Shown: in pieces, positions 1 through 64,000 of the stretch
How positions within the stretch are numbered: position 1 is the first letter of the stretch
Layout of the letters: each line of letters begins with the position of its first letter
NCBI GenBank assembly: GCA_949317995.1
Contig: OX439041.1
Location: 9,994,001 to 10,058,000, forward strand
Origin: Acholoe squamosa
Lineage: Eukaryota; Annelida; Polychaeta; Phyllodocida; Polynoidae
DNA length: 64,000 nt
Reading direction: 5' to 3'
Notes under the pieces: model-generated
Databases searched by the model: none
The model's input: only the letters and a program-made list of their open reading frames with translations
What the model was told of the DNA's origin: nothing
Program-made: the position numbers and the translations under genes

Positions 1-3000
1 GTTCCCTTAGTAACACCAACACAGACGACAATTGACTGAAGCTGGGAGAGTATTGAAAGCCTTCAGCTGAGATTGAAGGAACAAAAGGACAAAAGTTTCA
101 TAAGTTTCCATATCAACAAAAACGCATTTGACTGGCTGCTGTAGCTTTGGAGCAAAGGTATAGAATGGAATGGAAGTACATTAATATAAGAGTGAGTGGA
201 CGCTGGTTCTAGTTAACTCTATAAGTAGACGCTGGTGTTTGAAAACAGAGACACTGGACAAATAGACAGAGGATGAGAGAGGCAGTGTGAGCAGTCAAAC
301 ATTGTAAGAGACGGCTGCTGCAGGCTGTAGGCTGCTGCCAGGGGGTGTGAGTGCCCACTGTAGGTGGTATATAACACCCAAGGGTTGTACTGTAAAGGTT
401 TGCTGGCAAAGACTTCACCATTGGGATACCTTGGGTACACTGTAAAAGATGTTGTTAAGTTAACGCTGGTTAATTGGCAACTTTGGGACAAAGACGTCAA
501 CATTGAGATTCCTTGGGTACATTGCACAAAAAAAAATGCTGTCAAATTAATCGCAATTCATTAACAACTTGCAGTCAAAGATTTCACCATCGGGATCCCT
601 TGTAACACAGAGCATTACCGTACTGCCATCTGGGGTTTCATTGTGAAAACTGCACTGCTTCACTTAGTTACATGTTGGTGGTTTACTATTTAATTTCATG
701 ATGATTCCTGGTAGATTCAGCCTTATTTCTTAGAGCGTATCCCAGGGAGTGTATCTAGGGGGGGGGGGCTATGTCAGCTGGTGCTGAAGTGTGAGGAGGT
801 CCAGCACTCCCCGCCAGGGGTCAGCACCAGAGGAGGTGGTAAGTTGTCAGTGGACAGCAGCTCTGTGGACTTAAAGCTGTCACTCAGACACTGTAACAAC
901 CAGCAGACGACAAATAAAAAAAAAGCCTGCAGTTTTGGCGGGAACGTGCTCATCCATGCAGCAGAGTCAGACGACAATCAGGGGGCAGCAATCTCATGAG
1001 CCAGTGGCTTATACAAAAAGAGGAGGATAGGCTCCCAGCACATGCTGCCTACAGCCTGTATGGTTAGGGTTCTGTGGTGGTGTATGTGACTGATATAGAT
1101 GTACACATGGGGCCGTGCTTGGATAAGGAAATTGTGGATATTGTATACATGGGAAGTGCTGGCTGGCTACGTGGTATTATAGCTGCAGTGGCTGTGACAT
1201 CAATGTTGGCCCCAATTCCCGCCTCTCCCCCAGCCAAGCGCCAAATAATGGCTGTTGCGATCAGCACCCCATGAAAAACACAAACATAAGGATTGTGCAG
1301 ATTGTGCCTACAGCACACATTGGGCTCCAGCACCTATCTACAATGATACATGGATTTATTTAAAAACCGGATTTTTCATTTGAAAACGTTGATTTATAAA
1401 AAAAAACTCAGACATTTCTGATCTGGACACATACTGCATAACTCCCACATTCTACGGTCTTTTAAAAGTAAATCAGAAATAGTTATTGATTAATGTGTTC
1501 ACAGAATGAAAAGAGTACGTTAAAATTTCAAAACCAACCAGGACCCATTTTTCTGTTTACAGAACAAAGGTGTTATTTTGATCGAATCAAAAGCAGACAA
1601 TATTTATGTGAGGTGGTCAGCAGACTGTGTAGAAGCAGTAGCCACGGCATGATAGATCACCAAAGGCCCATTAACAGTAGCCACAGGGCAGCTCTGCTCC
1701 ACACTGGGTACAAATCATTGCTGTTCTGATGTGATATCCCACCAAACGAGCCAGAGCAGACGACAACCACTGATAACTGGCTACCATAGACGGAAACAAT
1801 CGACAGGCGACAAGAACCAGCAAAATAACAAAACAACGATGACAAAAAAGTAAAGGGGTAGAGTCAGCTCAAAGCGTCTGTATCTCCCCCCCCCCCCCAC
1901 CTCCTACCATTGAACTCCCCGACTCACTGACTCGTACCAAGGTCGTGGTGTGTGTGTGTGTTGTTGTCTCATGAGGGAGGGTCTTCATCTGGGGAATGTA
2001 TTGACCGATGGTAACCAAAGCACCCCTGGCAATACCCACATTTTATTGGCGCTTCCAGAAGCAGAGGCACTTTGGTTGTCAATAGTCTATAGGACTTATT
2101 GAGAGCGGACCATTTGGTGGGAATCAGAGAAGGGGTAAGAAGTGAGCTATAAAAGAAGAAGAAGGTCAGGGTTTCCCGGATGGTCGGAGGCTGATTTGGT
2201 GAATCTGGAGAGACCAAGCTATTTCCCCTTGGATAGGTTGAAACAGGGGACATTACAGTCATGCTCAGTGAAAGGGAAACTCGTTAAAATCCTGCGGCTT
2301 AAATAATAATAATGCACCCCTTGTTGTTACAAACCCACAGGACGACATAATGCTTTAAAACAATGCCAACAATGGGAGAATCGGGATTCATCAGGCAAAA
2401 CCAATAGAGACAAGGAGGCTTTTAGTAATCTCTGCAGAATTTATAATTCTACTTACCTGCCATGTTACTTCGCTCTGTAATTACTGACTATTATCCAGAT
2501 TTGATGAGCCTTGATTAATTTACACAGACATTGCTTCAATCATCTGTCAAGCACAGGCTGACACTCTGATCATACATGAAGTCCATACACAGTGCCAATA
2601 ACAAGACACTCAGAGAGTAAAGACAATAATATGATGACAGATGACCTGATATGATGCTCCTAGAAGGGCAGTTTGTCCAATAAGGGGTAGTTTGGACAGC
2701 AAAGGCAGGTCTGAGGGCATTCTGATCACTAAGGGCAACCAATTGATTGGTCCTCCTGCTGGCCTTATACCTGCTGTCAGCCATCTAATGTAGAAGCAGC
2801 GCGCTGGGAGTTCAGCCTGATGGTGTCTTTAATACCACCCTGTCACATGTAGACATCATTGGAGGAATCCGCTCCCCCTACGGTCTCCATGGTAACCTAC
2901 AACTGTCACATTAAATACCAATATCTGCCTTAGCCATTTCTACTGGACCTGGTTCATTCCCGCCGAATCCGCCAGCCTCTGGTCGATGTCGATTTGTATT

Positions 3001-3170
3001 TGACCAGCCACTTGATTCAGTGTATATGCGGTGAAGGCAAATTGTGATAAGTGACAGACTCAAGATGGAATATGTCAATTTATAGTTGATGAATTGCTTT
3101 TTGATGAGGGCAGAGTGAATGGTTATTAGATCTGCCACTGTGGATGATACACTGAAAGGTAGGAATCAAG
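1..3170. other. 5' gene-poor stretch
   Basis: No convincing coding region is seen on either strand; the short ORFs have no recognisable domains. An 11-G run lies at 758-768 and a 13-C run at 1886-1898. Between about 405 and 600 three diverged copies of a sequence like 'aaagacttcaccattggga' occur about 85 bases apart, suggesting an old degenerate tandem repeat. The stretch leads into the potassium-channel exon, so its right end may hold distal regulatory sequence, but I see no diagnostic element there. Confidence 0.5.
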
Positions 3171-3180
3171 GAATAAGGCC

Positions 3181-3187
3181 TATATAG
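3181..3187 (+). promoter_or_regulatory. TATA-like box upstream of K2P exon
   Basis: TATATAG lies 65 bases upstream of the channel start codon. It is followed by an initiator-like TCATCA and a small hairpin (GATAAAG 3201-3207 with CTTTATC 3213-3219) that would fall in the 5' leader. The position suits a short untranslated leader. It is a short AT-rich motif in AT-rich DNA, so chance is a real alternative. Confidence 0.25.
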
Positions 3188-3251
3188 GCAGCTCTCATCA
3201 GATAAAGAAATACTTTATCAGTGATAACATACAGATACTCTGAGAACCATC

Positions 3252-3912
3252 ATGGGCAGAAAGGATAAGAAGAAGGACCCTCCTCCACCTCCCCCACGGG
3301 GCGGGTCCTCTCTCCCCACCCCAAGGGCCCCTCCATCCTCAGCCCTCCCCTCCCCTGAGTACCCCTCCCCTGCTCACCCAACCCCTGAACACCCTTACCC
3401 CATCCTGCCCCCTCCCCCTCCACCACCCCCAAAACCAAACCAACACAACCAACACCGACAGGACCTGGAGGCCCAGGTGTTAAACCCACCTGTAGGACCT
3501 CCTAACACCACAGCTAACACCCCCTCCAGGAGGAGATGTGGGGCGTGCGTTAAGAGCGGGGTGTCCTTTCTGGTTTCCAGTGTTGGGCTGACATGTATCA
3601 TGGTTGGGTATACTGTCTTTGGAGGCTTCATTTTCATGAAACTGGAGGCCCCGAATGAACAAATCCTCAAGAATGATGTACAGCGTAGCAGGCGCTGGCA
3701 TGTTGAAATGCTATGGAACCTGACCTATGACCTTAATATCCTGTACCAGGATAATTGGACTCGCATTGCGGATGAGATTATGAATAATTACACCCGAGAA
3801 GTTTTCTACGCTACTAAGAACAAGGGTTGGGATGGCAAAGATGGAGACTCGGAACTGCAGTGGACTTTTGCTGGGGCGCTGCTGTATTCAATCACCGTGG
3901 TGACTACAATAG
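3252..3912 (+). CDS. Two-pore-domain potassium (K2P/TWK-type) channel, first coding exon, partial
   Basis: This exon encodes about 220 residues of a plasma-membrane background K+ channel. Seen directly: a basic start (MGRKDKKK), a long proline-rich cytosolic N-terminus (residues about 9-62), a first membrane helix (about 105-130) ending in the K2P-typical G-x-F-x-x-x-E pattern (G124 to E132), and an extracellular cap loop with three N-glycosylation sequons (N156, N168, N179). A pore helix follows and ends in TTIG, the first half of the TTIGYG selectivity filter. The ORF then runs into AG|GTAAGA, splitting the filter glycine codon in phase 1; an intron at this place is common in K2P genes. The start codon has a good context (accatcATGg). 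M2, the second pore and M3-M4 must lie on later exons, which I could not find in this window. The subtype is not assigned, and the proline-rich N-terminus is unusual for the family. Confidence 0.88.
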
Positions 3913-3918
3913 GTAAGA
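3913..3918 (+). other. Splice donor (GTAAGA)
   Basis: The AG|GTAAGA match at the end of TTIG is near consensus. The reading frame continues only about 25 codons with non-K2P sequence (KRIFIFLDF...) before a stop, as expected for read-through into an intron. No matching acceptor followed by a tyrosine-glycine filter exon was recognised downstream. Confidence 0.8.
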
Positions 3919-4917
3919 GAATCTTTATTTTTCTAGATTTTCAACAATCATATACACCTGCATTGTCCACGATGTTAATTATATATTAAATGTCTCAAAT
4001 GACCCATGCAAAGGTAAAATGAAATCCGTTTTTTGTGATAATGAAAAGAGACATCCATTACAGATTTTCTTTCAGAATATATGAATCAAAGCGAGTTATG
4101 GCAAAATTTATGTGCAGGAAATGGTTACAACAAAACTGTTCATAATGAGGACGGACAGTGTGTATAAAGGGTACGACCCAATCAATACCCGTGTTTTTTT
4201 AGTCACAAATATAAAAAAATAGAATAGAGACATATAGATAGAGGTTTATAGGGTGCTCTCATGATACCCATTGATTGCACAGTGGTAGAGCAAGGCCATA
4301 GGCTCTTGGCCACTCCTGCCATCTTCCAATGTAATCATAGCTATCTGTTCAGAAATCTGCGATGAAAAGTAGACAATTATTCCATAGTTTCCACCCATTT
4401 TTGAAAACGACAAGTAATTTAGATTTTATGTGAATGTCTGGTTTTTCAATATCTGCTGCTCTGCCATGCGAATAAGCAAATACAGCAAGCAAACCTTGCA
4501 AATTCATAATTTCACCTCAATTTTTAATTCCCATGAACAAATATTTCTTACAAGAGGATGCTTAATCTGAATGAAATCATTTAAACAAACATGGCTGTAG
4601 AAAGCTTTTCTATAATTAGTTACATTTCGCTCAGTTCTGGATTTTGCAACTGAGTAAGCATAGGTTAAAGGCACCCTGAGTCGGACAGATACCTAAAGTC
4701 GGACACAACCGTAAACAAATCTGTTTCATGGTCAACCGTTGATGCAACACCCCAATTCAATCAGTATACGTGTATCTGCCTTCTAGAAACCATGTCTAGA
4801 TCAGCCAAACAGACAACACAGCACCACATGTGTAAAAATGAAGATCTTGCTATACTTTGGATAATAACTAGAATTCTATTGAATTATGTTACATCCCTTT
4901 GAGCAGAAGTCAAATAA
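3919..4917. other. Presumed K2P intron 1, no other feature seen
   Basis: AT-rich sequence with no ORF of note and no recognised repeat. If the channel gene continues on the plus strand, this and perhaps all of the rest of the window is intronic. Confidence 0.4.
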
Positions 4918-4931
4918 AATTATCCATTGTG

Positions 4932-5113
4932 GGGTTCCCTAGCCCACTTAAAAGGGTCTATATCTCCTCTTTCCTCTCCTCTCAGGATGTGTGTGGTGCA
5001 CATATGCGCGGGCACTGACACATTCCTCTGTTAGATTATCAACTTGTGAAGCATGGGATAGCCACTTAGTGCCGCTAAAGTGCTGTAAAACACAAATCAA
5101 TCAATCAATCAAC
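4932..5113 (+). mobile_element. SINE 'CTTCCC' family, copy A, 14-bp TSD
   Basis: The insert begins GGGTTCCCTAGCCCACTT and ends in an (AATC)n tail. It is flanked by perfect 14-bp duplications AATTATCCATTGTG at 4918-4931 and 5114-5127. The first ~110 bases match copies C, D and the reverse complements of B and E, but the 3' part and tail differ (AATC rather than ACTC repeats), so this copy is a composite or a subfamily. The duplication length and simple-repeat tail are typical of LINE-mobilised SINEs. Confidence 0.8.
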
Positions 5114-5390
5114 AATTATCCATTGTGTCTATATCATTGTGTCTACATGCCGTCCGGCTGTAGGGTCATTTCTGACATGACCTGTCCGACATAAGTTGCA
5201 TTTTGACCTTTTGAAGACAATGTGTTTGCAGTTCATTGATTCATACATAATGGACAGCAATATCAAATCCCTACATGGAATACAACTGGTTTGATACCAT
5301 ATTTTTTGCTTGGTGCAACACAAATCAGAATATACAATGTTTGAAAGTGCCAAATTGAAGGAGCAAAAATGATCAAATCTTGTGTGATCA

Positions 5391-5984
5391 GAGACCTGTT
5401 TCACAACCACCATGTATGAGTAAGATTGGTGTACGCGCAAGGCAGATCACTCCTATGGTCATGCTAAGATTGATCTTAGGCTTCTTAGGCTTAGGGGAAG
5501 TGTTTCAAAAATAAATGGGGAGTGAAACTTACTAGTAAAGGGTCAATGTAAGAGTGACTTATGACCAACATAAAGTAGCTGATTTATGTGTAAGGTTGAG
5601 GGTACACATAAATTCGAAAAATCCTATCAACAAGTGAAATCCCACAATATTTTCTACTGCATGAAGTCAGCCATATATCAAATGGAAATTCCCCCTTTTA
5701 ATATCATTCTCTATCATGGAATAATGAAGTAAAGCCATATTCTGCACCTAGGTGATTGATCTTACTAGCTGGATAATTGGCCTGTGAGTGACCTTACAAT
5801 TGATCTTGATTACTGCTCCTATGTCTAATTGACAGCTGTTTCTATAGGACCAGTCTTATGTTCCAATAGGAGTGACAGGTTGTTCTGAAACACTTGTAGT
5901 CATTCCTAAATGACTGATCTTAAGTGGTCACTCTTAGAGTGAAAAGATTGATCTTACATAAAGAATGCTTATGAAACAGGTCTC
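5391..5984. mobile_element. Foldback/MITE-like element, copy 1
   Basis: The element starts GAGACCTGTTTCAC and ends with the inverse, GAAACAGGTCTC. Subterminal sequences such as AAGATTGATCTTA recur inverted near both ends, so the whole ~600 bases can fold back imperfectly. No coding capacity is seen. It abuts a second copy with one base between them. Confidence 0.75.
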
Positions 5985-5985
5985 A

Positions 5986-6597
5986 GAGACCTGTTTCACA
6001 AGGGCCATATACGAGTGACATAGACTTACAAGCAAGATGCTAGTAAGGTGGTGCTAAGATCAATCATTGGGTTCATTGGTCATATCTCCATAGCTCACTC
6101 TTAGTAGGAGGTGTTTCGAAAAGAAATGGGGAGTGAAGCTTATGAGTAAAGAGTCACTGTAAGAGTGACATATGACCAACATAAAGTAGCTGATTTATGT
6201 AGAAGGTTGAGGGTACACATGAATGGGAAAAATCATATCAATTAGTGGAATTCCACATATCTTTTCAATCCATGATGTCAGGAATATATATTAAAATGAA
6301 ATACCCTTTTATAATACCTTTTTCTATTGTGAAATAACAAAGTAGAGGCACATTCTGCACCTGGGTGATTGATCTTATGAGCTGAATGATTGGTCTACGA
6401 GTGACCTAAAGACTGATCTTGATTACTGCCCCCATGTCCAATTGACAGCTATTTCTAAATGACCAGTCTTAAGTTCCAATATGAGTGACAGCTTGTTCTG
6501 AAACACTAGTAGTCATTCCCAGATGACTGATCTTAAGTGGTCACTCATAGAGTGGAAAGATCGATCTTAAATACAGAATGCTTATGAAACAGGTCTC
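5986..6597. mobile_element. Foldback/MITE-like element, copy 2
   Basis: A second direct copy of the same element, with the same terminal inverted sequence (gagacctgtttcac / gaaacaggtctc) and diverged interior. The head-to-tail arrangement suggests tandem duplication or insertion into the terminus of the first copy. No flanking duplication is obvious. Confidence 0.75.
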
Positions 6598-6701
6598 TGG
6601 AGCGTCCAAAATGGGTGCGTTTACCCTAACAGGATTCTGGCTGGGGACCCTCTCAAGCATTGTTGTCTTTGCTGTCAATTGGGCGAATTATGACTATTTA
6701 C

Positions 6702-6855
6702 AATATTGCTAAAGTATAGAGAAATTTGGTCTAATAAGCAAATATTCACCGGACCGACGGCAGTGGAACCAACATCTTAAGCTGGGATTCCACTGCCGTC
6801 AGTCTGAAGAATTTCCCGCTGATCCAATGATTTTTTTCTATACTTTTGCAATATT
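6702..6855. repeat. Small foldback element
   Basis: Inverted arms run from CAATATTGCTAAAGTATAGA to its near complement ending TACTTTTGCAATATT. The core arms GACGGCAGTGGAA (6756-6768) and TTCCACTGCCGTC (6788-6800) are perfect. A third half-copy, with GATGGCAGTGGAAT, follows at about 6890-6905. It is MITE-like and non-coding. Confidence 0.65.
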
Positions 6856-7158
6856 AAAACGAATCAGATAAGCAAAAAATTGCCTGATCGATGGCAGTGG
6901 AATACATTAATGGTTGTAATTCCTTAGCATAGTCTATTGATATAAGTAAAACCCCTTGTATAATCCTCACCCTGAGTTTCTGGAAATGCTGGAAGCCACA
7001 CGAGGAGCTTGAAATGGTCTATACGCCATGGGTTATACGTGGGGTTTACACTACATGGTGAACGACTTCCTGCTTCAATTACGAAATTATATCAAATGAT
7101 CTACAAATGGTACATCCCCCTGGATGGTGCATGATGCTCACATGCACATTATTTAGAG

Positions 7159-7273
7159 AATAGACAACAATCTTCTTCACATCCAGACTGTCTGTTGTCC
7201 TATAATGTACGAATGCATCTGAGTGCATTATAGGACAACAGGCAGTCTCGATGTGAAGAAGGAGTTGTCTATT
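7159..7273. repeat. Long hairpin, ~47-bp arms
   Basis: The arm at 7159-7207 (ending TGTTGTCCTATAATG) and the arm at 7236-7273 plus flank (starting CATTATAGGACAACAGGC) pair with only a few mismatches around a 28-base loop. Transcribed, it would make a stable hairpin. It may be a small MITE or a hairpin-RNA precursor; there is no evidence for transcription. Confidence 0.65.
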
Positions 7274-7369
7274 GTCTTTATAAAACATTGTACATTTTAT
7301 TCCAATCAATAAAGTACCCAATCAAGGTATATCCAGACCAATTAATGGTACTTGACTGGTTTACAGCTA

Positions 7370-8165
7370 TGGTGACCTTGCTCAGGTGTGCACTACACTC
7401 CTATAATGCACTCAAGGTCACTTCTACCGTGCAGCAGAGCACTGTCACCTGTTTTATAATGGTGCATCATCTTTGGCATGATGCACTCTTGCAATGGCAC
7501 CCTTGAACAGTTAACTGTTTGATCATGGCATGATACCCCAAGGTTTCTTCATCTGTTGATGTGACACACCAAGCAGTGCACACCATTGGGGCATTGCTGA
7601 GAGTGTATCAGCCCTCTTGGATTCAGGAGTAATGCCTAAATACGTCACTGCTGAGACACTTGCTTAGGCTGCATTCATACATTATAAAGAAACATACCGA
7701 GGTTCACGAGAGTTGTTCCAATATGAGTGTCTCTTCACAAGATTCCACGAGGCAGAGCCGAATGAAATCTTGCTTCGATTCTATCAAGTGTAGAAACATC
7801 CAGTTTGGAGAAATTCGAATAGATCTCTCTATCTATTTCATGTTTCCTAGGTAAAGATCCCCTTAAGGAGCACTTTTGCATAAAGGGATTGGGGATATTC
7901 TGATGACGTCACCATGGAGAATAGGACTCAGTGACTCCATGTCCATGTTAATCCTTCATTCCCATTGGTCGGCTTGATGCATTCATAAACGCAGCCCTAG
8001 TGAGTAACACACCAGCTCTACATTCAAGCATCATGCCGAACCTACGGGGTTGATACACAAACTCCCGGCGGGTCGGCATGATGCATTAATGAAGTGCTGG
8101 CAAACAGTCTCGCCAGCACTCCATTGGTGCATCATGACAACTAATGGGCATGATATTTGGCATGA
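7370..8165. repeat. GATGCA-palindrome repeat cluster 1
   Basis: Repeated TGCATCATG and CATGATGCA motifs occur with palindromic units. The best is at about 8085-8145, where AATGAAGTGCTGGC pairs with GCCAGCACTCCATT and is flanked by CATGATGCA and TGCATCATG. A CRE-like TGACGTCA lies at about 7904. No coding region is supported. Confidence 0.6.
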
Positions 8166-8287
8166 GCTGTTGTAAATCACAAATTATACTATATCATCAA
8201 TGACATTGTTCACAATCAAATTCTATGACCATGCTCACCATGACACCTTTAACGATCTGTTGAGGATACATTAATGCATGCTCTTTG

Positions 8288-8711
8288 CCCTCCGGCAGAC
8301 TGTTGCAAAAAGATTTGGAAAGGATTTTGTCGGAGGTGGTATTCCCAAAATGGAACTGACTGACCTCAGGGAATCAATTCCCTGTTGGGTTGCCAAAAGA
8401 TAATTGGTCATAGAAGTAGTTTAGGAGTGGTCAGGAACTGGTGAATGCTTCCTAATCGAGAACCAATTCCCAGCCAGTTCCTTTCTCCAATTCCCTGGCC
8501 TTTCGACTATGGGAAGCATTCAGGTGGAATTAATCATGGAACCAGTTCCTCAACTTTTTGCAATGCAGTCTAATTCAGAGTAAGTCAATTCCATTACAGT
8601 ATAAGGTGGGAATTGGTCTCTCTGGGTGGAAAATCGGGAGGAACTGGAAGATGCATTAGTTACAGTGAGAATTGAATTCCAAATCTTTTCGCAACAGCCT
8701 CCGGGAGGGTT
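8288..8711. repeat. Foldback element 'TGTTGCAAAA', copy 1
   Basis: Inverted ends: CCCTCCGGCAGACTGTTGCA at the left, CGCAACAGCCTCCGGGAGGG at the right, continuing inward as AAGATTTGGAA and TTCCAAATCTT. The interior repeats variants of GGAACTGG and GAATTGATTCC in both orientations. A related copy is at 17508-17801. Non-coding. Confidence 0.65.
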
Positions 8712-9639
8712 AAGAATGGATCTTGCCATACAATTCTATTGTAAGACCCATTGTTCAAATTAAATATATGCCATGACACATTAATTAATTATAAGGGTTA
8801 CTTAAAGGAAGGCGGAGCAAATCTTGGGTAGTCCTCGGGTGCGTGCCAAGGCCAGGATGATTTCAACTTTCTTGTAGAAGCATGCATGATCATCTGGAAA
8901 AGAGGACTTGTTCCAGTAGCTTCCTATCACAGATGTGTACTTGTCATAGCATGGATATTGAAAAAGAACAACCATGCGGATTTTGCAAACAGAAGATAAC
9001 ATATTTTATCTAAACGATTTAAGAAAAATTGATTTAGCAAATGCACATGTTTTATATTTTGGTTCTTGTTTCTTCATTGGCAGGACCTTCCTCCGTAGTT
9101 AGATATCCCAATATCCGATCGACCTATAATCATTCTGATATCTGGATAGCCTTCTTTAAGCCGGAAACAGGGCAATTGTCTTTGAATTAGGAATACTTCT
9201 ATTTTAGTTATTTATGAAATCAATACCCAACGGTCCATGTGACAGGGGGGTGCAACTAACCCCCGAAAAGGATCAAACCAAGAAATGGTCAAAAATCCTC
9301 TTAGTTCCCATGATTTTAAAACTGATACCCTTACCCAAGTAAATTAAATATAAATTCTAATGATACGATCACCATTTGATATTTGATGGGGGTTATGAGT
9401 TGTTATTGACATTTTTTTCTATGACATCATTGCTAATTTTCATATCACCGAAACAGTGAGTACTCTGACAAAAGTAGGGCATGTTCCAGTGTAAATCATA
9501 AATTACACCCCATCACCAAGGACATTCATGAGCTGATTTACCAATTCCAAGTGGTAATTAATGTCACAATTATGTAATCAACACATTAAACATTGTCCAC
9601 CAGGAACCCTTTAAGGATATGTGGCATATTGTCCCTTTA
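8712..9639. other. No recognised feature
   Basis: AT-rich sequence without a supportable ORF. A short G-run/C-run hairpin (GGGGGGTGCAACTAACCCCC) lies near 9245. A stretch at about 9490-9545 resembles one at about 8168-8225, suggesting an older shared repeat. Confidence 0.4.
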
Positions 9640-9745
9640 AGGGCCGCTATAATGCATTGTTACAGCTTGCTCATTGGTCGTCACGATACAGCCCTGGCGA
9701 GTTACTCACCAGGGCTAACCTCATGCATTATAACAACCCTAAAGG
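9640..9745. repeat. GATGCA-palindrome repeat, CCCTGGCGAG unit
   Basis: The arms AGCCCTGGCGAG (9690-9701) and CTCACCAGGGCT (9705-9716) flank a TTA loop with one mismatch, bordered by GCATTATAA-type sequence. It belongs to the same family as the unit at 10673-10699. Confidence 0.6.
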
Positions 9746-9776
9746 GTAAGTTCACTTATAGAGGGGTGGCATACTA

Positions 9777-9993
9777 GGCCAGGAAAAATAAAAGGTGTGT
9801 TTCAAGTAACATAGCTCAAAGAGCTAGGGTCGGTAGGTCTGATTTCTTTTTTTTTTTACATTTATATAGGAAATGTAAGGGCACATATCAATGGATGTAT
9901 GAAAAATTTCACAAAAAAAAGTTGTTTTTTGCCCCTGTTTTGCAAGGGTCGGTCGGGTTACTGGAAACAAACCTCTTTTTTTTTTATTTGGCC
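9777..9993 (-). mobile_element. MITE 'GGCCAAA' family, copy 1 (217 bp)
   Basis: The element starts GGCCAGGAAAAATAAAAGG and ends CCTC(T)nATTTGGCC, and is flanked by CTA on both sides (9774-9776 and 9994-9996). Internal motifs (GGTCGGT near both ends, GGGCACATATCAATG) match the 352-bp copy at 31631-31982 in reverse. The interior is shorter, so it is an internally deleted relative. Confidence 0.75.
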
Positions 9994-10014
9994 CTACTAC
10001 AATGTAGTGCTGGT

Positions 10015-10340
10015 GAGAAGTCTTGCAAGCAATTTATTGGTGCATCATACCAACCATGATGCACTCCTGAATCAGGGGCCCCTATGGGGTTAACCCATTA
10101 TGCCTGTCACGATGCATCTGTGAAGCCTCGCTGAGGGGCTGATATCTTCACGTTGGGTATGCATCATGGACCAAGCAGTCTTGCCAGCACTTCACTGGAG
10201 CATCATACTGACCCTCCTAGAGTGCATCAACCCTGCAGGGTCATCTTGATGCAGGAATGTACATGATACATTAATGCATCGTGACAACCAATGAGCATGA
10301 TGCTTTTATGCATCGGCAGCCCATAGCAGGTTATAGTGTT
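10015..10340. repeat. GATGCA-palindrome repeat cluster 2
   Basis: Multiple TGCATCATG/CATGATGCA units with diverged arms. A short interval (about 10340-10515) of ordinary sequence separates it from the next cluster. No coding support. Confidence 0.55.
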
Positions 10341-10514
10341 GACCCTAATCCCTCATTATCCCAATCCCAAACAGGACCCACCAATTATACTAACAGTCAA
10401 TGGGCACACTTGTCCCCCGACACTCTACATGTAGAAATCTGTCCCCGGACACTCCACACCATCTCCAATACAAACATGCAAAAGGCAGCTTATCGATCTC
10501 CATCTTATCCCTTT

Positions 10515-10760
10515 AAGGGCGACTAATGCTGGAGTGCATCATGCGCATAGGTTGGCATTATGCACCAATGAAGTGCTGGTGAGACTGCTCGCTGGCACTT
10601 CATCGTAGCATCATGATGACCCTCCGGCAGTTTGTGTATCAATCCCATACGGTCGGCATAATGCCTTAATGTAGCCCTGGCGAGTTACTCGCCAGGGCTG
10701 CATTCATGCATCATGCCGACTAAAGAGCATGATGCACTTATGCATCAGCAGCAATTAAAG
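10515..10760. repeat. GATGCA-palindrome repeat cluster 3, perfect CCCTGGCGAG hairpin
   Basis: Contains the clearest unit of the family: AGCCCTGGCGAG (10673-10684), loop TTA, CTCGCCAGGGCT (10688-10699), perfectly complementary, with TGCATTCATGCATCATGCCGAC to the right. A second palindrome, AATGAAGTGCTGG with CACTTCATCG, lies at about 10565-10605. Confidence 0.65.
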
Positions 10761-11342
10761 GGTTAAAGAACTAAAATCGATTAGACAAATATTGGATATA
10801 TGAGGAAGGCGAGAGCCAGCTGCGCTTTATGTTCGGGTGGTGTAGAAGTCTGTGAGACGCAGGCAAACAGGGTGGAGAGGAGTGAGATATCTATATTGTA
10901 AAACGGTATGGAGCCATGTTGTGACGTCATATGGGGTGGGGTAATATGGAGAAAAGTTATAATGCTGCACTGTAGAGGTGGGGGAAGGAAAATTCTATAG
11001 GGGTTGGTGGTTTTCCCGGATTGCCGTCAAGCATCGATTTGTGCACATTAAAGCCAGTACATGCCTCTATAGGATAGTATCAGTAGTGATTGGTATACAT
11101 TTAGCTGTGACTGGAGAGCCCCTCCCACCCATTTACATACAAACTTTTCATATCTCACCTCCCTTATGTTAATCCAATTTGTGTCACATGTCATGGAAAG
11201 GGTTAGGACTGCCCCCTTCCTTTATTTCATGTAAAGAACTATAGTTCCTTTACTAGAGTCATTCCCCACACTGTCAAAACTAAATTATCAGCCCGGGCGA
11301 AAAACTCTCAATCTTGACATCAATCTATATATTGTAAGGCAG

Positions 11343-11384
11343 ATGACCCTACCTGATCACCTTTGAGTGATCAGGTAGGGTCAT
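11343..11384. repeat. Perfect 18-bp-arm hairpin
   Basis: ATGACCCTACCTGATCAC and its exact complement flank a six-base CTTTGA loop. In duplicate copy 2 (13327-13368) one base of the right arm is changed (GTGATC to GCGATC), breaking one pair. It could be a terminator-like or regulatory hairpin or a repeat core; function is unknown. Confidence 0.7.
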
Positions 11385-12088
11385 AAAGTTGTCAAAATAG
11401 GCACAAAGGTTGTCAATATGAAGATTCTGCTGTCTATATGAAGATATTTTCCGGTCACAGGCCATTCGGTCCTGTAGATTTTATTCCTCTGCAGGCCCAC
11501 ATTGATTTGGCAAACTGAATACCTCAGATTATCATTGTCAGGAAAGAAATAACGGAAAACACGAATCGATTCCCTATTTTAATCATTTAACCTTGGCAAC
11601 CACTTTTTTTTACTTTTTTTAAGGCTGTAAAAAACTTAATAATGGTTCGATTTGCAAGTTGTAAAAAACAAAATGTAGTACAACGACAAAGATATTGTCA
11701 TACATTTTGTTAGGCAGTCTGGCCCGGCAGTGATTTTGCTGGCCAAGGCCGATGTCCAGCAAGATTTTCTTTCTGTTTACTGCTTCTGAGTCATCTTTTA
11801 AGTGTCTAGTTAGGAAAACCTAGGACTACATATCCACACATTAAATACTTTAGTTCTACACATTTGCACTATACATTACCAAGCGGTAATTCCTAATCTG
11901 ATCTCTCAAAATATAAGCCTTGACACATTTTCTGTGTTAGGAAAATGTTCAATAATAACTTTCCTGTGGAAGTATAAAAAGGAAATACCAGTACTGCATG
12001 GTACGGGAACATAAATATTGAATGTCCAGGTGGGTGGAGGTGGTCGATTGGTATTCAAGCCGGAGTACAACCTTTGTTGCAATACAAA

Positions 12089-12406
12089 CTATTGACAGTG
12101 AAGCAGAAAAAGCAACAACTGCTTGCAAGATTGTGGTCTGGGCGTGCCTCTTAATGTGTGCATTTGTTGGTTTTTAATAGCTTCCTCTACAGCATATGCT
12201 TTCCTTCCCAGATGGGGCTTCAACTCGATATGCCAAATCTGTAGTAAATACAAATATTTATGGTCATATGGTTGGGTTATAAATAGTATATTTGCGCTGG
12301 TGGCAAATCGTATTGCCATGCTGGCTGGTCTAAGTTGCCGAGCACTTATAGATTTTACCAATATATCCTGAAGTGATTTAAGGGTACAGTTTTCATCAGT
12401 GTTCAA
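12089..12406 (-). CDS. Unrecognised ORF in duplicated block, copy 1
   Basis: The frame encodes 105 residues, with a segment around 'YDHKYLYLLQIWHIELKPHL' followed by 'GRKAYAVEEAIKNQQ'. The second duplicate keeps the same frame open for 90 residues (14070-14342) with a handful of substitutions. I recognise no domain. An overlapping plus-strand ORF is equally open, so low mutation since duplication explains the conservation as well as selection would. Possibly a decayed transposon remnant. Confidence 0.15.
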   Translation of the reverse strand: MNTDENCTLKSLQDILVKSISARQLRPASMAIRFATSANILFITQPYDHKYLYLLQIWHIELKPHLGRKAYAVEEAIKNQQMHTLRGTPRPQSCKQLLLFLLHCQ

Positions 12407-12466
12407 TAATCATTTGAATATCCTTGTCTATTAAGGTAAGTAACTAAAAATATCAGGAAACCTCTG

Positions 12467-12826
12467 GAGGGTGTTGCTCCTATAGTAAAAGGAAGAGCTG
12501 GCTAAAAATGCCCTTGTTTCCAGTCCTTTCTTTTCATGTAGCTATAACTTGTCCCTTTTGTTGCTCACAAGTGGTCATTCAAGTACAGTGCTAAAAAAGG
12601 GGGATTTGAGTAGGTACCTAGTTGGGAGAAGTCAGTCAGTATATCATACTATAGAGTGTGTGACATGAGTAGGTACCTGATAGTGCAGCTCTTTCTGTTT
12701 TAGACAAGGCAGGTGACTTTTCAGACTAATGTGGTGAGTGCAAGTTGAATGGTGAAGCAGAGCGTTACTTCTTTTGAAAAGAGGGTACCTACTGACAGCT
12801 CTTTTTACCATAGGAGCAACACGCTC
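12467..12826 (+). mobile_element. 360-bp MITE 'GAGGGTGTTGCTCC', copy A with CTG TSD
   Basis: The terminal inverted repeats are GAGGGTGTTGCTCC and GGAGCAACACGCTC, extending inward as TATAGTAAAAGGAAGAGCT against AGCTCTTTTTACCATA. It is flanked by CTG at 12464-12466 and 12827-12829. The matching place in duplicate copy 2 (about 14446-14452) reads CCTCTGGCTCAG with a single CTG, so the empty site is present in this window. It is non-coding, and copies B and C have the same 360-bp length. A 3-bp CWG duplication would fit a PIF/Harbinger-related source, but that is inference. Confidence 0.9.
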
Positions 12827-12895
12827 CTGGCTCAGCATAGCAGTTCAAAACGATATCTGTAGCTGTGGTTTTGAAATGTCCTCCAGAATTCATAG

Positions 12896-14515
12896 ATTGT
12901 AAAACGGTATGCAGCCATGTTGTGACGTCATATGGGGTGGGGTAATATGGAGAAAAGTTATAACGCTGCACTGTAGAGGTGGGGGAAGGAAAATTCTATA
13001 GGGGTTGGTGGTTTTCCCGGATTGCCGTCAAGCATCGATTTGTGCACATTAAAGCCAGTACATGCCTCTATAGGAGAGTATCGGTAGTGATTGGTATACA
13101 TTTAGCTGTGACAGGAGAGCCCCTCCCACCCATTTACATACAAATCTCACCTCCCTTATGTTAATCCAATTTGTGTCACATGTCATGGAAAGGGTTAGGA
13201 CTGCCCCCTTCCTTTATTTCATGTAAAGAACTATAGTTCCTTTACTAGAGTCATTCCTCACAAAACTAAATTATCAGCCCGGGCAAAAAACTCTCAATCT
13301 TGACATCAATATATATTGTCAGGCAGATGACCCTACCTGATCACCTTTGAGCGATCAGGTAGGGTCATAAAGTTGTCAAAATAGGCACAAAGGTTGTCAA
13401 TATGAAGATTCTGCTGTCTATATGAAGAGATTTTCCGGTCACAGGCCATTCGGTCCTGTAGATTTTATTCCTCTGCAGGCCCACATTGATTTGGCAAACT
13501 GAATACCTCAGATTATCATTGTCAGGAAAGATATAACGGAAAACACGAATCGATTCCATATTTTAATCATTTAACCTTGACAACCAATTTTTTTTACTTT
13601 TTTTAAGGCTGTAAAAACCTTAATGGTTCGATTTGCAAGCTGTAAAAAACATAATGTAGTACAACGACAAAGATATTGTCATACATTTTGTTAGGCAGTC
13701 TGGCCCGGCAGTGATTTTGCTGGCCAAGGCCGATGTCCAGCAAGATTTTTTTTCTGTTTACTGCTTCTGAGTCATCTTTTAAGTGTCTAGTTAGGAAAAC
13801 CTAGGACTACATATCCACACATTAAATACTTTAGTTCTACACATTTGCACTATACATTACCAAGCGGCAATTCCTAATCTGATCTCTCAAAATATAAGCC
13901 TTGACACATTTTCTGTGTTAGGAAAATGTTCAATAATAACTTTCGTGTGGAAATATAAAAAGGAAATACCAGTACTGCATGGTACGGGAACATAAATATT
14001 GAATGTCCAGGTGGGTGGAGGTGGTCGATTGGTATTCAAGCCGGAGTACAACCTTTGTTGCAATACAAACTATTGACAGTGAAGCAGAAAAAGCAACATC
14101 TGCTTGAAAGATTGTGGTCTGGGCGTGCCTCTTAATGTTTGCAGTTGTTGGTTTTTAATAGCTTCCTCTACAGCATATGCTTTCCGTCCTAGATGGGGCT
14201 TCAACTCGATATGCCAAATCTGTAGTAAATACAAATATTTATGGTCATATGGTTGGGTTATAAATAGTATATTTGCGCTGGTGGCAAATCGTATTGCCAT
14301 GCTGGCTGGTCTAAGTGGCCGAGCACTTATAGATTTTACCAATATATCCTAAAGTGATTTAAGGGTACAGTTTTCATCAGTGCTCAATAATCATTTCAAT
14401 ATCCTTGTCTATTAAGGTAAGTAACTAAAAATATCAGGAAACCTCTGGCTCAGCAGAGGAGTTCAAAAACGATATCTGTAGCTGTGGTTTTGAAATGTCC
14501 TCCAGAATTTATAGA
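12896..14515. repeat. Tandem duplication, copy 2 (uninterrupted)
   Basis: A direct copy of 10895-12895 minus the 360-bp MITE, abutting it without spacer; both units end in the same AATT(C/T)ATAGAT sequence. Differences are scattered substitutions and small indels, including a few bases missing near 13145. It retains the hairpin (13327-13368, one mismatch) and the open frames (14070-14342 minus, 14104-14352 plus). Confidence 0.9.
14070..14342 (-). CDS. Unrecognised ORF in duplicated block, copy 2
   Basis: The 90-residue counterpart of the minus-strand ORF at 12089-12406; the first ~15 residues are lost. It starts MVKSISARPLRPASMAIRFA and differs at only a few positions from copy 1. No family is recognised and coding status is doubtful for the same reasons. 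Confidence 0.15.
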   Translation of the reverse strand: MVKSISARPLRPASMAIRFATSANILFITQPYDHKYLYLLQIWHIELKPHLGRKAYAVEEAIKNQQLQTLRGTPRPQSFKQMLLFLLHCQ

Positions 14516-14819
14516 TAACAAAAACCTGGAGGGAATTAAATTATTTTATATTAGTCAAATTGGAAGAAAAGTGAAATTTCCACTGGTGTGATGCCCTGGA
14601 TAGGATGTGAAATTTAAACGGTTGATGTTCAAATTATTAATCAATAGTAATTCAGGGTCATGGAAAATGCATCTTATAAAGGGTCTAGAGTTAGGTACCC
14701 CAGTAACCTGGGTCTGCACCCTGCAACCTGATCACTTTCCCCGTGTATTTTTCTTTTATAACCCTCTATATCTGTCTATGCATTAAGGGGAGCTTATGCA
14801 GTATTTTGCGTCCATCGGT

Positions 14820-14960
14820 CCAGCATGATGCACCAATGCAGTGCTGGCAGTGAGACTGCTTGCCAGCACTTCATTGGAGCATTATGCAGACCCTCGCAGA
14901 ATGTATCAACTGTATCAACCCCCCTGGGAAGGTCAAACAACCAATGAATATATTTCATTG
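14820..14960. repeat. GATGCA-palindrome repeat, AGTGCTGGC unit
   Basis: CAATGCAGTGCTGGCAG pairs with TTGCCAGCACTTCATTGG, with CATGATGCA on the left. Same family as 8085-8145 and 58720-58870. Confidence 0.6.
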
Positions 14961-15560
14961 TTACATCATGAAAATCGGTCCAGTTTTAATCATTATCATT
15001 TTACTAAGGTTTTACTCCAAAATTTAGATATCTAAATTATATGAATGATTAAGGTCATAAATTCACTTTTGTTTTCATTGTTTCTTTTCTGACAAGAATT
15101 ATCTTGAGATGGACTGTCCTTCAAAACTTAACAGGGTCCAGCAGACTACAAAATCTCTTAACTGAAAATCCTGCATAGCAAAATATCTTTACATATAAAC
15201 TATAGATTGACATGATGTTTTTGTGACTGATTTTGTTACTCTTTTACATGCTTTCTCTTATTTTTAAGATGGGGACATGGATGCATTGGAAGCGATTTTT
15301 ACTACAACTGAACTTGATTTAACAATTGTATGTCAATTTTTCACTTATTTGATTTGTGAGATGTACAATAAAATACTTTTCAAACTCAAAAAAAAATGAT
15401 ATCAAGAAGGTGCTGCCGATATGGCATAAATGCAAACTGACAGAATCAACTGGAGGGAAATATTATGTAGAGGAACTCTCTGTTCTCTCCATTCAGTGTG
15501 ATATTGCATCTTCACTGCAAGAAAAGAAAAAAAAAATGGCAATAGACTCACTAAGGTGGG
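14961..15560. other. No gene; possible retroposon 3' end
   Basis: No supportable ORF. At about 15360-15398 AATAAA is followed 20 bases later by a nine-A run, which looks like a polyadenylated 3' end of an old retroposed sequence; its origin is not recognised. Confidence 0.35.
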
Positions 15561-15717
15561 AATATCCTAATTTAATGAGCCTCAAATCTGTCTCTCCAGC
15601 ATCCGGGTCATTGACAGGAGGAGGAAAGTGATCTGTCAAAGTCTCAGCCAAAGTGTCACGCGATTGATTTTTGTCTTTGACTTTTCCCCACCAAAGGGAC
15701 CAGATGAACAATGATTT

Positions 15718-15784
15718 ATGCACCAATGACGTGCTGGCGAGTTTTCCATTGGTGCATTATGCCGACCAACTCCGTAACCTCTGC
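15718..15784. repeat. GATGCA-palindrome lead-in to satellite
   Basis: A short truncated palindromic unit (ATGCACCAATGACGTGCTGGCGAG, then TTGGTGCATTATGCCGACC) sits directly before the 31-bp array, suggesting the satellite grew out of the CATGATGCA end of this repeat family. Confidence 0.5.
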
Positions 15785-16150
15785 ATGATGCATTCATGCA
15801 TCCTGATGTATCTGAATGATGCATTAATGCCTCCCGATGCATCAGTATGATGCATTCATGCATCCTGATGCATCTGAATGATGCATTAATGCCTCCTGAT
15901 GCATCAGTATATTGCATTCATGCATCCCGATGCATCTGAATGATGTATTAATGCATCCCGTTGCATCTGTATGATGCATTAATGCATCCCGATGCATCTG
16001 TATGATGCATTAATGCATCCCGATGCATCTGTATGATGCATTAATGCATCCTGATGCATCTGTAAGATGCATTAATGCATCCCGATGCATCTGTATGATG
16101 CATTCATGCATCCCGATGCATCTGTATGATGCATTAATGCATCCTGCATC
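15785..16150. repeat. 31-bp satellite, ~12 units
   Basis: The unit consensus is ATGATGCATTAATGCAT followed by CCCGATGCATCTGT. Unit starts at 15785, 15816, 15847 and so on to 16126 are exactly 31 bases apart. Within each unit ATGCATTAATGCAT and GATGCATC are perfect palindromes. Later units are more alike than early ones, suggesting recent homogenisation at the right side. The open frames across it are low-complexity and not genes. It is not a CRISPR: there are no unique spacers. Confidence 0.92.
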
Positions 16151-16442
16151 AGCAGTTCTTGAAAGATGAAATTGTTTGAAATAAGTCCACATTTTAATTC
16201 AATAATGATGTTCAATGGAGGTTCATTTTCTCTGATTATATATCCTCTGTTACTTGATCACTGTTTTATCATCACCAAGGCATTCAATTGGAAATATCAG
16301 AAGTATTGACTTGATTAGAATTCACCTTGAAACTAAATAAGGGCCGTGATGTCTGACAAAGTGCAAGCATTTATAGCCTTCCTAAGAAAATAATTATATT
16401 ATTAAATGAAAACATCTATGCCTCCAAGTTGAAATTAATGCA

Positions 16443-16640
16443 GACAGCCTGTTCCCGCAGCATTGGTGGGTGCTGGTTTTGATTGAGATTGAGACAAGCA
16501 TTTCAAAGATAAAAAATACATTGGCACAGGAACGGTACTCTTTAAAGGGACCAAATAATAAATGAAAGAAGATACGAGTGATCTGATGTGAGACTGCAAT
16601 GTCGTTTTGGTCAAGTAAATCAATGCACTTTTATATGAGC
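16443..16640 (+). repeat. Unit U fragment (diverged)
   Basis: GACAGCCTGTTCCCGCAGCA and the following GGTTTTGATTGAGATTGAG match the GACAGCCCATTTCCAC... module of unit U found seven more times downstream. A further U-like module precedes the satellite at about 15575-15700, so the satellite appears to interrupt an old U copy. Confidence 0.5.
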
Positions 16641-16799
16641 GCATTCCCGAAAGCCTTCTTGGCTGGTATCCAATTTTCTTTTTTATTTAACAGTGTAAGG
16701 ACTGCCAAAGCATCAATGTATCATCTTAACAACTATTCTGTTTGTTTGAGGAAATAAAATATCAGCCATAGCCAGGTTAGAGACAGGAATATCTTGTTA

Positions 16800-17440
16800 G
16801 GACACACCAGGATCATAGTACAAGAGTCTGATTTTAGTCTGTACTAAGATTCTGATACCATGCACAGTCTTAGGATGTACTGGGATCTTAGTACACTTAT
16901 GTGTGCACTGGACCATGACACTCACCTCTGCAGGTGTATGGGCCAATCAGAGCCTTGGTCACTGGACCATGACACCTACCTGTGCATACATTATTGGGGT
17001 CAAAGGTGGGATGGTGAAACCACTCCACTATTTTGTACTTACATTTACATTAAATGATACATTTACTCCCTTATTAAATAACACTTGGCTAAAATGAAAA
17101 CGTCATTTTGTAGGCATTTATCTATTCTTTAATCTTGTGGGTTCATATTTATTAGCAAATTTAACAACAAATTAGCAAATAGATTTTACTATACCAGGAC
17201 TAAGGGGAAATTTATACATATAGCCATTTCTCAGAGAATATTCTGATATTAGTTCTGTAAAAAAGTGCATATGTAAAATATAGTCCCCATGTACTTTAGA
17301 TGACTTTAGAATTATGTATTTTGATGAACAAGTGAGAGAAATTTGATGATAAAACAGTGTACTAAGTTCTTAGTACACCCCATGATCCAGGGACTATCAT
17401 TGAATCTTAGGGTGTACAGGTTAGTCCTGAACCTGATAGC
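16800..17440. repeat. Inverted GTACTAAG-rich segment
   Basis: Variants of GTACTAAGATTC and CTTAGTACAC occur inverted at about 16830-16895 and 17358-17415, so the interval may be a degenerate foldback element. A direct repeat, CACTGGACCATGACAC, occurs at about 16907 and 16962. No coding support. Confidence 0.35.
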
Positions 17441-17507
17441 CATGCAGCTGTGGTGAATAACTTGCCAGGGCTGCATTCACCCATGGTGGGTAACTCACCA
17501 GAGCAGT

Positions 17508-17801
17508 GGAGGCTATTGCGAAAAGAATCGGAAACGGATTCTCACTGTCGTAACTCAAATTCCAGTTCCTGGCTGGTCTGCTGCTTAGAACCAACTTCTC
17601 ACCCTACACTCAGAATCAATCCTCTTTGTGTGAATAATACTGGAAAACATTCCCCAATTCATGGAAACTTAAGAATCAATTCTATAACCTATTACCTTGC
17701 TGTAAAACAGGGAAGAAGTCATCACCTAAGGGTAGTCAGTTCCCATTTGGGAATAGCACCTCTGACAGAATTGAATTCCTGTCCTTTCGCAACACCCTCC
17801 T
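17508..17801. repeat. Foldback element 'TGTTGCAAAA', copy 2
   Basis: GGAGGCTATTGCGAAAAGA at the left and CCTTTCGCAACACCCTCC at the right are inverted, as in the copy at 8288-8711, and the interior has the same GAATTC/GGAAC-type elements. It is bordered on both sides by GATGCA-family palindromic sequence (17440-17505 and 17805-17930), so it probably inserted into one. Confidence 0.6.
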
Positions 17802-17974
17802 GTTTATCTATCATGGTGACCCTACAGGGTTATCCCATCTCTGGAGAGTCTGCATGATGCAGCAATGAAAAGCTGCACTTAATTGGTGCATCATACAAAC
17901 TGATGGACATGTATTAAGCTATTAATGTATTGATAACCTAGGACGAGGTGAGGTTTGCTGCACGCTCAGTCTAT

Positions 17975-18175
17975 ACTATATCACAAGCTGTATGGTTTAG
18001 CGGTTATGGGGCTCGTCCTCGGCCAGTGCGGCTGGTGTTCGATCCTTGGTACAGTTGTGTTATGACATACTTATTAACACGTTCCATATACTACCAAAGA
18101 TGTCTTAGAAAAAATTATAAACTCTCAGAGTGCAGTTAAACCCGATAACTGAATGGGTTTATGACCATCCATATA
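17975..18175 (+). mobile_element. tRNA-derived SINE, tandem copy 1
   Basis: The head contains a box A-like TGGTTTAGCGGTTATGG (about 17993) and a box B-like GGTGTTCGATCC (18034-18045), the internal RNA polymerase III promoter arrangement of a tRNA. The tail is AT-rich and repeats in the next copy. Period to copy 2 is about 201 bases. It is not an intact tRNA gene. Confidence 0.7.
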
Positions 18176-18371
18176 TCTATATCACAAGCTGTATGGTTTA
18201 GCGGTTACGGTGCTCGTCCTCGGCCAGTGCGGCTGGAGTTTGATCCTTGGTACAGTCGGGTTATGAAATACTTATTAACAGATTCCATATACTACCAAAG
18301 ATGTCTTAGAAAAAATTATAAACTCTCAGAGTGCAGTTAAACCTCGATAACTGAATTGGGTTATGACAAAA
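18176..18371 (+). mobile_element. tRNA-derived SINE, tandem copy 2
   Basis: A direct second copy of 17975-18175 with few changes, including T to C in TTATGG and GTTCGATCC to GTTTGATCC. Tandem SINE copies of this kind can arise by unequal exchange or template switching. Confidence 0.7.
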
Positions 18372-18499
18372 AAAGCACGCTGTTGGGCCTGAATCGTTAG
18401 ATAACCTGTATTAGTGACCCTAGAGAGATTTGCAGTCATAGAATCTTGAGACTTATACTCCACCTGGCTGTGCACCCCATTGTTCCTGATGTAGGTTTA

Positions 18500-18778
18500 T
18501 TTCCATATTCTAAAGTTTGGGGGCCAAAAGGAGGTTTTATAAATTAGGTCAGTTCTAGCAGGAGGTTTTGTGAATTGGGTCAGGCCTGGGAGGAGGTTTT
18601 GTGAAATAGGCAAAGCGTAGCAGGAGGTTTTATGAATAAGTTCATTTTTGAACAGCAGATGTAATTCTTGGGAAAATTCTGTCTCATATGGGATTTGTAC
18701 ACACGCACCAGACAATGCTGGGATCCTGAGTCTCATGTGCTAACCATTACACCATGAGTCCTCAGCTGATACTGTGGG
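18500..18778 (-). mobile_element. tRNA-Gln-like SINE, copy 1
   Basis: On the minus strand box A (TGGTGTAATGGTTAGCACA, complement of 18736-18754) and a degenerate box B (about 18690-18700) resemble a glutamine tRNA. The following body (toward 18500) repeats CAAAACCTCCTGC-like sequence. It matches 44390-44645 across head and body and the sequence just upstream of the head, so both are copies of one larger element. Confidence 0.65.
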
Positions 18779-19117
18779 TGTTAGAACATCTACTGAAGGG
18801 AAATATCCTACTTCTATGGCTAAGTAATCAATTATAGATAAACAGGGTGATATCACTTTGAAAGTTTGACTGAGCAATAAGAGTTGACTATGGATGTCTG
18901 CACAAACAACTCACAAAGGGTCTCCAGACAAGGGCATGCATAATTAATTCTGGTGAGATTCCCAGACGTCTGAGACACAGATATATGTCCTATAGGAACA
19001 AATAAAAACCATCTAAGTCGATCCTAGTGTGTCATCCACAATCTGAAAGGGGCCTTTATTTTAGAAAGGGGGTGGGGGTGGTTGCTTTTGAATTTGGTTA
19101 AAACAACAAAAAGTGTG
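18779..19117. other. No gene; SINE-element flank
   Basis: The first ~70 bases match 44380-44450 (inverted), extending the repeat shared with the tRNA-Gln-like element. The rest shows nothing recognisable. Confidence 0.4.
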
Positions 19118-19130
19118 CAACATGGCAAGT

Positions 19131-19306
19131 GAGTGAGTAATAGATGTTTAACGCCATTTCGACAGCTAAGGTCATATTCATGGCGCAAACTACATTACAC
19201 GATTTACAGGGGAATGTGTCAGTGCCCGCTCATATGTGCACCACACACATCCCGAGGGGATAGGAAAGAGGAGAAATAGACCCTTTTAGGTGGGCTAGGG
19301 AAGCCC
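19131..19306 (-). mobile_element. SINE 'CTTCCC' family, copy B, 13-bp TSD
   Basis: A minus-strand copy flanked by CAACATGGCAAGT at 19118-19130 and 19307-19319. The tail, read in reverse, is (GAGT)n, and the core contains AGCTAAGGTCATATTCATGG. Same family as 4932, 21767, 59817 and 62350. Confidence 0.85.
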
Positions 19307-19319
19307 CAACATGGCAAGT

Positions 19320-19560
19320 AGATGCATTGATGCACAATACCCACTGGTCCTCATGATACATGAATGCAGCCCTAATGAGTTACTCGCTACATGCAAGTAT
19401 CATTATGATCCTCCAGGGTTGATACTCCCGGGGAAGCGGTCGGCATGATGCTCCAATGAAGTACTGGCAAGTAGTCTTGCCCACACTTAAAGGGTGCAAC
19501 ATGACGACCAATTGGCATGGTGCACTCCTGCACCAACAGCCCTCAAAGGGTTGAGAGAAT
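19320..19560. repeat. GATGCA-palindrome repeat cluster
   Basis: CATGATACATGAATGCAGCC, a TTACTCGC core and GGCATGATGCTCCAATGAAG mark diverged members of the GATGCA palindromic family. No ORF. Confidence 0.55.
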
Positions 19561-19574
19561 TTTCATTTTTTTTG

Positions 19575-19622
19575 GAGTTGCAAGCCGCGTAAGCGGCCGG
19601 GAGCGTAGCGACAATGCAACTC
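19575..19622. repeat. GAGTTGCA...TGCAACTC inverted repeat
   Basis: Eight-base perfect inverted ends surround a GC-rich core with a GCCGC-GTAA-GCGGC hairpin. It is short, and directly precedes the CRE-like cluster. Confidence 0.5.
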
Positions 19623-19644
19623 TATTATGTTTTCAGTTTGCCTA

Positions 19645-19695
19645 TGACGTCACCAGTGACATCATGCAGCTGCTGTGACGTCCTCCGTGACGTCA
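19645..19695. promoter_or_regulatory. Cluster of four CRE-like sites
   Basis: TGACGTCA (19645), TGACATCA (19657), TGACGTCC (19676) and TGACGTCA (19688) lie within 51 bases. The two pairs have 12-base start spacing, offset by 31 bases. TGACGTCA is the established CREB/ATF target. Whether this is a promoter or part of a repeat is unknown; no coding region follows. Confidence 0.4.
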
Positions 19696-19708
19696 TCCAT
19701 GGCAACTC

Positions 19709-20040
19709 CTACAAGTCATGACACAAGTTTACATCTTGAATTATTCCTTGACACTAATCATGTTCTCATAGGCCAGTGGATTCCAGTGGGGATCAAAAGT
19801 ATTGACTCAAGTTGGCATCTTGAGTTATTACTGTGAATTAAATGAGTTAATTCTTGTAGCAATCACAAGTCATGACACAAGTTTAGATCCTGAGTTATTC
19901 CTGGAACTTAACATGTTTTCGTGAATCGGTGGATTCTTGTGGGGATCATAAGTCATGACACGAGTTCACATCTTGAGTTATCTCTGGGAACTAACTGAGT
20001 CGGGTCCTGACACAAGTTTCCGTATCGAGTTATCCCCAGG
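19709..20040. repeat. Degenerate ~80-bp tandem repeat, 5 units
   Basis: AAGTCATGACACAAGTTTACATCTTGAGTTATT-like units (consensus given in parts: AAGTCATGACACAAGTTT, then CATCTTGAGTTATT) begin near 19714, 19797, 19868, 19950 and 20000. Non-coding. Confidence 0.65.
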
Positions 20041-20189
20041 AATTGGATATGTTCCTTCTAAACAAGACTCGAAAATCAAATGTCCCACATGTAGATTTTG
20101 CCCTGTATGGGCCTAACTACTTTAGTGGTCAGGGCTCATGCACCATGACAACAAAACAGACAACTGCTTCACAGTATAATGCATTATGT

Positions 20190-20400
20190 CATATATGAAC
20201 GTCACTATAGAATAGTACTAGAATCTCCATATTCAATGGGGGGCATGGAATACAATATGCTTGTATTCAATTGGGTCCGCCATCTTGGATTTTGAATGGC
20301 GCTGAGGTGTTTTTCTTTATCTAAAAGCAAGTTAACCCCATTCCCAAAATATTCCATGGTCGTGGACATTTGCTTATGTCCTTAAAGGGTTACTTACCAG
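20190..20400. repeat. Dispersed repeat 'CCATATTCAATGGGG', copy 1
   Basis: ACTATAGAATAGTAC, CCATATTCAATGGGG, GGAATACAATATGC and TTTCTTTATCTAAA occur in the same order at 54210-54400; a shorter match occurs near 34350-34390. No coding support. Confidence 0.55.
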
Positions 20401-20404
20401 CAAG

Positions 20405-20560
20405 TTGCTATGAGTCAGCACACTGCCCCGATCACTTTCAAACAAGTTGGGTTTCAGGGAACTATAGTGGAGTGCCTGATGCCTACTGATAGTAATACAG
20501 GGGTAGACATTTCGGGGGACTTTCATCCTTTGGCTGGATGGGCCCGCAGTCCTGTATACA
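20405..20560. repeat. Paralogous repeat pair with 28080-28210, copy 1
   Basis: GTCAGCACACTG, AAGTTGGGTTTCAGGG and GTGCCTGATGCCTACTGATAG match the segment at about 28105-28205 in order. A short ORF crosses each copy, but the frames do not give alignable protein, so this is probably an old non-coding repeat. Confidence 0.45.
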
Positions 20561-20839
20561 CTATATCTATCAATAGGAAGATTTATGGACCGAACTGGTC
20601 TTTTGATAAATAATTTCATAATGGGAATCCTCACCAAGTCTAAAAGTGAAATGTGTTTAAGGTTAGTTATCAGAAGAGTTGATACAGCATATTCAGAGTC
20701 CATATCAACATTTTTGCTTAGTAACTACCAGAATTAGTCCACACTTGTACAGAAAAAAACTTTATCCCAGGCTGCCCAATTACGATCAGCCACTCGTTAT
20801 CATACGTGTAGTGGATTGCAAAAATGGTGTTTTGGATTC

Positions 20840-20905
20840 TCTTGGAATTGAACATGGGACCTCCAGATATCAGTGAGGATGCTCTACCACTGAGCTAGGA
20901 CACAG
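20840..20905 (-). pseudogene. tRNA-like sequence (pseudo-tRNA or SINE head)
   Basis: The minus strand has TAGCTCAGTGGTAGAGC (complement of 20881-20897), a good box A, and TGTTCAATTCC (complement of 20844-20854), a box B. The T-stem and acceptor pairing fail, so it is not an intact tRNA. Most likely a SINE head. Confidence 0.55.
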
Positions 20906-21395
20906 GCCTGCCACTCTCACTATCCAGCTACAACTGCTTCGGTATGGTACACAATGGGGCGGGGGGCTTACTGGATGACCTTCCGTGTGGGTTAGAGTAT
21001 CTTGAGCAGACATGAAACTGCAATTTCTCTAGCCCCTTTATTTGTTTGATGCATATTATACGTCCTTGGTGAGACACCTGCCGGTACTGCTATCATATAT
21101 CATGCTAACTCCTCAGGCGTGTAACTCGTTTGCTAGCCATTCATGCTTCCCAAATACCACTGTTGTAAATAGGCACCATTCATTGGTGCCTCATAATGCC
21201 GGTCCTGATTAAATGACTTGGAAAGTGTTGCACACGGGGGAAAAGGTCGTTTTACCTAAGAACTCCGTCACATGCAGCAATCACTTTCTTTTCAGTCCTG
21301 ACTATTTTTCATGTTTGACAGAACAGAAGTGCTCATGTCCGTCAGGTACAAGTACCTTTCAATGAAGATGATAGCTACTCAAAACAAGAGCTTGG
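20906..21395. other. No recognised feature
   Basis: No ORF or repeat I can support. Confidence 0.35.
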
Positions 21396-21399
21396 ACAG

Positions 21400-21466
21400 T
21401 ACACTCTATTTTTAAACAAGGCAGTTGGCTTTTCAGTCTAATGTGGTGGGTGCAAGGTGAATATTG
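21400..21466 (+). mobile_element. Fragment of 360-bp MITE
   Basis: AAACAAGGCAGTTGGCTTTT and TCAGTCTAATGTGGTGGGTG match the inner part of the 360-bp MITE (compare 12700-12760). The ends are missing. Confidence 0.5.
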
Positions 21467-21539
21467 GCATTATAATTTGGAGGGTAGACCAGTCTATTGC
21501 AGCTTGTTTACACCATTTAACACAAGGTCCATCACGAAT

Positions 21540-22060
21540 TGATGGCAATCCACTTGGATTAAGCCTTAAGTAAATCTGCCCCTCGATTTTCCAGGGTATT
21601 AACAGCAGGAAGGAAGTGATCTATCAAGGTTGATGTTAATGTGTTCTGGGGTCAATTTCTCATTGGTCTTTTCTCCAACAGCAGAGATCACACTTGGCCA
21701 GAAACCATAGGGAAGTTCAGCTGCTCTCAATTAATAACTAAGATCTTATTTGTGTTTTGTACTGACGGGCTTCCCTAGCCCACTTAAAAAGGTCTGTATC
21801 TCCTCTTTCCTATCCCCTCGGATGTGTATGGTGCACATATGCGTGGGCACTGACATTCATCTGTGAAATTGTGTAATGTCGTTCTTGCCATGAATATGAC
21901 CTTAGCTGTCGAAATGGCGTTAAACATCTATTACTAACTCACTCACTTTTGTACTGACAGATGGAAAGATCCTTAATTTGCATGGTCAGAGTATTTCTAT
22001 TTGGTTTCACATAGTTTTCCCTTTGACAAGAAGGTTCCACGAAAATGTAATGCACTTAGC
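21540..22060 (+). repeat. Unit U copy interrupted by SINE
   Basis: The modules AAATCTGCCCCTCGA...CCAGGGTATT, GGAAGTGATCTATCAAGG, TCTTTTCTCCAACAGCAG and, past the SINE, ACTGACAGATGGAAAGATCC follow the same order as 28955-29200 and 35100-35330. SINE copy C splits it at GTACTGACA. Confidence 0.6.
21767..21946 (+). mobile_element. SINE 'CTTCCC' family, copy C, 12-bp TSD
   Basis: A 180-bp insert from GGGCTTCCCTAGCCCACTTA to a (CTCA)n tail. Flanking duplications TTTTGTACTGAC lie at 21755-21766 and 21947-21958. It is the cleanest copy of the family in its expected orientation, and it lies inside a unit U copy whose other copies lack it. Confidence 0.88.
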
Positions 22061-22354
22061 TGACCTTTGAATGAAATAGGGATACATTTAAGTTGCAAAT
22101 TTGCAAGAGATTTGCTTTGCACTGCAGAATGTAGGCTGGAAAATAATTACTGACAAACTGACTGATGTGGGAAAATTCTGATTTGATGATTTACAAATCG
22201 ATGGAGGCATAGAATAAATCTGTCTCTGCAGCAACCGGGGGTATTAACAACCCAGCAAATTGTCGTTATCTGTCGCCATGATTGGTCATCAATGGTGACT
22301 CCTTTCTGAGTGATAACTCCCTGCGTCATCTTTCGCCACTGTGTGTCAGTCTCA

Positions 22355-22755
22355 CATGGCATGGCGATTTATCACAACAGTCGCCAACATGATCTCACTC
22401 ACTGCGTGAGTATGTGCCACCCCTTGTCATCCCTCACAAAGCATGGTGACTTATCACCACCATCGCCAACATGGATCTAACTCACTACGTGAGTATGTGC
22501 CACTGCCTGTCAACTCTCAGTCAGAATGGCAACCTTTCACCTGCATTGCCACATGGCTCTCACTCACTGCGTGAGTGTGTATCACTCCTAGTTAATCTTC
22601 TCTCAAAATGGCGACTTATCACCACCATTGCCAACATTGGTCTCACTCAATATGTGAATTTGTGTCACTCCAAGTCAATGCTCTCTGAGGATTACATCAT
22701 CTGTCACTCACTCTCACTCACAGTGGCAACTTATCACCACCATTGCCAAAGTTGT
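22355..22755. repeat. ~85-bp degenerate tandem repeat, 5 units
   Basis: TGGCGACTTATCACCACC-like starts occur near 22362, 22446, 22527, 22609 and 22724. Each is followed by ATTGCCAACAT and CTCACTCACTGCGTGAGT, the latter an imperfect palindrome. A 95-codon ORF crosses it but simply translates the repeat. Confidence 0.75.
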
Positions 22756-23107
22756 TGAGACAGCACCACTGTTCAACATGTAGCCTATCTAGGAAGTGTG
22801 GGCCTGAAGTATAAGTCCCATACGTATCAAATGTGCTTTGTTTCACACTGATTTCCATGTAATACTTCAGAGTTGAATCAAACAAGATTATATAGAGAGA
22901 ATATCAATTGAATTTAGATAGAAGTATCTCTAAAATGAAAGCAACTATCCATAAACACCTTTTCTCTGGTTACAGGAAAAATACATAGGGAAATATCAAC
23001 ATGAACACCTTGTCTGTGGTTAGAGGGAAGATACATAAGGCAATACCTTCTCTGGCAAAACATAATTTGATCTGGCAGATGTGAGGTTGCATGATTACCA
23101 ATGTTGA

Positions 23108-23790
23108 TAATCATGAGCTTTTCATCTAACAAGGTGAGTGATCACCAGCGGCGCCATCACTGGTGAGTCTGAGTGATCACCACTCTCGCCATCCATGGTG
23201 AACCTGCGCTATGACGTGGTGCGCGTTTCATCTAGCGAGGTGAGTGATCAACCGCCTTGCCATCCCTGGTGAGTGTGCGTCATCACGATCCTCGCCAACC
23301 GTGGTGAACATGCGCTATGGCATGGTGTGCATTTCATCTAGCGAGGTGAGTGATCACTCGTGTCGCCATCCCTGGTGAGTGTGGGTGATCAAGATCCTCA
23401 CGAGGTACGCGTTTTATCTAGCGAGGTGACTGATCACAGTCCTTGCCATCCGTGGTGAATGTGCATTATGACGTGGTGTGCGTCTCATCTAGCGAAGTGA
23501 GTGATCACTCATGTCGCCATCCCTGGTGAGGATGAGTGATCACTCATGTCGCCATCCCTGGTGAGGATGAGTGATCACGATCCTCGTCATCCCTGGTGAA
23601 CATGTGCTATAACGAGGTGCGTGTTTCATCTAGCGAGGTGAGTGATCACCCATGTCGCCATCCCTGGTGAGTCTGAGTGATCACCATCCTCGCCATCTGA
23701 GGTGAGGCCATGTGATCACCACCATTGCTATTCCTGGTGATCTTGTGCTATAGCGACGTCGTGTTCCATCTAGCGACATGTGTGAGCCAC
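23108..23790. repeat. Degenerate satellite rich in GAGGTGAGTGATCA
   Basis: TTTCATCTAGCGAGGTGAGT recurs at about 23119, 23227, 23333, 23411, 23483, 23626 and 23765. In between, GTCGCCATCCCTGGTGAGTG sub-repeats recur about every 37-60 bases. Many units carry the perfect palindrome GTGATCAC. AG|GTGAGT is also a strong splice-donor consensus. It resembles the array at 22355-22755 in using CGCCA and TGAGTG words. No ORF. Confidence 0.8.
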
Positions 23791-24065
23791 TTCACACAGG
23801 TTGACGAGGAGTCACGACAATTTGCTGGGAAGAGAAGGGAAATGATCTGTCCCAGCCGATTTGTCCCTGGAATGATTTTTTAGCTTGATCTTCTTTTGCA
23901 AAGTAAGAAATCTCAGAGTCTGATGAAGAACTATTTACAAACAACAGTAATTTAGCACATTACAGCCTTTTGTCCCACTAGCCGATCACATTACATGAAT
24001 GAAGCTGTGGTGAGCATGCTCGTCAGAAGGTTATTTCAAAAAAACATTCACAGCACGCTGTAAAA

Positions 24066-24180
24066 AGTAACTGTTGAATCTACCAGGGATCCTTGTTAAA
24101 CTGAACAGTGAACCACCATATTTGAAAACCAGGGGGCCTGTGTGGTTTTTACAAGAAAACCCCCAGGTGGCAGTGAGTCA
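24066..24180 (+). repeat. One-ended copy of 'AACTGTTGAATC' element
   Basis: GTAACTGTTGAATCTACCAG, then GGATCCTTGTTAAACTGAAC, match the left ends of the elements at 27757 and 34517. The matching right end was not found nearby. Confidence 0.45.
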
Positions 24181-24302
24181 GTCAGTGAGTCAGCGAGCCA
24201 GTTAGTCAGTTAGGGTTATTCAGGCCCAGCTCTATAGCTAAGGTCACATTCATGGTGGGGAATCTAGATAAGATATCACTTTTACAAATGAGGACATATG
24301 GG

Positions 24303-24606
24303 CACTGAAAACATGGAAGATCTGAAAGTAGTCAGCAGTGACTACTTTAGGTCCTCAAGTTGACGACACCTAAAACTACAACTTTAGGTAGTCAAAATGA
24401 CTACTTTAGGTCATCATTCTGACGACCTGATACGACAATATGGCGACTCTGTACTGTCAGTATTGTCATCCTGACAACTCAGGTCATCAGGATAATGACC
24501 TAAAGTCGTCATTTTGACAACCTAAAGTTGTAGTTTTAGGTATCGTCAACTTGAGGACCTAATGTAGTCACTGCTGACTAGTTTCAGATCTTCCATGTTT
24601 TCAGTG
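24303..24606. mobile_element. 304-bp foldback element, ~125-bp arms
   Basis: It begins CACTGAAAACATGGAAGATC and ends with the complement GATCTTCCATGTTTTCAGTG. The arms carry matching inverted blocks (AGTAGTCAGCAGTGACTAC against TAGTCACTGCTGACTA, ACCTAAAACTACAACTTTAG against TAAAGTTGTAGTTTTAGGT) around a ~50-base spacer. No clear target duplication. Non-coding. Confidence 0.85.
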
Positions 24607-24654
24607 TGGATATCTATGCATATGGACATCGGACACATGCTGGGGGATAGGTAA

Positions 24655-24905
24655 GAAAAGACAAAGAGAATGTACTCATGCGTTAAGTGCACTGTAAGGT
24701 AATTCTTCCCTTCTCTCTCTTTGTCCTGGGGGGAGGGCACAATGCTTCTAATAGGCAAGCATAAATCATACATTCATGGGAACAACTCTTGAATACTGTA
24801 CGGGGGTCAACTGCACCCTGTGCTCTTTTGTTAGCCCATATGGGGACGGGGAACGATGGTAAAAGCACTCTTGTGAAGAAGAGTGACTCCACAGCTATTC
24901 CTTTA
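24655..24905. repeat. Dispersed repeat V, uninterrupted copy
   Basis: TTAAGTGCACTGTAAGGTAA through ATAGGCAAGCATAAATCATA and on to GAAGAAGAGTGACTCC. The same sequence is split at 25425-25511 and 26214-26333 in the second copy. Confidence 0.75.
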
Positions 24906-24979
24906 TTTTGGGACTCTTACCCCTGTGCCTAGTCAGTTCTTCTTGGAATAGTGTAGGAGGGCTGAGGCTAAGATCGATG

Positions 24980-25105
24980 TGATCTTAGTGCTGGCTAGGA
25001 TATGTGAACCCAGTCAACTCTTAAGATCGCTTAATAGGATAAGGCTGATTTATTCCTAAGATCGCTGGGTTAGTGATCCCAGGATGTTTTGAATTAAGCT
25101 CCAGG
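24980..25105 (+). mobile_element. R-element, right-end fragment
   Basis: It carries TAAGATCGCTTAATAGGATA and ends CCCAGGATGTTTTGAATTAAG...CTCCAG, matching in reverse the left part of the full R-element at 52134. It abuts another R-element end tail to head, creating perfect 18-bp arms (25078-25095 and 25111-25128) around 15 bases. Confidence 0.6.
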
Positions 25106-25370
25106 AGGTCAATTCAAAACATCCTGGGTTTTCTACCCCTGCGATCTTAGTGTACGCACATATCATAAGACCTGGCCAGTCTACCCTATCTAATGCAGTG
25201 GTTGAGGCCTGTCAGGAATACCAAGTCCTGGGATCACTTCACTATTCCTTTTCCAGCGCTAAGATCACTGCGATCTTAGTGAAAAAATTGCATAGTGGTT
25301 TCACCTGAGTACAAGAGCACTTACAGGGATACTCCTGATCGAAAGAGTGAATAGCCTGCTGCATACATAT
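25106..25370 (-). mobile_element. R-element, second copy, uninterrupted at the CACTG insertion point
   Basis: In reverse relative to 52134-53367: GGAGGTCAATTCAAAACATC, CCCCTGCGATCTTAGTG, GGCCAGTCTACCCTATCTAA, TAAGATCACTGCGATCTTAG and CATAGTGGTTTCACCTGAGT follow the same order. At about 25305-25325 it reads CTGAGTACAAGAGCA without the 897-bp insert found at 52260, so it is the empty site for that insertion. Confidence 0.7.
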
Positions 25371-25424
25371 ATAGAGGGGGGAGGACATTTGCTGAGTGTC
25401 CTTGAGGGCTCTTAGGGCTACTCA

Positions 25425-26333
25425 TGTGTTAAGTGCACTGTAAGGTAATTCTTCTCTCTCTTTGTCCTTGGGGGGGGCATAATGCTTCTAATAGGCAAGC
25501 ATAAATCATATTTATTTCTGAGTCAAGGGGTGACTAGAACTTAACTCCTACCTCTTTTGAAGGGCATACTTCTTCCCTTCTTTTGTCCTCTTCCCCAAAA
25601 CACTCCTTCTCTTGAAAATTTTATTTAAAAAAAACTTACTCTAAGAAGAAAAAAAAATGGCACCCAAGGGAAATTTATTTCTGGTGTTTATTTCATAAGG
25701 GGCGAAGACTTTCCCATATATGTTAAGTAGTCTCCATACATTACTTTTTTTTATGACATTCTAGTATTTTTTTTATGAAAACACCAGATTTCCCAGCCCC
25801 AAAATATGCTGAAGAGTGTCCACTTCATTTCATTTCGTTAGAAAGTAGCTACGTTTTTTTGACCAGGTATTTTCATGCGGATGTAAATTTGGTTGAAAAC
25901 AAATTATAAGTTCCATTATCATAGCCATGGATCCCTTAGAAATAATAGGAGTATTCACTCTTAAATTCTCTCTCTTTACGGCTGAATCACGTTATTATAA
26001 TCCCATATTAGACTACATGGCCTAATATTAAGAAGCATATGGAGATTATCAGAACCTCATATAACGAGAAAAGAAAATACAAAAAGGAAAAAACTTTCAT
26101 GTACATGTCGCTACAAATAGCTTGCTTACCTCCACATAGATCCTATCTGACTGACCAACTACGGGCCTGTTCTTCTCTCCTGACCCATCCTTGTCAAGTA
26201 CAGATCTCAATCTATTCATGGGAACAACACTTGAATACTGTACAGGGTCAAGTGCACCCTGTGCTCTTTTATTAGCTCATATGGGGATGGGGAACGATGG
26301 TATAAACACTGTTGTGAAGAAGAGTGACTCCAA
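25425..26333. repeat. Dispersed repeat V, copy split by ~700 bp
   Basis: The left part (25425-25511) ends ...AAGCATAAATCATA and the right part resumes at about 26214 with TTCATGGGAACAACACTTGA, contiguous in the copy at 24655-24905. The ~700 intervening bases have no ORF of note and no clear terminal repeats or target duplication, so the nature of the insertion is open. Confidence 0.6.
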
Positions 26334-26420
26334 TCTTAAGATCCCTTAATAGGATAAGGCAGAATACTTCCTAAGATCACTGAGGTTGCAATCCCGGGAC
26401 CTTTTGAATTAACCTCCAGA
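26333..26420 (+). mobile_element. R-element, right-end fragment 2
   Basis: TTAAGATCCCTTAATAGGAT, CTAAGATCACTGAGGTTG and CTTTTGAATTAACCTCCAG match the terminal part of the R-element. The rest is missing. Confidence 0.55.
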
Positions 26421-27756
26421 CCAACCCTCTTTATTCTGGAAAAAGGAAGACTTTTTATTTATTTGACTAAACCCCTAAACCACTTCTTGACTGACATTCA
26501 CATACATTCTCATTGAATGAACCTCATGCCCCTAAGGAGTACTATGGTCATTTGGGGATACCAAGAAAAAGGCATTTCTCAAGATGGTACAACTAGATCC
26601 CTTCAAATCATAGTGGGATCACTCACTGTAAAGCCATTTCACATTTGTCGCTAGTGGTCACTGTTATTTGCACTGATACAACTGCCCTACCAAACCCTAT
26701 GCACTTACAACATCAAGTGCTGATCATTCAGAGCAGTCGTAGTGCATTACCTACAATCACCCACTCTAAATTTAAGGGTTTTAAATCCTACTGGCTGTGT
26801 TCAGTCATACCATATTCAGAAATGTCCTCCAGAGAAAGAACAGAGTACCATCCTTTAGAACACAAAAAAAAACAGTAAAATACAAAATTATAAAATATTA
26901 TTCTACACCACATCCAATTATCAGAAATATGATGCCTGTCATTTCTTGTAGGTACAGGATAGGAATAAAGGAGAACTATTGAATTATCATCAATGAGATT
27001 ATATCAGACAGATTCATGATTCCTCAGATCTTATCCAGATTAAAACTGACAAAAAACCGAGTGAACTATGTCTGTTCATAATACCAGACCAGGAAGGCAT
27101 GTCTCAATATAGAAGACTCCCAATACTTTAGAGTTTTGCATTTATAATCATATATATCCGCTGGAAATAGATTGGGCAAAGTATAGTTTTAAGTGAACAA
27201 AGCTACAGAGACTTCCAGGTCTCTCTAGGACACAGTTAGGGCCAATGACAACATAATTTAGCATCAACATTAACTTGCAAATGGCCAACATATAAGTTTC
27301 ATTTAGTTTTGTAGCCAAGTAGATGGATTTATATTTTTCAAATGTAAAATAACGGTCACAACCCCCCTGTTTTTTTTATCGGTTTTTATTACTGATAAAT
27401 AAATCAAGTGTGGAGCACTTACAAACATTTAAAGTGTCAGAGTGGATCGTCTTTTCTTCATTTACCTTCTTTTATATGGACAATAACATAGATATATAAA
27501 TTCTTTGCTTACATCATCAAACAGATCATACGGCATAGTATAGTATAAAAAGCAGAGTCATCTTTGAATAACTCCTAACTAATTCTACATACTAACAATG
27601 TTCAATTCCTCCAAATGCTAATAACATTGTCAGATCTAACTGGTTACTAACATCATTCAGTAAAAGTGAGGGTAGGATAGAAATAAGTCTTACTGTCACT
27701 AAAACTATCAATATTTCTACTCTCTAACGTTACTGTCATCAAATAAACACTCTCAG
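26421..27756. other. No recognised gene
   Basis: AT-rich sequence; short ORFs (26645-26878, 26797-26982) lack any domain or repeat support. Nothing else recognised. Confidence 0.4.
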
Positions 27757-28912
27757 AAATAACTGTTGAATCTACTAGGGATCATTGTAAAGCTGAAAAA
27801 AAATCATTGTAATTGCATTGAAGTGAAGCAGTGTATTTTCTACAATGAAGCAGCAAAGTACACAATTTGGTACAAGGAATCTCCGTGAAGATGAATGGAT
27901 ATCTGGCCACTATGGAAAAAAGATTTCACCATTATTTTGATTTTTTTATTTTACAGTGAATGGAGATGGAAGATTGCATTCAAGAAAATGTGACACAATG
28001 ACACGGTCCATATGGTAAAATCTAACACAGTAATTGCACATGGGACCCATGCAGGGGCAGATCGATTCCATCTACAGTCCGAAAAGGGTTAATTGCCCCT
28101 TGGTTTGCAGTGGGTCAGCAGACTGTCCCTTATCACCGTGGGACAAATTGGGTTTCAGGGTACCCTTAACATTAGGTGTAGTGTGCCTGATGGCCACTGA
28201 TAGCATTAGGTGGAGCAAAGGGTGATTTAACCCTAAATATGGAAAGCACATTTAACATTCAATGGTTATTGATCAGTTTTTTTCAACAATTTCAAATCAG
28301 ATAGGATGGATGTGTTATATGCAGTCTTAGACTGTTATATTGGGTCTTCGTTGACATTTTAGGAAATATCGAAAAGTGTAATTGCTTTGAATCTATTTTG
28401 TGTAAAGTATGCTAATTCATTTCAGCTTCGATAACTGTGGAATTAAGAACCCTTTGTCTCATGTTTATTTAGATGTGCTTGCTGATGACTAAAAACCTAA
28501 CCTTAATAAATCTTCTGAATGACAAAATCCCGTGCAAAACATTTAAACTCTGCCAACAATGTAAGGTACTGCATTATGTTGACAAATGTCATGTCCTTTT
28601 AAACAAATTCTCAGGATGGGACATGAAACTTTTCACAGACACAGCTGAACCCTAAAGGCTCCATAAATAAAGATTGCCACAGGATGTTTACTACAAGATA
28701 TGCACTGTGAAAATAAATGTTGTCAAAATAATGATGGAATCCTTGTCCCAAAGTTTCCAAAGATCTGTCATTATTTTCACAGAGATTTCTAGTGCCATCA
28801 TATTTCCACCTGGTGCTTATTGTAAAAACTACACTCTCTCCTTTTTTATAAGTATGGTGACTTACACTTCCATTTTACAAGGATCCCTCGTACATTAAGC
28901 AGTTATTTTTCA
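27757..28912. mobile_element. Large element with AACTGTTGAATC inverted ends
   Basis: The left end GAAATAACTGTTGAATCTAC and following GGGATCATTGTAAA mirror the right end TTTACAAGGATCCCTCGTAC, then TTAAGCAGTTATTTTTC. The interior holds the repeat paired with 20405-20560 and no coding sequence I recognise. Similar ends flank the shorter element at 34517-35078. Confidence 0.5.
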
Positions 28913-28939
28913 CAGTGTGGTCAACTATGAGCTGACATG

Positions 28940-29580
28940 GCCATCCAATTGAATTAGGAATCTAGTAAATTTCTGTCTCCCTTATCCAGGGTATTGGGTG
29001 AGGAAGGAAGGGATCTAGTCAGGTGGATGCCAATGCGTTTCAGGGTCAATTTTTGTCAGGACCAGCAGTGGCACCACTTGTCCAGAAGTGATAGGTAAAT
29101 ACATTGCGTCTACACTGAAATTGATGCCTAAAATTGTTTGGACCTTATCTGTAATTTGAACTGATGGATAGAAAGACCTCTTTTTTACTTAACCATAATC
29201 TGGTCAGACCTGTCTTGTCTGCTCTTTTGTAGTTGCCTTGACTAGGGGAATGTATCAAGCTTGAATAAATGAGAGATTTTCTAAATAAAATTCACCTTCC
29301 AATGGATTAATGGCACTTGTAGAAAAATGATTATGTGAACATGGAGACATTAATGACTTGAGGGTTAAATTAACAAAGACAGCCCATTTTCACTTGAGAC
29401 CAATGGTTTTGATTGAGTTGGAGAAAAGAAATGCTTGGTAGGACAAAAATACAATACGATGGGTCAGTAGGGAAAGTGCATTGACAGCCTTGCATGAGAG
29501 AAGAACCAGGACAAAGGACAATCTGCTGAGCCTTTTTTATTGAGGTTATGAAAAGCTCAATTATTTGAGAGTTATAAAAG
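28940..29580 (+). repeat. Unit U copy
   Basis: An ordered set of modules: AATTTCTGTCTCCCTTATCC, GGAAGGGATCTAGTCAGG, GAACTGATGGATAGAAAGAC, AAGCTTGAATAAATGA, GACAGCCCATTTTCACTT, TTGGAGAAAAGAAATGCTTG and TGCTGAGCCTTTTTTATTGA. The same order is found at 35085, 38990, 40900, 42880 and 51170, with differing internal losses. No coding. Confidence 0.75.
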
Positions 29581-29722
29581 TACCATCCACAAGGCTGATT
29601 TATCTAATATTCTGAGAATTCTGATGGATTTTTCCAGAACCTTAGACGGAAGTTGAGAGAAACGAGGAATTCTGATACTTGTATCAAGAGTTTTTGAACC
29701 ATGGAAGTATTCTAATGGCCTA

Positions 29723-30611
29723 CACTGAAAAAAGTCTTCCTGACAAAGTGACATGTATACCCATGTCAACTTGATTTGACACAGAGAGCACACGTTGTTG
29801 GGACATGTGCACATATGTCACCATGACAACTGCAGCACACAGTAATCCTCATATGATTTGACATGCCTTAAAATGCCATGTCATCTGTGAGTTGACTAGG
29901 ATCACGGCCATGTTGAAGGCTCTTGACATGTGATGGTTGGACATACATAATTGTTCTAGGATATTCCACTAGATGGGGCAAACAACCATTTTGGTGCCAG
30001 GATCAATCACTACCAAGAGGTACTACTAATACTTGAAACATTTGATGTATCTGTGTCATTTTGTTTTCATGAGGAATAGATCACTAAGGTCTGTAAATAC
30101 TATCAATGAATGGTAGTGAACTCTATTTCATTGTTAAATTTGCACTTGTTATTGAATATCAAAAATGACACCCACAGTCTATAATCTCAGTATCTTCATT
30201 ACATGGAGACAGATGGCATTGCCATGCACCTCCATGCCCTTGTCTTATGGACTGCATAGAGGTCCTCAGTCAAGTAGAAGTTCTGTAGATAGGAAAAAGT
30301 GCCTCAGTGTTGCAGGCCTGTAGGACTATGATATCCCCTGCCTTCTATTATAGGCCTGCCTTGATTGAACCATTAGTACATAGCTATTGACTGCACTTGA
30401 CCCTTACATAATTGTCTCACAGTATTACCTAGCACTCAGGTGAATGGATCAGAAATTTGTGACGTGTCTTCATTACGCATGTCAAGTGGAGTTGACGAAC
30501 CAAATATGAGAGCGTCAACCTCATTCGACGTGCCCTCATGCATGTCATGTGGGAGACAAATTTTGACCTGTGCAGTATGCGTCAAAGCGATCAATGTTCT
30601 TCTCTCTGTGT
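29723..30611 (+). repeat. ~0.9-kb duplication, copy 1
   Basis: From CACTGAAAAAAGTCTTCCTG to TTCTTCTCTCTGTG this matches 37616-38562 almost base for base except for ~80 extra bases there near 38030-38110. It is rich in TGACATG/CATGTCA words. A 70-codon ORF (30440-30652; MNGSEICDVSSLRMSS...) is open in both copies with conservative and non-conservative changes alike; no family is recognised. Confidence 0.85.
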
Positions 30612-30621
30612 ACTCTAAAAA

Positions 30622-31630
30622 GAAGCATTGCAGAGAAAGTATGATCAATTGAATGATAACTACCGGTACCTATTTCTTTGGGTGCCAACTTCATAGAGAA
30701 AATGAATGAAGAATATCTACTAGTAGCTCTGCTAGTTATGAAATTCAAAAACACACAAAACAGCACACAAGTATGATATATATATTATTATTACGTTCTA
30801 CAAAATCAGGCACATGTCGGCCTAGATGGATATTGAGGTTATTGCATTCATGAGAAGCACATATCTTCAGTAACAATCTGCTTTTTGATTCATCAAAATA
30901 TCTTTATTTTCTGATTTTTTTTCTGACTTTTTTTTCCATTTTTAAACCCTTGCATTTCCTTTTCTGTGGAATTAAGTTTAAGCTTTGTTGTACTATTCTG
31001 GCATGTGTCATCATCCTCTCTGAATATACCAAATTAAGGAGAGCCTCACCTACAGGTGATCCCTGTGGTTTATATTTATATAATATCTAGGGATCTTTGA
31101 GGATAATGAAGAAATTCTCAACAAAATTAAGAAGCCTAAAGATTATTAGTACCTATTATCTCATGATTTTCGTTGAGTTGAACTCATTTTTACCACTAAT
31201 CACGTTTACATAGTATAATTGATATACTGCTGAGTCTTAACACCTAAAAATATGAAATTATTGAAATTCTTAATTTTTCCCTTTAGGCCTAACTATCTCA
31301 GCTTAAAAAAATACGGCATGTGCCTGATTTCGTGAAAACACCTCACAGTTACTGTGTGGTGCTGGTATGACTGTTCACTATCTCTAACTCACACCAAGTC
31401 TCAAAACCAGATGTGTTGAAAGCTAATTATCAGCAGAGTTGGGATGGCACGTCCAAGCACCATATCAGCTTTTGTGCAGCAGCTACTGTAATTATAGAAC
31501 TCTACTGAGCAAAGTATATCCAACGCAATGAAACAGTCTCCGGATAAAGCTATCTCTCTATATACATGAACAGGTTTGTATCTAGTCAGGCTTAGTTGGA
31601 GTTCTGAAAGCCATTATTGCTTGCTGATAA
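30622..31630. repeat. Rearranged modules shared with 36930-37400
   Basis: GCATTGCAGAGAAAGTATGA (30626) and ACACACAAAACAGCACACAA (30750) recur at about 36933 and 37075. GTGTTGAAAGCTAATTATCA through GCAGCAGCTACTGTAATTAT (31407-31495) recurs at 37187-37270. Between 30790 and 31360 nothing is recognised. No ORF is supported. Confidence 0.65.
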
Positions 31631-31982
31631 GGCCAAATAAAAAAAAGGTTTGTTTCCCGTAACCCGACCGACCCTAGCGAAACAGGGGCAAAAAAGCACT
31701 TTTTTTTGTGATTTTGGAAGAATTTATGTCTCATTTTTTCACATTTTAAAGACTTTTTTCATTACTTTTTTCCTGTACCTTTTTCATGTTCTTCCCCTCT
31801 CTCACAGTTATCATTTTCCCATCATTATTTTACAATGAAATCAAAGAATTTGATAAATTCATTGATATGTGCCCTAACATTTCCTATGTAAATGTAAAAA
31901 ATATTATTTAAAAAAAAACGACCTACCGACCTTACCATTTCAAATCATGTTACTGGAAACACAACTTTACCTTTTCTTGGCC
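31631..31982 (+). mobile_element. MITE 'GGCCAAA' family, copy 2 (352 bp), TAA TSD
   Basis: GGCCAAATAAAAAAAAGGTT with TGTTTCCCGTAAC at the left mirrors GTTACTGGAAACACAAC and CTTTTCTTGGCC at the right. It is flanked by TAA at 31628-31630 and 31983-31985. The homologous block at 37395-37410 reads TGCTGATAAGGGAAG with one TAA, so the empty site is in this window. The TAA (TWA) duplication is that expected for PIF/Harbinger MITEs. Confidence 0.88.
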
Positions 31983-32419
31983 TAAGGGAAGTGCAATGTA
32001 ACCAGTCTCCTCATTTGCATGTTTGAAATAATCAGTTAAAAGGTGCTGACGAGTCAATTACTGTATGCAAAGCTTTATGTTTTACCGAAAAATCTAAATA
32101 CCTATTAGAATATGTTAGTAATAAGGTGGATAGGGCTTGCAATATCCATGGATGATAATGCATAATTTCCAAAACCAGCATTGAACCAAAGGTCTTTCAG
32201 AAAGATGGCCATCTGTCTTCAGAATCCATGGTGTTGGTTGCAGGAAACACTTGAGTGATCTATGCAGGTAGGTCTTTTATAGTTATCCCCCTGACAGGGA
32301 AGGTCTTATGAAACGGACATGGCCAAAGCCTTTTATCAGTTTATATCCCCTTTTTCATGGAATTAAGATGTCAGGATTAGTAGCATAAGAAAATGACTAC
32401 AATAACTTGAAAACATCAA

Positions 32420-32720
32420 CATGGAGGTTAAATTAACACAGATAGCCCATTTCCTCTGACTGCAAGTGGTTCTGATTGAGATTGAAGAAAGAAACATGCG
32501 TTCTTGACAAGACAAAAACACAATGAAATGAGTTGGTGGAAGAAATGCATTGACATTGTTGAACGAGAAGGAAAAGGGACCAAAATGACACGGCTGTAAG
32601 ACACCTTTTTATTGAGGAAATTTGAGCCTTTACAATGAAGCTAGCTTAGTTCACGTTTTTGGATGTCTCCAAGGAGTCCTGTGCCTCATATGAATGGATT
32701 TATGGTTTAAAGAGATGGCA
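32420..32720 (+). repeat. Unit U fragment
   Basis: GATAGCCCATTTCCTCTGAC, TTCTGATTGAGATTGAAG, TTTTTATTGAGGAAATTTGA and TCCAAGGAGTCCTGTG match the 3' modules of unit U. Confidence 0.65.
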
Positions 32721-34072
32721 AAGTAAGAATAGAGGACTGTGCATTTTGCCATATCCATTTAATCTTTTGGTTTCTTACCATTAATAAGTAGCACTCCTAT
32801 GCATCTTCCTGATATAATTTAAACAAAACTTTATTTGTGTATCCAAGAAAAACAAACTCTGACCTCAGGAAAGGACGCCACACTAAGGGTAAAAGTTGGC
32901 TGGATTCAACTTAATCTCATCAGGTACATTGCTAGTATTAGATAAATGTCCAGTGCCCTATAACTCGTCAGACAGGTCAATCTATTTAATCAACTTCCTT
33001 GCACAATACTGATATAGAGCCTCTCTGATTGCTTAAGAATTTCTAGGTCTGCATTCCCTGACCTTTTCCTTTCCACTGTCATTGCGAACTGCCATTGTTA
33101 AAGCTTGATGAAGTAGCTGCTTGGAAAATACCACCCCTACTGCCTAGGAACGTCGTAGATAAATCACATTGCTCTAGCTTCAATAGCAAATGAACATGTA
33201 TGGTGTCTGGTAAAGTTGCAAAGACAAATGTCACTACTTGTAAAGTGTTCACTGCAATGCATATGCTAACTCAAATACATTGAAAGGGTTCAGTGCTTTT
33301 CAATTAGAGTCTAGAATCAATCAAGTTTCTAGGTGTCCAATTCCTTCAGTTGAAAAAAGGGAGGTAGAATCTAGCCAGTCTGCGTCATGGGAACATGCTG
33401 TACCTCTGTATCTCTATACTTTTTTGGGAGCAAATGTTATGGATATACCAAAATGTTAGCTACAGTGCTTTTTATCTTACGTATATATGTGAGCTGTAAT
33501 AAATAAAAGTAAACTCAAAAGCAAACAACACACGCATTCATACAAACAAAAAAAAAATGCTCAGCATGATTTCTCTTCATAGCTTTCATATAGTCCTGAA
33601 AGTATGCAGGTGCAATCATACACAGGCTTTGGGATAGCATGGCCAGCCACCATAGTGGCTTTTGTACACCAGCTACAACAAACTTCTACTGAGCTATTAC
33701 ACACTTCTACTGAGGTAATTACAGTAGACTGCTGATTAGAGAGTTGCAATATCAGGACTTTCTACATGTGCATGTTTCAAACCATTAGCTACAATATGTG
33801 GATTTATGACAGACTTTCATCAACACGCATTTCAAAAGCAATTGTTATCATTTTATACCCCCCTGTGGAGGGTAGATTACAATAATTCATTTTAGTTATG
33901 AAAACTTCAAAAGGCCTCTTTATGAACAACCCTTTATTTGATGTCTCTTTGGATTTGCTTTGTTTGCTAAATTTTCCACATGAACAAATCCAGAGGAAAC
34001 AATGAGACTCCACAAGCAATCTTAGAGACTGCTTATTGTTGAATAATATCATGCCATTTTAATTAAACACAA
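32721..34072. other. No recognised gene
   Basis: AT-rich; the ORFs at 33561-33749 and 33804-34052 (minus) have no recognisable domains. CACCATAGTGGCTTTTGTAC and nearby words near 33650 resemble the CACCATATCAGCTTTTGTGC module at 31460, suggesting an older diverged copy. Confidence 0.4.
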
Positions 34073-34158
34073 GGCCAAAAAGAGGTTTGTTTCCAGTTAC
34101 CTGACCGACCCTAGCAAAACAGGGGACAGCAATTCTTTTTTTTTTTTTGACAGGGCCA
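34073..34158 (+). mobile_element. MITE 'GGCCAAA' family, short copy 3
   Basis: GGCCAAAAAGAGGTTTGTTT, the CCGACCCTAGCAAAACAGGG module and a T-run, then GGGCC. It is about a quarter of copy 2, with most of the interior missing. Confidence 0.6.
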
Positions 34159-34516
34159 TAGTATCAACACTAATAGATATACAAAAATAGCAGACCACTC
34201 TTTCGAAAAATGTCTATCTGCTGATTAAGCCAATATGCTAGTGTTCATAATACACTTTTTATCTATTTGGCTTAGGCCATGTTATCATAATAATTTGGAT
34301 TACAGACGTTTAAAGCTCAGAATTTGGGTGGCCAGAGGCAAAAAAAAATATTGCCATTCTCCATGGAATATGATGTGCTTGTATTCCGTGCCCTGGCCCG
34401 ATGACCTGGTGTTGACCCATGATGCATTACATACTGTTGGATTATCGTGTTTTAAGATTGTAAAATCATGAAGGCATTGGTCATATCCCATGTTATCAAA
34501 TCGTTGAATCTACCAG

Positions 34517-35078
34517 GCTGTTGAATCTACCAGGGATCCTTGTCAAACCCCAAATGGCAGTACAGTGGTACAAAGAATTTTCATGAAAAGACTGACGGAA
34601 ATGTCTGGCAACGTTGGGACAAGGATATTGCCATTGTTTGACAGTAGAAGAAATATAATTACAGGAGGGTGCTGCTCCTAAAGTAAAAGGAAGAGCTGGC
34701 TAAAAATGCCCTCATTTCCAGTCCTCTCTTTTCATGTAGCTATAACTTGTCCCTATGGTTGCTCACAAGTGGTCATTCAAGTACAGTGCTAAAAAGGGTT
34801 GATTTGAGTAGGCACCTAGTTGGGAGAAGTCAGTCAGTATAATAAACTATAGAGCATGTGACATGAGTAGGTACCTTGTAGTGCAGCTCTCTCTATTTTA
34901 AACAAGGCAGGTGACTTTTCAGACTAATGTAGTGAGTGCAAGTACTTAGATGAAGCAGTGCACGACTTGTTTAGAAAAGAGGGCACATACTCACAGCTCT
35001 TTTTACAAAAGGAGCAACACCCTCCAGTTGTTCACTGTTCAGTTTTATAAGGATGCCTTGTAGGTCCAACAGTTACTT
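34517..35078. mobile_element. 'AACTGTTGAATC' element interrupted by 360-bp MITE
   Basis: The left end TGTTGAATCTACCAGGGATC and the right end GGATGCCTTGTAGGTCCAAC, then AGTTACTTCTT, are inverted. Without the nested 360-bp MITE the element is about 200 bases. Confidence 0.6.
34665..35024 (+). mobile_element. 360-bp MITE, copy B with CAG TSD
   Basis: GAGGGTGCTGCTCC and GGAGCAACACCCTC are the ends, with CAG at 34662-34664 and 35025-35027. Same length and orientation as copy A and the same internal blocks (e.g. TTTTCATGTAGCTATAACTT). It is nested in the element at 34517-35078. Confidence 0.9.
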
Positions 35079-35084
35079 CTTAGA

Positions 35085-35740
35085 GTGCATCTGATTGAAT
35101 TATGAATTGAGTAAATCTCTGTCCCCTGAATCCAGGGTTTTGGCAGAGGAAGGGATTTGTTCAAGTGGATACCAATGCGTTCTTAGGTCAATTTTTGCCG
35201 TCTTTTCACCACACCAGCAGTGAAACTACTTGGCCTGAAACCATTGGGACACTGAAATTGATGCCTTAAATTGTATGGATCTTATCTCTTATTTGAACTG
35301 ATGTATGGAAAGACCCCTTTTTGACCTGACCATAGTTTGGTCTGAGTAGTCATGTCTGGTCTTTTATAGTTCTTCTTGACAAGGAGAATCTACCAAGCTT
35401 GAATAAATGAAGAAATATCATAACTGGAATTTACTTGTGAATAGCCTTAAGATGTTAAAGATGTGAGAATTAGTACCACTTCTAAGAACTTGATTAAGTG
35501 AACAGGGAAACATGAATGACTTCAGGGTTTAATTAACACTGACGGCCCATTTCCACTGGATACCAATGGTTTTGATTGAGTTGGAGAAAAGAAATGCTTG
35601 GTAGGACAAAAACACAATAAAAAAAGGCTAGTAGAGGAAGTGCAATGATACTGTTGAATGAGAAAGTAACCACGGCAAAGGACAATCTGCCGAGCCTTTT
35701 TTATTGAGGTTATAAAGGTGCAATTATTTGAGAATTATTT
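35085..35740 (+). repeat. Unit U copy
   Basis: AAATCTCTGTCCCCTGAATC, GAAGGGATTTGTTCAAGTGG, AAGCTTGAATAAATGA, GACGGCCCATTTCCACTGGA and GAGCCTTTTTTATTGAGG follow the unit U order. It begins right after the nested element above. Confidence 0.75.
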
Positions 35741-36159
35741 AATCATCGTCAATAAAGGTAACTTACTTGATATGTCAAGCATTTTCTAATGAATCGTGCA
35801 TCGTACTAGTTTCTTATAGAGTAGTTGAGACAATAAAGGACCTCTAACATTACTGTCTCAAGAGTGTTTTATCAGATATATCTGATGAAAGGTTGGGGAA
35901 CGTGTTGCTCCTTTGAACCACTACCACGAAGTGCCCGCAACCCATCAGGGATCTCCCTGCACAAGTTTGGATGTCTCTATCTTAGTTGCCACTCTTTCTT
36001 TTGCTGGCTCTGATTGGCTGGTCACCCGGTTTTGTTTACTAATTAACCCTTGACCCCCAGCATACAGACTACCAATGTGGTCTGTGCAGTGGTCCTACTC
36101 ACTGGCAAAGTACATGTCTCAGTGTGGTAGGATGGGCTTTCTATAGCCCATAGTCCATG

Positions 36160-36163
<4 letters not shown>
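35741..36163. other. No gene; MITE-end remnant
   Basis: GGAACGTGTTGCTCCTTTGA near 35897 resembles one terminus of the 360-bp MITE. The rest shows no recognised feature. Confidence 0.35.
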
Positions 36164-36219
<56 letters not shown>

Positions 36220-36222
36220 TAT
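36164..36222. repeat. (AT)n microsatellite
   Basis: About 59 bases of alternating AT with a single C interruption near the right end. Confidence 0.95.
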
Positions 36223-36929
36223 AGGTTATAAATTATGTCGGGGTTTTATCCCAATGGCATCATATTCTTTTATAGATTACAGGCACTAGATAGGGTAGGG
36301 TAATTTTATGACTAATGACTATATCTGATGAAAGGATCAACAAAGCCATTGCTTCATGTCTCCATGATTTAAAAAAAAACAAGTTTAGTGGCATTTTACT
36401 AAAAATGCACACTAAACCCAGAACCCAACACAGTCCTTTTAAATTCATTGTTGCTTTAATTACAAAGTTTACAAGAAGTAGATAAGAATGGTTATGTTGA
36501 TTGAAATGACATTTTAGTCACTGCATTATTCTCACACATCCTGGTAATAAATAGCTATGTAAGGGTTTCATGAATAAGGTAGGAGTCCATGTATGGTGCC
36601 TCAATCAACAGCCACTAGACATCTTGTTGACCCTGCCCTAAGAATGTCTAGACAAATGACCATCTCAGCCTCCACTAAGCACTCATCTAGAGAATGTTTT
36701 ATACAGGAATACACATGTGGAATGTGGAGGCTTAATTCAGGATGTGTACTAGAGGAAGTGGTTGCAGAGAACATTTCTAACGGGCTTACATAACCCCCTG
36801 CTATATTAGCGAAATGGACTGATGAACTGAAGTTGGCTAGTTCTCCTATCAACCTTGAAAGTAACATTTGGGAATCCTATAGTCAGGACACGCAGATTGA
36901 CCATTGTACATTTAGATTTTTCTTAGAAG

Positions 36930-37510
36930 AGGCATTGCAGAGAAAGTATCATCAAATTGAATGAGAAATACATATTACATAGAGAAAACGACATTGAGAG
37001 AACATCTTCTAGCTGTAGTGCTGGCTCCCTTAGCTACTCAAAACATGAACTGCACTAAAACCTCAGAAAGGAACACACAAAACAGCACACAAACTTGTAT
37101 GATATATTGTGACTTGTATTTGTAATTGATGTGAACCTGGCATTACTGTACCTTATCTCTAGTTCTCACCAAACCGATATGCCAAACGTGTTGAAAGCTA
37201 ATTATCAGCAGAGTTGGGATGGCAGGTCCAAGCACCATATCAGCTTTTGTGCAGCAGCTACTGTAATTATAGAACTCTACTGAGCAAAGTATGTCCAAAT
37301 AAAGCCAAGCTATGAAATAAAGCCAACTCTCTATATGTACAAACAGGTTTATATCTAGTAAGGCTGAGTGGGAGTTCTGAAAGCCATTATAGTTTGCTGA
37401 TAAGGGAAGAGCAATATTACCAGTCTCCTCATTTGCATGTTTGAAATAATCAGTTAAAAGGTGTTGATGAGTCAATTACTGTATGCAAAGCCATGTGTTT
37501 TTAGGATAAT
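36930..37510. repeat. Rearranged modules shared with 30622-32100
   Basis: Contains the GCATTGCAGAGAAAGTATCA, CAGCACACAAAC, GTGTTGAAAGCTAATTATCA and TCCTCATTTGCATGTTTGAA modules. Here they precede, rather than follow, the 0.9-kb duplication. It includes the empty target (TGCTGATAAGGGAAG) of the MITE at 31631. Confidence 0.7.
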
Positions 37511-37615
37511 GTATTTTACTTTTGCTGACTCTGAAGTAATTCATGGCATAGTTTGGGGGGAACACATGGTAATTTGCGAAATAAGCTTTCGCAAAATGGA
37601 AAAAAGAAATAACAA

Positions 37616-38562
37616 CACTGAAAAAAGTCTTCCTGACAAAATGACATGTATACCCATGTCACCTTGATTTGACACAGAGAGCACACATCATCGGGACATG
37701 TGCACATATGCCACCATGACAACTGTAGCACACAGTAATCCTCATATGATTTGACATGCCTTAAAATGCCATGTCATCTGTGAGTTGACTAGGGTCACAG
37801 CCATGTCGAAGGCACTTGACATGTGATGGTTTGACATACATAATTGTTCTAGGATATTCCACTAGATGGAGCAAACAACCATTTTGGTACCAGGACTAAT
37901 CACTACCAAGAAGTACTACCAACACTTGAGACATTTGATGTATCTGTGTCATTTTGTTTTCATGAAGAATAGATCACTAAGGTCTGTAAATACTATCAAT
38001 GAATGGTAGTGAATTCTATTTCATTGTAAAATAGGGACCCACCATCCTGAATACTCCAACTGGAGTGGTTGGACACCTTATGTGTGGGTCAGTGAAAATA
38101 CCAAAGGACTGTATTCTAACCCACAATCTATAATCTCAGTATCTACAGTACAGGGAGACATATGGCATTGCCATGCACCTCCATGTCCTTGTTTTATGGA
38201 CTGCATAGAGGTCCTCAGTCAAGTAGGAGTTCTGTAGATAGGAAAAAGTGCCTTAGTGTTGCATGCCTGTGGGACTATGATATCCCCTGCCTTCTATTAT
38301 AGGCCTCCCTTGATTGAACCATTGGTACATAGTTATTGACTGCTCTTGACCCTTACATAATTGCCTCACAGTATTACCTAGCACTCAGGTGAATGGATCA
38401 GAAATATGTGACGTGTCTTCATTACGCATGTCAAATGGAGTTGACGAACCAAATATGAGAGGGTCAACCTCATTTGACATGCCTTCATACATGTCACGTG
38501 GGAGACAAATTGTGACCTGTGCAGTATGCGTCAAAGCGATCAGTGTTCTTCTCTCTGTGAAC
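37616..38562 (+). repeat. ~0.9-kb duplication, copy 2
   Basis: The counterpart of 29723-30611, with an extra ~80 bases (about 38030-38110) that include CCCACCATCCTGAATACTCC and an imperfect inverted TGTGTGGGTC. The ORF at 38389-38586 is the partner of 30440-30652. Confidence 0.85.
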
Positions 38563-38989
38563 GGGAAAAATGTAAGGCAGTGCTAAGAGATGCTACCTAA
38601 ATAAACAGTCCACAAAGCAGCACAAAAACAACTGGTAAGAACTTTACAGATTAACATTACCAGAATACACATTTTCAGAAGGAAATTGACAACAATCATT
38701 TCTTAAAAGGAACAACTTTGTACTTGCCACTGATTGATTTCCTCTTTGAATTTACCATATCAAAACCTGTTAGATGTATATCAGTTGGTCAGAATTATGT
38801 CTGATAGAATACTCCAGTGATAAGGTATCTAGATGGCTCACTTTGTATCAATGATAATGTATGTTTACCAAACTGGCATTGAACTAATGAGAAATTGCTG
38901 ACCACCCAAATGAATTAAGCAGCAAGTATTCGGAATCCTGGTAGTGATCTATGCAGATAGGGAAAGGACAATGAACCAGATTTGCTTGG

Positions 38990-39680
38990 CTTTTTGGGTA
39001 CTTCCAGGCCTAAACCCATATCAAAAAACATTCACCTCTTATCCACCGAAATGGATGCCTTAATTTGTACTGATCTTATTTTCAATTTGAGATGATGAAT
39101 GGAAAGACTCTTTTTGCATGACAATAATACGGCAAGGGTAGATTTGTCTGGTCTTTTATAGTTATCTTAACCCCCTGACAGAAGAGATCCTACCAAAATC
39201 AAATGAACAAAGGCTTCTCTATCAATTCAAATTCATTTTTTAATGGAATTAAGATGCGTAAGATGTCAGGATCAATATTATAAAAATATCAACTACAGTG
39301 ATAACATGAATGTGAAGGTTAAAATTAACACACACACACAGTAACACAGACAGCCCATTTCCTCTGTCAACCAGAGGTTTTGATTGAGTTGGAGGAAAGA
39401 ACAATGCATCCTTGGCAAGATTAAGGAAACAATTAAACAGGTTGGTGGAGGAAATGCGTTAACACCGTTAGACGAGAAAGGAAAGTGAACAAAAATGATC
39501 TTCTGTAAAAAGGGCTGAGTCTTTTTTATTGAGGACATATAAACAGGTTTATCTGAGCCTTGACAATATAGCTAGCTTAGATCACATTCTTGGACTCCTC
39601 CAAGAGGTTCTGTGTCTTGTAAGATTGGATGCATCCATGGTCTAAAGAGGATAGAACACTATACATTTTATGAGATTGAT
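38990..39680 (+). repeat. Unit U copy
   Basis: GAGATGATGAATGGAAAGAC, ACAGAAGAGATCCTACCAAA, GACAGCCCATTTCCTCTGTC, TTGGAGGAAAGAACAATGC, CTTTTTTATTGAGGACATAT and CTCCAAGAGGTTCTGTGTC. It includes a (CA)n run near 39330. Confidence 0.7.
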
Positions 39681-39785
39681 CTTTTGGTTTGTTAATATTG
39701 AACAGTAATACTTCCCTGGACTTCCTGCTTTGCATATACAAGAATTCTGAAATGTGGGATGCCAGGGTACTCTAGTCCTGGACTA

Positions 39786-39990
39786 GGCCAAAAAAAGAGT
39801 TTGTTTCCAGACACCCGACCGACCTCAGCTACAGAGGGAAGACCTCAATAAATATTTTTTTACAATTTTCCTTGATTTTTTAAAGATTTTTGAAGATTTT
39901 CCTTTCAAAAAGGGGCAAAAAAATTCCAATTTACCGACTTCAACTTTGTTGACCATGTTACCAGAAACACTTCCTACTTATGAAGGTCAG
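39786..39990 (+). mobile_element. MITE 'GGCCAAA' family, copy 4 (decayed right end)
   Basis: GGCCAAAAAAAGAGTTTGTT, CCCGACCGACC near the left and CATGTTACCAGAAACAC near the right match copy 2. The right GGCC end is degraded. Confidence 0.65.
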
Positions 39991-40039
39991 GTTATAAGTT
40001 AATTTCTGATAAAACACCAAATATGGTCATTTACTGAGA

Positions 40040-40860
40040 TTGGGAGGCCCTGTTCTTATTTCATGACTACTCACACACTATATCTGTACATGTCACTTCA
40101 CCAATCCAATCTGACCTGTCCTAAGTCTCTACAGTACACCCCAGAGACTTGGGCACGGCTTAACCCATGAAGAACTCTTTCCTCTCTGAGTTTGATTAAA
40201 ATGTCCTTCATTCGAAACACGACACCAATGTCGTAATTTCTGATATCGGGAGAAGGATCAATTTTCAGCTACAGTCGATGGGGTTAGGCAGGAACTTAGC
40301 TTCATGTCATGGCCACTAGGAAATGGTTCAGCTGACATAAAGATGCTGTGACATGACTTCCGGTCTACCCAGAAGCAGATGGAGGTAATGTGAAAGTTGC
40401 ACTGCCAATATCTTCTACTCCAGAGACATATTTACTTTTTTGGCAAAAAGATTGGCAAAGCATAATATGATTGGGTGATGTATAGGATTGTATACAGTAG
40501 AATAGTACAAAAATGAGTAAGATTTGGCCCCAGTTCAGGTCTAGCACAAACTGTACAGGTCTAGCATAAACTCAAGGTGCGCTATATATACAAGCTATCC
40601 TTTCCCCAACTTCCTAATATGGTGTGGAGACAAACCCATAAGTGGGCAAAAGCTCTGGGGCTAGTCTAGAAACTTACTCTTCTTTTTTTTCTTTTTGGGA
40701 AACATGTAAAACATAAGAAATTAAGGAGTGGGTACAAGCGTTTGTTTAAATTTGGAATTTCCTTTAGATCAATTGCTGACTGTATATCAAAAGTCGTATG
40801 ATATGTGTTAGTACATGTGAATTAAACTAAATAAAATACCTCCTTAATAAAGCGGAAAAG
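40040..40860 (+). repeat. Duplicated block W, copy 1
   Basis: From ACTACTCACACACTATATCT through AACACGACACCAATGTCGTA and GTCATGGCCACTAGG to TTCCTTTAGATCAATTGCTG this matches 45175-45920; the central part also matches 56070-56470. No ORF is supported. Confidence 0.8.
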
Positions 40861-40879
40861 GTTCATCACTCATACAAAC

Positions 40880-41480
40880 TATGGTCTGCCTGCCACATCC
40901 AGCACTGAACAAATGGTTCATTAGGAAATGATAACTGTCCATTTAGATTAAGCACTGAAGAAATCTGTCTCCAAAATCAAGGATGGAATTGATCTAAAGG
41001 TGATCTGCTTTAACTGTTTTAACAAAACAGAAAAGCATTAAATTATTTCAGATTTGCCTTTACACTGAACCTTTAGTTAAATTATGAAAGGATTGATAGC
41101 ATTCATAAGAAATTAATTACAGTAATTTAAAAACATGAACGACATAAAGGTTAAATCAAAACAGACAGCCCATTTCCACTTGTGGCCAATGGTTTGAGTT
41201 GGAGGAAAGAAACATGCATGGTTAGAGGGATAAACAGAATGAAATAGGCTGGTGAAGGAAATGCATTTGCTCGAGAAAGGAAATGGAACAAAAGGATAAA
41301 ATCTGCTTGCTGAGCGTTTTTATTAAGGTAAATGAAGACGCGTTTATTTGTTCCTTGACAATGACGCCAGCATAGTCCACATTCTAAATTATATCAAAGG
41401 AGTCCTGTGTTTCTTAAGAGCTGTTTTGGTCTAAAGAGGATACCATATGATGAATAAGGCGCTATACAGTGAAATGGCAT
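40880..41480 (+). repeat. Unit U copy
   Basis: CATTAGGAAATGATAACTGT, AATCTGTCTCCAAAATCAAG, GACAGCCCATTTCCACTTGT and CAAAGGAGTCCTGTGTTTCT; closely related to 51160-51790. Confidence 0.75.
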
Positions 41481-41539
41481 TTTCAGTCTGCCTGTCTTGT
41501 CTGGATACAATTTTATATTCAGACTCTTTTTAAGTTATA

Positions 41540-41645
41540 GAAATATTATATACTGTATTTCCCCTATCATAAGGCCGGGCTTATACTGATTTCAAATGAA
41601 ATATTGACCAGGCTTATAAACAGGGCAGGCTTATATTTAGGGCAG
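41540..41645 (+). mobile_element. Fragment of 'CCGTATTTCCC' element
   Basis: ACTGTATTTCCCCTATCATA, AGGCCGGGCTTATACTG and two further AGGCTTATA repeats match the terminal part of the element at 59966-60412. Confidence 0.55.
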
Positions 41646-41988
41646 GCTTATAATTTATAGATTTGAAAAATCACTATAGAATCTTGTCAGAAATTCCAAT
41701 ATATATTAATGTACTATTCACACTTTTCTCCAATGAATTCATAATTATGACATCATGAGCAGGGTTTTGAGGCAATTAATATCTTATCAGCATTTAAGCA
41801 TCCATTATGGCTCGCTGCTCCCTTGATTCCAAAGTACCCTTCCATGAATTGCAGGCTTTTATAGGCATTAGCCATGCTTTATACCTTTTCCTAAGGTAAT
41901 GTGAAAGTTGCACTGTCAATGTCATAAACCTTGAAGAGATGTACATTTTTAGGCAAAAGGGTGGTGGATATGATAAGAAAATGTTTGG

Positions 41989-42348
41989 GAGCATGTTGCT
42001 CCTATAGTAAAAAGAGCTGTCATTAGGTACCCTCTTTTCAAAAGAAGTCACACTCTGCTTCACCATTCAACTTGCACTCGTCACATTGGTCTGAAAAGTC
42101 TTGCCTTGTTTAAAACAGAGAGAGCTGCACTGTATGATACCTACTCATGTCACACACTATATAATTTATTATACTGACTGACTTCTCCCAACTAGGTACC
42201 TACTCAAATCCCCCATTTTTAGCACTATACTTGAATGACAACTTGTGAGCAACAAAAGGGACAAGTTATAGCACATTGAAAAAAGAAAGGACTGGAAATG
42301 AGGGCATTTTTAGCTAGCTCTTCCTTTCACTATAGGAGCAACACCCTC
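41989..42348 (-). mobile_element. 360-bp MITE, copy C
   Basis: Inverted relative to copies A and B: GAGCATGTTGCTCCTATAGT at the left, ACTATAGGAGCAACACCCTC at the right, again exactly 360 bases. The right flank is CTG but the left is TGG, so the target duplication has decayed or differs. Confidence 0.85.
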
Positions 42349-42880
42349 CTGTCACACAACAAAACTGTGAATACATTGCAAAACTATTTTTTCCCATAAT
42401 CAAGTTTGAATCTTACATCAAAGGGAATCGAGTATTACAATAGACACTGAATGCTTATTACTTTGGGTGCAAACTTTAATGAGATGATGAAGGCCAGTTG
42501 TCCTGCTTTTCGTTCCTGTTCGATTTGCTAACAATAAACCATAAATGGCAGCCTTTTTTTATATTAAAAACTTAAAAAATGCAAAGCAGCCCTAACGTGT
42601 GAAGTGTGATTTACTATGATTTGTATTAACACCTTGTCCAGTCCTTCTATAACCTCACCATCTCTAGTTTACAGCAAGCCTAGAAGCCACACTAATTATC
42701 AGCAGAGTTGTGATAGCACATTCAACCACTGTATCAGGTTTTGTGCAAATACAGCCACCTCTTTACCTGTACACATAGTTTGTATCTATAGTGAGCCTCT
42801 GCTGAAGTTTTAATGTTTGTCACAGTTTGTTAATGAAAGATATTAAGGGATTGATGTAGGGTTTTGATGAGTTTGATGGA
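42349..42880. repeat. Shared modules, no gene
   Basis: CTAATTATCAGCAGAGTTGT and following ATCAGGTTTTGTGCA near 42692 are a diverged copy of the module at 31415 and 37197. Otherwise nothing recognised. Confidence 0.4.
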
Positions 42881-43740
42881 TCTTATCTGTAGTTTTTAGT
42901 GACTTATTGAATGGGTCTTTTTGTATGATCTGGTCAGAGCACTTTTGTCTGGTCTTCATCCCTTTTGCAAGAAGATTATGTCAACAATGAACCCAATGAT
43001 TTATTTCAGATTCGCCTTTATGAAATAAACCAGAGATATCTTTAGTTTACAAATGAAAGGATTAATAGCATTCATAGGAGAATAATTTGAGAACATGAAC
43101 AACATGAAGGGTAAATTAATGCAGACAGCCCATTTCCACATGTGGCCAATGGTTTCGAGTTTCGAGAAGAAACATGCAAGATCGGTCATTATAAAAACGC
43201 AATAAAATGGGTTGGTGGAGGAAATGCATTGACACTGTTAAACGAGAAAGGAAATGGAACAAAAAAAAATCTGCTGTAAGATGGTCAGTCGTGTTTGGCT
43301 AAGTAAATGAAGACATTTATTTGAGCCTTGTCCACTAAGCAAGTTTAGTTCACGTTCTCAGACATCTCCAAGGAGTCCTGTGTCGCGGAAAAATTGATAT
43401 GGTCTCAAGAATATATCCAATGACAAATATGATACTATAGTGTTAGATGGCATTTCCAGAGGGTCTGACTGAATATAGCTCTTAACATGTTATAAACAGT
43501 TAAAAGAGAAACATAATCTCTAATCAAGCTGAAAGAAATATTACATTCCAGTTGGCCATGTCTCTTGGTACACACGGCATTGCAAGGGACCTGATATGAG
43601 TTATGGGAGTATTTTTTAGTATCTTTATTTATTGGCTTAACCTTTGGGGATTATATATGAAACTATAATTTGTTAGTGCTTGGTTCAGCTTGAGGACATG
43701 TTGAGTCTCACTATTAACCATTGATATTTCTGTGCATCTT
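42880..43740 (+). repeat. Unit U copy with 3' extension
   Basis: GACAGCCCATTTCCACATGT, CTCCAAGGAGTCCTGTGTCG, TTACATTCCAGTTGGCCATG and GGCTTGAGGACA-like sequence match 51380-52133. At 43722-43728 it reads CTATTAACCATTG, the uninterrupted counterpart of the R-element insertion at 52134. Confidence 0.7.
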
Positions 43741-43831
43741 ACTGGAGCTTTAATTAATAAGGGCAGCATGATGCCCCTATTAAGTGCTGGTGAACCTGCT
43801 CTGGGAGTATGACCCCATAAGATTTCAGCAG

Positions 43832-43869
43832 GAGCTGGAGGTTTTGCCATATGGCAAAACCTCCAGCTC
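43832..43869. repeat. Perfect 38-bp palindrome
   Basis: GAGCTGGAGGTTTTGCCAT is followed with no spacer by its exact complement. It sits beside a degenerate GATGCA-type unit (AGCATGATGCCCCTATTAAG, 43765-43785). Confidence 0.9.
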
Positions 43870-44046
43870 TAAGGAGGTTTTCTAACTTATACTCCATCCA
43901 CTGAAGTTTATGTAACAGTAAAACCATAAATATAAGCATATTTTGACATAAACCGTAGAGGCCTAGAAGAGGATTTGAATGTTCTACACTGGCTGTGATA
44001 CAAAGCTATGATAAATATATGGTGTTCCAGTCTACAACCACCAGCA

Positions 44047-44119
44047 GTTCCAATAGTATAATGGATAGCATGTCTTACTTTGAATCACAGAATGTGGGTT
44101 CAAAACTGCATGTGGAAAG
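44047..44119 (+). pseudogene. tRNA-like sequence 1
   Basis: Box A-like TAGTATAATGGATAGCATG (44054-44072) and box B-like GGGTTCAAAACTG (44096-44108) at tRNA-like spacing. The anticodon stem does not pair, so not an intact tRNA; probably a SINE head. Confidence 0.5.
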
Positions 44120-44285
44120 TGTTTTTAACTTACCCATACAAGGTATAAGGAGCCTTTGTAAAAGGCACCCCTGAAGCCCCCCTTTATCATTTTGGCAATC
44201 CGAGGATGTTCATTATAATACATTATTTTTAGAATTTGTTGCAAAAAATGACAGTGGTCAACAGAGAATAAAACAAAATCACACC

Positions 44286-44352
44286 AGGGGTTTGAACCTG
44301 TGTGGTCTAGATTTCTAGTCCCAGGCCTTAACCACTACACTAGATTGACCAG
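44286..44352 (-). pseudogene. tRNA-like sequence 2
   Basis: On the minus strand TAGTGTAGTGGTTAAGGC (complement of 44325-44342) and GGTTCAAACCC (complement of about 44288-44298). The anticodon-loop region reads CTAGAAA, which would give AGA. The acceptor arm is poor. It points against its two neighbours. Confidence 0.55.
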
Positions 44353-44389
44353 ACAAACTTTCAAAGTGAAATCATCCTCTTTATCTGTA

Positions 44390-44645
44390 ATTGATTACTC
44401 AGTCATAGAAGTAGCATATTGCCCTTCAGTAGATGTTCTAACACCCACAGTATCAGCTGAGGCCTCATGGTGTAATGGTTAGCACATGAGACTCTGGATC
44501 CCAGCACTGTCTGCTGTGTGGGTACGAATCCCATATGGGAGAGAATTTTCCCAAGAAATACATCTGCTGTTTAAAAATGACCTTATTCATTAAACCTCCT
44601 GCTCTGCTTGGCCTATTTCACCAAAACCTCCTGCCAGGTGGAATA
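44390..44645 (+). mobile_element. tRNA-Gln-like SINE, copy 2
   Basis: The head has TGGTGTAATGGTTAGCACA (44468-44486), ACTCTGGATCCC and GGGTACGAATCCC (44520-44532). A body with AAACCTCCTGCTCTGCTTGG follows. It matches 18500-18850 in reverse, including ~70 bases upstream of the head, so the mobile unit is longer than the tRNA-related part. Confidence 0.65.
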
Positions 44646-45175
44646 TGTGCACAAAGTGCTGTCCCTGCAGCCTGCACTAAACGCCTATATTGCTATCATT
44701 ACTCTTTGATGTGTAATTACCTAATTAGCCACAGAAAGACCCTGATGTGTTAGACTATCATACATGTCAATATTACAGTGTCGTAATAATGTGGGCTACA
44801 CTTTTATATTCCTCCCCATGATGAGAATGCAGAGGCCCACTCTATCACATTGAAATTAGAATGGTAGCTAACAAATGACACACTCATGTCTCTAACCTGT
44901 GGGAAAAAATTGAGTTGGTTAGAAGGTGATTTCTGCTGCATTATTCTACTTTATGCCGTCATTCTACCAACCCTTTGAGACCGATTGCCCTCATACTTTA
45001 AAAACATTGACTTTCACATGTATACAGCCTCAAAAGGGATACTGTAAAATCCTGGTGATAAGCTAACCTTCTTTTGCTATTTTCAGTCAAAAACTGCTTC
45101 TAGTTTATTGCAAAATTCTACCCCACACCTATGAGCATAATAGCTTAAAAAGAAACTAGTGTAAAATAACAACTA
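44646..45175 (+). repeat. ~1-kb duplication with 55515-56450, left part
   Basis: GTGCACAAAGTGCTGTCCCT, GCATATTG-type sequence, GAGAATGCAGAGGCCCACTC and TCAAAAGGGATACTGTAAAA are repeated in order at 55518-55945. No coding support. Confidence 0.8.
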
Positions 45176-45920
45176 TTTTATTTCAATACTACTCACACAC
45201 TAAATCTGTAGGTATGACTTGACAAATCCAATCTGACCTGTCCTAAGTCTCTATAATGCACCACCAGAGATTTGGACAAGGCTTTACCCATGAACTCTTT
45301 CCTCTCTGAGTTTGATTAAAACGTCTTTCGATTGAAACATGACACCAATGTCATGATTTCTGATATTGGTAGTCGGATCGATTTTCATCTGCAGTCCATG
45401 GGCTTTGGCAGGAGCAGACCTTCTTGTCATGGCCACTAGGGGGTCTAGTGTTGGGGCCCCAAATGGCATCTAGATCATTTAGACATGTAAATGGGTCATT
45501 CTGAATGTGTCCCCCTATTGAGCACTGCTCGTACTATTTCTGTACATGAGTCACACAAAATGGTTCAGCTGACATGAAGATGTTTTGACACGACTTCCGA
45601 TCTGTCCAGAAGCAGACGTAGGTAATGTGAAAGGTGCACTGCCAATATCTTCTATCCCAGAGACATGTTTATTTTTGGGCAAAAAAGGCTAGCGCTAGTC
45701 TAGGAACTTAATGCCTTGATTTTCTTTTTGGGAAAAATGTAAAAACATTAGAAATTGAAGAGTGTGTATTCAGTAGGACTTAAGAGGACTTGAGAGATTG
45801 CCATGCAATTATATTGCAACAAATTCACTTTTAAATATGCAGTATGCACTTACCCTGCAACTAAAAAGTGTTTGCTCAATTTTGGATTTCCATTAGATCA
45901 ATTTCTGACTGATCAGGAAT
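45175..45920 (+). repeat. Duplicated block W, copy 2
   Basis: ACTCACACACTAAATCTGTA, AACATGACACCAATGTCATG, GTCATGGCCACTAGGGGG and TTCCATTAGATCAATTTCTG parallel 40040-40770. The similarity stops near 45916, just before the retroelement. Confidence 0.8.
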
Positions 45921-46071
45921 CCTCTGATAATTTTCTTCATGTATATTCAACATATTTTCCTCTATATATTCAAAAAATGTTGCATGTAAAGTCCACATGT
46001 GTATAGAATTCATTCTAATCTTAAGCCTTTAAAACAAGTCTGATGTAAAGGTTGAATCATTCTATAGATCT

Positions 46072-47052
46072 ATGCAGTATGAAACAACATTGAAAACTTT
46101 TTTTTTGCCAAAGGTTCTTAAGTGTCTGAAGAATCTTAAGGGTCAGAATGACTGGAGAAACGTCTCAGTAGGGGATGAGCTCAATGAAACTGAAAGACGA
46201 CAGTTCCTGGACTTACGAGCGATTTATTTCCTCGCCAAGAACAAAGGTATGGATGTACGCTTACGTCAAAGAGCGGTGATTATCAATAAGAAGGTCTACC
46301 CGCACCATCAATTGATCAATCTTCCATTTCCAGAAGTCAACCTGGAACTAGCAACCACTGCCACCACACCTGACGGAATCATGTTCAGGTCCCATCACAA
46401 TAGACTTTCTAATCTGTACCCTTGCAAAATAATCGATGAGTACGACAGAGAATTCTCATCTGTTGAACAAGCCTGCCAGTTCAAAAAGGCAGAGGTGTGT
46501 GGCACAAAAAACCATAGAGACAAAATTATGAGTCTAAGTGATCCATATGAAATAATGGCTGAAGGGAAAAAGTTGAAACAATCAACAGAATGGGCTCGTG
46601 ATGCAGAGAACCAGTTGTACAAGTTCAATATGATTAAATTCTCCTCACCAGATCTCAAGCAGTTATTGCTTGACACACAGGACGCCCACCTATATGAGGC
46701 TTCTTTCCACCCTCTTTGGGGGGCTGGTCTACACCTGGGTCAACATGATATGTGCACGCAGGACAATATAAAAGGTGACAATCTACATGGCAGAATCCTG
46801 GAGCGTATCAGAACACAGCTAAAAAGGGACACAAGTGATAATGATGACGAGCAAGATGACGAGCAAGATGACGAGGAAGGTGATGAGGAGCAAGAAGGCG
46901 ATGATAAAGCTAAAGCTGACGAGAAAGCTGAGAATGATGAACATAAGGATGATGAAGCGAAAAAAGATCTAGCTGAGGGAAGTGAGCCAACTGAAACTGA
47001 AGCTGGTGCAACCCCTAACCCCAACAAACCGGATGCACCCGCCTCTACATAG
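46072..47052 (+). CDS. NADAR-domain protein, probably the ORF1 of a LINE
   Basis: A 326-residue ORF (stop in frame at 46030). Residues about 18-75 (e.g. LKGQNDWRNVSV, then FLDLRAIYFLAKNKGMDVRL) resemble the C-terminal tail of non-LTR retrotransposon ORF1 proteins. Residues about 103-250 carry NADAR-family marks: LSNLYPCK (112-119), SSVEQACQFKKAE (129-141), W174, KF (189-190), LYEASFHPLWGAGL (207-220) and GDNLHGRILERIR (235-247). NADAR enzymes, such as bacterial YbiA, cleave N-glycosidic bonds of ADP-ribose-type or riboflavin-pathway metabolites. E132, E209 and W216 are kept, but the acidic residue usual just before WG appears replaced by H213, so activity is uncertain. The last ~70 residues are an acidic D/E/K-rich tail. 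It lies 427 bases upstream of the EN/RT ORF on the same strand. A stand-alone host gene is the alternative. Confidence 0.75.
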   Translation: MQYETTLKTFFLPKVLKCLKNLKGQNDWRNVSVGDELNETERRQFLDLRAIYFLAKNKGMDVRLRQRAVIINKKVYPHHQLINLPFPEVNLELATTATTPDGIMFRSHHNRLSNLYPCKIIDEYDREFSSVEQACQFKKAEVCGTKNHRDKIMSLSDPYEIMAEGKKLKQSTEWARDAENQLYKFNMIKFSSPDLKQLLLDTQDAHLYEASFHPLWGAGLHLGQHDMCTQDNIKGDNLHGRILERIRTQLKRDTSDNDDEQDDEQDDEEGDEEQEGDDKAKADEKAENDEHKDDEAKKDLAEGSEPTETEAGATPNPNKPDAPAST

Positions 47053-47479
47053 AGCCAGAATGAACTTTCTTCTTTAATTCTTTACTCCTACATTTATATT
47101 TGAAAAATACCTTGTTTAGATTGAATTTGCTCTATGCATAATTGTCTAAATTTGTGTTTTAAATATTGATATGTGGTTGTACATTACCGGTAATACTGTA
47201 TAATCAATTATTGTAATACTGTATAATACGAAAAGTTTATCATGTCTTATATTGTAGCCCCTATTGTTATTGTCGTTATTATTAATATTTTCTACGGGGC
47301 TTGGTATATCTTTGGTCATGCCTGAGTAATATATTCATGGGCGGTCAGAAGAACCGAGGTCCATGTAGGGAGGGATGTTGGGGTTTTGGGCATTTTCTTT
47401 TTCTATTTTTGACATGTCAAACTGGTATGGGTTCAGACCACTCAACAACTCCAGTCCCATTAATTTTCAATACCTATAA
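47053..47479 (+). other. Inter-ORF region of the retroelement
   Basis: AT-rich spacer between the NADAR ORF and the endonuclease ORF, with a direct repeat TAATACTGTATAAT (about 47202 and 47216). No boundary mark such as a poly-A tract or terminal repeat separates the two ORFs, which supports one element. Confidence 0.5.
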
Positions 47480-50274
47480 ATGAATAATTTTCCTCAACTT
47501 AAGAGAGGTTTTTCTCTGGTACACTTAAATGCTAGATCAGTTCGTAACAAAATGACTGCCATTAAACATGAAATGTCAAACTTGAATATTGATATTGTAC
47601 TTCTATCTGAAACTTGGTTGAATGACACTGACATGGATTTTTTATATACCTTTCCCAGGTACAACATGTATAGACTAGACAGAATTAGTATTTTCCATGG
47701 TGGAGGTTTGTGCGCTCATGTTGATGAACAGGTTTCATGCTCTATAATTAGGTTTAAAGAATTGAATAGATCTAATCCAGATATTGAAATTCAATGGCTT
47801 TTTTCTGTTAAGGGTACAATGAAAAAGTGTATAATCTGTAATATTTATAGACCCCCTAGTGGTTCACTTGTGAATTTTTGTGATACAGTTAAAGCGCTTT
47901 TTCTACAAATTGATGATCTAGATTCTTACAACATATTTGTATTAGGTGATTTTAATGTTGATGTCCTAGTAAAGAAAAATCAACTGTATGAAGCTTTCTC
48001 CGACTTTAATCTAATTCAACTGGTCAAAACTGTTACTACCACTACAGGTTCCAATAAATGTATTGATCTTATTTTTACTAATTGTGTAAATATTACATCA
48101 TCCGGACCTTTGAACATTCATTTATCAGATCATTTACCGGTTCATGTAATCAAGGCAACTGCCTCTTGTAAATCTGGCACACGACAATTCACGGGTAGGT
48201 CATATCGTAATTATAATCAAAAGGATTATTTAAATTCCCTTGATGCGTGTAATTAGACTTTCTTTGATCAAAGTGAGAACCCTGATGAGTGCTGGGATAT
48301 AATGGAAAATATGTTTAAAAGGATGTTGGATGTTATGTGTCCAGTAAAATGTTTTAGAGTGAAGGACCATCTCAAACCTTGGATTACCAATTATTTGATA
48401 GAAAGAATTACTGATAAAAATAATGCACTTTTACATGCCAGGAATAGCAAGTCTATTTTAGATTGGCGCCAGGCCAAAGATTTAAGAAATGCTGTTAATA
48501 ATGAAATTGAAGTTGCCAAACATAATTATTTTAATAATGTGTGTGATGAACATATCAATGACTCTAAAAGGTTTTGGGCGATTATGAAGGAAATTGTTCC
48601 GTCAAAAAAGGGTGACTCAAAAGCTATAAACTTATTGGATAATGGCAATGTAATCCCTCCAGATGAGACTGCAACTTTTATAAATGATTTTTTCGCCAAT
48701 ATTGGGCCTACTCTAGCTGAAACACATAACACAGAATGGCGTTTTAATGGTATACGTAATGATGTAGACATTAATGATTTTGATTTCTCTGACGCTGAAA
48801 TTATTGAGGTGATAAAAAACATTGATGTATCGAAGTCTTCATCCATTGACTACTTACCAACTAACATTTTCAAGGCTGCAGTCTTGCATAACCCAGCAAG
48901 ATTTATTAGATTAATTAAACTCATCTTTAAAAAAAATAAAATACCAAAAAAATGGAAAATTGCCACAGTCACTCCTCTGCCAAAGGGGGGTGATCAAACC
49001 AACGTTTCTAATTTTAGGCCTATCAGCATCCTACCTGTGCCAGGGAAGATTTTGGAACGTTTGATGCATACTCATATTTCGAAATTCCTAGATGATCATG
49101 ATATTATTTCAAAAAATCAAGGTGGTTACTTAAAGGGTAAATCTACGCTCGATACAATTAGTATTTTGGTTGACGACATACTTGAAAATAGAAACAACAA
49201 GAATATTACTTTTGCTGCTTTTATTGATATAAAAAAGCATTCGATAGTGTAAATTATGATGTTTTATTACGAAAATTGGAAATGTACGAAATGTACGAAA
49301 ATTACCTGTCTATTCGACAACAGTGCACGGTCGCTAATAATATAAGATCTGGTCATGCACCATTGAGGTGTGGAGTGCCACAGGGTTCAATTTTGGGTCC
49401 TTTGTTCTTTTTACTATATATAAATGATTGTATAAATACCACGGACACACATAAAACCTTGCTTTATGCTGATGATTCAGTATTATATGTATCAGGTCCA
49501 AATTTGGAAATTTTGTCTCAACAATTGACACAAGCTCTAGCTATTTTTTATAACTGGTCATCTTACAATAAGTTAACAATTAATGAATCTAAAACAAAAA
49601 TTATGGTTTTTGCATCTTCCAAAAAACTGTCGAGATTACCAGGACCCAGGATTGAACTCAATGGAAAAATTCTACAGAATATTGTATCCTACAAATATTT
49701 AGGTGTCACTGTGGACCGTGTATTAAACTTTAATATGCATGTACGTAACATGTTACGGAACCTAGGTTATAAATTTTTTCTCCTATATAAAGTGAGGAAA
49801 TATATGTCCCCTAGAGTATTATTGAGAATATACAAATCCCACATTTTACCTGTAATTGACTACAGTGATGTTATATACAATAGTGCAAATGTGAATTTAT
49901 TGGATGAATTACAGCGATTCCAAAATAAGTGCCTTAAGACGTGTCTAAAAGTACATTTTCTAACACCTACTGAGGAAGTGCATAGAGATGCATCCTTGCC
50001 CATGTTAGTGAATCGCAGAAAATTCCATCTAAAGAATTTGGCATATAAAAGATCTAGAAAACCAGAATTTTGTAAAGTGCCAGCCAGACAGACTAGGCTT
50101 AATGATGCACCGGTGTTAATGTATGATATTATTAAATGCGCAGCTTATGAAAATTCACCTAAGGTTCTATGTGCCCAGACATGGAACAACTTGAGTGTTT
50201 TAGATAGAAACATAGAGTTATATGAAACTTTCAAACAAATGGGCAAGGACGAGTTGGAGAGATCTATCCCATAA
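47480..50274 (+). pseudogene. CR1/Jockey-type LINE ORF2 (endonuclease-reverse transcriptase), broken
   Basis: One long reading unit of about 930 codons with a stop just before the ATG. Part 1 (47480-48256) is an APE-type endonuclease: HLNARS, LLSETWL, NIYRPP, LGDFNVD and the final SDHLP are visible. It ends at an in-frame TAG (48254-48256) and the same frame continues (48302-49252) with the linker and the first RT motifs (NFRPISILP). A single-base loss in an A-run (49231-49236), seen because the next frame immediately reads AFDSVN, shifts the frame. Part 3 (49276-50274) has GVPQGSILGPLFF, YADD (49465-49476) and the thumb/C-terminal region. The segment between motif A and the PQG motif looks about a dozen residues short, suggesting a small in-frame deletion. 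Not functional as read; clade within CR1/Jockey not assigned. Confidence 0.92.
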
Positions 50275-50614
50275 TATTATCAATAGTTGTACCTGCCTTT
50301 TATTATGGCAGAATTGGCATACATTGGGTTTCTAACAATTATTTTGTTAAAATAAGCATAAAGATGTTAATTACTCTGTATACTATTGCCGCCGCTTATA
50401 TGTTTCTAATTATATAAAATGTTATTATATTGACGACCTGTATGTTCTGCAGGAATGTTATCAAGTGCATACCCGATGCAACAGTTTACTGAAAGGGTAT
50501 AGCACTTTACCTTTACCTTAGGAATTACATTGTCGCTGTCAATTTATGTTACGCTACATGTCAAACTTGTATTTTCACCTAAGAAATAAAGGTTTCTTCA
50601 GTTTCAAAAAAAAA
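50275..50614 (+). other. LINE 3' untranslated region and tail
   Basis: It ends AAGAAATAAAGGTTTCTTCA followed by a nine-A run. AATAAA lies about 20 bases before the tail. No target duplication could be paired with a 5' end. Confidence 0.65.
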
Positions 50615-51150
50615 TAATCCTCCATACAAAAACCTAATTTCTGAATCTATATCCACATTACCATTGTAAAGAGCAGACTCTAGGGCTTACAATGAGTAAA
50701 TGTCCAGGTTGATTGAAAAAGCTAATGAAGATTTAGGTGATGGTTTACATTAAAAAATAATTCAGAAATTTACGAAACATTTGTCCTCAACGTCCGGTAA
50801 ATTTATTCATTTTTCCCTCAATTAATGTTTATTATATCTACAAAGTAGCATTCATATTCATTATACTTACTGTTCAACCTTGCATGTTTGCAGGAGAATT
50901 AAAATCTATTTATAATTAGCTACTCAAAAATTGCTCAATAGATTTCAGACCTGAAAAATGATAAGAATTCTCATCCATTGAAATATCATATCAAAAAGTA
51001 AGAAATCCTTCCAAAATGCATTAATTCCTATTTTGAGGCCAAGAATTGATGTATTTTCTACCTAATTTTGGCATAACTAAAGTTTAAAATCCCCATGCAC
51101 AAGGTGAACTCCTTACTCTGGCTTTTTTTAAATGCACTATGGAAAATAGG
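50615..51150. other. No recognised feature
   Basis: AT-rich flank of the LINE without ORF or repeat match. Confidence 0.35.
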
Positions 51151-51159
51151 GTATATCAA

Positions 51160-52133
51160 AAGTCATCAGGAAATGATAACCGTCCATTTAGATTATGCAC
51201 TGAGGAAATCTCCAAAATCAAGGATGGAAGTGATCTATTTAGGTACCAACCGGTGTGTTACATGGTCAGATTTAACTGCCTTTTGTCAAATGGCAGGCAG
51301 CTCTTGGCATGAACCAAGAGAACACAGTACTTTTGTCTCATGAATAAGTTCTTTATCTGCTTTACCTGTTTTAACTAAACAGAAAAGCATTGACTTATTT
51401 CGGATTTGCCTTTAAACTGAACCTTCAGTTTGATTATGAAAGGATTGATATCATTCATACTAAAATAATCACAATAACTTAAAAACATGAGCGACATAAA
51501 GGTTAAATTAAAACAGACAGACCATTTCCACTTGTGGCCAGTGGTTTTGAGTTGGAGAAAAGAAACATGCATGCTTGGAGGGATAAAATGAAATGGGCTG
51601 GTGAAGGAAATGAATTGACACTGTTGATCGAGAAAGGAAATGGACCAAAAATAATCTGCTGTAAGATGGCTGAGCCTTTTCATTAAGGTTAATGAAGATG
51701 CGTTTATTTGAGCCTTGCCCATGAGGCCAGCATTGTGCACATTCTAAGACACCTTTAAGGAGTCCTGTTTCTCAAAAGGACTTATATCATCTTCAGAGGA
51801 TACTCAATGACAAAAAGTTCACCATAAACTTAAATGGCGTTTCCACTGGGTGTGTCTGAATATATAGCTTTTAAAGCATCATGAACCATTAAAAGAGAAA
51901 TAAAATCCTATCAAATGCAAAATCATAGAGAGACTCTATTTAAGCAGTGGTTAACTGATAAAAAATACAATGAATTGCAAAATCATGAAGATGTCGAGAC
52001 TCTTTTCAAGCTGAAGGAAAGATTACATTCCAGTTGGTCATGTCTCTTGGTACACATGGCATTGATTATATATGAAACTGTATTTTACTAAGTGTTTTGT
52101 TCGGCTTGAGGACAAGCTGAGCCTCAACATTAA
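51160..52133 (+). repeat. Unit U copy
   Basis: CATCAGGAAATGATAACCGT, AAAATCAAGGATGGAAGTGA, GACAGACCATTTCCACTTGT and TTACATTCCAGTTGGTCATG parallel 40905-41430 and 42990-43730. Together with block W at 45175-45920 it forms one sequence that is contiguous at 40040-41480, so about 5 kb including the LINE lies between its halves. Confidence 0.75.
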
Positions 52134-53367
52134 CCAGGAGGTTAATTCAAAAGATCCTGGGATCACAACCTCAACAATCTTAGGAATTATTTTGCCTTAT
52201 CCTATTAAGCGGGCTATTCACTCTTTTGATCAGGAGTGTTCCCTGTAACTGCTCTTGTACACTGCAAAAATGGTGTTTAGATTTTAAACATGTTTAGGTC
52301 TAAACATGTTTAAAACCTAAACATATAGGTCAGTTAGGTGTCTCATTGACTACACATTTAGAAAATGAACACTTTTATTCTAACTACATAAACGTTTATG
52401 CTAAACATGTTTAGATGTTTAGAGTTGAAACAGTTGAATAATAGGTGTTTAGATTTAAACATCAATATGTTTAGATACTTGGATGGTGAATCCACACCAG
52501 GTAGCAGCACTACCTTTGAATGGACTATCTGCACACAGTTATAATCAATTGTTGTGACAAATGTCCCCAAATCCCATGTTTATCATGGTTTCATTTCATA
52601 GAATGTCATGTGAATAGAAAAGGCAATAGAAAATTGACTAGATTCACCTTATGCCACCATCATTAGCATAAAATAATCAATAAGCTCCATGACTGACACC
52701 TACTTGATGTTATTCTGGAATAGATAAGGCAATGTCCTTTCTGCCAAGCTGTTGTACTTTCTCAAGTCTCTCATTCTGATGCAGTGTGTAATACATGTAC
52801 ACATATATAGCTGTGGCTGACATCTTTGGAGACTTTGACAAGTAAATACATGCTGATGTCCCCCCAGTAAATGAGGAAACAAACAATATACCTCTTTTTT
52901 TTAATGCATACATGTCTGCAAAGCTTAACTTTCCATCAAATTATTTAAACATCTAAACACAAAAATTCATAAACACCTAAACACAAAAAATAAAAGATAT
53001 CTAAACACATAGTTTTAACCTAGACACCTACACTTCTAAACACTTGAGCTAAGCACATTGTTTGGCTAAACATGTTTAGGAAATTAATGTGATTAAAAAA
53101 CGTTGCAAGAATATGTTTAAAATTGTGTTTAGGATCTAAACACCATTTTTGCAGTATACTAAGGTTAAACCACTATGCAATTATTTCACTAAGATCGTAG
53201 TGATCTTAGCACTGGAAAAAGAATAGTGGAGTGATCTCAGGACTTGCTACTCCTGACAGGCCTGCAACCACAGCATTAGATAGGGTAGACTGGCCAGGTC
53301 TCATGATAGGTGCCTACACTAAGATCGCAGGGGTAGAAATCCCAGGATCTTTTGAATTAACCTCCAG
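52134..53367 (+). mobile_element. R-element (MITE, ~337 bp) interrupted by CACTG element, TAA flanks
   Basis: The left end CCAGGAGGTTAATTCAAAAG and the right end CTTTTGAATTAACCTCCAG are inverted. TAA lies on both sides (52131-52133, 53368-53370). The unit U copy at 43722-43728 has the unoccupied site. The copy at 25106-25370 shows the interior without the nested insert. Non-coding, probably PIF/Harbinger-like from the TWA target. Confidence 0.8.
52260..53156. mobile_element. 897-bp CACTG-terminated element nested in R-element
   Basis: The ends are CACTGCAAAAATGGTGTTTA and TAAACACCATTTTTGCAGTA (last base mismatched), flanked by TA at 52258-52259 and 53157-53158. The empty site, CTTGTACTCAGG, is seen inverted at about 25310-25320. 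The outer 200 bases on each side repeat AAACATGTTTAG and CTAAACAC words in both orientations. The middle (52530-52920) is unrelated; its minus-strand ORFs (52700-52913) are unrecognised. The CACTG termini suggest a CACTA/CMC-type source, by inference. Confidence 0.85.
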
Positions 53368-53439
53368 TAATACTTCTATGAATCTTCCTGTAGCTGACCA
53401 GTGCAATTTAATGCCTCAAGTTCTGCAGATGCAGAAGTG

Positions 53440-53600
53440 TATCATGGTCAGAGTGATGCACTAATGAAGTGCTGGTGAGTCCAGTCTGTGGGTGCATCAA
53501 CCCCATAGCATTGGCATGATGCATGAATGCAGCCCTGATAAGTAATCTCTCCAGGGCTGCATCCATGCATAATGCCAACAAATTACCATGATGCATTATT
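53440..53600. repeat. GATGCA-palindrome repeat unit
   Basis: GAGTGATGCACTAATGAAGT, GGCATGATGCATGAATGCAG and CCAGGGCTGCATCCATGCAT; diverged copy of the family. Confidence 0.55.
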
Positions 53601-53734
53601 TCAGCATCTCTTTAAGGTTAAACAAAACTCATATTGGTGCATCAGAAAGAAGGTTCAACGGTTTAGATCCAATTTCAAATAGTATGAAAATTCATTTATT
53701 TTATGTGAATAAGTTCTTCCCATAGAGATAGCAT

Positions 53735-54030
53735 TGCAGGGCCGATCCACACACCCCCAGTGGCGTAATGTGTGCCGATCCACCACAGCAGCCAATCCAC
53801 CACTGCAGCCTCGTTCTGGGTGCATGTAAACATTCAAAATGGCGGACCGGCGCTCGTATGGGGAACTACGGTACCAGATTTTGATAATTTCTCCTTATTT
53901 AAACCCCCTAAAAACATAAAATAAATATAGAACTAAACTCCCCTGGTGTCCTATCCACCCCTCGGGGGGTGGTCTGCATGATGCATGAATGCTCCCCCTC
54001 GTGGTGGATCGGCCACCTCGTACACCACGG
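53735..54030. repeat. GC-rich segment with inverted GCCGATCCAC words
   Basis: GGGCCGATCCACACACC and GTGCCGATCCACCACAG at the left face GGTGGATCGGCCACC at the right. The middle holds a strong Kozak-like start, CAAAATGGCGGAC (ATG at 53839), opening only 26 codons (MADRRSYGELRYQ...). It could be a foldback element or a CpG-rich promoter with a first exon. Undecided. Confidence 0.4.
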
Positions 54031-54209
54031 TCATTGAGTTCTATCTATGTATAGCCTTACCCTCCTTGTGGATATTTCTAGTTCTGCATTACCTGACCTT
54101 GCCCCCTGTGCTGCTTACAGTCTGCAGAAAGCCTCTCTAAAGTGCTAGCTTTACAATAGAAATAAACCTTCCATCACTTAGGAAGCTCATAGATAAATCC
54201 CATTACGTC

Positions 54210-54400
54210 ATGGCAGATACGATCATTACTATAGAACAGCACTGCACACGCCATATTCAATGGGGGGATGGAATACAATATGCCCGTATTCAATGGCAGA
54301 TGGTCATGTGACCTGCTACAATAAAATCAGCTAAATATTTCTTTATCTAAAGCCTTTTAAACCTGTGTAACCATGACATAAATGCAAATGTCTACTTCCA
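54210..54400. repeat. Dispersed repeat 'CCATATTCAATGGGG', copy 2
   Basis: The counterpart of 20190-20400: ACTATAGAACAGCAC, CCATATTCAATGGGG, GGAATACAATATGC and TTTCTTTATCTAAAGC in the same order. Confidence 0.55.
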
Positions 54401-55514
54401 TTGCTGCTGAGTAGAAGATGAGGCCCTAGAGGAATTCCCGGAGTTACCCTGGGGACTCCCACAACCTCCCACCCCAACCCAAGTATGTCTATACCCTGCA
54501 CACATGTACTACACTTGAGGCCATTTCACAGGTTACTACAACTACCAACTGTAGCTGTATTTGCATCACAGTTTACTCTAGTTAAGCAGTGCTGCTTACT
54601 TCCATATCCCTGACCACAACATGGGTCTCGTAGGCCTGTATGACATTTCTCAGTAATGCTACTGAACAATGATAAGCAATGGCCTCCTGATATTCCAACT
54701 ATGTATGACAACCTGTGATGAATGTGTTGCATAGAGTGACCAACTCAGTGTTTATCTATCACGCATATCCATATCCCACGCAGGCCACAAAGGTACCACC
54801 CTACGGGTAGTTTTAGCCCGGGTATGATTGGGAGAATAGAGGCTGTAATCTTCTGTGAAATATCCCCCAGACTGAATGTATCATAAGCACCAAATGGAGC
54901 TCAGGAGGTTCAGCAACAGAATTAATGAGTGTACATCTGGTGCCCTCAGGGGTGTCTTTTTACAATGATTACTATCATACCACTACTATCATTCTTACCC
55001 TTACACCATCCCAATGGTTATGTGCATAAGCATTCGGGGGGAAAGGGGCGGTATTGATTGAACTCATGCCTTGAATTTTCCATGAAACCTATGGACTATC
55101 AACTCTATCGAGACAAAGGGCCCTACAATATGTAAACATGAATTTGAAATTATTTCCAATGGCCATGAAGTCATCTTAGAGTCAGATTAAGAATCAAGGT
55201 ATGAATTCATGATGAAAAATATTTCTAACAAGCCAAATAGATCTTTCTAAATGATCCCAATTTCCTCTTTATGTGATTGGTCAAATGAAACATGCCTTAC
55301 CAAATGTAATCAAATTCTGAAGAAAAAAAACAGTTTAAAAAACGTTTGGGTATCATTATATGTCCCCTGCCTCCAACTGTTACTAGATCTATGCAATATA
55401 TCCAGTATTTTACATGTTCATCCATTAGAATATAAAGAAAACCTCATCAATCTATTGTACCTTAGGGGCTAGCCGTCTGACTGGTGCAGTTCATACAAAA
55501 AAAAATCATACCAC
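54401..55514. other. No recognised gene
   Basis: No supportable ORF, RNA gene or repeat boundary. Confidence 0.35.
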
Positions 55515-56475
55515 TCATATGTGCACAAAGTGCTGTCCCTGCAGCCTGCACTAAATGCCTATGTTGCTATCATCACTCTTTGGTGTGTAATTAGCTAACA
55601 AGCCATAGAAGGCTCTGGTGCATTCAGATTATTATTTATGTCAATATAACAGTGTCATATTAATGAGGGCTACACTTATCTATTCCTTTCCATGATGAGA
55701 ATGCAGAGGCCCACTCTATCACATTGAAATTAGAATGAAAGAAAGCAAGTGAAACAGGGTCACATCTCTAACCTGGCAGATAGATTTGAGTTGGTTAGAA
55801 AGTGAATTTTGTCACATAACTCTACTTTATGCTGTCACAATACTAGCCCTTTGAGATTGTATTAACCCATTGGCCTCGATAAAACATATTACAAAGACAT
55901 TTGACTCTCACCTGTATACCATCTCAAAAGGGATACCATAAAATCCTAGTCATAAGCCAACCTTTTTCTTGCGATTTTTGGGCAAAAATGGCTTCTACTT
56001 TATTGCCAAAGTATACCACCAGCTTGTGAGCAGGCATTCCTTGTAATAGATTGAAGAGAAAGTAGTGTAAATTCTGTTTCATTATTACTCACACTAAATC
56101 TAAGCTATACATTTGGCTTTAATAATCCAACCCAGAGACTTGGGCAAGGCTTATCTGTGTATAAATCTTTCCTCTCTTATTTAAATATCCTTCGATCGAA
56201 ACATGACACCAATGTCATAATTTCTGATATCGGATTTCAGCTGCAATCCATTGACTTTGGCAGGAGAGCTTCGTGTCATGGCCACTGGGGGGTTTAGTGT
56301 TGACACCCCAAATGGCATCTACGAGACCATGTAGACTTGTTTATGGGTCATTTGCAATGTCGCCCCCTATTGAGCATTGCTGGAACTATTTCTGTGCATG
56401 TGTCACAGGAAATGGTTCAGCTGACATAAAGATGTGACACATTTTCCAGTCTCTCAAGAAGTAGACGAAATATGG
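55515..56475 (+). repeat. ~1-kb duplication with 44646-45640
   Basis: GTGCACAAAGTGCTGTCCCT to AATGGTTCAGCTGACATAAA, matching first 44646-45170 and then block W (45175-45600, 40040-40350). So blocks are adjacent in two places and the W part alone is at 40 kb. Confidence 0.8.
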
Positions 56476-56579
56476 TGTAAAATGTTGGTTTAAGTCAACA
56501 CAGTAGGGTGCATAGGAAAATCTAAATCCTTCCCTCTCACCAACCATCATGCCACTTAGCGTACTCTGTACTGGTCATT

Positions 56580-58195
56580 AACCTGACCGGTCAGAAACCT
56601 TGATTGACCATGAAGGTTTCTGACCACTTTCTATTAGAGCAAATCATTCTGATAAGACACTGCAGGAATTATTTCTTGAATATCAAAAAAACCTACATGG
56701 ATTCACTCCTCAAACATTTCCAAATATAGGACCAAATTCTGAATAGATTAGCCAATTCTGTCGTTAATAAAAGGGGTGGGGAAAAGATTTTGCTGAAAGA
56801 TGGAGCCTGGACACAGGGGAAACATATTTCACAGAATAGATGTAATTTTCTATCATAGAATTTAAACTAGAGCTGAATTTGTTCTAAATGGTCAGACACC
56901 TTCCCAGTCAGAAACCTTGATTTTGGACAAATTAACCAATGTGGTGATAAACGAAAGGGGCGAGAAAAAGATTTTGACTGACAGATGAGGTCAGGCCACA
57001 GACAAACCTAAATTCCCTGAAAAATATATACATTCTTTTGACAACATGCAAACTACAGACCAACATGTATATTTGTAACAGTCAAAATCAAGGTTTCTGA
57101 CCACTTCAAAAAAGATTGTGTCATAGATAAAGGGTGTGGGGAAAAGAACTTTGTTGACAGAGTCAGGACATGGGCAAACCCATATTATCTGAAAAAGATC
57201 TACATTTCTGTTGTAGATCTACAACTATTTTAATTTCCTAGATCAAGGTTTCTGACTAGATATCAAGGTTTCTGACAGCTCAGAAACCTTGAAATCTGGT
57301 CAGAAACCTTGATTTCTGGACAGAAACCCTGATTTTCAACGATTAGCTAATTATGACATTTTTGACTTACAGATGGAGTCAGGTTACAGACAAACCTATA
57401 TTCTCTGAAAAATACATGCCTTTTGTTGATAGATTTCAAACTGGAGAACATTCTACATATTCATAACTGCCAAAAATCAAGGTTTCTGACTGTATTCTAG
57501 AGAAGATAGCCATTTGTGTCATAAAAAAAAGGGTCTGAAAAATGAAATCAATACATGAGCAAACCTAAATTACCCGAAAAAGATCTATATTTCTGACATG
57601 GAATTACAACTACAAAGCTTTTAATTTCCTAGATCAAGGTTTCTGACCCGTCAGAAACCTTGATATCTAGTCAGAAAACTTGATCATCAAGGTTTCTGAT
57701 CAGATACGTAATACTGATAATGAAGTCTCTTCCTGCAGCTTTAGAAACATGATTTTACTATAACCCTTTGCAGGAATAGATGGTATTTACTGTTAGTCTT
57801 GATTTCTATTCTTGAGAACATTTGAAAGGTACTGTGGGACAGTGGGGGTATTCAGGGTTCTTTTCCATGTAAAAATGAAACATAAAGCTATCTTCAAGGG
57901 ATACGTAGGAAATTTTGGGATAACACATGGGATCACTTATATAAAATCCATGAGACTGAAAAATTATGAAAAATAATTAGACTTTGCCTTACATTTAGGC
58001 TCCAGTACCTTAATTGTGCATGCTAAGCAACATAACAAGACGTGTTTCATGTGCACAAGGGTGCATCATTATCATGTTATCATTGCACAGTAACTGTGAC
58101 CAATTTCAAATGACAGGTGTCTGAAGAAAACGGACAGAAACCTTGATCTAAGCAGTCAGAAACCTTGGTCAGAAACCTTGATTTCTGACCCGCAT
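56580..58195. repeat. Cluster of TCAGAAACCTTGAT motifs in both orientations
   Basis: About 17 copies: plus-strand at 56591, 56908, 57280, 57300, 57320, 57651, 57671, 58134, 58155 and 58169; complement (ATCAAGGTTTCTGA) at about 56610, 57087, 57242, 57262, 57476, 57633 and 57686. Several are back-to-back inverted (57633/57651). Between them, five diverged ~180-base units recur (starting near 56750, 56930, 57110, 57343, 57500) with words such as GGAAAAGATTTTG, GACAGATGGAGTCAG and CAAACCTAAATTCCC. No ORF. Confidence 0.85.
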
Positions 58196-58689
58196 GGGTT
58201 CTATGAGACATAGCCTTAAACAATCCGATTCAACTCACATTATGCCTTGTAGAGAAGTACTTAATACTGAAGAATAGTACTAAATGACCTCAGTTTTACC
58301 TCATAGATCTGGCATGTGCTCAAGTATGACTTGTCTTTTTTCGATTTCTTTTCTAATTTGCGTTGGGAACAAACTGGGGTGTGCAAAGATTGTCCACATG
58401 GGAATGAAACTCACTCCCTAAGGCCTTTGCCTATCATGAATATATACACTCTATACTATCAGTAATAAGCTGTCAATAACTTGCTCACTTAATAACAAAA
58501 CATGGGTTCCCCCCTCACTAATCGGCAGCCATCGTTGTCAGTGTATGAGATAATCACAGACACCGGTCCCCTTAAGTACCCCCTAGCATGCTCCAGTACA
58601 ATTAAAACTCTGCTCCCCAGAGCCACAGTCTTTATAATCTGCCGCTGTTTTTTTTTTTTTTAACCCTTTAAAGGCTGCCACGGGAGGAG
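58196..58689. other. No recognised feature
   Basis: Contains a 14-T run at about 58648-58661; otherwise nothing supported. Confidence 0.35.
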
Positions 58690-58915
58690 TGCATCATGCC
58701 CATTGGTCAGCATGATGCACCAATGAGGTGCTAGCGAAAATGCTAGCCAGCACTTCATTGGAGCATCATGCTGACCCTACGGGGTTGCTACATATACTGG
58801 TGGAGGGTCTGCATGATGCTCCAATGAAGTGCCGGGAAATAGTCTTTCCAGCACTTCATTGGTGCATCATGACGACCAATGGCCATGATGCATCAATGCA
58901 TCAGCGGACCTGAAT
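58690..58915. repeat. GATGCA-palindrome repeat, two complete units
   Basis: Two successive palindromes: CAATGAGGTGCTAGCGAA with CTAGCCAGCACTTCATTGG (58722-58762), and CAATGAAGTGCCGGGAA with TTCCAGCACTTCATTGG (58821-58862). Each is flanked by CATGATGC and GCATCATG. The most regular example of the family. Confidence 0.7.
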
Positions 58916-59535
58916 GAATGGTTAAACCTTTATGGACCACATAAGATTATGATGCCTCAAGGTCCATATTCCAATATAGTGTTGATGCATTGCATTTGTG
59001 TATCGTGCGGACCTTTTGGCAGTAAATACCCTGTGGCAGGTTTAAGACTTTGTAGGGGCACGGTTTATATTAGCATCTATAGCTTGTGAGTTGGCTATCT
59101 TCTGAGTGGAGCGTCCTCTCAGGTCTGAGTTGGTTACGCCTGGTGGACAGTGGCAGGACTGTCCTTTGGGCTTCTCGGCTTGGACACAAGGGGTAAAACA
59201 GTCGGGTCGAAGCTAGCAGTGCAGAATCCTTCCGGGTTCTGTTGGTTTTACAAGGACCCCTGGTAGACTCAACTGTTACTTTATTTATACTGAATTTCAT
59301 GTATTGTGATAACTAATGGGCTAATGGGAATTTAAGTGCTCTGTGGCCTTTAAAGCATCAATCATAGTTACCAAGTGAGTTGCTCGTGTGTCATTAGTCT
59401 TCACAAAGAGGAGCTCACCAGGACGTTTCCCAATTACAAAGCGCCCCCCATGCGGCCCGTGTCAGCCATCCACAATGAGGCTGCCTCTATACGCAAATAA
59501 GGAAACATACCCCTCCTGCTCTCCTATGTTATCCT
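58916..59535. other. No recognised gene
   Basis: A minus-strand ORF (59070-59300) and a plus ORF (59388-59618) have no domain support; both lie in unremarkable sequence. Confidence 0.35.
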
Positions 59536-59540
59536 GTACC

Positions 59541-59580
59541 CTACCCCCTCCCCCCACCCCCCCCCCCACCCCCTCAACCC
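59541..59580. repeat. C-rich tract
   Basis: Runs of C (up to 11) with A interruptions. The complementary strand could form a G-quadruplex. Confidence 0.7.
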
Positions 59581-59749
59581 ACTATCCACTACCAGACCTA
59601 GCTTTTATAGCTCTTTGAGGGTCATGAAGCCCAAAATGGCAGTATGGCAAAGCAATGTGTTATAACTAATCTCTGTGAAGATAAAGCTGAAGGTTTTGTC
59701 CCAAAGTTGCCTAAGAACTGCTCTTAATTTGAAATAATTGTTTCTACAT

Positions 59750-59812
59750 TGCAGTAATGCATCTCGCTTAGACTGCATCAACCCAGGAGTTTCAGCATGA
59801 TGCATGTATCGG
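59750..59812. repeat. Truncated GATGCA-palindrome unit
   Basis: CATTGCAGTAATGCATCTCG through CAGCATGATGCATGTATC; ends at the SINE that follows. Confidence 0.45.
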
Positions 59813-59814
59813 GC

Positions 59815-59962
59815 TTAAATAGGTCTATATCTCCTCTCTTCTATCCCCTCAGATGTGTGTGGCACATATGAGGGGGCACATACACATTCCTCTGTGAAAT
59901 CAAATAATGTAGTTCTGACCATGAATATGACCTTAGCTGTCGAAATGGCGTTAAACTTATAA
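59815..59962 (+). mobile_element. SINE 'CTTCCC' family, copy D (5' deleted)
   Basis: GGTCTATATCTCCTCTCTTC to TTAGCTGTCGAAATGGCGTT matches copy C. About 15 bases of the 5' head are missing (GGGCTT runs straight into AAATAGG) and no tail repeat or clear duplication is seen. Confidence 0.7.
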
Positions 59963-59965
59963 TTA

Positions 59966-60412
59966 CCGTATTTCCCTGTGTATAGGCCGGGCCCTGTGTA
60001 CTAGCCTGCCCCGTGTATAAGCCTGGGTCAAAATCCAGTTAGTGGTATACAGGCCTGCCCCGTGTATAGGCCTGGCGGACCAATGTACACTTAATGAAAA
60101 TTATATTTTTGGCCCCACTCCACTTCTAAATGTAGTATTTACACAATTCCTTCAGCTATATAACGCCAATCTATATATCTTATTCACACAATATATTTAA
60201 AGATAAATTAAACAATGATTAATTAAGTAATTATTGGAAATATTCGAAAGAAACGTGGATATAAAATCAGAAATATAACAAGATGCTAGGGTGATTTTCA
60301 GGTATGAAAAAAAAAGCCTGCCCCGTGTACTGGCCTGCCTCGTGTATAGGCCTGGTCAATTTTCCACTTAGTGCTTGTAATGGCCTGGGCCTTTACACGG
60401 GGAAAAACTTAG
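59966..60412. mobile_element. 'CCGTATTTCCC' MITE (~447 bp)
   Basis: CCGTATTTCCCTGTGTATAG and GGCC at the left are inverted relative to GGCCTTTACACGGGGAAAAA at the right. CCTGCCCCGTGTATAGGCCT repeats internally several times. The related fragment is at 41540-41645. Elements beginning with this kind of sequence are widespread in animal genomes, by recollection. Confidence 0.75.
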
Positions 60413-60419
60413 TCACTCA

Positions 60420-60884
60420 TTCACTTATGATGCATAAAAGAATGCCTTGAGAGTTCCTCATTAGAGTTTTACTACTGAATAACTATGACTGATGGGCATA
60501 ATGCAGTAGTCCAAAGGTGGCCCTTTTTTTTCTTTGATACACTGATGAAGCCCCCTGCTGCATTAATGCATTATGACAAACCTCATTCGCTATACGCTAA
60601 AAGGATGGGCATGATGCATATTGAGTAGATCACCAGGGGCAGATTCATCCAATACATTCAGGAAAAATGAGACAGTGGTGTTTGATCAAGCCTTCAATTG
60701 TAGTTATAACACTGCTGGGCAAAGTCAGCGTGCATTATCCTGAATGCTGTGTTCTGATTGGCCGATTGACTGTGCATTATCTAAATGGATAATGCACTCC
60801 TGGCATAGGAGCTTAGCTTCATCTCACCTTTAGACTTCATGTATTATCAGGTGGCTGTTAAGTGATTTTTTTCTGTGTTATAAC
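60420..60884. repeat. Degenerate GATGCA/ATTATGC sequence
   Basis: TGCATTAATGCATTATGACA (about 60560) and GTGCATTATCTAAATGGATAATGCAC (perfect 10-bp arms around TAAATG, about 60769-60794, given in two parts GTGCATTATC and GATAATGCAC). No ORF. Confidence 0.5.
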
Positions 60885-60997
60885 GGGAACAATGCACTTG
60901 GTCATGGCTGTGGTCTTGCTCTAGACTGTATTGAGACATCGAAGGGCCTTATAGGCTCCGAGAGCACTCCCACAGCCATGCCCCATGCATTATTCCC
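60885..60997. repeat. Inverted repeat, ~28-bp arms
   Basis: GGGAACAATGCACTTGGTCA/TGGCTGTGG at the left pairs with CCACAGCCATGCCCC/ATGCATTATTCCC at the right, with about five mismatches, around a 57-base centre. Confidence 0.65.
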
Positions 60998-61009
60998 TAA
61001 ATAGTACAA

Positions 61010-61205
61010 TAACGCACTCTGCCCATTTCCCGGCATGATGCATGCTACATTCATGCATTATGCCAATCCTTTGGGACCCATACACTCTCAGAGGGTCAGC
61101 ATGATGCACTTATGAAGTGCTGGTTTGCAGACTTACCATAGCTTCAATGGTGCATCATGCCGACCGATGCTCATGATGCACTCCTGCATCAGCAGCCCTG
61201 AAAGG
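61010..61205. repeat. GATGCA-palindrome repeat cluster, last copy
   Basis: GGCATGATGCATGC, TCAGCATGATGCACTTATGA, AGTGCTGG and TTCAATGGTGCATCATGCCG; diverged arms. Confidence 0.55.
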
Positions 61206-61233
61206 GTTAAACGGCAAGATTCTTCCATGGAGA

Positions 61234-61558
61234 ATAGGGCGTGTAAGTCCCATCATTCCGTGCAAGAAATATAGCCTCCAAATTGGACAGGAAGTTTGGT
61301 ATGCAATGCTTTGCAGCTATAGGCCCCGACAACAAATATTAATCCTTCATAAATCCTAATTTCTTAAGAGATACCCTTCATATGCTTGTGTGTTGGAAAT
61401 ATAGAAATTCTAGAAATTTCTCTATCTAAAGAAATCCGCCATCTTTCCAAACCGCCTATACTTGAAGCATAGCATACTGTGTTGCAGCTTCCTGTCCAGT
61501 TTTGAGGCTATTTTGGCGGCAATTTCTCGCAGGGAATCATGTGACTTACACGCCCTAT
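61234..61558. mobile_element. 325-bp MITE 'ATAGGGCGTGTAAGTC'
   Basis: The ends ATAGGGCGTGTAAGTCCCAT and ATGTGACTTACACGCCCTAT are inverted. The pairing continues inward for about 65 bases (AAATATAGCCTCCAAATTGG and GACAGGAAG against CTTCCTGTCC and AGTTTTGAGGCTATTTTGG). No clear target duplication. Confidence 0.8.
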
Positions 61559-61722
61559 GTCTGCCTGTTGTACTGCTAGGTTGTGGTGGAGGGGGTGAAT
61601 AGGTCATGTGAAAGGAGGCAAATGTTGTGTACATGATATATCCTTTTCTTGTCTGACTTCCCATAATTGTATGCCATATCCCACCACAATTCCGTCGCCA
61701 CATCCACTCATCTGTCTGCCAT

Positions 61723-61758
61723 ACACACACACACACACACACGCACACACACACACAC
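61723..61758. repeat. (AC)n microsatellite
   Basis: ACAC repeat with one G interruption. The short ORFs across it (61422-61754, 61604-61810, 61608-61877) are translations of the repeat. Confidence 0.95.
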
Positions 61759-62335
61759 GGCTTCCCTCATCTATTGATTTCGTTCTGTGTTTTTTTCTTT
61801 TTCTTTTCAAATTCTTAGAAAGAATAGGTCTAGCCCTAGATTCAAGGGTTATTTTTTATAGTGTATACCTACCCTAGGATGTGGGCTATATGCACTGGCA
61901 CATGCACTGGTTCAGGTGCCCCTCAGTGTGTACAGCACAGAGCTTCAGTGTCCTCGACATGTCAGGAGGACATTATATCTATTCATTACCTTAGAACATA
62001 AAACAATGAATCGGTTGTCTCAGTTAACTAATTAGCAGACCCCGGGGGAGTCTAGGAGAGACACTGGGCCGGGTGGAGATTACCTTCTTTGCAGAGCTTA
62101 TGGAGGAATCTGGGAGGAGACATAGTGGCCCACAGAAGGCAAATGGTTATTGCCAATGAGTGAGATTGCCTTTGGGGTCTCTTTTTAAGTTTCACAGTTA
62201 AGTTGAGTCATTTGCTTCTGAATAAGTTATGCTGCAGTTAGCATTTACAATTAGACTGCTGACAAGTCTATTAGCAGGAAACCAGTGGTTTTAAACTTTT
62301 TTATCTTACCGATATTCATGAATAGATGGTTGTAT
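61759..62335. other. No recognised feature
   Basis: No supportable ORF or repeat. Confidence 0.35.
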
Positions 62336-62349
62336 CTTAAGCTTCTGAG

Positions 62350-62532
62350 TGAGTGAGTGAGTAATAGATGTTTAACGCCATATCAACATCTAAGGTCATA
62401 TTCATGGCGAGAACTACATTGCACAATTTCACAGAGGAATGTGTCAGTGCCTGCGCATATGTGCACCACACACATCCTGAGGGGATAGGAAAGATGAGAA
62501 GTAGACCCCTTTAAGTGGGCTAGGGAAGCCCG
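62350..62532 (-). mobile_element. SINE 'CTTCCC' family, copy E, 14-bp TSD
   Basis: A minus-strand copy with CTTAAGCTTCTGAG duplications at 62336-62349 and 62533-62546. The (GAGT)n end, TTTAACGCCATATCAACATC and GGGCTAGGGAAGCCC define the family. Confidence 0.88.
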
Positions 62533-62546
62533 CTTAAGCTTCTGAG

Positions 62547-63066
62547 GACAGGCTGAGGCAATAGATAAAGATTGAGTTGATATGTCTGTTATATTGATTT
62601 CCTAAAGTATGGTTGTTGATGAGATTGCTGTTATCCGTATAACCTTAAGGAATCTCTTGGCTCTGACTTCTTAAATGAACCAGAAGTTGGACAAAAATAA
62701 GGTGCCTGAAGCATGCGGCACTGAGGAATTCCTGGCCTCAACGCTACAGGGAAATTCATCACTGTTACAGCTCAAATCATGTGATCATCATCAGACTGGT
62801 ACTTTAGACAGCTGAGGATAGAGAGCCTAGTTTTGAGTGCAATCATCTCATGAGGTCATGATGTGACAAGCAGTGATAGCGGCCACCCAAGAAGAATTGA
62901 AGATCCAAATTGTAATGTCCAAATTATTCGCCTATTTTCTCCTTTTTTTTCATCAGGCATACTGAATGCAAACAATCTTATATTCTTTTTTTCCCTCAAC
63001 CCATCCTCATCCTGTCGCTGAAGCTATTCCCCTTGAGTCTCATTCCCTGGAGAACATATAGTGAAC
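62547..63066. other. No recognised feature
   Basis: No supportable ORF or repeat. Confidence 0.35.
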
Positions 63067-63147
63067 AAGTAACCAATGGATAACTCATGACGAGTGTAGG
63101 TTAGTGAAGGATAATGACACGAGGCCGTAGTTATCCATTGACTACTT
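63067..63147. repeat. Inverted repeat with ATCCATTG arms
   Basis: AAGTAACCAATGGATAACT (63067-63085) and AGTTATCCATTGACTACTT (63129-63147) pair with two mismatches. Confidence 0.65.
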
Positions 63148-63261
63148 ATTTTATACCATGAAACCAATAAATAATCAATATTATACCAATAAATTCAAGT
63201 TGAAAACAAAAATTATTCCCCCTCCCCGGGACTCGATGCCAGCCATTGTGTGTACACGATC

Positions 63262-63465
63262 GGTACATACACCTCGTCGCCCGGCAGCGGACAGCTAAGG
63301 CTTTGAATGCATCTCGCGGTTATGTTTGTGTAGAATACACCTCGTCGCCCGGCAGCGGACAGCGACAGTGCACACGGCGAAAAAAGACGCGTCTCGCTGT
63401 TATGTTTGTGTAGAATACACCTCGTCGCCCGGCAGCGGACAGCGACAGCGCAAATGGCGAAAAAA
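63262..63465. repeat. GC-rich tandem repeat, 3 units
   Basis: ACACCTCGTCGCCCGGCAGC and GGACAGC recur with CTCGTCG at 63273, 63341 and 63421 (spacing 68 and 80). The second and third also share TATGTTTGTGTAGAATACAC. A fourth partial match (GCCTCGGCGCCCGGC) is near 63605, preceded like the first by ACACGATCGGTACA. Confidence 0.8.
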
Positions 63466-63482
63466 ATATGCACCCAGACCTG

Positions 63483-63532
63483 GGTGCGTGCCGTGGACCA
63501 ACGTGCTAACCGCTAGACCACCGCATCTCCTC
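63483..63532 (-). pseudogene. tRNA-like head, box A only
   Basis: The minus strand reads TGGTCTAGCGGTTAGCACG (complement of 63502-63520), a good box A. No box B follows at the normal distance. A box B-like GCATCGAGTCCCGG lies ~280 bases on (complement of about 63223-63236), beyond the GC-rich tandem repeat, so the repeat may have split a tRNA-like head. Confidence 0.4.
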
Positions 63533-63664
63533 CTTCAGCGGCCGTCTTGGCTTGGATTGATTTGAACGCGTCCTTTGGTTATGTATACACGATCGGTACA
63601 CATGCCTCGGCGCCCGGCTAGGCCTCCTTTGTTTGGTTTAGTTCTAGCCAGCCATCTCTCGTCA

Positions 63665-63738
63665 GTCCCTGTGGCGCAGTGCACAGGGAGAAGGACTTGG
63701 GATCTTAGGCTGCAGGTTCGAGCCCTGCCCTGGTCAAG
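63665..63738 (+). pseudogene. tRNA-Pro-like sequence
   Basis: GTCCCTGTGGCGCAGTGCAC (box A) and GCAGGTTCGAGCCCTGC (perfect T-arm with box B) at tRNA spacing. The putative anticodon loop CTTGGGA gives TGG. The acceptor stem pairs poorly, so it is more likely a pseudogene or SINE head than a working tRNA. Confidence 0.55.
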
Positions 63739-63741
63739 TCT

Positions 63742-63810
63742 AACATGTGACATGGGAGGACATGTGAGGACATGTGACATGGGAGGACATGTGACATGGG
63801 AGGACATGAG
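63742..63810. repeat. Short tandem repeat GACATGTGACATGGGAG
   Basis: Three to four near-perfect units of 17-28 bases in a row. It directly follows the tRNA-like sequence, perhaps as its tail. Confidence 0.8.
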
Positions 63811-63811
63811 A

Positions 63812-63872
63812 GGCGTGCGGTTATCCTGGATAACCACACGGGGTGCGGGTTATCCATGGATAACCGCACGCC
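63812..63872. repeat. Nested palindrome
   Basis: Perfect 15-bp outer arms GGCGTGCGGTTATCC (63812-63826) and complement (63858-63872) enclose two further palindromes, GGTTATCC-T-GGATAACC (63819-63835) and GGTTATCCATGGATAACC (63848-63865), so two mutually exclusive folds exist. Confidence 0.85.
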
Positions 63873-64000
63873 TTAGAAAATTGATGCTAAAGTATACAGG
63901 GTGTGCAATATCGACAGATATGTGTATGGCCACGAAAAAGCACTGTGTAACCAAGAAATCGTGGTATAATGTACACTACATGGACTGACTGCCAGTTGCC

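Follow-up and report, generated by a model that had tools for sequence, protein, structure and literature searches.

A NADAR domain in the probable ORF1 of a decayed LINE from the polychaete Acholoe squamosa

We analyzed a 64,000-nt stretch of contig OX439041.1 from Acholoe squamosa (the window), in which a reading frame with a NADAR domain precedes the endonuclease and reverse transcriptase (RT) of a LINE on the forward strand. This first frame, ORF1 (46072-47052, +), is uninterrupted and encodes 326 residues. A Pfam search of ORF1 placed NADAR (PF08719, DUF1768) on residues 108-251 (46393-46824, +) with 78.1 bits against a curated cut-off of 35.1 (E 1.2e-21), and no other Pfam family passed its cut-off anywhere in the frame. 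TIGR02464 matched the domain at E 2.2e-18, under its own cut-off, and the PADLOC and PHROGs matches repeated the NADAR similarity and nothing more. In the AF2 model the NADAR stretch reached block means of 77-97 pLDDT, and its YbiA fold was matched by Foldseek to 8bau (E 1.3e-8) and 2b3w (E 2.9e-6). Identity to the sampled microbial NADARs was 22-31%. Both profile and fold thus bear out the original prediction of a 326-residue frame with a NADAR domain.

The N-terminal part of ORF1 (residues 1-95; 46072-46356, +) is net basic by charge count and was predicted with low confidence to form a helix-helix-strand-strand-strand-helix arrangement (AF2 pLDDT 54). It had been described as an ORF1p-like tail, which no Pfam profile bore out. 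No Pfam family matched residues 1-96 up to an E-value of 10, the LINE ORF1 and Transposase_22 profiles had no match above cut-off in ORF1, and human L1 ORF1p (2yko_A) ranked 17 of 134 matches to the N-terminal model, at a non-significant E of 3.9 (TMq 0.34; model pLDDT 54). That ORF1 homology could not be detected here counts against a LINE ORF1 identity. The acidic C-terminus that had been proposed is present, with 30 D/E against 7 K/R among the final 69 residues; this low-complexity tail (46843-47049, +) includes a stretch of 12-nt tandem units at 46843-46887. The layout of ORF1 is therefore a basic N-terminal region, NADAR and an acidic tail, and it is followed by ORF2 with an APE endonuclease and RT.

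ORF2, predicted as one endonuclease/RT frame, is broken in this copy into three pieces by an in-frame stop at 48254-48256 and a frame change near 49240, while keeping the LINE order of APE endonuclease then RT on the same strand. The first piece (47480-48256, +) is the APE-type endonuclease (Exo_endo_phos_2, E 3.6e-8; Exo_endo_phos, E 5.5e-7) and is closed by the stop. The second (48257-49252, +), in the frame of the first and closed by the frame change, holds a linker and the first RT motifs (RVT_1, E 1.1e-7 in ORF 48302-49249) and matched LINE-1 ORF2p in the PDB (E 6.6e-7). The third (49228-50274, +) carries the remaining RT and the C-terminus (RVT_1, E 4.1e-16 in ORF 49276-50271). Neither the third piece nor the endonuclease had a LINE match in the PDB. 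The weak PDB match of the third piece to group II intron RTs (E 0.046) adds nothing on clade, and its match to the NCBIfam model TIGR04416 (E 4.8e-12) is equally uninformative on clade, scoring 45.7 bits where 300 are required. A probable shortening of ORF2 lies just past the frame change. The C-x2-C-x4-H-x4-C (CCHC) pattern is absent from the third piece; a short C-terminus without CCHC marks the Jockey superfamily (CR1, L2, Jockey). Tx1 elements are L1-like, and ORF2 here, with about 930 codons against the 1275 residues of human L1 ORF2p, may come from another LINE group than Tx1, judging by the roughly 345 residues by which it is shorter. The 3' untranslated region (50275-50614, +) ends with AATAAA at 50585-50590 and nine As at 50606-50614. 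No long terminal repeats were found, the longest direct repeat listed in 45000-51500 being 23 nt.

Between ORF1 and the start of the endonuclease lies a spacer of 427 nt (47053-47479, +), which agrees with the predicted distance and shared strand of the NADAR and endonuclease/RT frames. An element boundary was sought inside the spacer and none was found, as had been predicted: it holds no poly(A) or AATAAA, and its A runs reach at most five. A 17-nt near-repeat between the spacer and the 3' untranslated region was set aside as not above chance, its score being reached by 22 of 200 shuffles. Base composition counts against one shared element, with a G+C of 0.42-0.47 in the NADAR frame versus 0.32-0.34 in ORF2. 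The third-position G+C is 0.44-0.49 in ORF1 outside the tail, 0.24-0.32 in ORF2 and 0.52 in a putative host exon (3528-3950). The idea that an open ORF1 next to a broken ORF2 reflects selection was dropped as too weak from one copy.

We found by blastn that the window contains an empty counterpart of the locus. The paralogous unit at 40056-41497 (+) is collinear with 45178-45951 and 51163-51857, and it lacks 45952-51162, within which both the NADAR frame and the endonuclease/RT lie. This is the sole discrepancy of more than 1 kb between the two otherwise collinear units, and because both frames are absent together, the NADAR frame and the endonuclease/RT most likely arrived together. A 14-mer found both at 40782-40795 in the paralog and at 51151-51164 in the right flank offers an alternative to the alignment running up to 45951, and for this reason we state the insertion edges as ranges. 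The alignment is good to about 45911 and weak on to 45951, and the left edge falls somewhere within 45911-46071. The segment 45952-46071 (+) probably belongs to the LINE as its 5' untranslated region, or else is flank, going by G+C and the paralog alignment; its G+C is 0.28 versus 0.43 at the start of ORF1, and an in-frame stop lies 13 codons 5' of the ORF1 ATG. Two features of the insertion count against reading ORF1 as part of the LINE. First, the 536 nt past the poly(A) (50615-51150) are also missing from the paralog and are unaccounted for. Second, none of three target-site duplication candidates stood clear of chance when weighed against 133 control windows of equal size. The 7-mer AATCCTC directly after the poly(A) was equaled in 12 of the 133 and the 8-mer ATCAGGAA at the far right edge in 45; the 9-mer AATTTCTGA, slightly beyond the poly(A), was the least likely by chance (6 of 133) but does not abut it.

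No second copy of the NADAR-LINE was seen within the window, and this too counts against the reading. Viral contigs, where such sequences would be unlikely to occur, yielded no relatives of the NADAR frame or of the two RT pieces in pattern-limited searches, and Rfam and ARAGORN gave no matches in the window. In the literature covered by our search, NADAR is mentioned for LINEs in a single sentence only, in PMC12477816, by which Tx1 LINEs of Crassostrea gigas likewise have an ORF1 with a YbiA-family NADAR domain. Those elements are set apart by that brief description, since they are classed as Tx1 and the ORF2 here, with its shortfall, is unlike the L1-like layout. The same source describes Gypsy elements of Ectocarpus that also join a retroelement to NADAR, but these are of the LTR type and carry the domain within Pol, at its N-terminal end. 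Sections of PMC4120745 describe Jockey-superfamily LINEs, likewise two-ORF APE-RT elements, whose ORF1s are modular, with documented shuffling and interchangeable domains (RRM, CCHC, PHD, CTD, coiled coil/zipper, zinc finger and esterase); the terms NADAR, YbiA and DUF1768 are absent from its main text.

Taken together, the domain and fold matches, the joint absence from the paralog, the spacer without poly(A) and the poly(A) signal and tail at the 3' end, along with the C. gigas precedent and the shuffling of Jockey-superfamily ORF1s as far as these sources describe them, argue that the NADAR frame is probably the ORF1 of the LINE itself. The original claim that a LINE carries NADAR as its ORF1 product is supported as far as this copy is concerned, by the shared absence, the spacer and the oyster precedent. 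The locus is one inactive, decayed LINE copy of about 4.7 kb, perhaps near full length.

What the domain would do in such an element was approached through its pocket. The alignments show that E132, K139, W174 and E209 are retained. E132 and K139 stand seven apart and are kept in every row of alignments A1-A3; they are the counterparts of E88/K95 in E. coli C7 NADAR and were matched by spacing and motif to E43/K50 of the P. nicotianae NADAR. The fold and most conserved residues are common to YbiA/NADAR hydrolases (E. coli YbiA 2b3w, P. nicotianae 8bau, and phage and bacterial members). Unlike these, the ORF1 NADAR has a basic N-terminus on one side and an acidic tail on the other, next to a LINE ORF2, and the Asp of its D-x-x-W-G motif is His (H213) in this copy, a position held by Asp in 11 of 11 other rows of A2 and 9 of 9 of A3. 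H213 counts against a NADAR-hydrolase ORF1. Because NADARs undo the ADP-ribosylation of guanosine in both DNA and RNA, and the four pocket residues are kept, we tentatively favor a hydrolysis step on LINE RNA or cDNA as a possible role. ORF1 would bind the element's RNA in an RNP, and NADAR would hydrolyze an ADP-ribose attached to a base, guanosine-ADPr being the likeliest form, or a similar N-glycosidic adduct; the substrate would be the LINE RNA or nascent cDNA, with removal keeping the template readable.

It is somewhat less likely that NADAR is a LINE ORF1 module that binds RNA, or partners bearing ADP-ribose, without catalyzing a reaction. The Asp-to-His change is consistent with such a binder, and the excerpted text of PMC9303266 lists the matching Asp among three homologues of YbiA key residues whose joint mutation in NADAR domain 2 of C. 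elegans SNA-3 impaired function. The retained E132, K139, W174 and E209 speak against it, and the state of the family cannot be read from one decayed copy. SNA-3 is also an animal NADAR protein, tied to RNA processing; by the same excerpt it is a nematode-specific host gene with three NADAR domains, in contrast to the one NADAR match of ORF1.

An unlikely origin is a chance hybrid, in which the NADAR frame came from another element, such as a Tx1-type LINE, and a 5'-truncated LINE landed behind it. Metcalfe and Casane have proposed this route to hybrids, the NADAR LINEs published in that single sentence are Tx1 whereas ORF2 here (about 930 versus 1275) is not L1-like in layout, and the composition of the two frames differs. 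Against this, the spacer and the poly(A) end (50610-50640) have no match of at least 7 nt apart from one A-rich 7-mer, and no remainder of an outer element was found after the poly(A): the similarity score of that sequence to the LINE was reached by 113 of 200 shuffles, and its score to the NADAR frame by 16 of 200, not clearly above chance. Less likely still, the NADAR frame could be a gene or retrogene of the host that adjoins an unrelated LINE by chance. In favor of this, many invertebrate phyla have NADAR proteins, SNA-3 is described as a host gene, the third-position G+C of ORF1 is nearer that of the putative host exon than that of ORF2, and the NADAR frame is open while ORF2 is broken. 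Against it, the frame is missing from the paralog along with the LINE, no poly(A) separates it from the endonuclease/RT, and NADAR ORF1s are known in LINEs from the brief oyster report.

The earlier suggestion that the NADAR frame could counter a host ADP-ribosylation defense is chemically plausible, because NADARs reverse guanosine ADP-ribosylation and N2-guanine DNA ADP-ribosylation occurs in clams, but the change at H213 in this copy weighs against it. A much bolder proposal, which we consider improbable as a whole, is that a LINE lineage distinct from Tx1 gained the NADAR ORF1 as a counter-defense enzyme that would remove, in the RNP, N2-guanine ADP-ribose put on element RNA or cDNA by pierisin/CARP-1-like ADP-ribosyltransferases of the host or by PARPs. 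A 2024 paper called the physiological roles of eukaryotic NADARs, including those of animals, unclear. The combination of a NADAR ORF1 with an ORF2 that is not L1-like, if true, would suggest that retroelements have captured or exchanged the domain more than once, as the Gypsy elements of Ectocarpus also suggest, and it makes testable the question of whether animal retrotransposons must undo base-linked ADP-ribosylation of their RNA or DNA.

The window has five ORFs of 200 aa or more. The shortest (3252-3989) has 245 aa, and the other four, all on the forward strand, were found to be a NADAR ORF, an endonuclease (EN) ORF and two reverse transcriptase (RT) pieces. The NADAR ORF, here ORF1 (46072-47052, 326 residues), matched NADAR in Pfam at E 1.2e-21 (78.1 bits against a cut-off of 35.1), phrog_1017 in PHROGs at 6.5e-29, PDC-M42C in PADLOC at 5.1e-15 and, under its cut-off, TIGR02464 in NCBIfam at 2.2e-18. 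The EN ORF (47480-48256) gave Pfam endonuclease domains at 3.6e-8 and 5.5e-7, and RVT_1 was matched by the first RT piece (48302-49252, E 1.1e-7) and the last (49276-50274, E 4.1e-16). In the PDB search, the first RT piece matched LINE-1 ORF2p chains (best E 6.6e-7), with no LINE match for the last RT piece or EN. The original prediction of a NADAR ORF with an acidic C-terminus (30 acidic among the last 69 residues), 427 nt upstream of EN on the same strand, was thus borne out, as was its end point for the unit at 50614, where AATAAA (50585-50590) is followed by nine As (50606-50614). The predicted EN/RT ORF, here ORF2, possesses both domains but is broken: an in-frame stop (48254-48256) separates EN from the next piece in the same frame, and the frame changes near 49240, just 3' of which ORF2 is presumably shortened relative to the usual RT form. 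ORF2 is therefore dead and ORF1 open, which in a single copy is too little for inferring selection.

No element boundary had been predicted between ORF1 and EN, and this agrees with the spacer (47053-47479), which contains no AATAAA and no A run longer than 5; its sole match of at least 7 nt to 50610-50640 is A-rich. A 17-nt near-identical stretch shared by the spacer (47412-47428) and the 3' UTR (50556-50572) was rejected as not above shuffles. Base composition counts against linkage: G+C was 0.42-0.47 in ORF1 versus 0.32-0.34 in ORF2, and third-position G+C was 0.44-0.49 (acidic tail 0.32) versus 0.24-0.32, with 0.52 in a putative host exon at 3528-3950. The contrast fits recent acquisition, a hybrid or a host retrogene equally well.

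Linkage was answered in part by comparing the flanks with a LINE-free paralogous unit at 40056-41497. Sequence matches on the left (45178-45440, 45558-45685, 45676-45768 and 45866-45951) were collinear with 40056-40827, and those on the right (51163-51237 and 51355-51857) with 40918-41497, leaving 90 nt (40828-40917) against 5211 nt (45952-51162) in the unit with both ORFs. This was the sole difference above 1 kb, alongside several indels of about 100-200 nt each, and both NADAR and EN/RT lie within the interval without counterpart. Because the alignment is weak across 45912-45951, the left insertion edge was placed only as a range, 45911-46071. Neither blastn nor tblastn showed a second copy within the window, and no target-site duplication was clear of chance. 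A deletion in the paralogous unit is a possible, less simple cause of the size difference.

It was also noted that 536 A+T-rich nt 3' of the poly(A) (50615-51150) are missing from the paralogous unit. Their similarity scores to the LINE and to ORF1 were reached by 113 and 16 of 200 shuffles, respectively, and they are possibly old flank lost from that unit or another insertion. A dispersed repeat family occupies at least eight places (16301-16640, 29301-29569, 32384-32703, 35410-35732, 39342-39617, 41003-41497, 42994-43720 and 51355-52136), the others being ~58-80% identical to the copy at 51.4-52.1 kb. Tandem repeats comprised a minisatellite at 15780-16144 (31-bp unit, 11.8 copies, 88% matches), two 201-bp units at 17972-18367 that resemble tRNA-type internal promoter boxes in sequence, with no tRNA found by ARAGORN, and clustered arrays at 22361-22686 and 23120-23776 with an 83-bp unit and then overlapping 35-141-bp units, the latter rich in TGAGTGATCACC-like words. 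Part of an open stretch at 3228-3986, with a proline-rich start and a weak Pfam Ion_trans_2 match (E 0.0065, under cut-off), reads like a two-pore potassium channel.

The ORF1 protein was modelled by AF2 with nine relatives, and pLDDT block means exceeded 85 over most of residues 101-260 (77 at 221-230) and were below 65 over residues 1-90. At E <=0.001, Foldseek matched the model to two structures alone: 8bau, the ADP-ribose complex of P. nicotianae NADAR (E 1.3e-8), and 2b3w, YbiA (E 2.9e-6). The pocket residues E132, K139, W174 and E209 are retained, the first two spaced by seven as are E43/K50 of P. nicotianae NADAR. Among the aligned relatives, the Trp at 174 is missing from just one row, in alignment A3. 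Position 213, His here, is Asp in 11/11 relatives of alignment A2 and 9/9 of A3; H213 may be a family feature or decay. In NADAR domain 2 of SNA-3, an Asp and the Trp three residues from it were mutated as homologues of YbiA key residues (PMC9303266). For the predicted ORF1p-like N-terminal tail, Pfam found no family. Modelled alone (103 residues, no relatives; pLDDT 54), it was predicted at low confidence as helix, helix, three strands, helix, with no significant PDB match; human L1 ORF1p (2yko_A) ranked 17 of 134 at E 3.9, which is the match that the prediction would call for but at this score no more than a lead.

Tx1 LINEs are L1-like. ORF2 here has about 930 codons versus 1275 residues in L1 and, ending so far short, does not look L1-like as judged by layout; its RT match starts in a similar place (about codon 387 versus 396). 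Passages of PMC12477816 place NADAR within Pol of Ectocarpus Gypsy elements and, in a single sentence, report NADAR-like ORF1s in several C. gigas Tx1 LINE families. A literature search on NADAR/YbiA/DUF1768 in retrotransposons gave no further report among the matches listed, and the three words are absent from the main text of a Jockey-superfamily ORF1 survey of 448 elements (PMC4120745). NADAR ORF1s in LINEs were thus already known, and the present copy would be a variant with a different ORF2 layout. NADARs take ADP-ribose off guanosine in DNA and in RNA. According to a pierisin review, six edible clams show an activity that ADP-ribosylates DNA at N2 of guanine, and CARP-1 was cloned from one of them. 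As LINE RNA is the template, an enzyme removing such ADP-ribose adducts might benefit the element.
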